Origin: an uncultured Prevotellaceae bacterium
Lineage (GTDB): Bacteria > Bacteroidota > Bacteroidia > Bacteroidales > Bacteroidaceae
DNA length: 56,055 nucleotides
NCBI GenBank assembly: GCA_900318775.1
Contig: ONLY01000015.1
Coordinates: 1-56,055, forward strand
Direction: 5' to 3'
Part shown: positions 1 to 56,055 of the stretch, in pieces
Position numbering within the stretch: position 1 is the first letter of the stretch
Layout: every line of letters starts with the position of its first letter
Program-made: the position numbers and the translations under genes
The notes under the pieces: generated by a model
What the model was told of the DNA's origin: nothing
Databases searched by the model: none
What the model saw: only the letters and a program-made list of their open reading frames with translations

Positions 1-4
1 GGCT

Positions 5-49
5 CCTCATCTGGAAAACACGATTAAAAATCGTGTCCCCCATCTGAGG
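5..49. repeat. Nested inverted repeat (hairpin) at the window edge
   Basis: An outer pair CCTCATCTGG (5-14) and CCATCTGAGG (40-49) pairs except for a symmetric TC/TC internal loop. It encloses a perfect 8-bp stem ACACGATT (18-25) and AATCGTGT (29-36) with an AAA loop. No oligo-T follows directly on either strand, so a terminator role is uncertain. It lies just downstream of the minus-strand gene ending at 135. Confidence 0.5.
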
Positions 50-134
50 TTAATATAAAAAGGACAATAGCCTTGACACAGTTCAACTTACACTACCGAA
101 AAGAACTAAAACTTTATTCATAACTGTTATACTT

Positions 135-452
135 TCATTCTGTTATAACTGAGCCTATCTTGACATTTGGGAACTTGTCTCCATAATAAATTGCAAAATA
201 GATTCTGGTTTTTATTTTACATCCAGGACATTCAAATTCTAAGAAGGAATTATTTTTCTCCACGAATGAATCAGAAAAAACTCCTTTGTATTTAGTCATC
301 CTGTTTAATTCGTAACGGTGAAAGTCGTGTTCTGAAAAACGCACTTTACAATTACATTGGGGGCATGTATAATACGTATACTCAAAAACATTTGTATCTT
401 TAGTACGCAATAAAACACTTGAGAATTGCGATTCTGCTTTATAAATCTTCAT
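135..452 (-). CDS. Small zinc-ribbon-like hypothetical protein (105 aa)
   Basis: I do not recognise a family. Two CxxC pairs, CPQC near residue 31 and CPGC near residue 75, could together bind one zinc. No signal peptide or membrane segment is visible, so it is probably cytoplasmic. The start codon overlaps the stop of an upstream open fragment (ATGA, 449-452), which suggests translational coupling to a partner gene that is now truncated. A small gene coupled to the 3' end of a broken gene would fit an orphan immunity protein, but that is inference from arrangement only. Confidence 0.6.
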   Translation of the reverse strand: MKIYKAESQFSSVLLRTKDTNVFEYTYYTCPQCNCKVRFSEHDFHRYELNRMTKYKGVFSDSFVEKNNSFLEFECPGCKIKTRIYFAIYYGDKFPNVKIGSVITE

Positions 453-622
453 TTTATTCTGATTATTTTTTCAGAGTGAATAGTGCCTTTATATATCATC
501 TCATAGCCACCTCCACCTCGATTATACACATTTCCTGTAACAGGTCTCATAAGAATAAAATCCTTAGGATATAAAGTGTTGGGGCGTATTTCCAACAATG
601 TGAAGTGAACCCCGAAAGTTGC
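449..622 (-). pseudogene. 3' fragment of an unidentified gene
   Basis: On the minus strand an open frame runs from a TAA (623-625) to a TGA (449-451) that overlaps the ATG of the next gene. It encodes about 57 residues with a glycine cluster (YNRGGGGYEM) and ending GTIHSEKIIRIK. There is no convincing start: the only internal ATG would leave about 35 residues. The overlap with the next gene implies it was once the last part of a longer gene. No family was recognised. Confidence 0.35.
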
Positions 623-644
623 TTATCCAACTCTCGGGGCTCAC
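605..644 (-). terminator. Long hairpin downstream of the S4-domain gene
   Basis: GTGAACCCCGAAAGTTG (605-621) faces CAACTCTCGGGGCTCAC (628-644). As minus-strand RNA all 17 positions pair, two as G-U. As plus-strand RNA those two become A-C mismatches, so the minus direction is favoured. That would make it the 3' end signal of the gene ending at 651. The T-tract is weak. Confidence 0.5.
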
Positions 645-650
645 TGCTAT

Positions 651-1103
651 TCAATATTTCTGGTCATCAAAGTCCTCGTCGTCCTCTTCCTCATCGTCGT
701 CGTCGAAATCGAACTCAAAGTCGCCAAAGAAGGCTGGCTGGATGAAGTCATCAAGTTCACGGCGCTCCTTTTTGGTGGGACGGCCTGTGCCACGTGCTCG
801 GCCTACGAATCCGCTGATGCGATTCATCTCGAGCAGTTCAAGCTGTTCTTTGGCGGTGACGTTCTCCAGCACCTCGGGCACCAACTTGGCGCCTACACGG
901 TTTTGGATGGCTTTGAGCACTTTGAAGGAATAGGTGATGGGGGGCTTGCGCACCTCAATGATATCGCCCTCCTTAATCATCTTGGAGGCTTTCTGTTTCA
1001 CTCCCGCTATCGTAATGCGCCCATTCTTGCAGGCGTCGGCAGCTATGGAACGCGTCTTGAAGATGCGGGCTGCCCACAGCCATTTGTCGAGTCTTGCTTC
1101 CAT
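651..1103 (-). CDS. S4-domain RNA-binding protein (Hsp15-like)
   Basis: 150 residues. The N-terminal 60 residues form an S4 RNA-binding fold typical of the ribosome-associated heat-shock protein Hsp15 (HslR) family: RLDKWLWAARIFKTRS, then a DACKNGRITIAG core. In E. coli that family rescues stalled 50S subunits carrying peptidyl-tRNA. Here the domain is followed by a basic stretch and an extreme acidic tail (residues about 132-147 nearly all Asp/Glu) ending in DDQKY. It lies 41 bp beyond the stop of pth, so the two probably share a transcript and both act on peptidyl-tRNA. The Hsp15 function is family-based; the acidic tail is specific to this lineage. Confidence 0.88.
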   Translation of the reverse strand: MEARLDKWLWAARIFKTRSIAADACKNGRITIAGVKQKASKMIKEGDIIEVRKPPITYSFKVLKAIQNRVGAKLVPEVLENVTAKEQLELLEMNRISGFVGRARGTGRPTKKERRELDDFIQPAFFGDFEFDFDDDDEEEDDEDFDDQKY

Positions 1104-1144
1104 TTGTTTCCGTTATATTGATGTCATGCTCCACATCACAGTGA

Positions 1145-1762
1145 TCACTTCCTGTTATACTGATTCATGGTTCGGTCGAGCCCCTGCAGACAGAAGCTCT
1201 TAATCATCTCGCCCACGTAATCCAGCTTTTCATCAATGACCTTGTTGTCCTCGTCGCTGAACTGGCCCAGCACAAAATCGACCTGACCACCCTTGGGAAA
1301 GTCGTTGCCAATGCCGAACTTAATTCGGGCATACTCCTGGGTCATCATGCAGGAGGCTATGTTTTTCAGTCCATTGTGACCGCCATCGCTACCATTGCCA
1401 CGCATACGAATCTTGCCCACGGGCAGGCTGAGGTCGTCCACAATCACGAGAATGTTCTCCACGGGAATCTTCTCTTGCTGCGTCCAATAGCGGACGGCCT
1501 GACCGGAGAGGTTCATATAGGTGGAGGGTTTGAGAAGGGTGAGTTCAGCATTCTTCACGCGTGTCTTGGCAATGGCGCCATAACGCTTGTCGGCCCACTC
1601 CACTCCCTGTTTCTTGGCAAAGGCATCCACCACGCGGAAGCCGATGTTGTGACGTGTGTCCACATACTCGTCGCCGATGTTGCCTAGACCTACTATCAAG
1701 TATTTCATATGATCATCTTCTGTTTTCGCCTCTTTCTTGCGAAACCAATCAAAAAGCCACAT
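1145..1762 (-). CDS. pth: Peptidyl-tRNA hydrolase
   Basis: Hydrolyses the ester bond of peptidyl-tRNA released from stalled ribosomes. Core motifs are visible: [19 protein letters not shown] at the N-terminus with the catalytic His, the TYMNLSG motif, and [20 protein letters not shown] with GHNGLKNI. I chose the ATG at 1762 (205 aa, [13 protein letters not shown] extension) because it follows an AT-rich leader just after the rplY terminator. The ATG at 1708 would give the canonical 187-aa enzyme and cannot be excluded. An upstream GTG in frame at 1822 would read through the terminator and is rejected. It sits between rplY and the S4 gene. Confidence 0.93.
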
Positions 1763-1785
1763 ATTATTATATATTGGAAAAAAGA

Positions 1786-1828
1786 AAGAGGGTGCACCCA
1801 TGCCGGAGAACGGTAGGTACACCCTCTT
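1786..1828 (-). terminator. Rho-independent terminator of rplY
   Basis: AAGAGGGTG (1786-1794) pairs perfectly with CACCCTCTT (1820-1828). On the minus strand the stem is followed by the T-rich stretch CTTTCTTTTTTCC. It lies 30 bp beyond the rplY stop and just before the pth start, so pth probably depends on read-through or a nearby promoter. Confidence 0.75.
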
Positions 1829-1857
1829 GTGCTTTGTAGTTTCTGTCTACAATCGGC

Positions 1858-2460
1858 TTACTTGTCAGCCTCTGCTTCTGCCTGTGCAGCACGTGCAGCA
1901 CGGGTCATACGAACGGCGCAAACAACAACTTCCTTAGAAGTGATGATTTCGAGGCCTTCGTAAGAGAGAGCACCCACCTTCATTGACTTGCCAAGACCGA
2001 GGTTGGTTACATCAATGTCGAGAGTGTCAGGGAACTGAGTGTAGAGAGCCTTCACAGCGAGCTTGCGAACGTTGAGGGCAAGCTTACCACCGGCGCGAAC
2101 ACCTTCAGCAAGACCGTTGAGCTTGACAGGAATCTCGAACACAACAGGCTTGTCTTCTGTAATCTGGTAGAAGTCAACGTGTACAGGACGGTCAGTTACG
2201 AAGTCGCACTGCAGGTCCTTCAGAATAGCCTTCACGCTCTTGCCATCTACTACGAGGTTGATGATGTACACGTTAGGAGTGTAGAGTAACTTAGCGAGCT
2301 CCTTCTCTGAAACCTGAATGGTCTTTGCTACTGGAAGACCCTTCTCATCCTTCTCTACTCCGTAGAACACTGCTGGAACCTGACCTGCACGGCGAAGCTC
2401 CTTGCTTGCCTTCTTGCCAAACTCTGTACGAGTCTGTGCGTTGATAGTGATTTCTTTCAT
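1858..2460 (-). CDS. rplY: 50S ribosomal protein L25/Ctc
   Basis: 200 residues, the long CTC-type L25 that binds 5S rRNA. An N-terminal L25 domain (about residues 4-92, with QCDFVTDRPVHVDFYQI) is followed by the L25 beta/TL5 C-terminal domain (about 100-185). The end is alanine-rich (RAARAAQAEAEADK). The ATG at 2460 is preceded by an AT-rich leader. A consensus promoter lies about 150 nt upstream, leaving an unusually long GC-rich leader. A terminator follows at 1786-1828. Confidence 0.95.
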   Translation of the reverse strand: MKEITINAQTRTEFGKKASKELRRAGQVPAVFYGVEKDEKGLPVAKTIQVSEKELAKLLYTPNVYIINLVVDGKSVKAILKDLQCDFVTDRPVHVDFYQITEDKPVVFEIPVKLNGLAEGVRAGGKLALNVRKLAVKALYTQFPDTLDIDVTNLGLGKSMKVGALSYEGLEIITSKEVVVCAVRMTRAARAAQAEAEADK

Positions 2461-2616
2461 TTGAAATGTTTTTTGTGTTACTATAAATTAAGTTTTCGGT
2501 TGAAAGCCGACCGCAAGGAAATAACTCCCGCAACGGCTCCCGTTGTGCTTAATTTTGCCATCACACGGATGCCCTCCACTCGAAGTGGGGCGAATGTGTT
2601 GCCCAAAAAAGCGGCA

Positions 2617-2647
2617 CAAAGGTACGGCTTTTGTCCGAGCTGGCAAA
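2617..2647 (-). promoter_or_regulatory. Bacteroidota-type promoter of rplY and its long leader
   Basis: On the minus strand a -33 TTTG (2647-2644) is separated by exactly 19 bp from a -7 box TACCTTTG (2624-2617), matching the Bacteroides consensus TTTG/TAnnTTTG. The predicted start is near 2613, giving an rplY leader of about 150 nt. That leader can form several hairpins, for example CCCCACTTCGAGTGG and GCACAACGGGAGCCGTTGC, which could be a regulatory leader for a ribosomal protein gene. Confidence 0.65.
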
Positions 2648-2705
2648 AGTTTTCCTTTGTTTTTTATGTTCGGCTATTGAAATTCAGCCTTCTGGAGAAA
2701 AAGGG

Positions 2706-2744
2706 AAAGGCTTTCCAGTCTTGTTGGAGAGCAGGAAAGCCTTT
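2706..2744 (-). terminator. Terminator of the PUR-domain gene
   Basis: AAAGGCTTTCC (2706-2716) pairs perfectly with GGAAAGCCTTT (2734-2744). On the minus strand it is followed by CCCTTTTTCTCC, about 12 bp beyond the stop at 2756. Confidence 0.7.
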
Positions 2745-2755
2745 ATTGTGTGCTA

Positions 2756-3163
2756 TTAAAAGATGTCTTTTACCTTGTCCAAGAAGCTCCTTTTCTCGGT
2801 CTTCTCCTCATCTTCTTCAACAGCTGCAGTTCGAGCACCTTCTATTGCCTCTTCTTTTGCGTAGGCTGCCTCGCGCTGTGCCTTGGCTTTCTGAGCCTCT
2901 TCTACGGACACAACACCCTTGGCCACATCAAGTGTTCGATTCAGAGCATCAACAAACTTCTCATAGTCTTCCTTATACAAAAACAACTTGTGCTTCTGAA
3001 ACACGAAGCGAGGATTCTCTGGAGTTCCCTCATTGATTTTCTTACTCTCTGTGATGGCAATGTATTTGTCACCATTTCTGCTCTGCTTCACATCAAAATA
3101 ATAGATGCGCTTGCCCGCTTTGACACCCTCCGAGAAAACGAGGTCTTTGTCTGTTTCGCCCAT
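2756..3163 (-). CDS. PUR-domain nucleic-acid-binding protein (DUF3276)
   Basis: 135 residues. The N-terminal 75 residues match the bacterial PUR-alpha-like family DUF3276: KRIYYFDVKQSRNGDKYIAI, then PRFVFQKHKLFLYKEDYEKF. Members such as Borrelia BpuR bind single-stranded DNA or RNA. The remainder is a charged, probably disordered tail (AQREAAYAKEEAIEGAR) ending in KRSFLDKVKDIF. I use the ATG at 3163 rather than an in-frame TTG two codons upstream. It is monocistronic with its own terminator and is divergent from nusB. Confidence 0.85.
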   Translation of the reverse strand: MGETDKDLVFSEGVKAGKRIYYFDVKQSRNGDKYIAITESKKINEGTPENPRFVFQKHKLFLYKEDYEKFVDALNRTLDVAKGVVSVEEAQKAKAQREAAYAKEEAIEGARTAAVEEDEEKTEKRSFLDKVKDIF

Positions 3164-3305
3164 AATCAAGTTCTTTGTAATTATTCTTTTTATAAATTTT
3201 CTACAAAATTGTCGCTTTTTTTTCGTTTACACAAGATTTTAGCACCTTTTTTTCGTTTTAAAGCAATCATTCCAACAAAAAAGCGGTTTTTTCAAAGAAA
3301 ATCTC

Positions 3306-3313
3306 TACATTTG
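3306..3313 (+). promoter_or_regulatory. Likely -7 box for the nusB operon
   Basis: TACATTTG fits TAnnTTTG. No good TTTG is seen 19-21 bp upstream. The predicted start near 3318 would leave a leader of about 105 nt before nusB. Confidence 0.4.
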
Positions 3314-3423
3314 CAGTCAAAATGTTCAGAGCAAACTAAGCTACGGGACATCTGGGCACGATTCCCAGACCTTTTATCATATTATATAATATATAGAAAC
3401 ACAAAAAAAGAGTTTTTTGAGAA

Positions 3424-4350
3424 ATGATTAACCGTACCCTCATTCGCCTGAAAATCGTACAGCTCATGTACGCTTACTATCAAAATAGTGGAAAAAGCAT
3501 AGATACAGCCGAGAAAGAGCTCTTGTTCAGCCTCGCCAAGGCTTACGACCTCTACAACTACATGCTGCTGCTCATGGTCAGCGTGTCGCGCTATGCCATT
3601 CAGGATGTGGAGCACAAGGAGCAGCTCAACAAGGTGGGACACATCGACGAGGAAGTGAGCCACCGCTTTGCCGACAACCGATTCACAGCACAGTTGGAAA
3701 TCAACAAGCAGCTGATGGACTTCGTGGAGACAAAGAAGAAGTCGTGGAACAACGACCTTGACTATGTGAAGAAGCTCTATGCTGACATCGTGCAGAGCGA
3801 ATACTACACAGAATACATGGCGATGGAAGAGGTGACTTACGCTGATGACCGTGAGTTGTGGCGCAAGATATACAAGAACATCATCATGAAGGATGAGCGC
3901 ATTGACGACATTCTGGAGGAGCAGAGCCTTTATTGGAACGATGACCGCGAAATCGTGGACACCTTTGTGCTGAAGACTATCAAGCGTTTCGCACCAGAGA
4001 ATGGTGCCAACCAGGAGCTGGTGCCTGAATACAAGGACATCGAAGACCAAGACTTTGCCACACGCTTGTTCCGTCGCGCCATCACTAACGACGAGTACTA
4101 CCGTTCGCTCATTGGCAAGTGTGTCAAGAACTGGGAGTTCAACCGTCTGGCCTACATGGATGTCATCATCATGCAGATTGCCATTGCCGAGCTGCTCAGC
4201 TTCCCACAGATTCCTGTGTCCGTCACCATCAACGAATATGTGGAGATTGCCAAGTGGTACAGCACTCCTAAGAGCAGCGGCTATGTGAACGGCATCATCG
4301 ACTCCGTAGCCAAGATGCTCAAGAAAGAGAATATCCTCACGAAAGCTTAA
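3424..4350 (+). CDS. nusB: Transcription antitermination factor NusB
   Basis: 308 residues, about twice the length of E. coli NusB, as is usual in Bacteroidales. The N-terminus keeps the NusB helical start (MINRTLIRLKIVQLMYAYYQ). The conserved C-terminal half (about 205-300: DYYRSLIG-type segment, NWEFNRLAYMDVIIMQIAIAE, PVSVTINEYVEIAKWYSTPK) forms the RNA-binding fold that joins NusE (S10) on boxA RNA during rRNA transcription. The extra middle segment is lineage-specific. It is the first gene of a compact plus-strand run continuing into yajC, 38 bp away. Confidence 0.93.
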   Translation: MINRTLIRLKIVQLMYAYYQNSGKSIDTAEKELLFSLAKAYDLYNYMLLLMVSVSRYAIQDVEHKEQLNKVGHIDEEVSHRFADNRFTAQLEINKQLMDFVETKKKSWNNDLDYVKKLYADIVQSEYYTEYMAMEEVTYADDRELWRKIYKNIIMKDERIDDILEEQSLYWNDDREIVDTFVLKTIKRFAPENGANQELVPEYKDIEDQDFATRLFRRAITNDEYYRSLIGKCVKNWEFNRLAYMDVIIMQIAIAELLSFPQIPVSVTINEYVEIAKWYSTPKSSGYVNGIIDSVAKMLKKENILTKA

Positions 4351-4388
4351 ACAGAAAAAAACAATCAAACTAAATAGAATACAAAACT

Positions 4389-4712
4389 ATGTCCTACTAC
4401 ATGATTCCTGCAGCTGCAGCCGCACAAGGTGGCTTTGATTTTAGCATGATTCTCATGCTTGTTGCCATGTTCGCCATTATCTACTTCTTCATGATCCGCC
4501 CTCAGCGGAAACGTCAGAAGGAAATCGAGAACTTCCGCAAGAGCCTTGCTATCGGCAGCCAGGTGGTTACCGCCAGCGGCGTGTACGGCACAGTGAAGTC
4601 GCTCAACGAAGGTCAGCCTTACCTCACCATCGAGATTGCCAAAGGCGTGACTATCCAGATTGATCGCAACTTCGTCTATGCCAACGGAGCTCAGCAGGCA
4701 CCACAAGGGTAA
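4389..4712 (+). CDS. yajC: Preprotein translocase accessory subunit YajC
   Basis: 107 residues. A single N-terminal membrane segment (FSMILMLVAMFAIIYFFMI, about 20-38) is followed by the invariant RPQRKRQKE motif and a small basic cytosolic domain (VVTASGVYGTVKS). YajC associates with SecDF and SecYEG in the inner membrane. It lies between nusB and ybbR with only 9 bp to the latter, a common Bacteroidales arrangement. Confidence 0.93.
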   Translation: MSYYMIPAAAAAQGGFDFSMILMLVAMFAIIYFFMIRPQRKRQKEIENFRKSLAIGSQVVTASGVYGTVKSLNEGQPYLTIEIAKGVTIQIDRNFVYANGAQQAPQG

Positions 4713-4721
4713 GACAACAAC

Positions 4722-5693
4722 ATGGACTTCATAAAGGTGATACTCCGACGTTTGCGGCTGATAAAAATCAACCGCAACTTTGGTGTGTATCTGATCTTCC
4801 TCGCTGTCTCCATCGTCTTCTGGTTCATGCAAGCCATCAAAGAAACGACAGAGGTGGTGCTGACCTATCAGTTGGTGATAGAGGACTTGCCACGCAACCT
4901 TATCTACACCAGCGAGATGCCCAGTGAGGTGAGTGTCACCTATTCCAGCAAAGGATGGAATGCATTCTATTATAAGTTCATGAAGAACGAGGACCAGCCG
5001 CTCGTCATCAACTTCAAGGAGATAAACCAGAGTGCTGGCAGTCTGTCCATTGATGCCAATATCTTGCGCCGAGCCGCCATGAAAGTGAAGCCTGTGGGCA
5101 TGACTTTCAAATCGACCACGCCCAACCGCATCAACGTCTTCTACTCGAACGGTCAGCACAAACGTGTGCCCGTCATTTTCAACGGTCACATCACCACCAC
5201 CGATGGACGTTTCCTGTGCGGCACCATCCTCACCCCCGACTCCATTGACCTTTATGCCCCCCCATATCTTTATGGGAGCATCAACAGTGTCAAGACGGAG
5301 AACGTTACCATCGAGGAGCTGCAAGACACGCTCACCGCTAAGTTTGCCCTGCTCGTGCCACGCGGCGTAAGAGCTATCCCCGACTCTATTGAGGCATGCA
5401 TCTGTGTGGACATCTTCACAGACAAGACCATACAAGTGCCCGTCTATAGCGAGAATGTGCCAGCCAACAAAATCATGCGCACCTTCCCACAGAAAGTCGA
5501 TGTCACTTTCCTTGTCAGTTCCACACTCTATGACGATATCACTCCACAGGATTTCCTCATAGCTATCGACTACAAGGAAGCACAGGCTGGCACCTCTAGA
5601 TGCCGCCTTCACCTGCGGCAGACTCCAGAGAACATACGCCATTTGCGCATGCCTGAATCTGTAGAATATATCATCGAACAACTATCCGAATGA
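4722..5693 (+). CDS. YbbR-domain membrane-anchored protein
   Basis: 323 residues. A short cytosolic N-terminus is followed by one membrane anchor (FGVYLIFLAVSIVFWFMQAI, about 20-39) and tandem periplasmic YbbR-like beta domains (KVDVTFLVSSTLYDDITPQDF is a typical repeat). In Firmicutes the YbbR protein CdaR regulates the diadenylate cyclase CdaA, but no cyclase gene is adjacent here, so that role is not implied. The stop overlaps the coaE start by 4 bp (ATGA), indicating translational coupling. Confidence 0.85.
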   Translation: MDFIKVILRRLRLIKINRNFGVYLIFLAVSIVFWFMQAIKETTEVVLTYQLVIEDLPRNLIYTSEMPSEVSVTYSSKGWNAFYYKFMKNEDQPLVINFKEINQSAGSLSIDANILRRAAMKVKPVGMTFKSTTPNRINVFYSNGQHKRVPVIFNGHITTTDGRFLCGTILTPDSIDLYAPPYLYGSINSVKTENVTIEELQDTLTAKFALLVPRGVRAIPDSIEACICVDIFTDKTIQVPVYSENVPANKIMRTFPQKVDVTFLVSSTLYDDITPQDFLIAIDYKEAQAGTSRCRLHLRQTPENIRHLRMPESVEYIIEQLSE

Positions 5694-6301
5694 TACGCAT
5701 CGGCATTACTGGCGGCATTGGCAGTGGCAAGACATACGTCTGCCAACTGCTCAAAAAGCGCGGCATACCCGTCTATCACTGCGATGACGAAGCCAAATAT
5801 CTCATGAGCCGTAGCCCCCTCATCCGGGAGCGACTCACACGACTCCTCGGTACAGAGGCCTACATCGGACAGAAACTGAACAAGCCACTCATCGCCGCTT
5901 ACCTCTTTGCCGATGAGCACCATGCCGCAAAGGTCAATGCCATCGTCCATCCCGTAGTCAAGCAAGACTTCCTGCAATGGACTGAAAGGCAAACTGCCCC
6001 CATCGTTGCCCAAGAGTGCGCACTCCTCTTCGAGACGGGTTTTCAAGACACCGTTGATGTCACGGTCGAAGTCTATACCCCACTCTCTCTGCGCCTCCAA
6101 CGAGCCATCCAGCGTGATCATGCCACTCCTAGGCAGATTCAAGCACGCATGGCACAGCAGATGGACGAAGAAGAGAAACGACAACGTGCTGATGTCTGCA
6201 TCCTCAACGACGGCACCGCAGACTTGGAAGAACAAATTGAGCACATGCTCAATAACCTCAAGAACGACTACTCTAAAAAAGACAAAAACACTATCATATG
6301 A
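5690..6301 (+). CDS. coaE: Dephospho-CoA kinase
   Basis: 203 residues. It phosphorylates the 3' hydroxyl of dephospho-CoA, the last step of coenzyme A synthesis. It opens with the P-loop GITGGIGSGKTYVC. The family Asp lies in HCDDEAK, and the lid region is HPVVKQDFLQW. It also has the VTVEVYTPLSLRLQRAIQRD segment. It overlaps ybbR upstream and DUF5606 downstream by 4 bp each (both ATGA), so the three are tightly coupled. Confidence 0.94.
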   Translation: MIRIGITGGIGSGKTYVCQLLKKRGIPVYHCDDEAKYLMSRSPLIRERLTRLLGTEAYIGQKLNKPLIAAYLFADEHHAAKVNAIVHPVVKQDFLQWTERQTAPIVAQECALLFETGFQDTVDVTVEVYTPLSLRLQRAIQRDHATPRQIQARMAQQMDEEEKRQRADVCILNDGTADLEEQIEHMLNNLKNDYSKKDKNTII

Positions 6302-6738
6302 TTAAGCAAATTCTCGCCATTTCAGGCAAGCCAGGGCTTTACAAGCTCGTGTCAAGAGGCAACAAGAGCCTCATCGTAGAGACAGTTGACGAACAAAAGA
6401 AACGTATGCCAGCCTTTGGCGCTGACCGTGTTGTATCGCTCGGCGACATTTCCATCTACACGAACGATGACAATGAGGTGTCTCTCGCTTCTGTATTCCA
6501 GTCCATCAAGCAGAACTACGACGGCAAGGCCGTTGACCTTTCTCCAAAGAAAGCTGACCAGGACGACATCATCGCCTTCTTCGCCAAGGTGTTGCCAAAC
6601 TACGACACCGATCGTGTACGTGTCAGCGACATGCGTAAAGTCCTCTCATGGTATAACATCCTCATCAACAACGGAATTAACGAGTTTGAGAGCAAAGAGG
6701 AAGGTGCTGAAGAAGACCAGAAGACAACAGAGGAATAA
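6298..6738 (+). CDS. DUF5606 domain protein
   Basis: 146 residues, soluble, no signal peptide. The sequence from ILAISGKPGLYKLVSRG through KVLSWYNILINNGI matches the conserved Bacteroidetes family DUF5606, whose function is unknown. It has a duplicated small-domain look: an N-terminal beta domain (about 1-60) and a C-terminal helical part with an acidic tail. It overlaps coaE by 4 bp and ends the operon at a strong terminator. Confidence 0.85.
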   Translation: MIKQILAISGKPGLYKLVSRGNKSLIVETVDEQKKRMPAFGADRVVSLGDISIYTNDDNEVSLASVFQSIKQNYDGKAVDLSPKKADQDDIIAFFAKVLPNYDTDRVRVSDMRKVLSWYNILINNGINEFESKEEGAEEDQKTTEE

Positions 6739-6784
6739 CCTTACATACGCTGTTCAGATGCCTTAAAGAAGGCAAGAAATATAA

Positions 6785-6823
6785 AAAGATTGTGACGAAC
6801 TATGATGCTCGTCACAATCTTTT
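6785..6823. terminator. Bidirectional terminator between convergent operons
   Basis: AAAGATTGTGACGA pairs perfectly with TCGTCACAATCTTT around a 10-nt loop. T-rich sequence follows on the plus strand and A-rich sequence precedes it, so it can serve both the DUF5606 gene and the efflux operon ending at 6853. Confidence 0.85.
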
Positions 6824-6852
6824 GGTTTTAGTGAAGTCTGAGCGTGATTTCA

Positions 6853-8217
6853 CTACCGAGTACCTCCTCCGAGGGCGATGTACAAAGCGATGAGAGCCTG
6901 CGCGCCATCATAGAGATTCATGGCTTCACTCAGCTGGGCACTCAGCAAGCTCTCTTGAGCTGTGAGCACTTCAAGATAACTGGCCTTACCATTATCCATC
7001 AGTTCGTGGGTACCGTTATAAGCCTCATGAAGCACAGCCACCTGACGCTTGTAGTAACCATCCTTTTCTAGTGCTGTTTGGCAATCAGCCATTGCCTCAT
7101 TCACTTGGTTTCCGGCATCAATGACTGTCTGCACATATTTATTCTGCACATCCTCTTGCGTGAGTTTGCTCACTTTGAGGTTTGTGAGCAATCGTCCACG
7201 TGCAAAGATGGGCTGTGTGAGTGAAGCTACAGCCGTCCACAACAGTTTGCCAGGATCCATCACGACACCAACATTGTTCGTCCACCCCAATGCTCCTTGC
7301 AAGGTGATGGAAGGATAGAAGGCAGAACGGGCCGCTTGTGTGTTGTAGAACGCTTCTTCCATAGCATGCTCCGCGATGCGCACGTCTGGACGGCGAGTAA
7401 GCAGCTGGGCTGGCACACCGACGCTAAACCGCTGAGGCAGTTCGTAGCTTCCCCAACGCTTACGCTGGATATGCTGAGGCGTGATGGCCAACAAGCGGCA
7501 AAGCGCATTCTCCACTTGACGTATATTTCGCTTGGTATCAACCAACTGTGTCTTCACATTCAGATAAGAGGACTCCATCTGATTGACTGCCGTAGAATAA
7601 GACTTGCCGTTTTCCCACAGCGACTTCTGCGTCTCCAACGACGCGTTCCAAAGACTATCCGTAGACGTAAGTATCTCCATCTGACGGTCAAGCACCAGCA
7701 GAAGGATATAATGCTGTGCTACAGAAGAAACCAAGTTGGCACGGATTGCCTCCTCTTGGGCTTGCGCTTGCAGCAACACAGCCTTCGACTTACGCTTTTG
7801 ACTGGTAATGGAGCCAAACACATCCAAATCCATGCTCATCTGCAAGGATAAGTCATAAGCCTTCGACACAGGACCATTGTCAAAGCTCGACATAGTCCCT
7901 GAAGGCGAGAAATAGAGAGATGGTAGATAAGCCAACTTCGCTGCACGCAGTGATGCCTGCGCCTTTTCCACCGTGATGCGGGCAGAGTTCAAGTCGGTGT
8001 TACGCACCAATGCAGTGTCAATAAGCTGCTGGAGCAATGGATCGGCGAAGAACTCGCGCCATGACAAATCAGCCAATTGCATACCATCGGTGTTCACGAC
8101 GTCAGCTCCATAGGCATTGGCTGGCACTTCTGCCGTAGATTGATATTTGTTGTAGATGCCACATCCTGAAAGAACGAAGCAAACAGCTGCGGCATAGATA
8201 AATGCTATTCTTTTCAT
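6853..8217 (-). CDS. RND efflux outer-membrane channel lipoprotein (TolC/OprM family)
   Basis: 454 residues. The signal peptide ends in the lipobox LSGC at residues 16-19. Two OEP repeats follow with typical motifs: LQQLIDTALVRNTDLNSARI, the RRPDVRIAEHAM linker in the middle, then AFYPSITLQGALGW and a second helical pair (SYLEVLTAQESLL). It forms the trimeric outer-membrane exit duct for the pump encoded immediately upstream. It is the last gene of a three-gene operon, 34 bp after the permease. Confidence 0.93.
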   Translation of the reverse strand: MKRIAFIYAAAVCFVLSGCGIYNKYQSTAEVPANAYGADVVNTDGMQLADLSWREFFADPLLQQLIDTALVRNTDLNSARITVEKAQASLRAAKLAYLPSLYFSPSGTMSSFDNGPVSKAYDLSLQMSMDLDVFGSITSQKRKSKAVLLQAQAQEEAIRANLVSSVAQHYILLLVLDRQMEILTSTDSLWNASLETQKSLWENGKSYSTAVNQMESSYLNVKTQLVDTKRNIRQVENALCRLLAITPQHIQRKRWGSYELPQRFSVGVPAQLLTRRPDVRIAEHAMEEAFYNTQAARSAFYPSITLQGALGWTNNVGVVMDPGKLLWTAVASLTQPIFARGRLLTNLKVSKLTQEDVQNKYVQTVIDAGNQVNEAMADCQTALEKDGYYKRQVAVLHEAYNGTHELMDNGKASYLEVLTAQESLLSAQLSEAMNLYDGAQALIALYIALGGGTR

Positions 8218-8251
8218 AAGCTACTCGTTTTCAGTTCAACTTCATCAAGAA

Positions 8252-11200
8252 TTAAGATTCAGATTTCTGTACTCCACCTTGGAACCGCTCATGCAACTTC
8301 TGGAACACAATGAAGAAAGCAGGAACCACAAACAGCAAGGCTATAGTGCCCACTGTCATGCCTCCCACCACACCAAGAGCGAGGGCACGGTTTCCGTTAG
8401 CTCCAGCACCGCCCTCGATAATGAGCGGTATCATGCCTGCAATCATCGTCACCACCGTCATAAGAATAGGACGCAAACGCTCCTTGCAAGCCTCGAAAGC
8501 GGCATCGACGATGCTCAGTCCTTGGGCACGACGCTCGGAAGCGAACTCCGTGATGAGGATGGCCGTCTTGGCCAGCAAACCAATCAGCATGATAACACCC
8601 GTTTGCAGGTAGATGTTATTGTCCATACCCGGCAAATGAAGCAGTGAGCCCAAGTATGCAAACAGGAAGGCACCCATCAATCCGAAGGGCACACTCAAAA
8701 GCACAGCCATTGGAGTGAACCACGAGTTGTACAGGGACGCCAAAATGAGATAAATCAAGATGGCACAAATCACATAGATGAGTGCTGTGGCATTAGAACC
8801 AGAAGTCTCCTCTACCTCACGCGACATGCCGCTATATTCGTAGGTAGCCGTGTTTGGCATCTCCTCCTTGAATACCTCGGCAATGGCTTTATGAGCGTCG
8901 CCCTCGGTGTAGCCGCTACCAGGTTTCACGATGCAGGTGATGCTCTGGAACAGGTTGAAGTGCTCGATATTCGACGGGCCAACAATCTGCTTCAGTGAGA
9001 CGAACTGGGAGATGGGGGTCATCTTGCCGCCTTTCACTTGCATAAAGATGTTGTGCAGCGACTGCGGGTCGAGACGATACTCGGGTGACGAAGCAGCCAT
9101 GATGCGATAGACCTTACCAAACTGGTTGAAGTTACCGATATAGGCACCACCGCAATAAGAACCCAGCGTATTGAGTACTGCTTCAGGTGTCACACCGGCG
9201 CGGTCGCACTGGGCGGCATCGACATCTACCTGATATTTCGGGAAGCGCTCAGAGTACGTTGACATGGCAGTGGCTATCTCTGGGCGTTCAGACAGTTTGG
9301 CCAAGAAGTGCTCGGTATGCTTGGCAAACTCCGACAGGTTACCATCTGTGGGATCTTCTACCATGAGCATGATGTCGTTACTGGTACCATAGCCTGGAAT
9401 CTGCGGCATCTCGAACGGAATCACCCGCAAGTTCTTGATATCTTGGCAGTCATAGTAGAAACGGTACATGACGAGCGTCAGCAGATGGTTCATGCCAGAA
9501 CGCTCATCCCAGTTCTTCAGACGTACCACCATCGTGCCATAGTTGGAACCGGCACCCGAAATCATACCATAACCACAGACTAAAGCGAAACTCTCTAGTT
9601 CGGGAATCTTCTTCACCTTTTCCTCAACGGCTTTTGCCATCTCACGGGTCTGCTTCAGTGTGGAGCCCTCGGGAGCTTGTATCTCAACCAAGAACACGCC
9701 CTGGTCCTCCTGCGGAACGAGACCTGAAGGCAGACTCTTCATGAAGAGCACCAGCAGCACAGCAGCCAGTGCCAATATACCCCAAGCCAGGACGGGACGC
9801 TTGATAAATTTCTGGACAGCCTTGCTGTATTTATTATAGATGGCACTATAGCTGACTTCATACGCTTTCTTGGTATAATAAGTCAGGTTCTTTCCTTCCT
9901 TCTTGCCTTCCGTCACGCGCATCATGATGGCGCAGAGGGCTGGACACAGCGTCAGGGCTGATATGCACGACAAACCTACAGACGAGGCAATGGTGATACC
10001 AAACTGAGTGAAGAACGTACCTGAGGTGCCTGGCATGAAGGTCACGGGGATGAACACCGCCATGAATACCAAGGTACATGACACAACAGCTACCGACACC
10101 TCATTCATGGCCTCACGGGTAGCCTCACGGGCATCGCTGATACCATTCTCCATTTTTGCCATGACGGCCTCCACCACCACAATAGCATCGTCCACCACCG
10201 TACCGATGGCCAGCACCAGAGCGAACAGCGTCAAGATGTTGAGCGAGAAACCGCATATTGACACAACGGCAAAGGTGCCAAGCAACGACACGATAATAGA
10301 GATGGACGGGATGATGGTAGCCTTGACGTTCTGCAGGAAGAAGAACACCACAAGCACTACGAGGATAATGGCGATGACAAGCGTCTCCACCACATTGTGG
10401 ATAGCGGCAAACAAGAAGTCATCGCTGGTCATCAGGGTCACGAACTCCAGTCCTGCCGGCATCGTTGCCTTCATCTCCTCAAACGTTTTGTTAATGCTGG
10501 CGTTCACCTGAGTGGCATTAGCACCTGGAGCCGCGAACACCATGCAGATGGCACCCGGTTTGTCCTGGATGTTGGATGTGAAGTTGTAGCTCATGGCACC
10601 AATCTTTACCTCGGCTACATCGCTCAGGTGCAAAATGCCACCTCCACTGGTACGCAGCACGATATTGTTGAACTCCTCGATGGTCTTCAGCGTACCCTTA
10701 TACTGCATAGAATACTGGTAGGAGTTCTCCGACTGTTCACCCAAAGAACCCACACCAGCCACGAAGCTCTGTCCACCGATAGCAGCGAAGACATCGTTAG
10801 GCGTCAGGCCATACTGAGCCATCACATCAGGCTTCAGCCAGATACGCAGAGCATAGGTATTACCCAAGCTCTGCACGTTACCCACACCAGTGACACGCAT
10901 CAGTTTTGGCTTGATGTTGATATCGATATAGTTTGATACGAAATCTTCGTCGTACTTGCCGTCGGAACTTCTTACCGCAAAGATGCGCAGGATATTGTTC
11001 TGCCGCTTCTCCACCTTCACACCCACCTTGTTCACGTCGGCAGGCAGTAGCGCCTGTGCACGAGAGACGCGGTTCTGCACGTTCACCGATGCCATATCGG
11101 GGTCGGTACCCTGCTTGAAATAGACGTTGATTTCCACATCACCATTCGATGAGGCTTTTGAGGTCATATAGGTCATATCATTCACGCCATTGATAGCCTC

Positions 11201-11401
11201 TTCGAGTGGCTGGATGACAGACTTCATCACCGTATTCTCATCAGCACCAGTGTAGCTGGTTGAAACATTCACCGTAGGTGGTGCAATGTCGGGATATTGC
11301 TCTACTGGCAGTGTGCTCATCGAGATGTAACCCACCAGCGCTATCACAATCGAGATGGCACATGCCATCACATATTTATTAATAAATATATTGTTCTTCA
11401 T
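8252..11401 (-). CDS. RND multidrug efflux permease (AcrB/MexB-like, HAE1)
   Basis: 1049 residues, full length for a hydrophobe/amphiphile RND proton antiporter. The first membrane helix (YVMACAISIVIALVGYI) is followed by a periplasmic porter domain (SMSTLPVEQYPDIAPPTVNV). The proton-relay Asp pair is visible in LAIGTVVDDAIVVVEAVM, and there is a second transmembrane bundle (LLAKTAILITEFASERR). Substrates cannot be deduced. It sits between the adaptor and channel genes on one transcript. Confidence 0.95.
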   Translation of the reverse strand: MKNNIFINKYVMACAISIVIALVGYISMSTLPVEQYPDIAPPTVNVSTSYTGADENTVMKSVIQPLEEAINGVNDMTYMTSKASSNGDVEINVYFKQGTDPDMASVNVQNRVSRAQALLPADVNKVGVKVEKRQNNILRIFAVRSSDGKYDEDFVSNYIDINIKPKLMRVTGVGNVQSLGNTYALRIWLKPDVMAQYGLTPNDVFAAIGGQSFVAGVGSLGEQSENSYQYSMQYKGTLKTIEEFNNIVLRTSGGGILHLSDVAEVKIGAMSYNFTSNIQDKPGAICMVFAAPGANATQVNASINKTFEEMKATMPAGLEFVTLMTSDDFLFAAIHNVVETLVIAIILVVLVVFFFLQNVKATIIPSISIIVSLLGTFAVVSICGFSLNILTLFALVLAIGTVVDDAIVVVEAVMAKMENGISDAREATREAMNEVSVAVVSCTLVFMAVFIPVTFMPGTSGTFFTQFGITIASSVGLSCISALTLCPALCAIMMRVTEGKKEGKNLTYYTKKAYEVSYSAIYNKYSKAVQKFIKRPVLAWGILALAAVLLVLFMKSLPSGLVPQEDQGVFLVEIQAPEGSTLKQTREMAKAVEEKVKKIPELESFALVCGYGMISGAGSNYGTMVVRLKNWDERSGMNHLLTLVMYRFYYDCQDIKNLRVIPFEMPQIPGYGTSNDIMLMVEDPTDGNLSEFAKHTEHFLAKLSERPEIATAMSTYSERFPKYQVDVDAAQCDRAGVTPEAVLNTLGSYCGGAYIGNFNQFGKVYRIMAASSPEYRLDPQSLHNIFMQVKGGKMTPISQFVSLKQIVGPSNIEHFNLFQSITCIVKPGSGYTEGDAHKAIAEVFKEEMPNTATYEYSGMSREVEETSGSNATALIYVICAILIYLILASLYNSWFTPMAVLLSVPFGLMGAFLFAYLGSLLHLPGMDNNIYLQTGVIMLIGLLAKTAILITEFASERRAQGLSIVDAAFEACKERLRPILMTVVTMIAGMIPLIIEGGAGANGNRALALGVVGGMTVGTIALLFVVPAFFIVFQKLHERFQGGVQKSES

Positions 11402-11476
11402 AATTCGGAAGATATTTGATTAATTGAAAGGTGAAAGGAGGAGAGTAAAAACTCTTAACTCCTTACTTCTCATTCC

Positions 11477-12595
11477 TTATTCCTTAGGAAAGAGCACCTT
11501 TTGCCCTTCGGTCACGTTATTAGCGCCGGTGGTCACAATTTTGTCGCCCACTTTCAAGCCGCTGGTAACGATAAAGTCCTTGCCGTTGCCCACATCTTCC
11601 GTCATCACATCGACGGCCGTGGCCGTACTGTCAGCCTGCACTTTATACACCAACGATTTGTCCTGCAGACGCACCACAGCATGCTGAGGGATGACAATCA
11701 CATCCTTCTCCACGAAAGGCAGCACGATTGTGCCCTGCACGCCAGAGTACAAATGGCCATCGGGATTGGGGAACGATACCTTGCTGGTCAACGAACCCGT
11801 TGCAGCATTCACCATACCAGTTAAGCTTGTGACACGCCCTTTATGGGGATACTCCGTACCATTCTTCATCACAAAAGTTGCTTCAGGCAGATTCGCAATA
11901 TATTTCTCCTTATCTTCTGCATTGATGCCTTCCTGCACCATTGCTTCCACCACAGCCTCTGTCACCGAAAACTCAGCCTCCATCGTTGTATTGCCACTCA
12001 ATATGGTCAATTGCGTCATTGGACTCACTTGATCACCTCCACGCACTGGAATTTCACCAATTATGCCCGACACAGGAGCTGTGATAGTGCAAAAGCCCAA
12101 GTTCACCTTCGCACGGTTCACAGCCGCGCGAGCCTGAGCCACCGAAGCCTGCGCCTGACGATAAGTGTTCTGCGAGTTATCAAGCATATAGCTGCTCACA
12201 ATCTTCTTGTCAAACAAATTCTTATTCGACTCAAACTCCAGCTTTGCAGAGTTCTCCTGAGCCAAAGCCGCCTGCAAGTTAGCCTGAGCCGCTTCCAGTT
12301 CCAGCCGAGCGTTGCGTGAATCGATAATAAAAAGCGTCTGGCCAACCTTCACTTGCTGACCCTCACTCACACAGATTTTCATCAGCTGACCACTCACCTG
12401 AGGCGTAATGGTCACATCGGCCTGCCCCTTCATCTTGGCGCTGAATTTAGCAGGAATTTCAATGTCTGATTTTTTAACTGTCATCGTGTCAAACGATGTT
12501 TGTGTTTCTTGGGGCAAATCAAGGCCGCAAGAAGTCAATCCGCTGACCACGGCGCCGAGCACCAAAGTCCACTTGGGGAAATACGTTCTATTCAT
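11477..12595 (-). CDS. RND efflux periplasmic adaptor (membrane fusion lipoprotein)
   Basis: 372 residues. The signal peptide has lipobox LTSC (residues 20-23). The lipoyl/barrel-sandwich halves (SGQLMKICVSEGQQVKVGQT and ITAPVSGIIGEIPVRGGDQV) flank an alpha-helical hairpin (about 95-155). A beta-barrel and membrane-proximal domain follow (VGDKIVTTGANNV). It bridges the permease and the outer-membrane channel. First gene of the operon, with no local regulator gene. Confidence 0.94.
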   Translation of the reverse strand: MNRTYFPKWTLVLGAVVSGLTSCGLDLPQETQTSFDTMTVKKSDIEIPAKFSAKMKGQADVTITPQVSGQLMKICVSEGQQVKVGQTLFIIDSRNARLELEAAQANLQAALAQENSAKLEFESNKNLFDKKIVSSYMLDNSQNTYRQAQASVAQARAAVNRAKVNLGFCTITAPVSGIIGEIPVRGGDQVSPMTQLTILSGNTTMEAEFSVTEAVVEAMVQEGINAEDKEKYIANLPEATFVMKNGTEYPHKGRVTSLTGMVNAATGSLTSKVSFPNPDGHLYSGVQGTIVLPFVEKDVIVIPQHAVVRLQDKSLVYKVQADSTATAVDVMTEDVGNGKDFIVTSGLKVGDKIVTTGANNVTEGQKVLFPKE

Positions 12596-12694
12596 ATATC
12601 ATTAAATTTAGGGTATATATACAACATATAGGGGAATGCCATCCCTTCTTTCTGTTTTACAAGTATTATGTATGGCTAAACATGTTTTCGATTA

Positions 12695-12725
12695 CAAAGA
12701 TAGGTCTTTCTTTTGAACATCCAAC
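12695..12725 (-). promoter_or_regulatory. Likely promoter of the efflux operon
   Basis: On the minus strand TATCTTTG (12702-12695) fits the -7 consensus TAnnTTTG. A partial -33 element, GTTG instead of TTTG (12725-12722), lies 19 bp upstream. Predicted start near 12690, leaving a leader of about 95 nt. Confidence 0.45.
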
Positions 12726-12795
12726 AACTTTTCGCTATTTTTTTACTCTTCTTCTTCAACATCAAATTAGGAACCAGCACAATTCAATAATAATT

Positions 12796-12921
12796 ATGAA
12801 GAAGCAATATATTGTTCCAGCCATGCGGGTTATTCAACTCAGGTGCAATTCTATTCTAGAATACAGCGTAAAGAGATATCATAAAGTCCAAGAACTAGAT
12901 GTTGGTGACGATGAAGACTAA
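12796..12921 (+). CDS. Small Bacteroidales-type peptide (41 aa)
   Basis: An ATG after an AT-rich leader opens a 41-codon frame: MKKQYIVPAMRVIQL, a middle segment, then an acidic end (ELDVGDDED). This pattern (MKK-x-Y-x-x-P, a Val/Leu-rich strand, an acidic tail) resembles the many short, uncharacterised peptides annotated in Prevotella and Bacteroides; that is from memory. No signal peptide. The gene stands alone, divergent from the efflux operon. The longer frame from 12682 lacks the family start and is disfavoured. Confidence 0.5.
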   Translation: MKKQYIVPAMRVIQLRCNSILEYSVKRYHKVQELDVGDDED

Positions 12922-13064
12922 TCTAACTTTGCAAGAGTAAAGTAAAGATTCACATTGTACAGCACACAAAAGGCATTCAATGCTAGCCGCAAAAGGCTGA
13001 AACGACACAACATCCAAGTCGGTTTACCCACAACCACCAAAGGAGTACCTCCACAGCCTCTAAA

Positions 13065-13129
13065 TCGACATCGTCGATGTCGGCAAGTCGATGTCGACGA
13101 TGTCGGTTAACCGATGTCGACGACGTCGA
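13065..13129. repeat. Three alternating 19-bp palindromic units
   Basis: Units at 13065-13083, 13088-13106 and 13111-13129 are separated by 4 bp each (CAAG, TTAA), a 23-bp period. Each is an imperfect palindrome built from CGATGTCG and CGACATCG blocks, and the third is inverted relative to the second. The array lies downstream of the clpB terminator in non-coding DNA. Confidence 0.75.
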
Positions 13130-13161
13130 TTCAAAGGTTGTTGAAGAGCCTAAGAGCAAAA

Positions 13162-13199
13162 AAGAAGGGAAGCGGTGCAAACACACCGCTTCCCTTCTT
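13162..13199 (-). terminator. Terminator of clpB
   Basis: AAGAAGGGAAGCGGTG (13162-13177) pairs perfectly over 16 bp with CACCGCTTCCCTTCTT (13184-13199) around a 6-nt loop. On the minus strand it is followed by TTTTTTGCTCTTAGG. It begins 17 bp beyond the clpB stop. Confidence 0.85.
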
Positions 13200-13216
13200 G
13201 GTAGAATCTGAAATGC

Positions 13217-15304
13217 TTATTGTTCAAAAGTAAGTTCGTCGCCTGTAACCTTAACGGTGACGGGTTTATCATGGTCAATCTCACCGCTGATAATGCGCTT
13301 GCTGAGCTCGTTGAGGAGCTTGTCCTGAATGGCTCGCTTGACAGGGCGCGCACCGAACTGCGGGTCAAAACCAGCCTTGGCGATAACACTGATGGCAGCA
13401 TCGGTGACGTTGAGCGTGATACCATTCTGTGCCACCATCTTAACCACCTTATCGACTTGCAGACGGACAATCTGCTGGATTTCTGCCTCGTTGAGGGGCG
13501 AGAAGGTGATGATGTCGTCGATTCGGTTCAGAAACTCCGGACGGAAGATGCTGCGGAGCTGTTCACGCTGAGCATTGCTGGTCATGATGATGATGGTGTT
13601 CTTAAAGTTGACCACCCTACCCTTATTGTCGGTGAGACGCCCATCGTCAAGCACCTGCAAGAGGGTGTTGAATACATCAGGATGCGCTTTCTCTATTTCA
13701 TCGAAGAGGACAACCGAATAAGGTTTGCGCCGCACAGCTTCGGTGAGTTGACCTCCCTCTTCATAGCCAATGTAGCCTGGGGGCGCTCCGATGAGTCGGG
13801 TGACGCTGAACTTCTCCTGATACTCGCTCATGTCAATACGGGTCATCATGGTTTCATCATCAAAGAGGTAGTCGGCAAGTGCTTTCGCCAATTCCGTTTT
13901 ACCCACACCTGTAGTACCGAGGAAGATGAAAGAGCCAATAGGACGCTTGGGGTCTTGCAAGCCTGCACGACTGCGACGCACAGCATCGCTGACGGCACGG
14001 ATGGCTTCATCCTGTCCAATGACACGTTTGTGCAGTTCTTCTTCCAGATGGATGAGCTTGGTGCGCTCGGAAGTTTGCATCTTGCTCACGGGAATACCGG
14101 TCCAGCGGCTCACCACATCTGCAATATCGTCACTCTCAACTTCTTCTTTCACAAGCGCTGCCCCACCCTGCGCGTCGGCAAGTTTCGACTGCACGGCTTT
14201 AATATCCTCTTCGAGATTCTGAAGTTTTCCATAACGGATTTCAGCCACACGACCATAGTTGCCTTCTCGTTCAGCCTTATCAGCTTCGAACTTGAGCTGT
14301 TCAATCTGCTGCTTGTCACTTTGAATCTGGTTCAATAGCGCTTTTTCGCCTTCCCACTTGGCACGCTGCTTCTGTTCGTCGGCTCGGAGCGTGTCAATGA
14401 TTTTGTTCAGTTCTGCAAGCTTCTCCTTGTCGCCCTCACGCTTGATAGCTTCACGCTCAATCTCCAGTTGCTTGAGTCGGCGACTGAGTTCGTCAATCTC
14501 TTCGGGCACAGAGTCACGCTCCATACGGAGTTTTGCGGCAGCCTCATCCATCAGGTCAATAGCCTTATCTGGAAGAAAACGGTCGGTGATGTAACGATTA
14601 CTGAGTTCAACGGCTGCAATGATAGCCTCATCCTTGATACGTACTTTATGGTGGTTCTCGTAACGTTCCTTCAAGCCTCGAAGGATGGAGATAGAGGATG
14701 GTACGTCTGGCTCATCCACCATGACGGTCTGGAAACGACGTTCAAGTGCCTTGTCCTTCTCAAAGTACTTCTGATACTCATCGAGCGTAGTGGCACCAAT
14801 GGAACGCAACTCACCACGAGCCAAGGCTGGCTTCAGGATGTTGGCAGCATCCATTGCTCCACTCGTTTGGCCTGCACCTACAAGGGTGTGGATTTCGTCG
14901 ATGAAGAGGATAATCTGCCCCTGACTCTCCACCACAGCCTTGACCACGGCTTTGAGTCGCTCCTCAAACTCACCTTGATACTTGGCACCTGCGATGAGGG
15001 CACCCATATCGAGGGAGTAGAGTTGCTTGTCCTTGAGGTTTTCAGGCACATCACCACGCACAATACGTCGCGCGAGGCCTTCAACAATAGCAGTTTTACC
15101 CGTTCCTGGCTCACCAATCAAGATAGGATTATTTTTAGTACGACGACTAAGAATCTGCAGGATTCGACGAATCTCTTCATCACGTCCGATGACAGGATCG
15201 AGTTTGCCGTTCTTAGCACGCTCTACGAGGTTCGTTGCGTATTTTTCAAGAACCTCCTTGGCAGACGGTTGCTGCCCATTCTGATTCTGATAGTTGTTGT
15301 TCAT
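13217..15304 (-). CDS. clpB: ClpB-type disaggregase lacking the N-domain
   Basis: 695 residues against about 860 for standard ClpB. A short Asn/Gln-rich start ([15 protein letters not shown]) leads directly into AAA module 1: [13 protein letters not shown] Walker [15 protein letters not shown] Walker B. A coiled-coil M-domain (about 255-370) marks it as ClpB rather than ClpA or ClpC. Module 2 follows ([25 protein letters not shown]). The whole substrate-binding N-domain is absent and no in-frame remnant lies upstream. The segment between TSN and RPEFLNRID is also shortened by roughly 30 residues. Both ATPase sites look intact. A long hairpin abuts the start codon. Confidence 0.9.
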
Positions 15305-15353
15305 AGTTGCTTATGTGTTTTAGTTCGTTTTCGCTAAAACCTTTAAGCAACTA
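15304..15353 (-). promoter_or_regulatory. Perfect two-tier hairpin abutting the clpB start codon
   Basis: In the clpB leader a 10-bp perfect stem (UAGUUGCUUA with UAAGCAACUA) encloses a 3/3 internal loop. A 7-bp perfect stem (GUUUUAG with CUAAAAC) with a 10-nt loop follows. The last paired base is the A of the AUG. Such a structure would occlude ribosome entry in a genome that uses unstructured AT-rich leaders, and it could act as an RNA thermometer. As DNA it could equally be an operator palindrome. Confidence 0.6.
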
Positions 15354-15397
15354 TTGTTCCACACTCTTCACTCTGCCGAATTGTCCGATCTTATAGG

Positions 15398-16747
15398 TTA
15401 TTCTGCGCCATTTTGTCCGGTTCCGAAGATGTTTTCTATAGCTGTGTAAAACAAAATGTCATCAAGAGTCCCATACTCCCCCAAGAATACGTAGTCCAAT
15501 TCATTCACCTCAATAGTAGGGGTGATAGCACCGAGACCATAGTTGCCACCGCCATCAGCCACATAAGCAACAACAGGAAACAGATGCACGTGGTACTTAG
15601 CATCAACCTCTTGGGTCATCACGTCTTGTCCAGCAGTCTTTTTCCCTATCACAACAACATTCTCCTCACCCATAGAGTATTGCAGAGAGCGGATTATCCA
15701 CTCCGCAGCCCCTTGAGTGTAGGCACTGGTCAAGATATAGACTCGGGAAAGGTTGAGGTTGTCCGCAGAAGCATCGTAAGAAAGCGTCAAGTTGTTGGCT
15801 TCATACCGCTTGTTCCAAATGGTGCGGGCGAAGACAGCGTTAAGGGCAGAAGGGTTAACCACATAGCTAGCCAACCGTCGTGCCATGTCAAGTGAGCCGT
15901 CGTTGCACAGACGGAGATCTAGCACCATTTCTGACACATGAGCTTGTTTCATTTGCGCCATGACATTATCAAGCAGGTCCTGATAAGGGGAAGATACAGA
16001 GCGAACCATATCCTGTTCTAATGGGCCTTCAAGCAATCGGGTGCACATAAGATAGCCCACTTTTTCACCATCGGTTTCGATAATGCGAGAAACAGGGAAA
16101 GGCACGTCTTCCACATAACGGGATTCACCCAAAAGAACGGTGACGGTATCCTCCCAATAGAAGACACCTTCTGTCTCGTCCTGGGCGAGGTGGCGCACTT
16201 CAAGAGAACGCGCTATGCCCTTTTGGAAACGTGAGACATTTTTGCTGGTTATCTTGTAGGAGGAAGAACTTCCTTCTCCATAAGGGCCATAGGCGCAGAT
16301 GAAGTCGTTGCGCACCAACCCTGCTTGTTCAGCAGGACTATTGGGATAGACGGTGAGCACACGAAGGACAGAACGAGTAGTCTGTCCTGTTGGGTCTGTC
16401 ATGAGCACAAAATCAAATCCGTAGGAATCGTAATGGTTGAAATAACCACGTTGATGAGCATCTTCCTCAAGCGTATCAACAAGAACATAAGACCACTTGT
16501 CAGCGTGCTTACTCTTAGCCGTAAGCGTGGAGAGGAAAGTCGCAGGCGTGGAGAAGAAGGATTTCCAGCTGGGCGTAAAGCCATTCAGAGAGTCGGCCCA
16601 CAGATAGGTATCAAGCACCACCTCATAGGCCCAATGGTTGTGCTGTGTCTTCTCCTCATACTCGTAGGTACGATCTTCGCCACACGACACAAGCATCTGA
16701 ATGGACGCAACGATAGTGAGCATATATGTCAGAAATCTCTTCATCAT
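15398..16747 (-). CDS. S41-type C-terminal-processing-protease-like lipoprotein, probably inactive
   Basis: 449 residues from the ATG at 16747; an in-frame TTG two codons earlier is less likely. The signal peptide has lipobox LVSC. A PDZ-like region (VYPNSPAEQAGLVRNDFICAYG, about 135-165) precedes the S41 fold. Where S41 enzymes have a Ser in SASE, this protein reads TQGAAEW, with Gly at the nucleophile position. Where the Lys base is expected (GxxTxGK) it reads GKKTAGQ. Both catalytic residues therefore look replaced, suggesting a non-catalytic binding role. It lies upstream of clpB on the same strand with a 93-bp gap. Confidence 0.8.
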   Translation of the reverse strand: MMKRFLTYMLTIVASIQMLVSCGEDRTYEYEEKTQHNHWAYEVVLDTYLWADSLNGFTPSWKSFFSTPATFLSTLTAKSKHADKWSYVLVDTLEEDAHQRGYFNHYDSYGFDFVLMTDPTGQTTRSVLRVLTVYPNSPAEQAGLVRNDFICAYGPYGEGSSSSYKITSKNVSRFQKGIARSLEVRHLAQDETEGVFYWEDTVTVLLGESRYVEDVPFPVSRIIETDGEKVGYLMCTRLLEGPLEQDMVRSVSSPYQDLLDNVMAQMKQAHVSEMVLDLRLCNDGSLDMARRLASYVVNPSALNAVFARTIWNKRYEANNLTLSYDASADNLNLSRVYILTSAYTQGAAEWIIRSLQYSMGEENVVVIGKKTAGQDVMTQEVDAKYHVHLFPVVAYVADGGGNYGLGAITPTIEVNELDYVFLGEYGTLDDILFYTAIENIFGTGQNGAE

Positions 16748-16766
16748 ATACAAATTTTCTTTTCAC

Positions 16767-16800
16767 GTTGCAAAGTTAGTAAAAAAACTCTCTATCTTTG
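16767..16800. promoter_or_regulatory. Overlapping divergent -7 boxes
   Basis: On the plus strand TATCTTTG (16793-16800) would start transcription about 45 nt before the lipoprotein gene at 16849; GTTG at 16767-16770 is a weak -33 with 22-bp spacing. On the minus strand TAACTTTG (16778-16771) would serve the S41-like gene. The two promoters face away from each other and lie about 14 bp apart. Confidence 0.5.
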
Positions 16801-16848
16801 CGACGGTTTAGTAAAATAATTGTTTAACTCTCAAAAACTAAAAGCAAA

Positions 16849-17403
16849 ATGAAAAAGATTTTCTATGCCATCGTGGCTGTTGCAGCCATCACTTTCTCAG
16901 CATGTAACGGTACAGTAAAGGGTGAGCAGAACACTGACACCATCGCCACCGACAGCATCGTGGCAGAGGCTCCCGAGGCTGACGCTGACGCTACCATCAC
17001 CGCCCTCGCCGCTGCGCTGAACGACAACAACGCCGAAGAGACCCAGTCGCTCCTCCAGAAGGCTCAGGACTACATCGCCAAGCTTCAGGCTGAGGGCAAA
17101 CTCGAGGAGGCAAAGGCTTACATTGCCAAGCTCCAGCAGTTCATCAGCGAGAACGAGGAGAAGATTGCTCAGTTCACTGCTGGCAACGAGACGCTGAACA
17201 GCGTTGTTTCTGCCGTGAAAGCCATCCCCGTAGATGCCGCTGGCATTGCCGCCGATGCCAAGAGCACTGTGAAAGGTGCTGCTGCCGATGCTGCTCAGAA
17301 GGCTAACGATGCTGCCGCCGCCGCTGCCGACAAGGCTAAGGAGGATGCTGGCAAAGCAATCGACAAAGCCGCTTCAGACGTGAAGGGCAAGCTGGGCCTG
17401 TAA
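16849..17403 (+). CDS. Alanine-rich helical lipoprotein
   Basis: 184 residues. The signal peptide has lipobox FSAC (residues 16-19). A helical middle carries a repeated YIAKLQ motif (residues 73-78 and 87-92 area). The last 70 residues are dominated by Ala, Lys and Asp (KGAAADAAQKANDAAAA), giving an amphipathic, LEA- or apolipoprotein-like helix. No catalytic family is recognised. It is monocistronic with its own promoter and terminator, and its alanine codons are GC-rich, unlike the AT-rich block that follows. Confidence 0.85.
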   Translation: MKKIFYAIVAVAAITFSACNGTVKGEQNTDTIATDSIVAEAPEADADATITALAAALNDNNAEETQSLLQKAQDYIAKLQAEGKLEEAKAYIAKLQQFISENEEKIAQFTAGNETLNSVVSAVKAIPVDAAGIAADAKSTVKGAAADAAQKANDAAAAAADKAKEDAGKAIDKAASDVKGKLGL

Positions 17404-17433
17404 GTTCATATATTTCATTAAGGCTTAAAAGTA

Positions 17434-17466
17434 GAGGGCGACGGAATAACCGTCGCCCTCTTTCTT
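17434..17466 (+). terminator. Terminator of the alanine-rich lipoprotein gene
   Basis: GAGGGCGACGG pairs with CCGTCGCCCTC around a 5-nt loop and is followed by TTTCTT. Confidence 0.85.
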
Positions 17467-17528
17467 GATAGCATGCAGAAGACTACTATTCCACCACCAA
17501 CATAGAGACGAGGGGAGAATGAGATACC

Positions 17529-17717
17529 TCAATCTTCCTTACTCGAAAAATCTTGATATAGGGCAACTGGGCCAAGATGCCACATTTTAGAATCTTCTTG
17601 TTCCAATCGCAGATAGGTATTGGAAGCATAGATGCTTTTAATCGCATCAACCAGATTTACATGATTGTGCTTCTGTATCAAAACCGCCAACCGACTCACT
17701 TTAGAAGGTGGCAACAA
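17529..17717 (-). pseudogene. Small open frame without a clear start, possibly a remnant
   Basis: About 62 residues from a TTG (LPPSKVSRLAVLIQKHN through WHLGPVALYQDFSSKED). The protein-like composition and Trp-His-Leu-Gly-Pro-Val-Ala core look like a real domain, but the frame has no ATG: a stop (TAG 17748-17750) lies 10 codons upstream of the first TTG. It may use TTG, or be the 3' part of a damaged gene. No family was assigned. It lies beside a tatC relic, which supports a broken region. Confidence 0.35.
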
Positions 17718-17792
17718 GTACAGATTTTGCTGATTTATTTTTTTAGACTAAGCCAAAGATGTCAAAAAAAGTACATTCTTTCCTCAAATGTA

Positions 17793-17933
17793 TCATGAGG
17801 GAATCATCGACTCCACCCACTTCACCACCCGTATGCTCACCTCATAGAGCAGATAGAGCGGTAGGGTGACAAGCACCAAGGTCATGATGTCGGGCGGTGT
17901 GATGATAGCAGCCACCAACATGATGAGACCGTA
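17793..17933 (-). pseudogene. tatC: 3' relic of tatC (twin-arginine translocase subunit)
   Basis: 46 codons ending in TGA (17793-17795) read YGLIMLVAAIITPPDIMT, then a hydrophobic stretch ending LYLLYEVSI and VVKWVESMIPS. This is the last membrane part of TatC, including the conserved ITPPD motif. Immediately upstream in frame is a TAA (17934-17936), so only about the last fifth of the gene is present and it cannot be expressed as TatC. The unrelated LysM gene begins 29 bp further on. This is direct evidence of a rearrangement breakpoint at about 17934-17962. Confidence 0.75.
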
Positions 17934-17962
17934 TTATCGGCAGCACACAATCTCTGGAACCA

Positions 17963-18847
17963 TTATCTATACCCAGTACCCCCACATGATGAACATGAAC
18001 CATCAGAACAATTGGGACACTCAGCCTCTCTTGCTATCCCATAAGAATTGTCAAAATAGTGTCCTTTTCCATTACATGTTTTGCATTTACCACTTCCAAG
18101 ACACTGACGACAACGTTTTCCCGATTGGCTGTTGGTCACACCTCCTCCACTAGTTCCTGTTTCATCGCTTGCAGAGACGGAAGACGAAGAACCCACTCGT
18201 GAAGAGCCTGCGCCACTCCCTCCCTTTTGTGTTTTAGATTGTACATAAGCATTTGCGGCAACAGCAACCGTTGCAGCAAGACCTGCACCCAACTCACTCC
18301 ACATAGCCCGACGTTCCTCCAACTGCATTTCCCTTTTTTCTTGTGCATCAGCAAGTAGATTCTCCACCGTATCCTTTGCCATATAAAGAGAACTATCATC
18401 TATCTGAAGGGCCAAACGTAATTCCTTGATTGCCTTTTTCCAACTATTGTTTTTATAATGACAGCGTCCTATACAATAATGTAAATAGGCTATCTCACCC
18501 TGAGTTGATAGTCCTTCTTCGTATATTTTCCGTGCAGATGAACACTTTCCTCTGTTTTCTTCCTCCGTTCCTTCCAACAAATACTTTCGTATTTTGTCTA
18601 ACAATATATATGCTTCCGTTTTCTCTTGTGAATAAAGGATAGGTATATTGAGTTTTTGCCCAACATAAAAATGATTTGCAAACACATTTGCTGCCAGCAA
18701 ATCCTCTACAGAAATGCCATACCTCGCAGCAACGTGTTCAAGACTTTCTCCACGCTGCACCTCGTGCACACGAATCTCCACTTCCTGTGCCATGCACACG
18801 AAAGAGATGGGGAGTAATAGTAAAAAGCATAAAAGTTTTTTCATCAT
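17963..18847 (-). CDS. Secreted LysM, TPR and CxxCxGxG zinc-knuckle protein
   Basis: 294 residues. Signal peptide (LLCFLLLLPISFVCMAQ), then a complete LysM domain (about 27-70, HEVQRGESLEHVAARYG through YVGQKLNIP), probably peptidoglycan-binding. Helical TPR-like repeats (about 85-160) follow, then a low-complexity Gly/Ser linker (about 205-240). The C-terminus has DnaJ-type cysteine knuckles (CRQCLGSGKCKTCNGKG and CSSCGGTG). The 5' end of the gene and its leader are repeated in two neighbouring genes. The function is unknown; the domains suggest a periplasmic or surface scaffold. Confidence 0.8.
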   Translation of the reverse strand: MMKKLLCFLLLLPISFVCMAQEVEIRVHEVQRGESLEHVAARYGISVEDLLAANVFANHFYVGQKLNIPILYSQEKTEAYILLDKIRKYLLEGTEEENRGKCSSARKIYEEGLSTQGEIAYLHYCIGRCHYKNNSWKKAIKELRLALQIDDSSLYMAKDTVENLLADAQEKREMQLEERRAMWSELGAGLAATVAVAANAYVQSKTQKGGSGAGSSRVGSSSSVSASDETGTSGGGVTNSQSGKRCRQCLGSGKCKTCNGKGHYFDNSYGIAREAECPNCSDGSCSSCGGTGYR

Positions 18848-18893
18848 CAGAACATTTCGAATTTTTTATTTACTTTCAATATCCATTCATGCC
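18729..18893. repeat. Copy 1 of a shared 5' gene module
   Basis: This segment covers the leader, signal peptide and first half of the LysM of the gene starting at 18847. It is nearly identical to 22704-22867, including non-coding leader sequence, and its coding part recurs at 20123-20200. Confidence 0.85.
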
Positions 18894-18951
18894 TCAATGT
18901 ATATTCTTACATGCTGAGATATTATCTCACAATGCGACTAAAAGTTCCATC

Positions 18952-20241
18952 CTATTTCCACAACGAAATTTCCTTCCCATACAGCAATTGCTTTGCCGTA
19001 TCTATCATATGCTCTGGTACTTCGGAAATCTCCGATGCAAAAGCAATTTTCCGCAACCCCCGTTCCGTCAAACGTGGCCCAGAACCTAAACGATTAGCCG
19101 CACAAAGTTCCTCATACAAATCCCAGCGGCGCCTTTTTTCCTCTTGAGAAGACATGATTTCAATTCTTCCGTCCCAGTACTCTCGTGATTTGGTCATAGC
19201 CTCTTTATGGGCAAGTTTCTGGCCTTGCTTTTCTGCTTCATTCTGAAATTCTTTAGCCTTCGCTTTTATCAGTAAGCGAAATATTTTCTTAGTAACTAAC
19301 CTTTTCTCACTGCTTTTCAGTTCTTCTTTTATTTGGGATTCTCTTGCTTTCCCTTTCTCTGCAAGCATTTTGGCGAATGAACGTGTTGTGAATCTATCGA
19401 GCAACGAACCTTGTTCTTGAGATCGAATCCATATTACATATTTGTCTTGGAGTTTGATGGCTATACGGTCTTGAGAGAACCACGTGATCTCCTTGGTTTG
19501 CGAACCCATCCCAAAAGTATTTTTGTCTTTGATAGTGATTGGTATAATCATTCCTATTCCGTCCTCCAACGTGATTAGGTGTGACTGTGTTACAATGCAA
19601 TAGGAGTTTCTGTTTATTGTTTCCTCCCACTCTCCATTTAGAAGTCCCCATTCTTTTCCTTTTTGTAAATCGTCTGTAGTCCCAACTGGCATCCATGTAC
19701 CAATAAATGGATTCGATTTATCTTTCAGACTTTGTACCATAATTGCATCAAACAATATTTTCCCCCAATATGAAAACTGACCAGATTCATAGTTCTCCTC
19801 CATCCACTTTCCTTTGCCTGGTTGAAGAGGGTCTTTAAGTGAATCCCAATATCTCAATGTGAAATGTTGAGCGTTGCTATTGTAGATGTGGGTGGCACGT
19901 GTATCACCCAGCCCCTGCTTGGTTCCTGTATAGTTATATATAGTTTTTCCATCTATACAATCAAATACAAAATTATTTCCTTCACTCCTCAAAGTAAGTG
20001 TAACACTGTCCGTACAAATCTTGTATAAATCCAAAGATGTTTTAACTTTCTTTCTTGTAGGACTCCCTACACTCATGAGTTTGTACACTCCACGTGGATT
20101 CATCGAAAGGCTGTCCTGCTCTGCACCGTGTTCAAGACTTTCTCCACGCTGCACCTCGTGCACACGAATCTCCACTTCCTGTGCCATGCACACGAAAGAG
20201 GCTTCGAATAATAGCCACAAACAAAAGAAGTTTTTCATCAT
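18952..20241 (-). CDS. Exported lipocalin-like protein with a truncated LysM start
   Basis: 429 residues. Signal peptide, then EVEIRVHEVQRGESLEHG, which is the first half of a LysM that breaks off and runs into AEQDSLSMNPRGVYKLM. The following 230 residues form two beta-rich segments that I read as lipocalin-like (YKICTDSVTLTLRSEG; NPFIGTWMPVGTTDDL). They are clearly paralogous to the protein at 21164-22819. The C-terminal 150 residues are Lys/Glu-rich and helical. The lipocalin assignment is inference; the paralogy and chimeric start are visible. AT-rich relative to the housekeeping genes. Confidence 0.7.
   Translation of the reverse strand: MMKNFFCLWLLFEASFVCMAQEVEIRVHEVQRGESLEHGAEQDSLSMNPRGVYKLMSVGSPTRKKVKTSLDLYKICTDSVTLTLRSEGNNFVFDCIDGKTIYNYTGTKQGLGDTRATHIYNSNAQHFTLRYWDSLKDPLQPGKGKWMEENYESGQFSYWGKILFDAIMVQSLKDKSNPFIGTWMPVGTTDDLQKGKEWGLLNGEWEETINRNSYCIVTQSHLITLEDGIGMIIPITIKDKNTFGMGSQTKEITWFSQDRIAIKLQDKYVIWIRSQEQGSLLDRFTTRSFAKMLAEKGKARESQIKEELKSSEKRLVTKKIFRLLIKAKAKEFQNEAEKQGQKLAHKEAMTKSREYWDGRIEIMSSQEEKRRRWDLYEELCAANRLGSGPRLTERGLRKIAFASEISEVPEHMIDTAKQLLYGKEISLWK
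20090..20200. repeat. Copy 2 of the shared 5' gene module
   Basis: Shares about 110 bp with 22671-22781 (both encode the LysM half fused to AEQDSLSMNPRG) and about 78 bp with copy 1. The signal peptide of this gene is different upstream of SFVCMAQ, so the identity stops inside the coding sequence. Confidence 0.8.
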
Positions 20242-20274
20242 CTTTTTAAGTTAACGAGAAATTTTGGAGCGCTG

Positions 20275-21123
20275 TCATTTTCCAAACTCTTTTTCCCATT
20301 CGAGTAGAGCCTTGTACATGCCAGGCTCATTCTTTTCCATCCATTCAAAAAACTTGTTATTACACATCTTCGCAATATCTTGTTTTTTCTGATCCGATAT
20401 TTTCACTATTTCTTGATACAAATTAGGTTGTTCAGACAGATATTCCACACAGGCTTTCATATCTTGCTCTGATAAATTCTCACAACAAACACGTAAGAAA
20501 AACGCCTTTTCATTTTCCATATAGTACGTTTTCACTTCACGCTTATAACGCGCATAAACTGGCTGTCCCATATCAACCTTCATATCTTTGTCAAATGCTT
20601 TTTGCATGTCCAACATCTTGTAGAACTCCTCGCATAATTGTTTGTAAGAATTGGAACAATCAGGCTCTTCAAAGCCTTGAAACTCATCATGCAGATAAGG
20701 GCGAAGATACTTTTCAAATTCCTGCAAGATTTGTGCTTTATTTTCCGTAAAAGACGCAATATTCTTAATGACAGGCAAATCACTTGTCAACTGTTTCACA
20801 TCTGACAAAGTGATTTTCCCCTGACAGTTCTCAATGAAAATATCCGTTTGGTCATCAACGAATTGGCTTTCGTAATAAGCTTTATTAAGCCTCATTTTCA
20901 CTTCTGGATTATCCTCAAACCACAATAGCACCCACAGATGATCACCGTACCTGCCTTCAAGTTGTGTGCCTGCCATCAAAAGTACAAAACAGGATTTTGT
21001 ATCCTTATTATTCTTTATCAGTTCCTTTACTGCTATGCGATACTCATTCGTATCATTTTGTTGCGCATACGCACTTGCACTCATTCCCATCAAAATGAGA
21101 AATAGAAAAAATTTCACTTTCAT
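20275..21123 (-). CDS. Exported hypothetical protein related to the C-terminus of its neighbour
   Basis: 282 residues from the ATG at 21123 (signal peptide MKVKFFLFLILMGMSASAYA); an ATG five codons upstream would also work. All-helical. A segment beginning DCSNSYKQLCEEFYKML, with CCENLSEQDMKACVEYLSEQ further on, resembles the C-terminus of the next gene upstream (NCSESYRDALQRY; CCAVMTEEDLLTLSAIATSQ). The two thus share a helical domain, once alone and once fused. No family was assigned with confidence; a DUF2059-like fold is possible. Confidence 0.65.
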   Translation of the reverse strand: MKVKFFLFLILMGMSASAYAQQNDTNEYRIAVKELIKNNKDTKSCFVLLMAGTQLEGRYGDHLWVLLWFEDNPEVKMRLNKAYYESQFVDDQTDIFIENCQGKITLSDVKQLTSDLPVIKNIASFTENKAQILQEFEKYLRPYLHDEFQGFEEPDCSNSYKQLCEEFYKMLDMQKAFDKDMKVDMGQPVYARYKREVKTYYMENEKAFFLRVCCENLSEQDMKACVEYLSEQPNLYQEIVKISDQKKQDIAKMCNNKFFEWMEKNEPGMYKALLEWEKEFGK

Positions 21124-21163
21124 TGTAGCCGCTATCATGTTTATCTTACCATTTTTATCATAT

Positions 21164-22819
21164 TTATCGAGAAACTATTTTTGTATGTGTAAAAACGAAA
21201 ACATCAATATTTTGTCGCATTTCCACGACCCACTCATTTTCCGCTTTTTTATCAAATAAGGGACTCATCATATTCGCAAAATCCTTATTTGCATTCGACG
21301 CTTTCACACCCTCTTGCGAAGTTGCTATCGCAGACAAAGTCAGCAAGTCCTCTTCCGTCATGACTGCACAACACTCTTTGTGCAACATCACAGGCAAATT
21401 TTTCTTCATATACTCTGTCAAAACAGGCATATATCGCTTTATTATCTTTTGTTTAGACTTATCCATCCCACTCACTAACACATACATCTTCCGTATCAAC
21501 ACATCTATAATAAAAGTTGCTTCACAATATCTTTGCAAAGCATCCCTGTAGGACTCTGAACAATTCATCATTACATAATCTTTAGGTAGTTCACCAGACA
21601 CCAAAAGTTCATCAAAGACCTTCATCATTTCTTCCTCTATGTTTCCCTTTACTTGCGTCAAATGAACACTTGCCTTTTGTGCCTGTGGCATATTGTACAT
21701 CGTAGTAAGCGTCCGCAAATCATGGTTGTTCAAGATTGTATGACGTTCAAAAGTCTGCACCATATTTCCCAAATATTCTTTTTGCACATATGCAGATGCT
21801 AAGTCTTTCGAAAGATTAGTTCCTATATACAATCCATGCCACTTCTTTGAGCGGATATACTCTGCACATTTCTCTGTCAAAACATTTTTTTCCATAGCAA
21901 CCAGTTCCAACCACTCCCTATTCTGCTGAGCATATCTTGTAAATAGCGCATGATAAAGGAGTTTGGGGCTAACCATATCTTCAATGAGTACTTTTTCCCC
22001 TATAGCACGTGCCCACACGACATACCCCTGCTGCAATGCAATAGCAATAGTATCTGGCGACAGCCAAGTAACCTTACGCATAGACGATCCCATTTGGAGA
22101 GAGTCTTGATTGATGACACGAACTGGTATGATTTGCCCCTTCCTTGCTACTATGTTCAAAAGTTTGGAAGGAGTCAACACACTATAACTTGTAGTCTTTT
22201 TCTGCGGTGCATCCAACAGCCGTTTCACCTCCTCCGCTTCTTGTATATTTTTCACAGTTCCCAAAGAACGCCACACACCTATAAGCGGATTTGACCCATC
22301 CCTATAGTCTGGCGACATGAATGCGTCTATAATAGCCTTTCCTGCTTCAGAGAATTGACCTGCCTCATAATGTTCTACACACCAATCTTTTGTGGGAAAC
22401 AAAGGACGATCCACGTATCCTTCACTCCACCACTTAAAAAAGAAACGTTGGGCATTACTGTCATAGATACGAGGAGCATGAGGCTCATACACATCAGGCT
22501 CTTCACCCGTATAGTCAAAGATTCCATCTCCATTGCGAAGACTAAAGTCAAACTTGTCACCTTCCACATTGAGTGTCAATGTCATACTATCCGTACAAAT
22601 CTTATACTGCTCTTCCATAGCCTTAAAAGTTTCTCCACCTCGACCCACAAAATCAATTAACTTATACACCCCACGTGGATTCATCGAAAGGCTGTCCTGC
22701 TCTGCAACGTGTTCAAGACTTTCTCCACGCTGCACCTCATGCACACGAATCTCCACTTCCTGTGCCATGCACACGAAAGAAATGGGGAGTAAGAGTAAAA
22801 AGCATAAAAGTTTTCTCAT
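21164..22819 (-). CDS. Exported three-part protein: partial LysM, lipocalin-like, helical domain
   Basis: 551 residues. Signal peptide, partial LysM (HEVQRGESLEHVAEQDSL), then the paired lipocalin-like region (about 45-290: YKICTDSMTLTLNVEGDKF; NPLIGVWRSLGTVKNI) shared with the 429-residue neighbour. A C-terminal helical region (about 300-551) resembles the separate protein at 20275-21123. The gene therefore looks like a fusion of modules that also exist separately next door. Location is periplasm or cell surface; function unknown. Confidence 0.7.
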   Translation of the reverse strand: MRKLLCFLLLLPISFVCMAQEVEIRVHEVQRGESLEHVAEQDSLSMNPRGVYKLIDFVGRGGETFKAMEEQYKICTDSMTLTLNVEGDKFDFSLRNGDGIFDYTGEEPDVYEPHAPRIYDSNAQRFFFKWWSEGYVDRPLFPTKDWCVEHYEAGQFSEAGKAIIDAFMSPDYRDGSNPLIGVWRSLGTVKNIQEAEEVKRLLDAPQKKTTSYSVLTPSKLLNIVARKGQIIPVRVINQDSLQMGSSMRKVTWLSPDTIAIALQQGYVVWARAIGEKVLIEDMVSPKLLYHALFTRYAQQNREWLELVAMEKNVLTEKCAEYIRSKKWHGLYIGTNLSKDLASAYVQKEYLGNMVQTFERHTILNNHDLRTLTTMYNMPQAQKASVHLTQVKGNIEEEMMKVFDELLVSGELPKDYVMMNCSESYRDALQRYCEATFIIDVLIRKMYVLVSGMDKSKQKIIKRYMPVLTEYMKKNLPVMLHKECCAVMTEEDLLTLSAIATSQEGVKASNANKDFANMMSPLFDKKAENEWVVEMRQNIDVFVFTHTKIVSR

Positions 22820-22867
22820 AATCAGAACATTTTGATTTTTTATTCATTTTCAATATTTATTCATGCC
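22704..22867. repeat. Copy 3 of the shared 5' gene module
   Basis: Near-identical to 18729-18893 across the leader (AGAACATTT and TTCATGCC blocks), signal peptide and partial LysM. Identity with copy 2 extends further into the gene (to 22671). Confidence 0.85.
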
Positions 22868-22946
22868 ACTATATTAACTCTTATTTATTAAACAAATAAT
22901 TCACAAAAGAGTCCACATGTTTTTTCCAAACGGCACTTTTCTCCCA

Positions 22947-23513
22947 TCATTCCATCCGCTTATACACGGATCCATTCGTCACCATCTCCTTTGCTGTAAA
23001 TGACAGAATCTTTTCCTTACCTGCTTTCGTCATCTTTTGGGCTTCTTTCAGGAACGCTTCTTCCATCATGGACTTCATCATGAGAAGAAAAACTTTGTCT
23101 TGATCAGAATTTTCATGCTCGGCAACGATACGTATAGGAGTAATCTCTGTTTCTTTCATCTTCTGAACCAGCACATTTCCCTTCTTAATAGACCAATTGC
23201 CTTGAAAAGTCATGCTGAAATCCATCTTTAGATGATTTTTGTATTCAGGCATATCAAGGATTAAATCCATATCAAGGTCTAGCCTGCACACCACTACGCC
23301 ATTAGGCTGATAGGTGAATACACCTTTAGCTTTTCCATTTGTGTCCATTCCAGGTTCTTTTGCACTAGGCATTTCGTCTTCCACGTACCAATTTCCTAAC
23401 AACTCTGACTCTTCTACCTGCACTTGAGCAACACAGGAGAGACTCAAAAGGCACATCAGTACCAAAAATAACACACGGAAAGTTCTCGTTTCGTTCTGAA
23501 ATTTAGTTTTCAT
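22947..23513 (-). CDS. Exported lipocalin-like hypothetical protein
   Basis: 188 residues from the ATG at 23513, followed by a charged stretch and signal sequence (VLFLVLMCLLSLSCVAQ); LSC could also be a lipobox. The mature part opens ELLGNWYVEDEM, has repeated beta strands and ends TNGSVYKRME, a layout like small lipocalin-like proteins of Bacteroidales. A longer frame upstream to 23690 is only a shadow of the beta-barrel relic and is rejected as coding. Function unknown. Confidence 0.65.
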   Translation of the reverse strand: MKTKFQNETRTFRVLFLVLMCLLSLSCVAQVQVEESELLGNWYVEDEMPSAKEPGMDTNGKAKGVFTYQPNGVVVCRLDLDMDLILDMPEYKNHLKMDFSMTFQGNWSIKKGNVLVQKMKETEITPIRIVAEHENSDQDKVFLLMMKSMMEEAFLKEAQKMTKAGKEKILSFTAKEMVTNGSVYKRME

Positions 23514-23562
23514 AGGTAATTGGGGGTTTGTAATGTTAATCTTTCTATTTTTCAACAAGGTG

Positions 23563-23712
23563 TTAAAAGCCATATGACAATCCTGTAGACCTGTTATCCT
23601 CCCTTGCCTCCTTGAATCGTATGGTAAGGCCAAAGTCGTATTCGGCATATTGTCCCTTGGAGAACATGAACGAGAGACATACATGAACACCTACCACCAC
23701 AGAATTATAGCC
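23563..23712 (-). pseudogene. 3' relic of an outer-membrane beta-barrel gene
   Basis: On the minus strand codons read GYNSVVVGVHVCLSFMFSKG, then QYAEYDFGLTIRFKEARE and a terminal SYGF followed by TAA. This matches the ends of the three intact barrel proteins beside it (for example GLYAEYGFGFNTRFKG and NYWTVGLALNF). Nothing upstream supports the rest of a gene: the frame runs back into the stop of the intact barrel gene at 23761. It is therefore a decayed or partially duplicated copy. Confidence 0.75.
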
Positions 23713-23760
23713 TTTCAACATGCATTCTACAAATAATTGTACTATGCTCCGTTTTTCCGA

Positions 23761-24519
23761 CTATATTCCAAGCAATATAGATGCCGCCCAATAATTTTCC
23801 GTCTCATTTCGGAATCTATTGGTGACACCAAAGCCATATTCGCAAGATACACCCACATTGTGCTTCCACATAAAGGATCCCGAGAAGAAAAAGCCTAATC
23901 CGCATTTGTGCATACCTTCAAAATCGGAATATTTGGATGCATCCCCTTTCAATTTTGTTTTACATTCAAAATAGGCACCTAACCCCATAATGAATCCATA
24001 AGAATTGCCAACAGGTACTCGGTAATTCATACTAACAGGTATTCTCAAAGTATGTAGTTGATATTTCTCTCCACCCCGTGTTTTGTAAGTAAACACACTA
24101 TGTTTAGGCGGCAACCATAAATTTAATAGACCAAGAATAGGCATTCCGATTCTTACAAATTCGCGCCCTTCTTGCCAATTAAGATAGAAATCAGTATAAC
24201 ATTCATACTCCCATCCCGAAAATGTTGGTGTTTTTCCGTCATACATTCTAGTATAAGACCCTGCTTTTATTCCGAAAACAGGACGTCGAAAGCCTTTCGA
24301 GTTCGCTAACCATTCGTTATAAGAGACTTTCTTGGGGGCAGAGATTTCATTGTCTTCAGGTGATGTGATTTCCTGAGGTTGCCCATCAACCGATTTTACT
24401 GCTTCCATCAATGTTTCTCCCACGACACCGCGTGGTCCGAAAGCATTCTCTTTTTGTGCATAAATGGAGATATTCACCCCTACTAGTAATAAGGCGAATA
24501 AAATTGATTTATTTTTCAT
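23761..24519 (-). CDS. Outer-membrane beta-barrel protein, PorT-like
   Basis: 252 residues. Signal peptide (SILFALLLVGVNISIYAQ), a short linker with an acidic and proline region, then alternating beta strands with aromatic girdle residues, ending NYWAASILLGI. CEYGFGVTNRFRNETENYW is the shared C-terminal signature of this local family. Its signal peptide closely resembles that of the gene upstream (ILFALLLVGV in both). Probably an integral outer-membrane protein of unknown function. Confidence 0.75.
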   Translation of the reverse strand: MKNKSILFALLLVGVNISIYAQKENAFGPRGVVGETLMEAVKSVDGQPQEITSPEDNEISAPKKVSYNEWLANSKGFRRPVFGIKAGSYTRMYDGKTPTFSGWEYECYTDFYLNWQEGREFVRIGMPILGLLNLWLPPKHSVFTYKTRGGEKYQLHTLRIPVSMNYRVPVGNSYGFIMGLGAYFECKTKLKGDASKYSDFEGMHKCGLGFFFSGSFMWKHNVGVSCEYGFGVTNRFRNETENYWAASILLGI

Positions 24520-24534
24520 GTTCGATTCTTATTT

Positions 24535-25356
24535 TTAAAAATTCAACGCTAGTCCTACTGTCCAATAGTTTTCTCTCCTTCCCTTGAATCTTGTGTTAAA
24601 GCCAAAACCATATTCGGCATAGAGTCCAATTTTATCACAGACCTCATTACCCATCATGATAGGGAAAAGCACTTCGGCCGAAACATGGGCACCGACTACC
24701 ACAGCATGATAATTCGCCATGTCAAAATTATAATAATCATATACAGCATGCTTGTTTTTCCCTGTCATTACCCAATCAAGATAAGGTCCAGCACCTATTG
24801 AAGTTTGGATTGGGAAAAAGTGAATAGTCCTAGGCCTTGCATCACTTTTTTTCAACTCTTTTATATATTCTTTTTTGTCATCTTCATCAAAGAAATTTAG
24901 AGAGAATTCTGGATCAATTTCTCTCATCTGTGTTATATGAGCATTCAACATTCTTTCTTTCCTCCTTATTTTTCTTGTATAATAATAAGGGAAATTCCAT
25001 AAATAGTTCAAACTGACAGGAACGTGTATGCTATGCATCTCCGCATTCACCATATTCGTCCTCCTTGAGGCCATGGAATAACCGCATAAAAGTTTGAGGA
25101 AGAATTGGTTTTGTATCAATCCTCCTTCTGCGTCAACAGGCTCCTTAAAAAGATAATTAGCACCCAAGGCCACATTTAGGCCAAAACCATTTAAGTCAGG
25201 AGCGTTTGTATAGATATGATTCATATAACCAACACGCCCCGTCACCTCCCAATGCGATGCTTTCGTGAATTCATTTTCCATAGTAGGCTGAGAAAAAACA
25301 TTCACTTTCACACCTACAAGTAATAAGGCAAATAAAATAGTTTTCCTTGTTTTCAT
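24535..25356 (-). CDS. Outer-membrane beta-barrel protein, PorT-like
   Basis: 273 residues. Signal peptide (TILFALLLVGVKVNVFSQ), then a barrel with motifs shared with the next gene upstream: GRVGYMNHIYTNAPDLNGFG; EMHSIHVPVSLNYLW; GLYAEYGFGFNTRFKGRREN. A charged insertion (about 115-160, KKEYIKELKKSDARP) probably forms a periplasmic or surface loop. It lies 15 bp from the downstream barrel gene and is part of a local duplication series. Confidence 0.75.
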   Translation of the reverse strand: MKTRKTILFALLLVGVKVNVFSQPTMENEFTKASHWEVTGRVGYMNHIYTNAPDLNGFGLNVALGANYLFKEPVDAEGGLIQNQFFLKLLCGYSMASRRTNMVNAEMHSIHVPVSLNYLWNFPYYYTRKIRRKERMLNAHITQMREIDPEFSLNFFDEDDKKEYIKELKKSDARPRTIHFFPIQTSIGAGPYLDWVMTGKNKHAVYDYYNFDMANYHAVVVGAHVSAEVLFPIMMGNEVCDKIGLYAEYGFGFNTRFKGRRENYWTVGLALNF

Positions 25357-25392
25357 ATTACAATCTCATTTTCTATTATTTTAGATGTCACA

Positions 25393-26268
25393 CTAAAAGC
25401 TGTAAGCTATGCCAGCCGACCAATAATTTTCTTTATTATCTTTGGTTCGTTCGGTAAGGCCAAAACCATATTCACCAAACAATCCCCAATCTTCCGAGAA
25501 CATAATAGAGATACAACCATGAAGACCAATCACCATGTCATGTGCGCCTTCTATGTCAGAGAATTTGACCTTGTATTTATCTTTTCCTACTCCGTATTCT
25601 GTTTTACCCGATACAACATAATCAAAATAAGGTCCCGCACCGAATGAGATACCTGCTTTTTTGCCTATAGGTACCAAATAGTTTATGCTTATCGGGACAC
25701 GAATGCTGTGCAATTCGCTATTCACCTTATTCTTGTTCTTGGATGCCGTTCCCCAACCTATACAAAACTTCAAGAAAGCTTGCTCTTCCAGAAAATAATT
25801 AGCGCCCAGTAGCATTGACATGCCGAAACCGTCCATGTCGGCTCCCTTCTCATAGGTACGTGCGAACCACCCCAACCGTCCCGTCATGTCCCATGTACCT
25901 TTTCTACTGAAACTGACTGTTGTGGAAGAAACTGTAGGAGAGGTGTAAGCACTCTCTTGTCGCTCATCCACAACCACCCGTGTTGCTGCCGTGGAGGTAG
26001 TTGCAGGAACTGATGTGGTTTCAGTGACAGGCACAGATCCATTTTCGGCCACAGACTGCTTCTCTGGCACATTCAAAACCATGCCTACATAAAAATACTC
26101 ACCAATATTAGGATTGGCCTCCTTCATGGCTGCGACTGTCACGCCATACTTCTGTGCTACACTTTCCTGTGTTTCACCACGCTGTACGGTGTGTTTCTGC
26201 ATGGTTTGAGCCAATGAAACCAAGATGTTGGCTGCCAACAAAATGATACATAAAATTGTCTTTTTCAT
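25393..26268 (-). CDS. LysM-anchored outer-membrane beta-barrel protein
   Basis: 291 residues. Signal peptide, then a complete LysM (about 25-68, HTVQRGETQESVAQKYG through YVGMVLNVP), a Thr/Ser/Val-rich linker (70-115) and a PorT-like barrel (about 120-291, GRLGWFARTYEKGADMDGFG; LFGEYGFGLTERTKDNKENY). LysM plus barrel would tether the outer membrane to peptidoglycan, an OmpA-like role reached by other parts. That role is inferred from the domains. Confidence 0.78.
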   Translation of the reverse strand: MKKTILCIILLAANILVSLAQTMQKHTVQRGETQESVAQKYGVTVAAMKEANPNIGEYFYVGMVLNVPEKQSVAENGSVPVTETTSVPATTSTAATRVVVDERQESAYTSPTVSSTTVSFSRKGTWDMTGRLGWFARTYEKGADMDGFGMSMLLGANYFLEEQAFLKFCIGWGTASKNKNKVNSELHSIRVPISINYLVPIGKKAGISFGAGPYFDYVVSGKTEYGVGKDKYKVKFSDIEGAHDMVIGLHGCISIMFSEDWGLFGEYGFGLTERTKDNKENYWSAGIAYSF

Positions 26269-26289
26269 AGTGTTCTGATTTTATTAAGG

Positions 26290-27180
26290 TTATAACTTTT
26301 TTTGAATGACTAAATAGTTCGACACACTCCAGAAGGCGTTAGGATTGGTTATCCGTAGTTTGATGGTGTTACCTTCATTTGCGATGGTGTAGGACGAGGA
26401 GGGCATGGCCGTAAGAATCTCAATATTCTTGGCGAGAATATCCACCTCCACGTATGAGCGAATATCGACCTTCATGAAGCCTGCATTAGCGAAGTTCGAC
26501 ACATTCAGTTTCTTCTTCGACAAAAAGCCACCGCCCGACAAGATACCTGCCTGTTGGAGTTCCTTCTTCGTGCCAATCTTCACGTAGCATTCGTTGATAA
26601 CCGCACTTTGAGTCACCAGTGCCTCGCCCTGCTTGTTCACCTCCTCGGTCAATTTTTCGTTAGAGGCCGTCAGCGTGGTCACTTTCTTGCGCAACTGCTG
26701 TATATCCACATTCTTGCTGTTCAAACTCGCCTGCAAGGCGGCAATCGTCTTGTTCTTCTCGTCCAGTTGCTGATTCAGGTGAGTGATGATGTTCTTGAGG
26801 CTCCCCATACTTGCCCCACGGCTCTTCAGTGTGTCCTCCAACTGCGCAATGCGGTTGCGCTGCCGCTCCAGCAGAGCAGCAAAGGCATTCAGATTGGCCT
26901 TCAGTTCCTCCCTGTTCATCTTCTTTCCTTCCATGCCCTTACCGTCTCCCATCAGTAGCTCTTCCTGTGCGGCAATGCTGTCCAGTCCTTCCGACACCAC
27001 AGCCATGAACTCCGAAATGTCCTTCAGTTGGCTCGCCTGGGCGGCATTCGCCGCCTCCAGCGAGTCAACCTGAGACTGTAACTCACCTATCTCCTCCGCT
27101 TGATTTCCATGACAAGAAAAACATGCAATCAACAGAGGCAGGATGAAAAGAGCCACATTATTTTTTTTCATGTATTTCAT
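26290..27180 (-). CDS. Coiled-coil lipoprotein
   Basis: 296 residues from the ATG at 27180 (or 293 from 27171). Signal peptide with lipobox FSC (LLIACFSC). A long coiled coil follows (about 30-205: EIGELQSQVDSLEAANAAQ; LKANLNAFAALLERQRNRI; RKKVTTLTASNEKLTEEV), then a globular C-terminal domain of about 90 residues (SKKKLNVSNFANAGFMKVDI to SNYLVIQKKL). Similar envelope proteins of unknown function are common in Bacteroidales. An earlier in-frame start would overlap the upstream gene and is rejected. Confidence 0.8.
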   Translation of the reverse strand: MKYMKKNNVALFILPLLIACFSCHGNQAEEIGELQSQVDSLEAANAAQASQLKDISEFMAVVSEGLDSIAAQEELLMGDGKGMEGKKMNREELKANLNAFAALLERQRNRIAQLEDTLKSRGASMGSLKNIITHLNQQLDEKNKTIAALQASLNSKNVDIQQLRKKVTTLTASNEKLTEEVNKQGEALVTQSAVINECYVKIGTKKELQQAGILSGGGFLSKKKLNVSNFANAGFMKVDIRSYVEVDILAKNIEILTAMPSSSYTIANEGNTIKLRITNPNAFWSVSNYLVIQKKL

Positions 27181-27211
27181 GATTTGCTTTTTGAGGCAGA
27201 TGTCCTTACTA

Positions 27212-27613
27212 TCATTTTGACAACGTGAAGTCCGAATATGACCCAATAGGTTTTATATAAGTGGTATGATACTCAAACTGTTGGTTAAAATCATTTGTCA
27301 CACCATCCTCTCCTGCTATGACACCTTTGCATGTGATAGTGGAGCCACTCATGCTGTAACTGAAATTGGCCACACGATAATAGACACGTGACGAATATGT
27401 AAATGTTCCCATACGGTCTTCGCCAAAGGTCACACTCATGCTACGCACTGTTCCTGTTGCAGAAGTGGTTAAAGAACCGCTCCATGTGCCATAGACTTCT
27501 GACGGAATGGAACTGCCAGAATCACCGTCATCCTTGCTGCATGAGAAGAAACTCATGCTCAGCACCATTACTGTTAGGATGGGTAAAAAACGGGTGAAAA
27601 TATTCTTTTCCAT
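27212..27613 (-). CDS. Small lipoprotein with a lipocalin-like fold
   Basis: 133 residues from the ATG at 27613 (MEKNIFTRF). Lipobox FSC followed by SKDDGDSG, the acidic sorting-type signal common on Bacteroidota surface lipoproteins. The rest is beta-rich (GTWSGSLTTSATGTVRSMS; FTYSSRVYYRV), compatible with a small lipocalin or beta-sandwich domain. No specific family. Confidence 0.7.
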   Translation of the reverse strand: MEKNIFTRFLPILTVMVLSMSFFSCSKDDGDSGSSIPSEVYGTWSGSLTTSATGTVRSMSVTFGEDRMGTFTYSSRVYYRVANFSYSMSGSTITCKGVIAGEDGVTNDFNQQFEYHTTYIKPIGSYSDFTLSK

Positions 27614-27672
27614 ACAATATTTAGAGGTAAGCAGCATGCTCATCCTCGGATTGAGGATGAACATGCCTTTTA

Positions 27673-28134
27673 TTAAAGTGACGTCTGCTCGGTTCTAACA
27701 AAACTCGTCTCCACGAAGTCGTCATATTCATCGTTATAGGATTCTACGACGAGCCTGTTTCTATTAAGACTCATAACATCCATCTCCAACATATTTCCTA
27801 CAACAAAATCAGAGTCATTGCTCTTGGTTATGGTCAGATAGAGGGTACCATCTTCATACTCATATCGACCTTCGACAACAACATCTTCATAACCACCGTG
27901 CCGATATGGGACACGCTCCAACAACTTGAACTTACCGTTGGAGTAGAGCAGGAGAAGAGTCTCATTCTCTTGACTACCATCTATTTCCGAGTGATACCAA
28001 CTTCCTATGATAGGATTATTGGCATCATAAGCAAGACTCCCTGCATTGTCATCATCTTTACTACACGAAGCGAAACCTACACACAGCATAGCCACCATCA
28101 GGATGGACATCATGCTCAAAAATACTTTTTTCAT
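27673..28134 (-). CDS. Lipocalin-like lipoprotein
   Basis: 153 residues from the ATG at 28134. The signal peptide MKKVFLSMMSILMVAMLCVG, with lipobox then SKDDDNAG, is nearly identical at the DNA level to that of the BACON lipoprotein 3.4 kb upstream. The mature part reads NPIIGSWYHSEIDG then FKLLERVPYRHGG and GRYEYEDGTLYLTI, typical of lipocalin-like domains. Probably surface-exposed. Confidence 0.72.
   Translation of the reverse strand: MKKVFLSMMSILMVAMLCVGFASCSKDDDNAGSLAYDANNPIIGSWYHSEIDGSQENETLLLLYSNGKFKLLERVPYRHGGYEDVVVEGRYEYEDGTLYLTITKSNDSDFVVGNMLEMDVMSLNRNRLVVESYNDEYDDFVETSFVRTEQTSL
28058..28122. repeat. Exact 65-bp direct repeat, copy 1
   Basis: Identical to 31448-31512 in the same orientation. 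It encodes most of the lipoprotein signal peptide of the gene starting at 28134. The pair flanks the C10 protease gene and could mediate its loss by recombination. Confidence 0.9.
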
Positions 28135-28156
28135 TTGATTGTTTTGTTTTTCATGG

Positions 28157-30295
28157 TTAATGAATAATAACTTTTCGACCATTTTGGATATAGATTCCAG
28201 GACGTGAACGCATCATTTCTTGGGTTACAGGAATGCCTGTAAGGGTGAATGGCGTCTCATTGCCTCTTGTGCCTTGATCTCTTATGGGTTGTTTAATTGC
28301 TGTGGGAACAACTATGTAGGAATTTCCTTGAATTGTGGCTGTTCCTTCGGATATTTCGACATCGAAGTACAGTTCAGAAGGGTCAGCCATTGTTGTTGAC
28401 CAATCGTAATGTTGAAGGTATGTATATCGTTCTTCTATTATGCTTCTCACTCCCACGTATAGACGATACCTTCCGTCAGGCCAAGTGCCAGAAAGTTTTC
28501 CCTCCAAGTGGACATGTTCTGGCAGTGTTGTCCATTGTTCTAATTCTCCTGCTGTCGCAGAATCGCCAAAGGCTTGGATTGTCTGGCCGTAACGATTTGC
28601 CAGAATCATTCTTAATGTACCCACGAATGTCTCTTCTTGAAGAGAACCTACTTCATAGAGGTTTAAGGCAATAGTCTGTCCGTCGGTCGAATTTGCCAAT
28701 TCAGCCTCACTACAACCGAGCGAAGATTCTGTTTCGTAGTTCTCCTCATCCGATTCTGAATTTAGAACGATTAAGGATGCATGTCTTTTTGAACAGACAA
28801 TATTCCATAAGTCGAAATCGTTTTGTCTTGATTTCAATAACAATGTATATTCTCCCTCTTTAGCATTGGAGGGAAGTGTGACATCAATCACAAAATTCCG
28901 CTGCCCTTCCAAAGAGTTCCATTCGTCAATGTACGTACTCGCAAGAATGGTTTCGGTTCCGTCTTCTGAAACCATCACCACTGCCACTTCACCCTTGAAC
29001 GGATTGTAGGAAAGGTTATAGCATAACGCTGAATACACCCTGACCCTTTCCCCTGCTTTAGCACGTTGGGTCGAGACCCTCAGATTGTCGGTACATAAAT
29101 AACTCAGTCCATCGGAAATTCCGTCTTCAGGCTTAATGCCTATAACCATCTGTTGTTCGTCGATAAACCCTTGCCTTGTGCCGAAAGAGTTACCTTCGCG
29201 TGGATGCAGAGATGCGATTTGGTAGTATCCGTCACATTCGCCATTCCACCCCCAGTTGACATGGTAGTCTGGATACACGTTGCCTTGAGACATTTTGTAA
29301 CCGTCAATCACAAAAGAGTGTCCACCGTCAGAAGTGTTGGAACCAGCATAGTTCACAGGTCTTCCTTCATTCAGTTCTCGAATCAGCAGACGATGCCAAT
29401 CTTCGGCCGTACAATAGTTCCGCAACAGGAGAGCTGCATCTCTGTCATAGGAGAAGTTTTCCACGTATGCTTTAAGCAGATTCTGTTGATAAGAGCCACT
29501 TCCATCTGGTGAATAGTCCATATGTACAGCAAGGCCACAATCATACATCAATGTAGCGACGGCATTTGCTTCATCTTCTGTATAACCCTCTTCATAGCGG
29601 TCTTTCATCTGATTCCATGCAAATGTATCTTCAGTCAAGTCTCTGGCCATATAGAGTCCGTGTGTCTCTGTCTGGTATTCGACTTTGCCTTTAGGAGATT
29701 CTGGATAAGAATAACGTTTCATGACCTGTGCCATTGCTGTGGCAACGCATCCAGTCACACATCGTTGCTTCCGATACGATGGACATAACAGATTATACGG
29801 TTCTTCCTGTCCCCAAGCCACTTCGCCCAGCAAAGGTGCGATGCCTTCTTCATTTACCAAACTTTTCAGCAATGTTTTTGCCGTATTATCTTCCTCGTCT
29901 GATAGATTGGAGAACGCCTCTACATAACTGTTCAGCCAGTAAGTTACATTGGGGGGAATGTTGTCTGCATCGAACCTACCACAAGTGGAATAGCCCAAGA
30001 TGTGAGGCATCCTTTTGTCGCCCGAAACCAAGACAAAGCCCCGTCCGTCTGCGCCTGTATAGAGATAAAAGGCTTCTTTTCCCTCTGACAATTTTGCCGG
30101 ACATAGTTGGGATGATTGTCGTTTGCATACAAATTCGGAAGAAGAGGATATTCTATATTTGTCATGGAATTGTCGCACGATGTTCCCAATATCCTCTTTA
30201 CTTCGTGGCTGCGCAAAGCAAATATAGGTGAGCAAGTTGCAGCATAGAAATGCTGCAACTTGCCTAATGAGGTGCCGTTTCAGAAGCCGAGTCAT
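28157..30295 (-). CDS. C10 family (streptopain/interpain-like) cysteine protease
   Basis: 712 residues. Signal peptide (about 1-29), an inhibitory propeptide (about 30-155, with GFVLVSGDKRMPHILGYS), then the catalytic domain. The nucleophile Cys is in CVTGCVATAMAQVMKRYSYP and the His in DGGHSFVIDGY; NWGWNGECDGYYQI is also conserved. About 300 C-terminal residues form beta-sandwich domains. The end GIYIQNGRKVIIH resembles type IX secretion sorting domains, suggesting surface export. Relatives are SpeB and interpain A of Prevotella intermedia. Flanked by 65-bp repeats. Confidence 0.9.
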   Translation of the reverse strand: MTRLLKRHLIRQVAAFLCCNLLTYICFAQPRSKEDIGNIVRQFHDKYRISSSSEFVCKRQSSQLCPAKLSEGKEAFYLYTGADGRGFVLVSGDKRMPHILGYSTCGRFDADNIPPNVTYWLNSYVEAFSNLSDEEDNTAKTLLKSLVNEEGIAPLLGEVAWGQEEPYNLLCPSYRKQRCVTGCVATAMAQVMKRYSYPESPKGKVEYQTETHGLYMARDLTEDTFAWNQMKDRYEEGYTEDEANAVATLMYDCGLAVHMDYSPDGSGSYQQNLLKAYVENFSYDRDAALLLRNYCTAEDWHRLLIRELNEGRPVNYAGSNTSDGGHSFVIDGYKMSQGNVYPDYHVNWGWNGECDGYYQIASLHPREGNSFGTRQGFIDEQQMVIGIKPEDGISDGLSYLCTDNLRVSTQRAKAGERVRVYSALCYNLSYNPFKGEVAVVMVSEDGTETILASTYIDEWNSLEGQRNFVIDVTLPSNAKEGEYTLLLKSRQNDFDLWNIVCSKRHASLIVLNSESDEENYETESSLGCSEAELANSTDGQTIALNLYEVGSLQEETFVGTLRMILANRYGQTIQAFGDSATAGELEQWTTLPEHVHLEGKLSGTWPDGRYRLYVGVRSIIEERYTYLQHYDWSTTMADPSELYFDVEISEGTATIQGNSYIVVPTAIKQPIRDQGTRGNETPFTLTGIPVTQEMMRSRPGIYIQNGRKVIIH

Positions 30296-30324
30296 GGTAT
30301 TATTCCATTTATTAGAACGAAACT

Positions 30325-31524
30325 TTATTGTACACGGATTACTTTAACACCTTTTCTCAACTCGCTCATCTGCTGCTTGGTCGGAATTCTGCGTGGAGCA
30401 TTCGATCCGGACTCTTTGACACCCTTCTTCACTTTCTGCACAACAGGTCCATTGGCAGAAGACGTGAGATCACGGTAGCCCATCTCATGTTCAGCCGAAT
30501 AGTTATTAGCATCATCGATTCCCCATGTACCAAAGAAGCATTTGCTCGTTGTACGAGTGTAAGAGAAAGTCTGCTCGTTGATAGCATACTCAGAAGGATT
30601 TTCTTCAATGACTGGTTTGTAGATTGAATGAGCAAGGAATGCGTATGGTGTTGATAACCATAAGTCATGCAGTCCTTCAGCCACATCTCCTTCTGCCATG
30701 AAATAATAGTATTTTGCACATCTGGTTCCTTTTGCTCCTTGTTTTTTGGTGACGGGTGACCATTGGCTGCTTGTGTATCCAATATTATACACAGGCATAT
30801 CTGCATAAACGGTAGGCTGTATTGCTTTTATCTTTTTCATAGTCATCGGACCGTATTTGTGAGTGCCATCGGCATTGTTCTCATTACCATAGGCCGCAAC
30901 ACAATAGACGATGGTTGTGCCAGGATCAACAATAGGCGACACGGTCCAGTCCACCTTTCCGCTATATTCTTTTTCCTCCATCAACATATTGTAAAGGTCA
31001 CGCTCTGTAAGCACATCCGTGGCGGATTCTGTAACGAAAGCCTCTCTGTATCCTTTAGTGTTTGAACCAAAAGTGAGATCGGCAGCAAAGCCATCGGACA
31101 TAACCGTTAGATTAGACAAAGAAACTCTAAGATTTGAGGGCAACACTCCCTTCTGTTCAACTGTGAGGGTTGCGGCCGAGGAAAGAGTTGTGACAGTTAG
31201 CACTGCACTGCGAGATTCGTCCGAAAAGTTTTCAGAAGTGGCCGTAATGGTAACATTGGTTCTTCCCGTGCCTGACGTGGCAGTTAAATGAAGCCAATCC
31301 GGCTGTCCGGAAATGTTCCAATTTCCTTCTGTAATGACGGTGAAAGATGTGGAACTACCATTGTTCCCTAAGAGTGAAGACGTGGAAGGTGACACGGATA
31401 CATCAGTCGAAGCAGGAGATGGACTTGCGTCATCGTCACCACCGTCCTTACTACACGAAGCGAAACCTACACACAGCATAGCCACCATCAGGATGGACAT
31501 CATGCTCAAAAAATACTTTTTCAT
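30325..31524 (-). CDS. BACON-domain surface lipoprotein
   Basis: 399 residues. Lipobox in VGFASC, then an acidic SKDGGDDD signal. A BACON domain spans about 40-125 (TEGNWNISGQPDWLHLTATS; RSAVLTVTTLSSAATLTVEQ), often a carbohydrate- or mucin-associated module. Residues 130-225 look like a fibronectin-type beta domain (WTVSPIVDPGTTIVYCVAAY). The C-terminal part is unassigned and ends basic (KQQMSELRKGVKVIRVQ). It lies 29 bp before the C10 protease, so the two may be co-transcribed and work together at the surface. Confidence 0.8.
   Translation of the reverse strand: MKKYFLSMMSILMVAMLCVGFASCSKDGGDDDASPSPASTDVSVSPSTSSLLGNNGSSTSFTVITEGNWNISGQPDWLHLTATSGTGRTNVTITATSENFSDESRSAVLTVTTLSSAATLTVEQKGVLPSNLRVSLSNLTVMSDGFAADLTFGSNTKGYREAFVTESATDVLTERDLYNMLMEEKEYSGKVDWTVSPIVDPGTTIVYCVAAYGNENNADGTHKYGPMTMKKIKAIQPTVYADMPVYNIGYTSSQWSPVTKKQGAKGTRCAKYYYFMAEGDVAEGLHDLWLSTPYAFLAHSIYKPVIEENPSEYAINEQTFSYTRTTSKCFFGTWGIDDANNYSAEHEMGYRDLTSSANGPVVQKVKKGVKESGSNAPRRIPTKQQMSELRKGVKVIRVQ
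31448..31512. repeat. Exact 65-bp direct repeat, copy 2
   Basis: Identical to 28058-28122; encodes the signal peptide of the BACON lipoprotein. Confidence 0.9.
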
Positions 31525-31600
31525 TTCGATTGTTTTTTTGCAGCCTATAAGTCTCCTGATTCGGCAAGATGTAAAGATTTAGGTTAAGACCATGATAAAC

Positions 31601-32006
31601 AAAAAAAACGTGAGACCTGTATTCGCCACCCGTCCCACGTTCCGAGGCTCCTGAGAATTGCCCATGCAGTCAGAACGAGCAACTCTAAGACCTCACGCCG
31701 ATATATTATATAGTACACTCATGCACCACCACTACATTACAATATAGCAACACTTCTCCTGTATGAGAGGAAGTTTGTGCTATATGTAAAATAATGTGTA
31801 CAATGAGGGCTGTCATATAACATACCCATGAGCATCCATCGTTGCAATGTCCATTGACTGCGTTAGAAATTTTCTCAGGATTTCAGAACGTCAAGAACAA
31901 AGCGCGTGATAAACGCTTTTTCCATTTATGGTATCCCCACGGCACTGGTTCGCCACAGCGAAGGAGCCTTTCCCGCCACTCTGAAGGTGGCTTCGGCGTG
32001 AAGATG
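31601..32006 (-). ncRNA. Candidate structured non-coding RNA, about 400 nt
   Basis: No protein gene occupies 31583-32226. A consensus promoter (32041-32010) points into the region. The predicted RNA has four structured parts. (1) 32009-31935: outer stem CCCCA/UGGGG enclosing CAC..CGAAG with CUUCG..GUG and a GCCAC/GUGGC hairpin. (2) 31919-31899: AAAGCG/CGCUUU. (3) A long AU-rich hairpin, GUACAC (31801-31796 area) to GUGUAC (31728-31723), with UAUAGCA/UGCUAUA inside. (4) 31697-31609: a 10-bp closing stem CGUGAGGUCU/AGGUCUCACG with an internal GAGUUGC/GCAAUUC hairpin, ending in eight T. It lacks the RNase P, tmRNA and SRP signatures I know. A 6S-type role or a multicopy element is possible. Confidence 0.5.
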
Positions 32007-32009
32007 GGG

Positions 32010-32041
32010 CAAAAGTAATGTTTTTGGCGGAAATAAACAAA
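32010..32041 (-). promoter_or_regulatory. Consensus Bacteroidota promoter of the candidate RNA
   Basis: On the minus strand TTTG (32041-32038), a 20-bp spacer, then TACTTTTG (32017-32010), a full match to TTTG/TAnnTTTG. The start would fall near 32006, at the first base-paired nucleotides of the structured RNA. Confidence 0.65.
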
Positions 32042-32132
32042 GAAAAGGATGAAAAAATTTGAAGAAATGCAAAAAATGTTCAAATTAAATGTGCGTTTCG
32101 TGTTTGAACCTTTTTTATCAGGTTGTATTAAG

Positions 32133-32194
32133 CGTAGCCGAGGAGTACGATAAGGTGTACCCCTCGGCTACGGCACGGCGTAGTCGAGGGGTAC
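32133..32194. repeat. Three alternating 16-bp palindromic units
   Basis: CGTAGCCGAGGAGTAC (32133-32148), its inverse GTACCCCTCGGCTACG (32157-32172) and CGTAGTCGAGGGGTAC (32179-32194), separated by 8 and 6 bp. The units can form alternative hairpins. It lies just downstream of the MFS gene ending at 32227 and has the same triple design as 13065-13129 with unrelated sequence. Confidence 0.75.
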
Positions 32195-32226
32195 AGTTTT
32201 ATGAAGAAGGAAAAGTGGGGGATGAG

Positions 32227-33543
32227 TTATTCTTTGTGGTCTTCAATCTTCACGCAAGCGGTGACGGTGAAGGTAACAAGACAGAATGCCATCACCAGCC
32301 AAAAGAAGTTCTGATAGCCGATGTTCTCAGAGATGAGGCCGGAAAGCATACCTGGAATCATCACACCACCAAGATACTGACCTGCGGTACAGATGGAGAA
32401 AACTGCTGTGGAGCGATCACCTCGAGAGAAAGTGACGAGGAAGAGAGTGTAAGCAGCAAAGCCAAGGCCATAACCTACCTGCTCAACGCACACACAAGTA
32501 CCTGCAAGCCACAGGTCGGTAGTGGGGAAATAACTAAGATAGACATACACAATATCAGGCAACGTGATACAAAGCACAAGAGGCCAGAGGCACTTCTTCA
32601 ATCCCCATTTTGATACAGCCCAACCGCCGACGATACCACCCAGCAGCAAACCGATGACACCCAAAGTACCGTATATAAGCCCAAAATCCACATCGCTCAT
32701 GGCAAGTCCGCCTTCAGCAGCGCTGCGAGTAAGGAAAAGCGGCACAATCTTAGTGAGCAGTCCTTCGGGCAAGCGGAACAAGAGGATGAAGCAGAGGGCA
32801 GAAACAAGATGAGGCTTAGTAATGAACACTTTCAAGGTGCGGCCAAACTCTCGCATTTGCTCCATAAAGTCAAAGCGATCATGCACTACCGTTTCCACAC
32901 GGGGCAAGATAAAGGCATGATACAGAGCCAACAGCAACATGAGCACACCCAAGATAACAAACACAACCATCCACTCGAAATGTGGCAACAAGAATGAGCA
33001 TTGGGGGTGAGCAGATGATGCCTTTGAAATTTCTTGAAGGAAGCCTGCCAACAACACCAGCCCTCCTTGGCCTATAACCATACCAATACGGTAGAACGTG
33101 TTACGCACACCCACATAGAGTTCTTGCTTCTTTTCAGGCAATCCTATAATGTAGAAACCATCAGCGGAAATATCATGCGTAGCACTGGCAAACGCTACCA
33201 GCATAAAGATAGCCAATGTGCCTTTCAGCCAGAACTCTGTGGGCAATGTGAAAGCCACTAATGCTAGCGCAACACCCATCAGAAACTGCATGGAGACAAT
33301 CCACCAACGCTTTGTTTTCAAATTGTCAATAATAGGGCTCCATATTGGTTTAATGACCCACGGCAAACCGAGCCAGCCTGTATAAAAGGTAATTTGACCA
33401 TCAGTAAGGCCAAATTCCTTAAACATGATGACGGAGATAAGCATCACCGCTGAGAATGGCAATGCCTCACCCAAATAAAGAGAAGGCACCCATGCGCCAG
33501 CCCATACGTCTGACGACTTCTTTTGAGAGGATTGATTATTCAT
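32227..33543 (-). CDS. MFS transporter, AmpG-like
   Basis: 438 residues with about 12 hydrophobic segments. The start (WVPSLYLGEALPFSAVMLIS) and FYTGWLGLPWVIKPIWSPIID resemble AmpG-type muropeptide permeases of the inner membrane, which import GlcNAc-anhydroMurNAc peptides. It starts inside the 3' end of the next MFS gene (8-bp overlap), so the two are coupled. With the SpoIID/LytB gene in the same run, a cell-wall recycling role is plausible but the substrate is inferred. Confidence 0.82.
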   Translation of the reverse strand: MNNQSSQKKSSDVWAGAWVPSLYLGEALPFSAVMLISVIMFKEFGLTDGQITFYTGWLGLPWVIKPIWSPIIDNLKTKRWWIVSMQFLMGVALALVAFTLPTEFWLKGTLAIFMLVAFASATHDISADGFYIIGLPEKKQELYVGVRNTFYRIGMVIGQGGLVLLAGFLQEISKASSAHPQCSFLLPHFEWMVVFVILGVLMLLLALYHAFILPRVETVVHDRFDFMEQMREFGRTLKVFITKPHLVSALCFILLFRLPEGLLTKIVPLFLTRSAAEGGLAMSDVDFGLIYGTLGVIGLLLGGIVGGWAVSKWGLKKCLWPLVLCITLPDIVYVYLSYFPTTDLWLAGTCVCVEQVGYGLGFAAYTLFLVTFSRGDRSTAVFSICTAGQYLGGVMIPGMLSGLISENIGYQNFFWLVMAFCLVTFTVTACVKIEDHKE

Positions 33544-34813
33544 TAAGTATTATTGATTTGGTTTTACATTTTATTAATATGAGCCACGCCACTGGAGCCA
33601 TAGCACTACATACAAAGAAGAAAATACGGTAACCCAACACCGCACAGAGCCAGCCTGACAGCGCCATTGGAGCAAGCATCAGCGTCGCAACCAATGGAAC
33701 ATACAGGAAATTGGTTGTGGTACGATAGCGCTGCTCTGAGATGTATGGTACATACAAACGACACACATTGAGTCCTATGCCAAAACAGAATTGCGCAAAG
33801 AAGGTCATACAACATAGCAGGAACAGGTTGTTCACTTGCGGGGCTGCAGCCATCATCATATATGAAAACGGAGAAAGAGTCAGCACGAAAGCCGCAACGC
33901 CAAACACACGCTGCACACCATAGCGCCTCATCAACGCCCGTCCTAACGCCAAGCCCAATGAGAAAGCCAACACACCAATGGTGCCTTGAGCAAAACCTAC
34001 ATCTTGCACAGAACAGCCCAAGCCCCCCTCCGCCACAGGTGCCAGCAGGAAGAACACGCGGGTATTAAATAGCAATGCCTGAGGCAGCAACAAGAAGAAA
34101 AGGCTCAACACAACAGGAACCACATGGGGCTTCTGCTGAATGCGTGACAACACTTGCAGCTCACTCTTCACCGTACCGGTCAAAGTCTCATGCCGCGAGC
34201 GTTCTCGCCCCTTTGGACTTGGCAAGGTCATCATGTTCAACGCATAAAAGACAAAGAAGCCACCTACGACTAACGAGCTCTCCATTGCCCACGCTTTTTG
34301 ATAACTACGGAAGAACACCTCGAAGAATCCTGCTACGATGATAAGCACCCCGTAGGTCACAATCAACGTCATTTGCGATGCCATCATCTTGGTGTTATTG
34401 AAGATTTGCTGCTGACGCGGAAGCAACATCCTGCCATAATAAAGACGCGAAAGCAATTCATGCCATGCACACAAGAATGAGAGCACAAAGAGAAGCAGAA
34501 ACAGCTGCCAACCTTTCACAGTCGCTTCAGATATGTACACTGCAATTCCCATAAGGCAGACGAACATCATCGTCTCCACAAGATGCAGATACCGATTGAA
34601 TCGTCCAGCTTTCCGCACCTTGCTATAGAAATACGACTTCAGCACCCAAGGAAGGAACAGCAAAGCACCATAAAGCGTGGCCAACGTCATCGACGTGCCA
34701 AACTGCAAAAACATCAGCAATGCCACATAAGTCACAACGGCAGAAGGAATCTCTTCCGCCGCAAAAAGACATGGTATCCAGTACCATGGACTATGCAACT
34801 TATTGCTATTCAT
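33536..34813 (-). CDS. MFS transporter, second AmpG-like paralogue
   Basis: 425 residues, about 12 membrane segments. N-terminal SPWYWIPCLFAAEEIPSAVV and LYGALLFLPWVLKSYFYSKV align in layout with the downstream MFS protein. The central cytosolic loop (about 195-225) is rich in charges. The N-terminal acidic pair AEE replaces GEA of the first transporter. The two overlapping, diverged genes may encode transporters for different muropeptides or work together. Confidence 0.78.
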   Translation of the reverse strand: MNSNKLHSPWYWIPCLFAAEEIPSAVVTYVALLMFLQFGTSMTLATLYGALLFLPWVLKSYFYSKVRKAGRFNRYLHLVETMMFVCLMGIAVYISEATVKGWQLFLLLFVLSFLCAWHELLSRLYYGRMLLPRQQQIFNNTKMMASQMTLIVTYGVLIIVAGFFEVFFRSYQKAWAMESSLVVGGFFVFYALNMMTLPSPKGRERSRHETLTGTVKSELQVLSRIQQKPHVVPVVLSLFFLLLPQALLFNTRVFFLLAPVAEGGLGCSVQDVGFAQGTIGVLAFSLGLALGRALMRRYGVQRVFGVAAFVLTLSPFSYMMMAAAPQVNNLFLLCCMTFFAQFCFGIGLNVCRLYVPYISEQRYRTTTNFLYVPLVATLMLAPMALSGWLCAVLGYRIFFFVCSAMAPVAWLILIKCKTKSIILNE

Positions 34814-34840
34814 TCAGCTACCACCTTTATCGTATCATCT

Positions 34841-36037
34841 TCACCATTTCTTTGTCAATTCTGTATGAGGATAATAGAAACTCAATATATCTTCATAAGG
34901 CATGCCTTGGTCGCCCATCACAGCAGCACCTATTTGACACAGTCCCACACCGTGTCCCCAACCTTTTCCCTTCAACACAAAACCATCTGCGGTTTTCTCC
35001 ACATCAAATGCTGAGGAATAGAGATGCGATTCACTCAACCACTTCCGAATCTCCAGTTCCTTCCCCACTTCCACCGAGCACTTCTCTCCCACTATTCTCA
35101 GCATGATGATTCTGCCTGATTCTCCTCTGGAAAGAGGGATAAGGTCTAAGATACGGCCAAAGTCGATACCGGACTTGCGACGAATCAGCGCCGAGAGTTC
35201 ATTTGCTGTATATGAAACCGTCCACTCATAAAAGTCTGTTGTCTCTTGGTCATAGTTGTTCAGCACCTGAGAAAGAATGCGCTTGTCTTTCGTGTTACAA
35301 TAAGGATCTGGTTTTGCCACTAAATAAGGATGACGAACATTCTCCCAACATGTCTCAAAAACCTCAGTCATTCCTCCACAGCATTTCGAGAAACGGGCAT
35401 CACAAATACAACCATCATATGTCAGCACCTGACCTCGTGTCGCTTCAATCGCTTTCACCACATTGGGATTCGACTGCCGCGTGATACCTTGATAACGCTG
35501 GCAATGGTCATCAGCACAAACATCAAAACCCACATGTGCCTCATTATCATACCAGCGGATAATAGAGGAAGGCGGCTGTTGCAAGTCAACACCTGGGGAG
35601 CAAGATTTGTGCGGCGTAACATTCGGAGCCTCCTCAAGAATACGCATCAGCCAACTGCGCGAGATGACTGCATGAGCCTTCAACAATTCCAAAGAAGCAT
35701 TAGCGCTCATTTCGCTACTGATGACGCTGGTGAGATAAGTCTCCACCGGCACGATGTTCACAGCACGCACTTGTCCACCGTCCTCCATCAGTTCCAACCC
35801 ACCAGCAAAGGTTTGCTCTTCTTTACGTTCCCAATGGAAACCAATGCCTATCACCACATCCTTTAACGTAAAACTGGCATGATTGTCTGCAGGGACGAAT
35901 ATGCGTTTCTCCCCACACGGCACAAACGTATGCTCGCCCACATAAGGCTTCCCTTCCAGCCAATAAGTCGTGTGGAATATCACGTTAAGCCTACTGGCCT
36001 TCACGACGCCTACTCTCACTTGCGGTTCCTGTTCCAT
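34841..36037 (-). CDS. SpoIID/LytB-domain protein
   Basis: 398 residues from the ATG at 36037 (MEQEPQVRVGVVKA); an earlier in-frame start at 36088 is in the intergenic spacer and less likely. The SpoIID/LytB domain is clear: VETYLTSVISSEMSANASLE with the catalytic-type Glu, ISRSWLM, then GYGWGH-like GKGWGHGVGLCQIGAAVMG near the C-terminus. Clostridial and Bacillus SpoIID is a lytic transglycosylase acting on denuded glycan strands. There is no clear signal peptide here, so it may act in the cytoplasm on imported fragments, which would fit the adjoining AmpG-like genes. Confidence 0.85.
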   Translation of the reverse strand: MEQEPQVRVGVVKASRLNVIFHTTYWLEGKPYVGEHTFVPCGEKRIFVPADNHASFTLKDVVIGIGFHWERKEEQTFAGGLELMEDGGQVRAVNIVPVETYLTSVISSEMSANASLELLKAHAVISRSWLMRILEEAPNVTPHKSCSPGVDLQQPPSSIIRWYDNEAHVGFDVCADDHCQRYQGITRQSNPNVVKAIEATRGQVLTYDGCICDARFSKCCGGMTEVFETCWENVRHPYLVAKPDPYCNTKDKRILSQVLNNYDQETTDFYEWTVSYTANELSALIRRKSGIDFGRILDLIPLSRGESGRIIMLRIVGEKCSVEVGKELEIRKWLSESHLYSSAFDVEKTADGFVLKGKGWGHGVGLCQIGAAVMGDQGMPYEDILSFYYPHTELTKKW

Positions 36038-36063
36038 TTTCCTGTTCCGTTCAAAATTCACGT

Positions 36064-36987
36064 TCACTTCCACGTTCCTACTCCACACTCCTGAATGATA
36101 GCTTTTGCCAATGGGGCATTCATCTTCTTGAAATCTTCTTCACGAGGAGTAATGAGCAAACCACCCATATCAAGAGCGCCGGGGCTCACCAAAGTCTTAG
36201 CTTCGCCCTCAGCATGATAACAGTCTGGACGATGTTTTGCCCGTGGCAGCACAACGCTCACCAATCCATCTTCGCTATCAACCCACGCAAGGATATTCAT
36301 CATCGGCTCATACTCTCCTTCGGGCACAGGCAACGAGCCGTACACGGTTTCGAACAGCGCCTGATGAGCCTCTGCAGTAGGAGCGACTATCACGTAACCT
36401 GCGCACAAATAGCCATTCAACTGATACACCCCTCCCTCATCACCATGCCGCAGGCACGACATCTGTGGACGATACAGTTTCTTCCAGTCTCTCTCCAATG
36501 GCACCACGCCTCTGCTTCCTGCCTGGAAATGCATGTGGTCTGGGGCGCTGGCTCCGCACAATGGGCCATTATAGAAGAACAACAAGTCGTCTAGTTTCTC
36601 CACCATCTTCATCAAGTCCTCATAATGTTCCAGAATCTGCTGACGGTTGTGATGGCGCAAGGGAATTGTATAATGCCGCGGCAAAATAGGATTAGGATTA
36701 AGCAGGAAGTGATACTTTCCCATTAAAGACATTCCCATTTGGTCTGCTGGACGATTTTCCTCACACAGGAAACAGGAGCGCCGACGAATGGTCTTTGCAT
36801 CCACTTTTGCCCCTGTCGAAACCATGCGTACAGGGTTGTATTGTACTCCGACATGGCAGTTGTCCACAGCCAACTCTTTGGTCAGCACCCGGTCCAGTTG
36901 CTCATACTTCTTGCGAGCATCAGACCAGCAGGTCAACTGCCTATCGAAAAAAAATCCACATCCTCCTTTTTCACATTTCCCTGCCAA
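36064..36987 (-). CDS. DUF4922 protein, HIT/GalT-like
   Basis: 307 residues, cytoplasmic. The HIT-superfamily triad motif HxHxQ is visible in [13 protein letters not shown] (about 153-165). A zinc-like pair lies in [13 protein letters not shown] and substrate-loop sequence in [19 protein letters not shown]-type order. The family (DUF4922) is related to nucleotidyl transferases or phosphorylases such as GalT and GDP-L-galactose phosphorylase, acting on sugar nucleotides. The 5' end overlaps the glycosyltransferase gene by 55 bp. Substrate unknown; possibly cell-wall sugar phosphates given the neighbours. Confidence 0.82.
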
Positions 36988-38474
36988 TAGAGGTTCAGCC
37001 GCTTGCGGTTCCGAATCTCCATAGTGCGCAGGCTATCTTTATAAGTATTGTTTCGATTAATTTGCTCAGGTGTCAAGGCTGCGTCGCTGTTACCTTCCCA
37101 TCGGCGGCATAAGTAGAGTTCGTCATAAATGCGCCCCATCTTATACCGGCGCGAGAATGCAAGCCCCAGCGCATAGTCCTCACCATAGGAAGTGTTAGGC
37201 ATGCCTATGTGACGCAGCAACGGAGTGAAGAAAGCGCGTGGCGCACCAAGCCCGTTGATACGCAGCGCATTGTTGCGGCCATTCTCATCCGTCCATTCAC
37301 GGTGGTCTATCAGGCCAGGAGGCAATGTCTCCAGCTGGAAGTTACACATCCTGTAGGCGCCAATCACCATACCGCAGCGTTCCTCGTAGAACTTATCCAC
37401 AATGCGTTGCAACGTGTCAGGTCCGCTGTAGAGGTCATCGCTATCAAGCTGCACAGCAAAGCGTCCGCAACGAGGGTCATTGAAAGCCAAACCCCAGCAT
37501 CCACCAATGCCCAAATCCTTGCGTTCTGGAATAATATGCAGCACTCGTTTGTCTTCTGCAGCCAGATGCTTCATCACTTCTGTAGTGCCATCGGTAGAAA
37601 GATTGTCCACCACCATCACATTGAAGGAGAACGACGTCTTTTGCGACAAAGCACTCTTCACAGCATCCTCAATCGTCTTCACCCTGTTGCGAACAGGGAT
37701 AATGACTGTTGCTTCCACCTCAAAGTCGGCACTTTCCACCGGCACTTCTGCAATCGCGTCTGAACTGATGTATGCACCAATATCCTTCAAATGGCGGGTG
37801 CACACTTGCTCGCGTTCAATCTGCACAGCACGGTTGCGCGGATCCACATAGTCAAACTGCTTCTCCCCACTCTTTCGCAGGTCCATTTCCTCTTCCGTAT
37901 AGAGGTATTCGCGCAGATGGAAGAGCGATTCAGCCCCCCACGTTCTCAAGCCATACAAGTTCAAGTCATACCAACCTGAAAAAATATAATCTTCCTGTGC
38001 ATTCTGCTTGGCATATTCACGAAGCGAGGCAGTACAATACACCTGCAGCGAGCCAAAGTCAAAATCATCCCGCACACTGCCCTCATAAAAGTCAATCGTC
38101 GGACTTGCTATCGTCTCTCCATTTTTCACCACATAGCGATCTGCATACACCATAAAGGCACCAATGCCATTCGCCGTGTCAGCCATCCGTTTCATAGCCT
38201 GATAGCCCAAAGTGACAGCTGTTTGTTTGGTGCACACCAACGCCAATGGAGCTGTTGCCACTTCGGCTATCTTACGTACCGTAGAGGCACTCTGCAGGTG
38301 GTCGATACGCATCACTTCGCATCCATCCACCTGACATTCCTCGTCACCTGTCATCATCACATAAATCTTGTTCACCAGTATTTCTTTCTGCAATTGCAGC
38401 ACCATCAACTGCGTCGTCTCCTTGTCGGCATAGACAATAAAACAGTCTATGCCTCTTCTCATGATGTTATTCAT
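36933..38474 (-). CDS. Family 2 glycosyltransferase with an N-terminal extension
   Basis: 513 residues. The N-terminal 250 residues form a nucleotidyl-like or unassigned domain ([33 protein letters not shown]). The GT-A domain begins at about 255: [20 protein letters not shown], then [17 protein letters not shown] and the metal-binding DxD-type [11 protein letters not shown]. It ends in a basic tail ([15 protein letters not shown]). The first gene of a five-gene minus-strand run with a -7 box just upstream. Acceptor unknown. Confidence 0.85.
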
Positions 38475-38517
38475 ATATTATTTTTCTTGATTCGTAGTGG
38501 TTATGTCTGATTACGTG

Positions 38518-38525
38518 CAAAGGTA
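38518..38525 (-). promoter_or_regulatory. -7 box for the glycosyltransferase operon
   Basis: TACCTTTG on the minus strand matches TAnnTTTG, with a predicted start near 38514, about 40 nt before the ATG. No clear -33 TTTG. Confidence 0.45.
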
Positions 38526-38652
38526 CACATTTTAATTCACAATTCACAATTCACGGTTCACAAATTACCATTCAAATTGCATTTAGCCCCTAGAAACATA
38601 CTGAAACGTGAAATTATAGGCTCTGGATGATGGACGATGTGTGATTTTTACG

Positions 38653-38660
38653 TACCTTTG
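38653..38660 (+). promoter_or_regulatory. -7 box for the queuosine operon
   Basis: TACCTTTG fits the Bacteroidota -7 consensus. Transcription would start near 38665, about 14 nt before the first preQ1 aptamer. Confidence 0.55.
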
Positions 38661-38678
38661 CACCCGATTTGGACAATC

Positions 38679-38708
38679 CGAGTGCCTGAACACCTCGTCA
38701 AAACAGGC
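38679..38708 (+). promoter_or_regulatory. preQ1-I riboswitch aptamer 1
   Basis: P1 stem CGAG/CUCG (38679-38682 with 38694-38697), an 11-nt loop starting with U and ending with C, then an A-rich tail UCAAAACAGG. The loop CCUG (38685-38688) pairs with tail CAGG (38704-38707), forming the P2 pseudoknot of preQ1-I. The first loop U and last loop C match the ligand-contacting positions U6 and C17 of the B. subtilis aptamer. Confidence 0.7.
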
Positions 38709-38736
38709 GTGTACTAGTAACCACGATAAAAACCAG

Positions 38737-38767
38737 CGAGTGCTTGACGAACCTCGTAAAAAACAAG
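38737..38767 (+). promoter_or_regulatory. preQ1-I riboswitch aptamer 2
   Basis: P1 CGAG/CUCG (38737-38740 with 38753-38756), a 12-nt loop as in B. subtilis, tail UAAAAAACAAG. Loop CUUG (38743-38746) pairs with tail CAAG (38764-38767). Compared with aptamer 1, one P2 pair changes from C-G to U-A, an internal covariation. The tail ends 5 nt before the ATG at 38773, so ligand-bound P2 would block ribosome entry. Context (transporter, queC and queF) agrees. Confidence 0.82.
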
Positions 38768-38772
38768 ATTAC

Positions 38773-39501
38773 ATGAAACAAAAACATCAAGTGAGCGTTT
38801 CCTTCTTGATTGCAGGAATCGTATTCTGTACCTGCCTTGTGGCAGCAAATCTTCTTGAAACCAAAGTCTTTCGTGCTTGGGGACCCATTTCCCTCACCTG
38901 CGGTTTCATCGTTTTTCCAATTTCCTACATCATCAACGACGTGATTGCCGAAGTGTGGGGCTACCGCAAGGCGCGACTCATCATCTGGATGGGTTTCCTG
39001 ATGAATTTCTTTGTTGTTGCCTTAGGCGGTATCGCCTGCGCCCTTCCTGCTGCAGTTGAAGGCAGCGACGAAGCTTTCAAGCAGGTCTTTGCCTTTGCTC
39101 CACAAGTGGCTATAGCAAGTCTTTTGGCATTCATTATCGGTTCTTTCCTCAATGCCATGGTAATGAGCAAGATGAAGATGGCCGACCGCAACAAAGGAAA
39201 CTTTTCTTATTACTTCTCCCTGCGCGCCATTCTTTCTACCCTTGCCGGCGAAAGTGCCGACAGCATCATCTTCTTCCCTTTGGCTTTCTACTTCTTCCCG
39301 CTATTCTTTACGGGCAAGCCACAGCTGCCTTTGGAGGTAATGCTCCAGGTGATGGCTACACAAGTCATAGCCAAGACGCTCTATGAAATTCTCGTCTTGC
39401 CTATCACCATCCAAGTGGTAAAATTCGTAAAGCGCCTGGAGGGCGAAGATGTTTACGATGAGAACATCAATTACAGCGCATTCAACATTACTGATTTATG
39501 A
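38773..39501 (+). CDS. yhhQ: Queuosine precursor transporter (YhhQ family)
   Basis: 242 residues from the ATG at 38773. Six or so membrane segments, with family motifs [12 protein letters not shown], then [21 protein letters not shown] and the [10 protein letters not shown] region. YhhQ proteins (VUT_1 family) import preQ0 or preQ1 from outside. An upstream in-frame extension would run through the riboswitch and is rejected. Under control of the tandem preQ1 aptamers and overlapping queC by 4 bp (ATGA). Confidence 0.92.
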
Positions 39502-40166
39502 TACTCGACAAAAAGAAGGCACTTGTCGTCTTTTCCGGAGGACAAGACAGCACCACTTGCCTGTTTTGGGCCAAGAAGCATTTTGACCAGGTCTATGCGC
39601 TCTGCTTCCGCTATGGCCAGAAGCACGTGAAGGAAGTGGACATCGCACGCGGCATCGCAGAAAAAGCAGGTGTGCCTTTCGAGGAGAAAGATGTCTCGTT
39701 CATCAGCCAGCTGAGCAGCGGATGCTCGCTGACAGATACCAGCATCACGATGGACAAGGAAAAGCCCGCTACTGCTCCTCCCAACACATTCGTGCCCGGA
39801 CGCAACCTCTTTTTTCTCTCCATCGCTGCTGTCTATGCGCGTGAACACGGCATCATGAACCTCGTCACAGGTGTATCGCAGACAGACTTTTCCGGCTATC
39901 CCGATTGCCGTGATTCGTTCATCCGTTCGCTGAATGTATCGCTCAATCTGGCTATGGACGAACAGTTTGTCATTCACACGCCACTCATGTGGATAGACAA
40001 GGCTGAGACCTGGAAGTTGGCCGACGACCTGGGTGTGTTCGATTTGGTCCGCAACGAGACGCTGACCTGCTACAACGGCATCAAGGGTGATGGGTGCGGC
40101 GAATGCCCTGCCTGCAAACTGCGCCGACACGGGCTTGAGGTTTATTTGAAAAGCAAAAATAAATAG
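39498..40166 (+). CDS. queC: 7-cyano-7-deazaguanine (preQ0) synthase
   Basis: 222 residues. ATP-dependent conversion of 7-carboxy-7-deazaguanine and ammonia to preQ0. PP-loop at the start ([16 protein letters not shown]), [15 protein letters not shown], and four zinc-binding Cys at the C-terminus ([19 protein letters not shown]). It overlaps yhhQ by 4 bp and is followed by queF after 12 bp. queD and queE are not in the window. Confidence 0.96.
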
Positions 40167-40178
40167 ACAATCGAACAA

Positions 40179-40676
40179 ATGATACAGAACAATACAAACC
40201 AGCCTACACATGGGCTGGAACGAGAGAAAGAGGGGCTGCAATCCCTCGGCAAGAAAACGGAATACCGTCAAGACTACGCGCCAGAAGTGCTTGAGGCCTT
40301 CCAGAACAAGCACCCCGAAAATGACTATTGGGTGCAGTTCAACTGTCCTGAGTTTACGTCTCTCTGCCCCATTACGGGACAGCCCGACTTTGCAGAGATT
40401 CGCATCTCCTACCTGCCCGACCAGCGCATGGTGGAAAGCAAATCCCTGAAGCTCTACCTCTTCTCTTTCCGCAATCATGGTGACTTCCATGAAGACTGTG
40501 TCAACATCATCATGAAGGATCTCATCCGTCTGATGGACCCGAAATATATTGAGGTCACTGGCATCTTCACTCCCCGTGGCGGCATCAGCATCTACCCCTA
40601 TGCCAATTATGGTCGTCCAGGCACGAAATATGAGGAGATGGCGAATTACAGGCTGATGAATCACGGATTGAAATAA
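40179..40676 (+). CDS. queF: NADPH-dependent 7-cyano-7-deazaguanine reductase
   Basis: 165 residues, the short unimodular type. Reduces preQ0 to preQ1, the ligand of the upstream riboswitch, closing a feedback loop. The nucleophile Cys lies in [14 protein letters not shown], followed by the QueF motif [20 protein letters not shown]. The C-terminus [18 protein letters not shown] is typical. Last gene of the operon; a hairpin with a T-tract follows. Confidence 0.96.
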
Positions 40677-40805
40677 GGAAATAATTCATATTACTTCCAG
40701 AGATTCTACAAGATGCCCGGATGAAAGCAAATCCGCAACGCTTATAGCAGTATTCAATAGAACTGCTTTTCAGACCACATAATATAATCAAGATTGAACC
40801 AACAC

Positions 40806-40843
40806 AAACAAGCCACCGGCCCCAAGGGACGATGGCTTGTTTT
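40806..40843 (+). terminator. Terminator downstream of the queuosine operon
   Basis: AACAAGCCA pairs with TGGCTTGTT around a 16- to 17-nt loop that can itself pair partly (GGCCCC/GGG). TTTAT follows. It lies 130 bp after queF; the interval 40677-40805 shows nothing else. Confidence 0.7.
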
Positions 40844-40937
40844 ATAATGCTTTGACAGGGGTTACTTCATCTTCGAGCCGTCAACACTTGAGGAAGTGTA
40901 ATCCCGCCTCTTTCATTATTCATAACTTGTGAACAAT

Positions 40938-41058
40938 ATTTTCTAAGTTGCAAATAATTTTTTCCAAGTTGGAAATTATTTTTTCTAAGTTGCAAAAAAT
41001 ATTTCCTAAGTTTCAAAATATTTTTCCCAAGTTGCAAATAATTGTTCCTAAGTTATGA
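40938..41058. repeat. Six-copy 21-bp tandem repeat bounded by inverted ends
   Basis: The core taAGTTgcAAAtaattttt recurs with TAAG or CAAG at 40944, 40965, 40986, 41007, 41028 and 41049, an exact 21-bp period, two helical turns. The array is bounded by an inverted repeat, TTCATAACTTGTGAACAAT on the left (from about 40919) and its near complement on the right. Read in one frame it gives heptads such as FSKLQII, but there is no start codon. It lies in the 540-bp gap between queF and phoH. Confidence 0.85.
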
Positions 41059-41110
41059 ACGACTCCGCTACCGACAGGGTAGAAGGCGCGGAAGTGGAGG
41101 AAAGCAAAAT

Positions 41111-41135
41111 GCGCTTGAGAGCATATCTCAAGTGC
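41111..41135 (+). terminator. Hairpin in the leader region of phoH
   Basis: GCGCTTGAGA pairs over 10 positions (one G-T) with TCTCAAGTGC around GCATA and is followed by CTTTC. It may be a terminator insulating phoH or part of the repeat region. Confidence 0.4.
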
Positions 41136-41206
41136 CTTTCACGCTTATTCGCCGCATCAAATCACTTTTTCTATCGGGCATCGATGTGAATGTCAGATTT
41201 TTCTCG

Positions 41207-41214
41207 TACCTTTG
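41207..41214 (+). promoter_or_regulatory. -7 box immediately before phoH
   Basis: TACCTTTG fits TAnnTTTG and ends only 4 bp before the ATG at 41219. The message would be leaderless or nearly so. Confidence 0.5.
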
Positions 41215-41218
41215 TGGC

Positions 41219-42199
41219 ATGATTGAGAAAATGATTGTTCTGGAGGACATTGACCTCGTGACGTTCTATGGGGTACAAAATGTGCACCTGCAGATGATTA
41301 AGGCGCTGTATCCGAAACTGAGGATTGTGGCTCGTGGCAACATTATCAAGGTAATGGGCGACGAGGAGGAGATGTGCGCCTTTGAGGAGAACATTCTGAA
41401 GATGCAGGAGCATTGCGCCAAATATAACTCGCTGAATGAGGAGGACATCCTGCAGATTGTGAAGGGCGAACAGCCTAACGGACACGCAGCAGACGGGAAT
41501 GCCATCTGCTACAGCGTGACGGGCAAGGCGATTGCTCCACGTTCGGAGAACCAGAAGACGCTGATGGATGCCTACTACGGCAACGACATGCTGTTTGCGG
41601 TGGGTCCTGCAGGCTCGGGCAAGACATATGTATCCATTGCCCTGGCTGTAAGAGCGCTGAAGAACAAGGAAATCAGAAAAATTATCTTGTGCCGCCCTGC
41701 AGTGGAAGCAGGCGAGAAGCTTGGTTTTCTGCCTGGCGACATGAGGGAGAAGATTGACCCCTATCTGCAACCGCTCTATGACGCCTTGCAAGACATGATT
41801 CCTGCACAGAAGCTGGCTGAATACATGGAACAGAACGTGATTCAGATTGCGCCCCTGGCATTCATGCGCGGACGCACCCTGAACGATGCGGTGGTCATCC
41901 TCGACGAGGCACAGAACACCACGACACAGCAAATCAAGATGTTCCTCACACGCATGGGCCAGAACACCAAAATGATCATCACGGGCGACCTGACACAGAT
42001 TGACCTGCCACGCAACGTGAAGAGCGGTCTGAAAGAGGCCAAGGAAGTGCTGAAGGACGTGAAGGGCATCGCATTTGTGGAGATGGACGAGCGGGACATT
42101 GTGAGACACAAGCTGGTGACAAGAATCGTGAATGCGTACCACAAGTACGAAAGCGAGCAAAAGTACCCGCTGTTCAACGAGAACAAGGAGAAAGAGTAA
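41219..42199 (+). CDS. phoH: PhoH-family ATPase
   Basis: 326 residues from the ATG at 41219 (MIEKMIVLEDIDLVTFYG), the start used by homologues; the 59-codon in-frame upstream extension crosses the promoter and the repeat region and is rejected. An N-terminal KH-like region (about 20-90) precedes the ATPase core: Walker A AVGPAGSGKTYVSIALAV, CRPAVEAGEKLGFLPGD, and Walker B AVVILDEAQNTTTQQ. PhoH proteins are cytoplasmic ATPases linked to RNA metabolism and phosphate stress. purC follows after 23 bp. Confidence 0.93.
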   Translation: MIEKMIVLEDIDLVTFYGVQNVHLQMIKALYPKLRIVARGNIIKVMGDEEEMCAFEENILKMQEHCAKYNSLNEEDILQIVKGEQPNGHAADGNAICYSVTGKAIAPRSENQKTLMDAYYGNDMLFAVGPAGSGKTYVSIALAVRALKNKEIRKIILCRPAVEAGEKLGFLPGDMREKIDPYLQPLYDALQDMIPAQKLAEYMEQNVIQIAPLAFMRGRTLNDAVVILDEAQNTTTQQIKMFLTRMGQNTKMIITGDLTQIDLPRNVKSGLKEAKEVLKDVKGIAFVEMDERDIVRHKLVTRIVNAYHKYESEQKYPLFNENKEKE

Positions 42200-42222
42200 T
42201 TCATTTTTAAACGAATATAATC

Positions 42223-43173
42223 ATGGCAAACGCTTTAACAAGAACGGATTTCAACTTCCCCGGACAGAAGGAAGTGTATCACGGCAAGGTTCGTGACGTG
42301 TACAACATCAACGACGACCTCATGGTGATGGTCGCAACCGACCGTATCTCGGCTTTCGACGTGGTGCTGCCTAAGGGCATCCCCTTCAAGGGACAGGTGC
42401 TCAACCAGATTGCAGCCAAGTTCCTCGACGCCAGCGCCGACATCGTGCCTAACTGGAAACTCGCCACTCCAGACCCTATGGTGACTGTAGGTCTGAAATG
42501 TGAGGGCTTCCGTGTGGAAATGATTATCCGCGGTTACCTGACAGGCTCTGCATGGCGCGAGTACAAGGCTGGAAACCGCACCCTCTGCGGCATCACCCTG
42601 CCTGAAGGCATGAAGGAGAACCAGAAATTCCCCAAACCCATCATCACTCCCACCACGAAGGCTGACGAGGGACACGACGAGAACATCTCGAAGGAGGAAA
42701 TCATCGCGCAGGGCCTCGTAAGCAAGGAGGACTATGAGGTGATGGAGAAATACACCTATGCTCTCTTCGAACTGGGCACAAAGATCGCTGCCGAGAAGGG
42801 ACTTATTCTGGTGGACACGAAGTATGAGTTCGGAAAGCGCGACGGCAAGGTATATCTGATTGACGAGGTGCACACACCTGACTCTAGCCGCTACTTCTAC
42901 GCTGAAGGCTACGAGGAGAAGTTCGAGAAGGGCGAGCCACAGAAGCAGCTCTCTAAAGAGTTCGTGCGCCAGTGGCTCATCGACCACAACTTCATGAACC
43001 AGCCTGGACAGGTGATGCCTGAAATCACGGACGAATACGCCGAATCTGTGTCAGAGCGCTACATCGAGCTGTATGAGCACATCATCGGCGAGAAGTTCGT
43101 GAAGGAGACCAGCGACGAGGACATTGCCAAGCGTATCGAAAAGAATGTATTGAATTATTTAAAAAATAATTAG
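42223..43173 (+). CDS. purC: SAICAR synthetase (phosphoribosylaminoimidazole-succinocarboxamide synthase)
   Basis: 316 residues, the longer form seen in Bacteroidales and yeast. Ligates aspartate to CAIR in purine synthesis. Signature motifs: [60 protein letters not shown] and the [20 protein letters not shown] active-site segment with [12 protein letters not shown]. Second gene after phoH, probably co-transcribed. Codon usage is GC-rich, as for a highly expressed gene. Confidence 0.96.
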
Positions 43174-43258
43174 GAATGAGAAAATAGGAATGAGGAATTG
43201 AATGTCATATCCAACAAGGAGTACAAATAACAATTCCTAATTCCTCATTCCTAATTCC
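43171..43258. repeat. Inverted repeat of AGGAAT motifs
   Basis: TAGGAATGAG copies at 43171-43180 and from 43185 face CAATTCCTAATTCCTCATTCC at 43231-43251, giving a stem of at least 13 perfect pairs (TAGGAATGAGGAA/TTCCTCATTCCTA) around about 30 nt. It occupies the whole purC-ubiE gap and may act on messenger stability or partial termination. Confidence 0.7.
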
Positions 43259-43263
43259 TTTGT

Positions 43264-44004
43264 ATGTACAAACAGGAGCAGATAAAGCCTTACGGCGAGG
43301 TAGGTACGAAGCGGGAGCAAGTGGAACAGATGTTTGACAACATCGCCCACTCTTACGACACGCTGAACCACACCCTCAGTTTGGGCGTAGACAAAATTTG
43401 GAGGAACAATGCCATTGACTTTCTGCTCAAAAACAGAACAAGCACGGATAGCGTACTCGACATTGCGACAGGCACTGGCGACTTCGCTATCCGTGCTTTC
43501 TTGAAACTTCATCCCCAAAACGTCGTAGGCATCGACATCAGCGAGGGGATGATGCAGATAGGCCGAAAGAAAGTGGCGAAACTCGGACTCTCCGACAAGA
43601 TTTCCTTCCGAAACGAGGACTGCGCCCATCTTTCCTTTGCCGACAACTCCTTCGATGCCGTCATCTCCGCTTTTGCACTAAGGAACTTCCAAAACCTTGA
43701 CGAATGCCTGAAGGAGATGCACCGCGTCATGAAAGAAGACGGGCATCTGTCTGTAGTGGACCTCTGTGCCCCAGTTTCTTTCCCCATGAAACAACTCTTC
43801 TGGTTCTACAAGAAAGTGGTGATGCCCACCCTCGGCAAACTCCTATCGAAGGACAGCACCGCCTATTCCTATCTGCCCGATACGATGGACGCCGTTCCCC
43901 AAGCGGAACGCATGCAGAGCATCATCCAGCAGGCTGGCTTCCACAACGTAAACTTCAAGCGCCTTGCCTTCGGCATGTGCATCCTCTATACCGCAAAAAA
44001 ATAG
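43264..44004 (+). CDS. ubiE: Demethylmenaquinone methyltransferase (UbiE/MenG)
   Basis: 246 residues. SAM-dependent C-methylation of demethylmenaquinone. Class I methyltransferase motifs: [15 protein letters not shown] (SAM loop), [14 protein letters not shown], then [20 protein letters not shown]. UbiE signatures are [19 protein letters not shown] at the N-terminus and [13 protein letters not shown] near the end. The function fits an anaerobe using menaquinone. It follows purC in a plus-strand run but after a repeat-rich gap. Confidence 0.93.
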
Positions 44005-44011
44005 TGGAGCC

Positions 44012-45247
44012 ATGAGCGAACCGAATGAGACACACCGCATGGGGAAGCGATGCCAGAAGAAGGACTACCGTTTGTCTGGTGCTTACCACATCACCATCAA
44101 TGTGGCAGAACGACAATGGCATCCGTTGGGACGGGTGGCAGGAAATCTTGACAAGCCTGATGGCGATGCAAATGCACCAAGGGTGGAACTGACAAGCATC
44201 GGAAAGATGGTGGAAGAGGAACTAACGAAAAGCATCACAACACACTATCCCATGATTGAGGTGCAGGATTATGTAGTGATGCCCGAACATTTACACTTCA
44301 TCCTCGTGGTGCACAACAGCATCATCAGTCGAAATGGAAGAGAGACTCACCTGGGGCAAGTCATCGCTGGCTTCAAGAAAGGCTGCAACCGCCGCTATTG
44401 GGAAATGACAGGCATGACAGCCAATGGGCAGCAGGGTGTGACCGCCAATAAGCAGCAAGGCAAACCTGCTGACGCAAGGGCGGAAAGCACAAGCCCCTTG
44501 CGCCATGCGGTTTACCCGCATGGGTTCAAAGTTCCCTCCTCTGGCACCACCAACCGCCCACCCCTCTTCGCCTACGGCTATGTCGATGTGATGCCGCTGC
44601 AACCAGGCCAACTCGAAACCCAACGCCGCTACATCCACAACAACCCGCGCAGCCGCCTCATGCGCACCAGTAATCGCAACCTGCAAAGCCCACAACGAGG
44701 CGGCATCGGCACCGTCCTCAAGCTTCCAGCCCTGAAAGGTTATCTGCAACGCGAATGCGGCACACCCCTCATCGATGAAGACAAATGGGAAAACATCCAA
44801 AATCGGCTGCTCATTAACGATGGGATGGTAACCTGCGACAGCTACGGTAACCGCCAATTACTACAATGCCGCATGCTCCCAGTCGTCTGCCATAGAAAAG
44901 ACAAACACCTATTCACCCAACAAAAACAGCGATGCCTTACAGCTGCATCCGAAGGAGCCATCCTCGTCTCTGCCCGCATAGCTAAAGGCGAACAAGAAAT
45001 TATTGACACAGCCATCCAACAAGGATTCCCTGTCATCACCATCGAAGACAATGGCTTGCCAGACCTCTACCACCCCTCGGAGCGACGCATAGACCTATGT
45101 GCCACTAACAAACTGCTCATCGTCACCCCGTGGCGTTACATTTATCGACATACCCACGAACCCATCTCTGTGGCTGAATGCAAGACTATGAATTGCATTG
45201 TCCAAGCTTTATGCCGTACTAAAGATTCGTGGTGGAAAGAAGAATAG
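44012..45247 (+). CDS. REP-associated tyrosine-transposase-like protein with an extra C-terminal domain
   Basis: 411 residues. Residues about 20-110 and 180-220 form a Y1 transposase (RAYT, IS200-like) domain: YHITINVAERQWHPLGRV, the HUH motif in VVMPEHLHFILVV, and RRYIHNNPRSRL with an aromatic Tyr for catalysis. An insert carries a repeat (TANGQQGVTANKQQG). The C-terminal 170 residues (SEGAILVSARIAKGEQEIID; PVITIEDNGLPDLYHPSERR; LLIVTPWRYIYR) form a separate Rossmann-like domain recalling DprA-type folds. No flanking terminal inverted repeats are seen, so it appears domesticated. It starts 7 bp after ubiE. Confidence 0.75.
   Translation: MSEPNETHRMGKRCQKKDYRLSGAYHITINVAERQWHPLGRVAGNLDKPDGDANAPRVELTSIGKMVEEELTKSITTHYPMIEVQDYVVMPEHLHFILVVHNSIISRNGRETHLGQVIAGFKKGCNRRYWEMTGMTANGQQGVTANKQQGKPADARAESTSPLRHAVYPHGFKVPSSGTTNRPPLFAYGYVDVMPLQPGQLETQRRYIHNNPRSRLMRTSNRNLQSPQRGGIGTVLKLPALKGYLQRECGTPLIDEDKWENIQNRLLINDGMVTCDSYGNRQLLQCRMLPVVCHRKDKHLFTQQKQRCLTAASEGAILVSARIAKGEQEIIDTAIQQGFPVITIEDNGLPDLYHPSERRIDLCATNKLLIVTPWRYIYRHTHEPISVAECKTMNCIVQALCRTKDSWWKEE
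44473..44523. repeat. Two adjacent hairpins inside the RAYT-like gene
   Basis: CGCAAGGG (44473-44480) pairs with CCCTTGCG (44495-44502). Directly after it, CCATGCGG (44503-44510) pairs with CCGCATGG (44516-44523) around TTTAC. Both lie in the part coding for the linker between domains and resemble REP-type palindromes in shape. Confidence 0.55.
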
Positions 45248-45265
45248 GCAAACAATAAAATTGAC

Positions 45266-46396
45266 ATGACAAAGAAGCACTTACTCATCAAAAATACACT
45301 CACAGTATTGCTTACACTCGTCTGCCTTGTAGCGAACGCAACTGTTCCTGACAGCATCAAGCGCAACTTGGAAGACTTTGATTATATAGTCACTTTTACT
45401 GAGGAGAATTATGCCGCTTTTCCAGCTATCATAGAGCAGGGGTATCGAAAAAAATACGAGACGCTGAAGAAACAACTGAGGAAGCAGGTAGCAAAGGGAA
45501 AAGCAAACATAGAAAAAGCGGTTTGCGAATACGCCATCTGGTTCTACAAGAACTTCGATACGCACTATCAGCTTAACAATACGGCATTATGGGAGAGCTA
45601 CGAGCAGCCTGTCCACATCGACTACAAGAAGATGATGGAGTACAACCCACAGCCCGTTTCATGCAAGGTGGATGAGCAGACGTGGTTGGTGCGTGTACCT
45701 TCGTGCGTAGGCAAGAATCCCACAACCGAATGGGTACAGCAGGCTGCCAAAGATTTTCAGAAATCAGGCTGTGAACATCTGATTATCGACGTGAGAGGAA
45801 ATGAAGGAGGCAATACCGACATCTGGAAACCCTTCATTGATATGCTCGTTGACCAACGGCGAGAAGGGACTATTGACAATTTCTTCCGCAACACGAAACA
45901 CAATCAAAGTTTTTGGGAACATGCATTATCTGAGAGTCCCAATAATTCGTACTTTAAGGATTTCCTCAAGCAATGCAAGGACAGTTTAGGAAAGAACGAT
46001 TTTGAGCTATGGACATCGTATGACGCAAGCGAAGTCACTCCCAAACTTTTGCCTAAACGAGCCGCCATCCTTGTTGACAACGGCACATGCAGCGCAGGAG
46101 AAAGCTTGATTCAGCTATACGTCAAAGGAGTTAGCAGCCGCACGAAGGTCTATGGCAAGGAAAGAACCTTCGGTGCTGACCTAACGGGCAATGTTTACTA
46201 TACAATATTTCCCAATGCCGACATCTATTTGACCTATCCCACCTGCATCAAGCAAAAAGAGTTTTTGGAACATCACGTCTTTGGGGCAAATGGCATCGCT
46301 CCCGATGTACGCATCACCCTCCCATATCCAAAGCGTCTCACCGACAACATCGACGAGTGGGTGCTGTGGGTGGCAGATGATTTGAAAAAACAATAA
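45266..46396 (+). CDS. S41 family peptidase, secreted
   Basis: 376 residues. Signal peptide (LTVLLTLVCLVANA). A helical N-terminal region (about 30-110), then the S41 core: LIIDVRGNEGGNTDIW and the nucleophile Ser in DNGTCSAGESLIQLYVKG. The following GKERTFGADL lacks the Lys of CtpA-type enzymes, as in other SAGE-type S41 members (tricorn-like). It ends NGIAPDVRITLPYPKR. It is probably a periplasmic protease, unlike the S41-like protein at 15398, which has lost the Ser. aroE follows after 14 bp. Confidence 0.85.
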   Translation: MTKKHLLIKNTLTVLLTLVCLVANATVPDSIKRNLEDFDYIVTFTEENYAAFPAIIEQGYRKKYETLKKQLRKQVAKGKANIEKAVCEYAIWFYKNFDTHYQLNNTALWESYEQPVHIDYKKMMEYNPQPVSCKVDEQTWLVRVPSCVGKNPTTEWVQQAAKDFQKSGCEHLIIDVRGNEGGNTDIWKPFIDMLVDQRREGTIDNFFRNTKHNQSFWEHALSESPNNSYFKDFLKQCKDSLGKNDFELWTSYDASEVTPKLLPKRAAILVDNGTCSAGESLIQLYVKGVSSRTKVYGKERTFGADLTGNVYYTIFPNADIYLTYPTCIKQKEFLEHHVFGANGIAPDVRITLPYPKRLTDNIDEWVLWVADDLKKQ

Positions 46397-46410
46397 TAAA
46401 CAACAAAATA

Positions 46411-47175
46411 ATGAACACATACGGATTGATTGGCTACCCATTGGGACATTCCTTTTCTCGCAAATTCTTCACGGAGAAATTTGCGAAAGAGGGGATTGAT
46501 GCCCAGTATTTGAATTTCGAAATTCCAAGCATCGAGGAATTTCCCAACATCATCAAGAACAACCCAACGTTGAAGGGCCTAAACGTGACCATTCCTTATA
46601 AGCAGCAGGTGATGCAGTATCTGGATGACATCAGCGAGGAAGCAAAGGCGATTGGTGCGGTGAATGTGGTGAAAGTGGAGCACTTGCCCGGTTTCGGCGG
46701 GAAAGTAGCGAAAGACGTAAAGCTGACAGGACACAACAGCGATGTAATTGGCTTTGTGGAAAGCATCAAACCTTTGCTGAAGCCTCATCACAAGAAGGCG
46801 CTTATACTCGGAACAGGAGGCGCATCGAAAGCCATTCGTTATGGATTGGAAAAGAAGTTAGGAATGGAAACGCTGTTTGTGAGCAGAAGTGCACGAAAGG
46901 GAATGATTACTTATGAGGAGGTGACAGATGAGGTGTTGAGGGAGTATGAAGTGATTGTCAACTGCTCACCCGTAGGCATGTATCCGCATATGGACGAGTG
47001 CCCTGCCCTCCCCTACGGATTCATGAGCGAGAACCACCTTCTTTACGACCTCGTGTACAATCCGGAAGAAACGCTGTTCATGAAAAAAGGCGCCACAATG
47101 GGCGCCTCTGTAAAGAACGGACACGAGATGCTTATTCGTCAGGCGTTGGCGTCGTGGACGAAGTGGAATCAGTAG
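46411..47175 (+). CDS. aroE: Shikimate dehydrogenase
   Basis: 254 residues. NADPH-dependent reduction of 3-dehydroshikimate. Substrate site GYPLGHSFSRKFFTEKF and NVTIPYKQQVM with the catalytic Lys, the Asp in TGHNSDVIGF, and the dinucleotide loop ILGTGGASKAIRYG. The C-terminal 14 codons overlap the 3' end of the convergent PBP1A gene by 44 bp. Confidence 0.94.
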   Translation: MNTYGLIGYPLGHSFSRKFFTEKFAKEGIDAQYLNFEIPSIEEFPNIIKNNPTLKGLNVTIPYKQQVMQYLDDISEEAKAIGAVNVVKVEHLPGFGGKVAKDVKLTGHNSDVIGFVESIKPLLKPHHKKALILGTGGASKAIRYGLEKKLGMETLFVSRSARKGMITYEEVTDEVLREYEVIVNCSPVGMYPHMDECPALPYGFMSENHLLYDLVYNPEETLFMKKGATMGASVKNGHEMLIRQALASWTKWNQ

Positions 47176-49501
47176 AAGCTGCAGGACGCGACACATAGAC
47201 CGAAGCCCCGATGTATGTGTCACGAGGAATCTCCTCCTTTGCCGTTGGATACTTTCCATGATATTGCGGGAAGCGTTTATCGGCCAGCACCTTATCCATA
47301 AAATAGCCAAAGATAGGCAGAGCCGTGCGGCTGCCCTGTCCGAGTGCGCCTGTGCGGAAGTGGATACACCGGTATTCACCTCCAACCCATGCACCACCAA
47401 CAAGTCCAGGCGCACATCCCACGAACCAAGCATCGGAGTGATTGCTGGACGTACCCGTCTTGCCACCCAGTTCTGTGTCGTAGCAGTGTATATACTCCCA
47501 CAGCGCCTGCGTCGTGCCGCCAGGCTCATGCATGCCCGCATACAGCAAGCGCTGAAGGTAGAATGCGGTCTTGTAACGGATAACCGCTTTAGCAGCCGCT
47601 TCATCTCGCTCACAATCATAAATGACATCGCCATTACGGTCCACCACCTTCGTCACCAGGATAGGCTTGCGCTGCATACCGTCATTCATCGCTGTGCAGT
47701 AGGCATTCACCAGTTCCAACAGCGTAACGTCTGACGAGCCCAGCGCCAAAGCCGGAGTCGGGTCGAGCGGACTCTGAATGCCCATGCGATGCGCCATGTC
47801 CACCACGTTCTCAATACCAGTATCCTGTCCCAGCTTGACGGCAATCGTATTGACCGACTGAGCGAAAGCAGACTTCAGCGGCATATTGGCTCCAGTGCAG
47901 TAGCCATTCGCGTTATGAGGCGTCCAGGTGACAAAGCGCTGAGGGTCATGCGGATCAGGCACCTGAATAGAGATGAGCTTATCTTGATATCGCGTGGTAG
48001 GCGTGATTTCATCATCGTGTTCAAAGGCCGACGCATACACAAAGAGCTTGAACGTAGAACCCGGCTGGCGCATCGCCGTCACCTTATCGTATTTCCAACT
48101 GTCGAAATCGATGTCGCCGACCCATGCGCGCACATAACTCGTCTGTGGCTCCATCGCCACAAAACCGCAATGCATAAAACGCACCATGTATCGGATAGAG
48201 TCCATTGTGCTCATTTCCTTCTCCACCCAACGAGTGGGGCTGTTGTAGTCAAACACCTTGACCCGATGGGGCTGATTCAGGTAGTAAGTGATAGAGTCTG
48301 CATTCTCTCCAAAGCGGGCTGCTAACTGCTTGTAGTGCTCGCTGCGCTTGGCAATGTCCTCAATGAAATCAGCAATCTCCTGTCCATGCTCATCGCGCCA
48401 GGGAGACTGGCTGCCCCAATGCTGATTGAACCGCTGCTGGATGGTGCGCATCTGCTTCTGTACTGCCTGTTCGGCATAGCGTTGCATGCGGGTGTCGATA
48501 GTCGTGTATATTTTCAAGCCATCGGAATAGAGGTCCACATCATTCTCCTTGCACCAGTCCTCCAGATAATCCTTGATAGCCTCACGGAAATACTGGGCAG
48601 AGCCGTCATAAGACTTCTCCACATTATAGTTCAGGTCTATCGGGAGCTGCACCAGCGAATCGAGTTCGCTGCGCGTCAGTTTCTGGTGGGTGTACATATT
48701 GTTCAGCACTACATTGCGGCGTGCCAAACTATTGTTAGGATTCACCTTCGGGTTGTAGGTGGTAGTAGCCTTCAGCAATCCCACCAATACAGCAGCCTGC
48801 TCAGCTGTCAGGTTTTGCGGAGTGGTCTTGAAGTAGGTCTTTGCAGCCGTCTTAATGCCAAACGCGTTGCTGCCAAAATCCACCGTGTTTAGATAGAGCG
48901 TGAGGATGTCCTGCTTGCTGTACATGTTCTCAATCTTGATGGCAGTAATCCACTCTTTCGACTTCATCACCAAGATGCCAAGTCCTGGCACCTTGCCCAA
49001 CACGCCCGTTGAGTACTGGGAACGAATCTTGAATAGGTTCTTCACCAGCTGTTGGGTGATGGTGCTGGCGCCACGTGGATTACCCTTCACGATATCTTTA
49101 AACGCTGAGAACAGCCCTTGATAATCGATGCCATGATGCTGATAGAATCGCTCATCTTCCGTAGAGATAAGCGCATCAATCACATAGGGCGATATCTCGT
49201 CGAACTTCACCGGCGAGCGGTTCTCATTAAAGAACTTGCCCACCAGGACACTATCTGCGCTATAGACGTAGGAAGCCTCGTTGGTGATAGGATTCTGAAT
49301 GACGTCCATTGCAGGAGAGACACCAAAGAGATACAAGAAATTGAGGTCAACGGCACCCAGATAAAGAAAGAAAAGGATGAATGTCGAAGCGATGGGAGTC
49401 ATCACTTTCTGATACCAACGACCTCGATATTGGCTTGTATACCATTGCCAAGCCTGACGCATATAGATGCGCGCTCTATTCCATATTAATTTCATGCTCA
49501 A
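47132..49501 (-). CDS. mrcA: Penicillin-binding protein 1A (bifunctional)
   Basis: 789 residues. One membrane anchor ([20 protein letters not shown], about 36-55). GT51 transglycosylase domain (about 85-260) with catalytic Glu in [14 protein letters not shown] and [12 protein letters not shown]. Transpeptidase domain: Ser nucleophile in [16 protein letters not shown] motif in [13 protein letters not shown] and [17 protein letters not shown]. The C-terminus is a Thr/Ser-rich tail. Builds and crosslinks peptidoglycan. It starts inside the 3' end of miaA (26-bp overlap) and converges on aroE. Confidence 0.95.
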
Positions 49502-50393
49502 TTACTTTTAGCATTTCCGAAACATTCATTTTATCTGCATCCAGCCAATGGATATTGGCATCATGCTGATACCACGTCATCTGCTTCTTAGCATAGACCC
49601 TCGTGTTTTTCTTGATGCGCTCCACTGCCATAGGCAATTCCCATGCTCCATCTATCACCTTAAAGAGTTCTTTATAGCCCACGGTATTAAGCGCATTCAG
49701 ATGGCGAAGAGGATAGACACGCCGTGCCTCATCCATCAGTCCGTGCAACATCATCAGGTCCACACGGGCGTTGATGCGTTCAAAAAGATGCTCGCGCTCG
49801 CGACGCAAGCCAAACTGAAGAATGCGGAAAGGTCGTTGCTTGTAGGTGTTCGTGCGGAACGACGTGTATGTCTTTCCTGTCATGTAGCAGATTTCTAAGG
49901 CATGAATCACCCGCTTATGATTCTTTTTATCCACTAAATCATAATACTGAGGATCCATCAGCTTCAGCTCTTCAAGCAGGGGTTCCAGTCCTTCCTGTTC
50001 AAAGCGCCGCTTGAGAAGGTTCCTCGTTTCGTCATCCACAGTAGGGATATCATCTATTCCCTTTGTCACTGCATCAATATACATCATACTTCCTCCGGAA
50101 AGGACTATTGTATCATGCTTTTGGAAAAGGTCGTTCAGCAAAGCCAGCACTTCCTTTTCGTATTCGGCTGCGCTATAGTAGGCATCCAGCGGCAAGGTGT
50201 GAACAAAATAGTGCTTCACACGTGCCAAATCCTCATCGGTTGGTGCAGCGGTTCCTATCGCAATGTCGCGGTAGATTTGCCGTGAATCGGCATTGAGCAC
50301 GGGGCTTCCAAGCAGTTCTGCCAATTGCAGGCTCAGTTCGGTCTTACCTACTCCCGTTGGCCCTAACAGCACAACTAGAGTCTTACAATTCAT
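49476..50393 (-). CDS. miaA: tRNA dimethylallyltransferase
   Basis: 305 residues from the ATG at 50393 ([17 protein letters not shown]); an earlier ATG at 50414 would overlap the upstream gene more. Adds the isopentenyl group to A37 of tRNAs reading UNN codons. P-loop [30 protein letters not shown] with the family Asp, [11 protein letters not shown] and the [12 protein letters not shown] swivel-domain motif. It overlaps the pRiA4b-like gene by 11 bp. Confidence 0.95.
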
Positions 50394-50922
50394 CACTGAT
50401 GTCAAACCCTTCAAGGTCTATCTCGCTGCTATCAATTTCATCGCCAAACATCGTGCCGTCGTCCATCACGGAAGTAGTATCCGCAATGGGATTGCGCGCA
50501 AACATCTCGTCAAAGTCGAGCGTCTGTGCAGGAGGCTCGCCCATCGAGCGTGTCACCTTGCCTGCCTCGAGGTTCTTGCCCGTCTTTATTTCAGACAACT
50601 CAATGAAAAATACTCGGTCGGCCAGCGGGTCGAAAGTATAGAGCAAGTGCTGCTTCTCGTCCTCAAGGAACTCATTTAGCTCTGTCTCGCTCATGATATA
50701 GGAATCCTCGTCGGCATCCGTGTCCATCTCTTGCAGAGTAATTTCCTGCCCCTTCTCCCATCCGTTCTCGCAGATAGTAAACGAAGTCAACTGATTGTCC
50801 TCATACCCGCACGCAGTGAGAATCGTCTTGTGCAGGTCGAGGAATGTGGCGTCAGCGTCCATTTGGATTTCGCGCATGAAGCCATCCACCTCGTCGGAGA
50901 TGATGGTGAATCTGTAAACCAT
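50383..50922 (-). CDS. pRiA4b ORF-3-like protein
   Basis: 179 residues. The sequence [20 protein letters not shown] through [20 protein letters not shown] matches the plasmid pRiA4b ORF-3-like family (seen also as an IS1096 passenger), a beta-grasp-like fold of unknown function. The C-terminal 60 residues are acidic and probably disordered ([15 protein letters not shown]-type). Located between lpxA and miaA with overlap to the latter; this position seems stable in Bacteroidales, so it is not a mobile element here. Confidence 0.85.
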
Positions 50923-50947
50923 AACGATGAGTTACAAAAAAGTTGAA

Positions 50948-51721
50948 TTACCTGATAATGCCACGTTCCGACTTAGAAACGAAGTCGATGATGTATTCAA
51001 TCTCCTTGCTCATAGGCACCTCCTTGCGGATAGCCTCAATAGCCTCGTTGACGGTGAGGTTGCATTGGTAGATGAGCCGGTAAGCGTGTGTGATATTGTC
51101 AATGACATCACGTGAGAAGCCACGACGGCGCAAGCCGATGATGTTCAGGCCCGCATACTCAACAGGCTCGCGTCCTGCCATCACAAAGGGAGGAATGTCC
51201 TTGCTGGTGCGTGTGCCGCCTTGCACCATCACGTAGCCACCGATGCGGCAGAACTGGTGCACCAACACCACAGCAGAGATGATGGCGTTGTCGTCCACAA
51301 TCACTTCGCCAGCCAACTTCGTGGAGTTGCCCATGATGATGCCGCTGCCGAAGACGCAGTCGTGGGCGATATGCGCATTCTCCATGATGAGGTTGTTGCT
51401 GCCCACCACGGTCTTTCCCTTGCTGGCTGTGCCGCGGTGAATTGTGACATTCTCGCGAATCTTATTGTTGTTGCCGATTTCGACAGTAGTATCTTCGCCC
51501 TTGAACTTCAAATCTTGTGGCACAGCACCAATCACAGCGCCGGGGAAGAGCGTGTTTCCGCTACCCATTCGTGTACCCGACAACAGCGTCACACTGTTCA
51601 TCAGCACGTTGTTATCGCCTATGACCACGTTTTTATCAACAAAGCAAAAAGGACCAATCTCACAATTCTCTCCAATCGTAGCAGAAGGATCGATGAAAGC
51701 TAAAGGACTAATCTTCGACAT
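50948..51721 (-). CDS. lpxA: UDP-N-acetylglucosamine O-acyltransferase
   Basis: 257 residues. First acylation of lipid A synthesis. A left-handed beta-helix of hexapeptide repeats (PLAFIDPSATIGENCEIGPF; NNVLMNSVTLLSGTRMGSGN) with catalytic His in NLIMENAHIAHDCVFG. The helical C-terminal domain begins IIGLRRRGFSRDVIDNI. 12 bp after lpxC/fabZ in a lipid A operon. Confidence 0.95.
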   Translation of the reverse strand: MSKISPLAFIDPSATIGENCEIGPFCFVDKNVVIGDNNVLMNSVTLLSGTRMGSGNTLFPGAVIGAVPQDLKFKGEDTTVEIGNNNKIRENVTIHRGTASKGKTVVGSNNLIMENAHIAHDCVFGSGIIMGNSTKLAGEVIVDDNAIISAVVLVHQFCRIGGYVMVQGGTRTSKDIPPFVMAGREPVEYAGLNIIGLRRRGFSRDVIDNITHAYRLIYQCNLTVNEAIEAIRKEVPMSKEIEYIIDFVSKSERGIIR

Positions 51722-51733
51722 ATATATTCTTCT

Positions 51734-53116
51734 TTATTTATTCTTAACAATTTGTGCTGTAAACTCTGCTTCGGCCGCAACTGTCTCACCCACAAACACG
51801 AGACCTGACATTGTGGCGATGCCGCGACGCAATGGTCCCATCATCTTGACTTTGAAGATGAGGGTATCGCCTGGAACCACCTTGCGGCGGAACTTCACAT
51901 TGTCTATCTTCATGAAGTAAGTAGACCAGCGCTCAGGCTCTTCCACATTGCTCAGCACCAGCAGTCCTCCGGCCTGCGCCATTGCCTCCACGATGAGTAC
52001 GCCCGGCATCACGGGTTCCTGAGGGAAGTGGCCTGTAAAGAAAGGCTCGTTGCTGGTCACGTTCTTTACGGCTACAATCTCCGTGTCATCCACAGCTATC
52101 ACCTTATCCACCAGCTGCATAGGATAACGGTGAGGGAGCAGATGGCGGATTTTGTTCACATCCATCAGCGGCTCGTTGTTGGGGTTATATTCAGGGCACT
52201 GCACTTCGTGCTTCTTGATATCCTTCTTGATAGCGCGCGCGAACTTATTATTTATGGTGTGTCCGGGCTTAGTGGCGATGATGCGCCCTCTGATGGGCTT
52301 GCCCACCAAGGCGAGGTCGCCGATGATGTCCAGCAACTTGTGGCGTGCAGTCTCGTTGTCCCATGCCAGTGGCTTGTGGTTGATGTATCCCAGCTTCGTT
52401 GCGTCCATGTGAGGGATGCCCAGCGTATCAGCCAGCTTGTCGTAGCGCTCCTGTGGCAACTCGCGCTCATAAATCACGATGGCATTGTCTAGATCGCCGC
52501 CCTTGATGAGGCCCAAATTCAGCAGAGGCTCAATCTCGCGCACAAACACGAAGGTGCGTGCAGAGGCTATCTCCGTAGGGAAATCTGCGATGTTATCGAG
52601 GTTGGCAAACTGGTTGTCTAGAATTTTCGAATCAAAAGAGATTTGAGCGTTCACACAGAAGTGGTCATCTGGCAGAAGAATCAGGTGCTCGCCATTCTCG
52701 CCCACAATCTCCATCTTCTGCTTCACCACATAGTAGTCCTTCTTGGCCTCCTGCTCTTGCAGGCCCACTCTCTGAATCTCCTCCACAAAGGGCATAGCAC
52801 TGCCGTCAAGGATAGGCATTTCAGGACCATCGAGCTGAATGAGACAGTTGTCGATGCCGCTTGCGTAGAGCGCAGCCATCGCGTGCTCAATCGTGCTAAT
52901 CTTGATGTCGCCCTTCACAAGAACGGTGCCACGCTGTGTGTCACCGACCAAGTCAGCATTGCAGTCAATGATGGGCTGACCTTCTATATCTGTGCGTTGA
53001 ATCTTGTATCCGTGGTTCTCCTCAGCAGGAGTAAACACAGCCGTAATGAACTGGCCTGTGTGCAAACCTTTACCTTTCAGCGTAAACGCCTCTTTCAGGG
53101 TTTGTTGTTTCTGCAT
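51734..53116 (-). CDS. lpxC-fabZ: Fused LpxC deacetylase / FabZ dehydratase
   Basis: 460 residues from the ATG at 53116 (MQKQQTLKEAFTLKGKGLHT). LpxC part (about 1-305): the zinc His in ISTIEHAMAALYASGIDNC, LDGSAMPFVE, and KLLDIIGDLALVGKPIRGR with further zinc ligands. FabZ part (about 320-460): LLPHRYPMQLVDKV and the catalytic His in FTGHFPQEPVMPGVLIVEAMAQAGG. The fusion joins the committed lipid A step with a fatty acid dehydratase and is typical of Bacteroidetes. A longer frame to 53212 crosses a repeat-rich gap and is not used. Confidence 0.95.
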   Translation of the reverse strand: MQKQQTLKEAFTLKGKGLHTGQFITAVFTPAEENHGYKIQRTDIEGQPIIDCNADLVGDTQRGTVLVKGDIKISTIEHAMAALYASGIDNCLIQLDGPEMPILDGSAMPFVEEIQRVGLQEQEAKKDYYVVKQKMEIVGENGEHLILLPDDHFCVNAQISFDSKILDNQFANLDNIADFPTEIASARTFVFVREIEPLLNLGLIKGGDLDNAIVIYERELPQERYDKLADTLGIPHMDATKLGYINHKPLAWDNETARHKLLDIIGDLALVGKPIRGRIIATKPGHTINNKFARAIKKDIKKHEVQCPEYNPNNEPLMDVNKIRHLLPHRYPMQLVDKVIAVDDTEIVAVKNVTSNEPFFTGHFPQEPVMPGVLIVEAMAQAGGLLVLSNVEEPERWSTYFMKIDNVKFRRKVVPGDTLIFKVKMMGPLRRGIATMSGLVFVGETVAAEAEFTAQIVKNK

Positions 53117-53222
53117 TTTTTCAATTGACTGTTGACAGTTGACAGTTGATAGCCATTGACCATCTGCGTCTTCCTTCAACCTTTCTATTATAGTTATTAA
53201 AAAATTTATCAAATCTCACCTC

Positions 53223-54263
53223 TCACCCCTTTTTCAGCTCTTCGATTTCCTTTTTCAGGGCAGCCACTTCCTTCAGCAGTTCGGGAAGGGAGTTCAGCGC
53301 GGCCATGTTCTTGGCAAACTTACGGTGCTCAACGGCAGGATAGCCCATCAACGTGGCGCCACCCTTCTTGGCCAGATTGCCGCCAGCAAGACCGGCCTGA
53401 GCGCCCATTGTCGTACGGTTGCCCACTTTAAGGTGGCCTGCGATGCCCACTTGGCCTGCAAAGACGCACCACTCGCCCACTTTCGAGCTGCCGGCCACGC
53501 CCACCTGAGCTGACATGACGGTATTCTGTCCCACTTCCACATTGTGCGCAATCTGCACAAGGTTGTCGAGCTTCACGCCCTTGCGGATGATGGTGCTACC
53601 CATCGTAGAGCGGTCAATGCACGTGTTGGCGCCAATCTCCACATTGTCCTCAATCGTCACGATGCCAATCTGCGGAATCTTGTCGTAGCCGTCAGGCGTG
53701 GGAGCGAAGCCGAAGCCGTCGGCACCAATCACGCATCCTGCATGCAGGATACAGTTGCTGCCCACCTTGCAGTCGTGGTAAACCACCGCGTTGCTGTAAA
53801 TTTCCGTATTGCTGCCCACCTTGGCATTTTTGCCGATGGTAACATGAGGGTGCAGCACCACGCCGTCACCAATCTCCGCATTCTCGTCGATAGCCACAAA
53901 AGGACCGATGTAACAGTCCTTGCCAACTTTGGCCGAGGGATGGATAAATGCCAGAGAGTCTATGCCCACACGCTTCTGTTGCATGCTCTGATATAGTTGG
54001 AGCAGCTTCGCCACCGCCTCGTATGCGTTAGGCACACGAATCAAGGTAGCCTTCACTTCTTGAGACGGTTGAAAATCCTGATTCACAAGCACAATGCTTG
54101 ACTTCGTCTCATAAATATAATGTTCGTATTGGGGGTTTGCAAGGAATGAAAGCGCACCTTCTGTGCCCTCTTCAATCTTAGCGAATGTGCTGATGGAAGC
54201 GTTTGCATCACCATCGACAGTTCCGCCAGTGAAACCTGCTATTTGTTGTGCAGTAAAAACCAT
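53223..54263 (-). CDS. lpxD: UDP-3-O-(3-hydroxyacyl)glucosamine N-acyltransferase
   Basis: 346 residues. N-terminal uridine-binding domain (about 1-100; [20 protein letters not shown]), then hexapeptide-repeat beta-helix ([20 protein letters not shown]), the catalytic His in [19 protein letters not shown], and a C-terminal coiled helix ([20 protein letters not shown]). Third acyl step of lipid A synthesis. First gene of the minus-strand lpxD-lpxC/fabZ-lpxA run. Confidence 0.95.
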
Positions 54264-54293
54264 TTAGTTAGTTTTAATTACGTAATCTGTTTG

Positions 54294-54301
54294 CAAATTT
54301 A
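54294..54301 (-). promoter_or_regulatory. -7 box for the lipid A operon
   Basis: TAAATTTG on the minus strand fits TAnnTTTG and would start transcription about 25 nt before lpxD. No -33 TTTG at the usual spacing. Confidence 0.4.
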
Positions 54302-54344
54302 AGACATTTTCCCGACATAAAGGTAATTTCTCTCAACTTTTCAC

Positions 54345-54352
54345 TACCTTTG
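54345..54352 (+). promoter_or_regulatory. -7 box for purM
   Basis: TACCTTTG fits TAnnTTTG, with a predicted start near 54357 and a leader of about 35 nt of A-rich sequence before the ATG at 54393. Confidence 0.55.
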
Positions 54353-54392
54353 CGGCATAAAAACAACAATTAGACAAAAATAGCATACCAAA

Positions 54393-55568
54393 ATGACGAT
54401 TGACAAGAACCAGAGGTATATGATGCGCGGCGTCAGCGCCGCCAAGGAAGACGTGCACAACGCCATCAAAAACATAGACAAGGGTATCTTCCCTCAAGCC
54501 TTCTGCAAAATCATCCCCGACATCCTCGGAGGCGATCCAGAGTATTGCAACATCATGCACGCTGACGGAGCCGGCACCAAGTCCAGCTTGGCGTACATGT
54601 ACTGGAAGGAGACGGGCGACCTCTCTGTGTGGAAGGGTATCGCGCAGGACGCGCTCATCATGAACACCGACGATTTGCTCTGCGTGGGCGCCGTTGACAA
54701 CATCCTCGTTTCCAGCACCATCGGGCGAAACAAGATGCTCATTCCTGGCGAAGTCATCTCAGCCATCATCAACGGCACCGACGAGCTCCTCGCCGAGATG
54801 CGCAAGATGGGCATCGGTATCTATGCCACAGGCGGCGAGACGGCCGACGTGGGCGACCTCGTGCGCACCATCATCGTGGACAGCACCGTCACCTGTCGCA
54901 TGAAGCGCAGCGACGTCATCAACAACGCCAACATCCGTCCTGGCGACGTGATTGTGGGCTTATCATCTTGCGGCCAAGCCACCTACGAGAAGGAGTACAA
55001 CGGGGGTATGGGCAGCAACGGACTCACCTCCGCCCGCCACGACGTCTTCGCCAAGTACCTCGCCGAGAAATATCCCGAGTCCTTCGATAAAGCCGTTCCC
55101 GACGAACTCGTCTATTCGGGTTCCTACAAGCTCACCGACCCCGTGGAGGACGCACCCGTCAATGCCGGCAAACTCGTCCTCTCCCCCACTCGCACCTATG
55201 CACCCGTGGTGAAGAAACTCCTCGACGAAATGCGTCAGGACATCCACGGAATGGTACACTGCACAGGGGGGGCACAAACCAAGGTGCTGCACTTCGTGGG
55301 CGACAACTGCCGCGTCATCAAGGACAACATGTTCCCCGTTCCTCCCCTCTTCAAGGCCATCGCCAAAGAGTCAGGCACCGACTGGGCTGAGATGTACAAG
55401 GTGTTCAACATGGGCCACCGTCTCGAAGTTTATCTCTCGCCTGAAAATGCCGAGAAAGTCATCGCCATCAGCAAGTCCTTCAACATCGATGCTCAGATTG
55501 TGGGCCACATTGAGGAAGGCAAAAAATCGCTCACCATCAAGAGCGAGTTCGGCGAGTTCAATTATTGA
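54393..55568 (+). CDS. purM: Phosphoribosylformylglycinamidine cyclo-ligase (AIR synthase)
   Basis: 391 residues, a longer Bacteroidales variant of PurM. ATP-dependent closure of the imidazole ring in purine synthesis. Visible: MHADGAGTKSSLAYMYWKET (ATP/metal loop), IAQDALIMNTDDLLCVGA, GIGIYATGGETADVGDLVRT, then VIVGLSSCGQATYEKEYNGG and FNMGHRLEVYLSPE at the C-terminus. Monocistronic on the plus strand, divergent from lpxD. With purC it gives two separate purine genes in the window. Confidence 0.92.
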   Translation: MTIDKNQRYMMRGVSAAKEDVHNAIKNIDKGIFPQAFCKIIPDILGGDPEYCNIMHADGAGTKSSLAYMYWKETGDLSVWKGIAQDALIMNTDDLLCVGAVDNILVSSTIGRNKMLIPGEVISAIINGTDELLAEMRKMGIGIYATGGETADVGDLVRTIIVDSTVTCRMKRSDVINNANIRPGDVIVGLSSCGQATYEKEYNGGMGSNGLTSARHDVFAKYLAEKYPESFDKAVPDELVYSGSYKLTDPVEDAPVNAGKLVLSPTRTYAPVVKKLLDEMRQDIHGMVHCTGGAQTKVLHFVGDNCRVIKDNMFPVPPLFKAIAKESGTDWAEMYKVFNMGHRLEVYLSPENAEKVIAISKSFNIDAQIVGHIEEGKKSLTIKSEFGEFNY

Positions 55569-56055
55569 TTCTCTCCGCAAACCTGCCAAACAGACTTACC
55601 CATACGTATATATTATGCGCCCGCAGCCACGATTAGCCTTGCTCATGCATCGCATTGTGGTTACGGGCGCATTAGCGTACATCGCTGCAAGCAACGTACA
55701 CTGTGACTTAATTGTAGCACTCCCGGTGACCAATTTGCGTCGTACCTAAAAAAAATGCGACGCACCGAAAAGTGTGTGCCAGATGAAAAGTCAACGTTCC
55801 CAGTACGAAGTCCATTAATTCTGGGAAGCAGGCATCTGATTAAAGAGACAAGCCAACAAAATCAATACAATCTCCATTTCGTTCGTTTTCCGCAACGTTG
55901 GCTACGTAGAAGTTCTCTTGCACTTGGGAAATGAAAAGTAAACAAGTTTTCCTTTTTCTCCTCAAATCCGCAACCTATAGGGTTTAGTGGGATTTTGCTT
56001 GCAAAGCGACAAAATTCATTTTATTGTACATATTTCTTGCACAACAGAAATGTCG
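55569..56055. other. Hairpin-rich non-coding region to the window end
   Basis: No convincing gene. Inverted repeats: GCGCCCG (55617-55623) with CGGGCGC (55664-55670), extended by CCAC/GTGG; TGCGTCG (55736-55742) with CGACGCA (55758-55764) around an A-run; TTCCCAG (55797-55803) with CTGGGAA (55821-55827); GCCAAC (55852-55857) with GTTGGC (55897-55902). Four stems in under 300 bp suggest a structured RNA or degenerate repeats. I cannot identify it. Confidence 0.5.

Follow-up and report, generated by a model that had tools for sequence, protein, structure and literature searches.

Three abutting candidate preQ1-I type II aptamers ahead of a yhhQ-queC-queF operon in a Bacteroidaceae genus

The leader of the yhhQ-queC-queF operon of an uncultured Prevotellaceae bacterium (assembly GCA_900318775.1, contig ONLY01000015.1) probably carries a row of three adjoining preQ1 aptamers (class I, type II) that share a single expression platform in which preQ1 would bring about the burial of an A-motif. 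The stretch of DNA analysed, 56,055 nt in length, is referred to below as the window. Several parts of this reading are apparent from the sequence itself: the pseudoknot form of the units, their ligand-contact residues, the conservation of each unit at its own place, the constant location of the last unit beside the start codon and the lack of a terminator-like site. The organism belongs to the genus of Candidatus Minthosoma caballi, a genus of gut bacteria, and not to Prevotella, which the initial annotation of this DNA had proposed as the comparison group. That annotation had also described two consecutive aptamers: both are real, but they are not consecutive, as a third lies between them.

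Layout of the leader and identity of its units

By sequence inspection, the three aptamers lie head-to-tail on the forward strand with no linker bases. The first copy, A1 (38679-38707), has a P1 stem of CGAG/CUCG (38679-38682/38694-38697), a P2 pseudoknot helix of CCUG/CAGG and the AC of type II. The internal copy, A2 (38708-38736), is 29 nt in length (CGUG-UACUAGUAAC-CACG-AUAAAAA-CCAG), with a P1 of CGUG/CACG and a P2 of CUAG/CCAG that is Watson-Crick at 3/4 positions. The terminal copy, A3 (38737-38767), has a P1 of CGAG/CUCG (38737-38740/38753-38756) and a P2 of CUUG/CAAG, and is presumed to act as the expression platform. All three units have the parts of an H-type pseudoknot: P1, loop, P1', A-rich tail and a P2 formed between loop and tail. 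The CGAG/CUCG stems, the loops with U first and C last, the A-rich tails and the pseudoknots CCUG/CAGG and CUUG/CAAG had all been located correctly by the initial annotation, and its second tail does end 5 nt before the yhhQ ATG (38767 and 38773, respectively). An arrangement of two aptamers plus a 29-nt linker was rejected, since the linker is itself aptamer A2 (the third-ranking match in the window for the R2 model described below).

A small hairpin (P0) adjoins the array on its 5' side, and the preQ1-pathway genes yhhQ, queC and queF lie directly 3' of it on the same strand, as identified with Pfam and NCBIfam models. The first, yhhQ (38773-39501), encodes a queuosine precursor (preQ0/preQ1) transporter (PF02592 [Vut_1], E 2.1e-45; TIGR00697, 104.7 bits, cut-off 50.95). 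The start of queC (39498-40166), encoding 7-cyano-7-deazaguanine synthase, overlaps the yhhQ stop (PF06508, E 9.7e-79; TIGR00364, 246 bits, cut-off 150.3). It is followed by queF (40179-40676), encoding preQ1 synthase of the QueF-II type (TIGR03139, 174.1 bits, cut-off 86.9). These matches bear out the earlier description of a tandem preQ1-I array before a transporter-queC-queF operon. Among related loci, queC and/or queF follow yhhQ in 107/110; the other three loci end in or just after yhhQ.

A Bacteroidota -7 promoter element, TAnnTTTG (TACCTTTG), is found at 38653-38660 on the forward strand; we take this to be the promoter consensus, with transcription expected to start a few nt downstream, near P0. 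Given the position of this element, the 5' leader would consist of almost nothing but P0 and the array. In 28/29 leaders of the genus and in 58/78 others, TAnnTTTG is present in the 70 nt that precede the first aptamer. P0 itself (GAUU-UGGAC-AAUC, 38666-38678, forward strand) ends zero bases before A1. Among 106 leaders, the share with a stem of at least 4 bp that ends right at the first aptamer is 69%, compared to 60% for stems ending one base earlier (some of these helices are shared) and 9-34% for stems ending 2-25 nt earlier. P0 hairpins are longer and GC-rich in several Bacteroidaceae yhhQ leaders outside the window genus. No P0-like hairpin is mentioned in the available text of a review of preQ1 riboswitches (PMC11625349).

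The G-C pocket floor, the U of L1, the C specificity base and the last A of L3, named as class I ligand contacts (PMC11625349), are present in A1, A2 and A3 and in 70/70 copies of the genus; the scanner used for counting itself required the L1 U and the specificity C (not the floor or the last A), and five of these copies were read by hand. An AC preceding the P1 3' strand, which marks type II preQ1-I aptamers (PMC11625349), is found in 68/70 genus copies, and reads CAC in A1 and AAC in both A2 and A3.

Covariance models were built from relatives. An initial 45-aptamer alignment misplaced the Bacteroides-type loops, and the alignments behind models R1 and R2 exclude those loops. R2 consists of 25 aptamers from other genera of the family, two of which are identical to copies in the window genus and none of which is identical to A1, A2 or A3. 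With filters off, the top three R2 matches in the 56-kb window are A3 (47.3 bits, E 1.7e-7), A1 (22.1 bits, E 0.015) and A2 (18.5 bits, E 0.076); the fourth (E 1.7) is a chance match. Over the 2.6-Mb genome of the organism, the top two places go to A3 and A1, in that order, and A2 comes fourth, just under a chance match. When run on the genus's 29 leader loci, a total of 101,595 bases, R2 returns 68 matches at E<=1, all of them within the 70 counted copies; the two that it misses are internal copies (L007 and L028).

The number of units exceeds chance: among 5000 dinucleotide shuffles of the 110-nt leader, the scanner finds one aptamer in 179 and two in none, compared to three in the real leader. 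In a 24-sequence alignment, 100% of P1 cells are paired, double-sided changes are seen at two of the four P1 pairs, and the covariation score is 0.411 versus 0.093 in shuffled alignments (0/500 as high). Two of five P1 measures are not above shuffles, namely the number of pairs with double changes (2 versus 1.3, 166/500 as high) and of further pair types (3 versus 2.2, 139/500 as high), in a stem of only 4 pairs. Folding of the leader by a method blind to pseudoknots is no better than that of shuffles (z -0.08) and lacks the three P1 stems.

The weakest unit is A2, with its 3/4 Watson-Crick P2 and the chance match placed above it genome-wide by R2. As the Thermoanaerobacter tengcongensis (Tte) aptamer likewise has an incomplete P2, with only two of four steps canonical (PMC11625349), this weakness does not disqualify A2.

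The Rfam PreQ1 model (RF00522), put forward in the initial annotation as a check, gives no match in the window at its gathering score, nor in the leader at E<=10; its best score over the organism's own genome, 16.4 bits against a cut-off of 39, is a background match elsewhere. The model is equally silent at E<=5 on nine further loci, comprising one triple array and eight single-copy loci (four from other genera of the family, two from sister species and two from other families), and it passes its cut-off in 1/14 control genomes (the class may be absent from some of them). Because RF00522 misses single-copy relatives and most control genomes as well, its silence is weak counter-evidence. These results show that RF00522 overlooks the Bacteroidales members of the preQ1-I class tried here.

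Copy number, conservation and context of the arrays

A yhhQ gene is present in 32/45 genomes of the genus and in 320/399 of a family sample, and 118 leaders were examined, 29 from the genus and 89 from 21 other genera. Three copies are found in 17 of the genus leaders, two in 7 and one in 5 (counts that include five hand-added copies outside the scanner limits). With R1, a model that includes sequences of the window genus, 30 genus genomes have a match; 17 of them show three matches and 5 show two, always side by side. Assembly RUG13218 (L125) is a near relative of the window. The genus assignment draws on a yhhQ match of G001 (C131:32017-32739) that shares its coordinates with the match in JAGHVC010000122.1 (L129), and on the identity of YhhQ residues 20-200 between L015 and L129.

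Outside the genus, 74/89 leaders have one scanner match, 8 have none and 7 have a second match. In four of the eight matchless leaders (L044, L072-L074), an aptamer whose tail exceeds the scanner limit can be recognized by eye. No second genuine copy was found in these 89 leaders: none of the seven second matches combines the G-C floor with the AC mark, and the one that nearly adjoins its aptamer (1 nt, L100) spans the promoter element.

Wider surveys, in which 18 candidates per genome were scored under strict filters that weak second copies may escape, gave a similar picture. The family survey, made with R1, found a match in 221/399 genomes; among the matches listed, two occur in each of four genomes outside the genus (G049, G053, G080, G155), none of them adjacent. 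Matches were found in 62/393 genomes of the order survey, with no adjacent pair except in the window genome, and in 11/395 of the class survey, with the same outcome for adjacency. No match was found in a plasmid collection, and none in viral contigs searched for one array pattern.

In seven genomes (G049, G053, G080, G155, G468, G513, G695), two single preQ1-I matches lie at distant loci, and the class may therefore control a second gene in some Bacteroidales. There are also yhhQ genes in the family without a preQ1-I scanner match (L106-L108, genus g22); genome G195 has one yhhQ with an aptamer and one without (L105, L106). The single preQ1-I aptamer of L035 (G040; R2 E 3e-4) has a whole hairpin (ACCUUCA-GUCG-UUGAAGGU) in the loop before the P1 3' strand.

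Each place in the array is conserved. In 15 triple arrays, between-species identity is 0.92 for A1, 0.855 for A2 and 0.95 for A3, compared to a background of 0.44 measured on sequence 5' of the promoter whose placement was approximate. The copies of a single genome resemble one another at 0.69-0.83, and the nearest unit in another genome occupies the same place for 45/45 units, although the species are related and such counts are of non-independent events. Many of the genomes are metagenome-assembled. The triplication is therefore old, and each place has been kept. Recent slippage of identical copies was rejected, as the copies are distinct and place-specific across species. The initial annotation had named a first copy free to mutate as grounds against its proposal; first copies are in fact 92% identical between species, against that rough background of 44%, and so are not free to change.

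Junctions between copies have 0 nt in 39/41 cases and 3 nt in the other two (L023, L026). Neighbouring copies differ in P1 type (CGAG or CGUG) at 39/41 junctions, where 18.1 would be expected with random neighbours (0/2000), a figure that is not a strict probability given the relatedness of the species. Such alternation should prevent pairing between a P1 strand and the unit that follows. P2 is fully Watson-Crick in 22/24 first copies and 23/24 terminal copies versus 3/17 internal copies; 12/17 internal copies have only two P2 pairs, mostly CCAG/CCAG. The P2 of first copies varies in a paired fashion (CCUG/CAGG, CUGG/CCAG and CUUG/CAAG), which bears out the covariation first noted between copies of this leader. 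Insulation of neighbours by differing P2 sequences was found to be unsupported: the tail of one unit makes a mean of 3.24 pairs with the loop of the next, against 3.23 for random neighbours. Since this cross pairing nearly equals the 3.33 pairs made with the unit's own loop, P2 is uninsulated and misfolding is possible.

In a tree of YhhQ (81/110 proteins), a long, fully supported branch holds 21 species with 16 triple and 5 double arrays, and carries a YhhQ of 242 residues. A second YhhQ clade, which includes single-copy neighbours, comprises four leaders with one copy and two with a pair; the pair resembles A2-A3 in L032 and A1-A2 in L034. There are two YhhQ types in the genus, one of 242 residues on the long branch and one of 228 residues alongside the single-copy neighbours, a pattern that looks like the replacement or acquisition of one type. 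A linked queC is found with 5/5 single-copy leaders versus 5/22 tandem leaders with downstream sequence in reach. A tie between copy number and queC loss was set aside, as the pattern follows the two YhhQ clades and is only a lead. Many tandem-array species have an operon of yhhQ-queF only, without queC, and a strong QueC match is absent from 11 such assemblies (G006, G007, G008, G009, G011, G015, G016, G017, G029, G031, G044); this suggests that species without QueC salvage preQ0 via YhhQ and QueF. Several genomes (including G001, G002, G003, G010, G012, G024, G027, G030, G035 and G043) have a second, weaker QueC away from yhhQ, at approximately 180-200 bits versus approximately 250-266 for the operon type.

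Expression platform and alternative explanations

The position of the terminal aptamer is fixed relative to the start codon. In 106 leaders (of 118) passing the filter, 2-9 nt (median 4) separate it from the first in-frame ATG. The A-rich L3 tail of the terminal aptamer covers positions -12 and -13 in 103/107 leaders, and both positions are A in 100; in the window, the A-tract of A3 (38758-38763) spans -15 to -10 relative to the yhhQ start. No intrinsic-terminator-like site was found at 38500-38900 (0.5 expected by chance). This close spacing and the lack of a terminator-like site make translational control the simplest reading, and they leave without support the combined transcriptional and translational control that had been suggested for two aptamers in series.

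Bacteroidia ribosomes do not read Shine-Dalgarno sequences (PMC9976891), and initiation in Flavobacterium johnsoniae is aided by low structure, by A-3 and A-6 and by an A-motif at -12/-13 (PMC8710568). In class I structures, L3 adenines dock in the minor groove of P1 (PMC11625349). We propose that when preQ1 is scarce the A-rich tails would be free, with the last one offering its A-motif at approximately -12/-13 to the ribosome, and the transporter and synthesis enzymes would be made. When preQ1 is bound, each tail would dock in its own P1 and pair with its own loop; bound A3 would bury the A-motif at -15 to -10 and block initiation, switching translation off. No separate platform can be seen for A1 or A2, so they would work via A3 or via ribosome access to the leader, most likely by end-to-end stacking combined with the removal of ribosome-accessible A-rich single strand upstream. 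With A1 and A2 present, the response to preQ1 may be steeper than that of a single aptamer, or shifted. In simple occupancy models, the 90-to-10% span is 81-fold for one copy, 32-fold for three independent copies and 4.3-fold for three fully cooperative copies; for three copies, the EC50 is 0.26 Kd when a single bound copy is enough to block and 3.85 Kd when every copy must be bound, with the 32-fold span in either case.

A bolder form of this proposal is that the three pseudoknots and P0 make up a linkerless stacked rod that binds preQ1 cooperatively and forms an A-motif-hiding platform of a new kind. We consider this possible but doubtful. A rod of this sort could tolerate the weak middle P2 (two pairs in 12/17 internal copies), as its neighbours would hold the unit in place. 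Were it correct, three aptamers would be cooperating on one platform, an arrangement absent from the available text of a review of tandem riboswitches (PMC9481103).

The alternatives overlap with one another and with the main reading, so that their likelihoods need not sum to one. The one with most in its favour is that only A3 regulates, with A1 and A2 serving as spacers or 5' stability elements or persisting as slippage relics that no longer sense preQ1. One aptamer suffices for most of the family (74/89 leaders outside the genus) and for 5/29 leaders within it, and the P2 of internal copies is weak (3/17 fully Watson-Crick, compared to 22/24 first and 23/24 terminal copies). We nevertheless regard it as rather unlikely: A1 and A2 are conserved at 0.92 and 0.855 over the rough background of 0.44, with units matching by place in 45/45 cases; the four ligand contacts (two of them scanner-required) are kept in all counted copies; the P2 of first copies changes in a paired way; and the Tte aptamer, too, has two of four canonical P2 steps (PMC11625349). 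Alternatively, the array could act on transcription, with bound aptamers pausing polymerase or exposing the leader to Rho and any effect on translation being secondary. Other type II preQ1-I switches control transcription (PMC11625349), copies this close to the 5' end could act early, and Rho effects are invisible in sequence. The empty interval at 38500-38900 (no terminator-like sites, 0.5 expected by chance) and the 2-9 nt between terminal aptamer and start codon in 106 leaders, which leave no room for a terminator, make control of this type unlikely.

Three independent switches, each with its own platform, would amount to a pseudo-cooperative device, and the series of three copies of one ligand class, together with the narrowing of the modelled span from 81-fold to 32-fold, would suit it. 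It is improbable here, as no copy upstream of A3 has a visible platform of its own: junctions of 0 nt (39/41) or 3 nt (two) accommodate neither a terminator nor a start-codon context between copies. Very improbable is an array of some other RNA, or of a DNA-binding repeat, that merely resembles preQ1-I. The failure of Rfam to recognize the units is in keeping with such a lookalike, but P1 pairing is kept across genera, the class I ligand contacts are present, and queC and/or queF stand behind yhhQ in 107/110 loci.

Relation to known riboswitches and significance

The units resemble the preQ1-I type II aptamers of Bacillus subtilis and T. tengcongensis in being H-type pseudoknots of approximately 30 nt with the AC mark, the same contacts and an A-rich L3, and A2 shares with the Tte aptamer an incompletely paired P2 (PMC11625349). 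In contrast to the three abutting copies seen here, the examples described in the available text of that review are single. The platform also differs, being neither a terminator nor a Shine-Dalgarno sequence, and RF00522 is silent on the Bacteroidales members tried. The preQ1-I type III riboswitch of Escherichia coli yhhQ has the same target gene family and similarly switches translation off via the 3' end of P2 (PMC11625349). Unlike the array, it is a single aptamer, and the element it buries is a Shine-Dalgarno sequence (AAGG), a signal that Bacteroidia ribosomes ignore. Beside the 5' strand of P1 it also has a UU motif; the corresponding bases of the window copies are UG or UA.

Glycine and guanidine-II riboswitches have folds that are unrelated to preQ1-I. 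They are alike in that similar aptamers for the same ligand feed one platform, but those in the available text of PMC9481103 are dual, not of up to three copies. A single platform serving several homologous aptamers, the defining feature of a glycine-type multi-aptamer riboswitch, is what the anatomy of the array presents. Three copies of one class in series are also found among c-di-GMP-I (12 triplets), SAM-I (1), FMN (4) and Moco (2) riboswitches; these are complete riboswitches in series and pseudo-cooperative (PMC9481103), in contrast to the touching units and single start-codon platform described here.

The same 2022 review places preQ1-I, -II and -III with the classes for which no tandem examples were found, reports that a mixed SAM-I/preQ1-II pair (McCown 2014) could not be recovered and sets preQ1-II candidates aside as possible false positives (PMC9481103). 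In the available text of the 2024 review, a tandem arrangement is mentioned for glycine only (PMC11625349). Among the matches listed in literature searches for tandem aptamers or preQ1, no title or abstract opening describes an array of preQ1-I units, which is a weak negative.

The occurrence in this genus of preQ1-I arrays, often of two or, as in the window, three joined copies, contrasts with that part of the 2022 review (PMC9481103). As preQ1-I aptamers rank among the smallest riboswitch folds (PMC11625349), the 90-nt triple array provides a small natural system for testing the influence of copy number and stacking on dose response. The genus offers a ready series for this, with sister species that carry one, two and three copies before the same gene, and the siting of the A-motif makes the mechanism of translational riboswitches in Bacteroidia testable.
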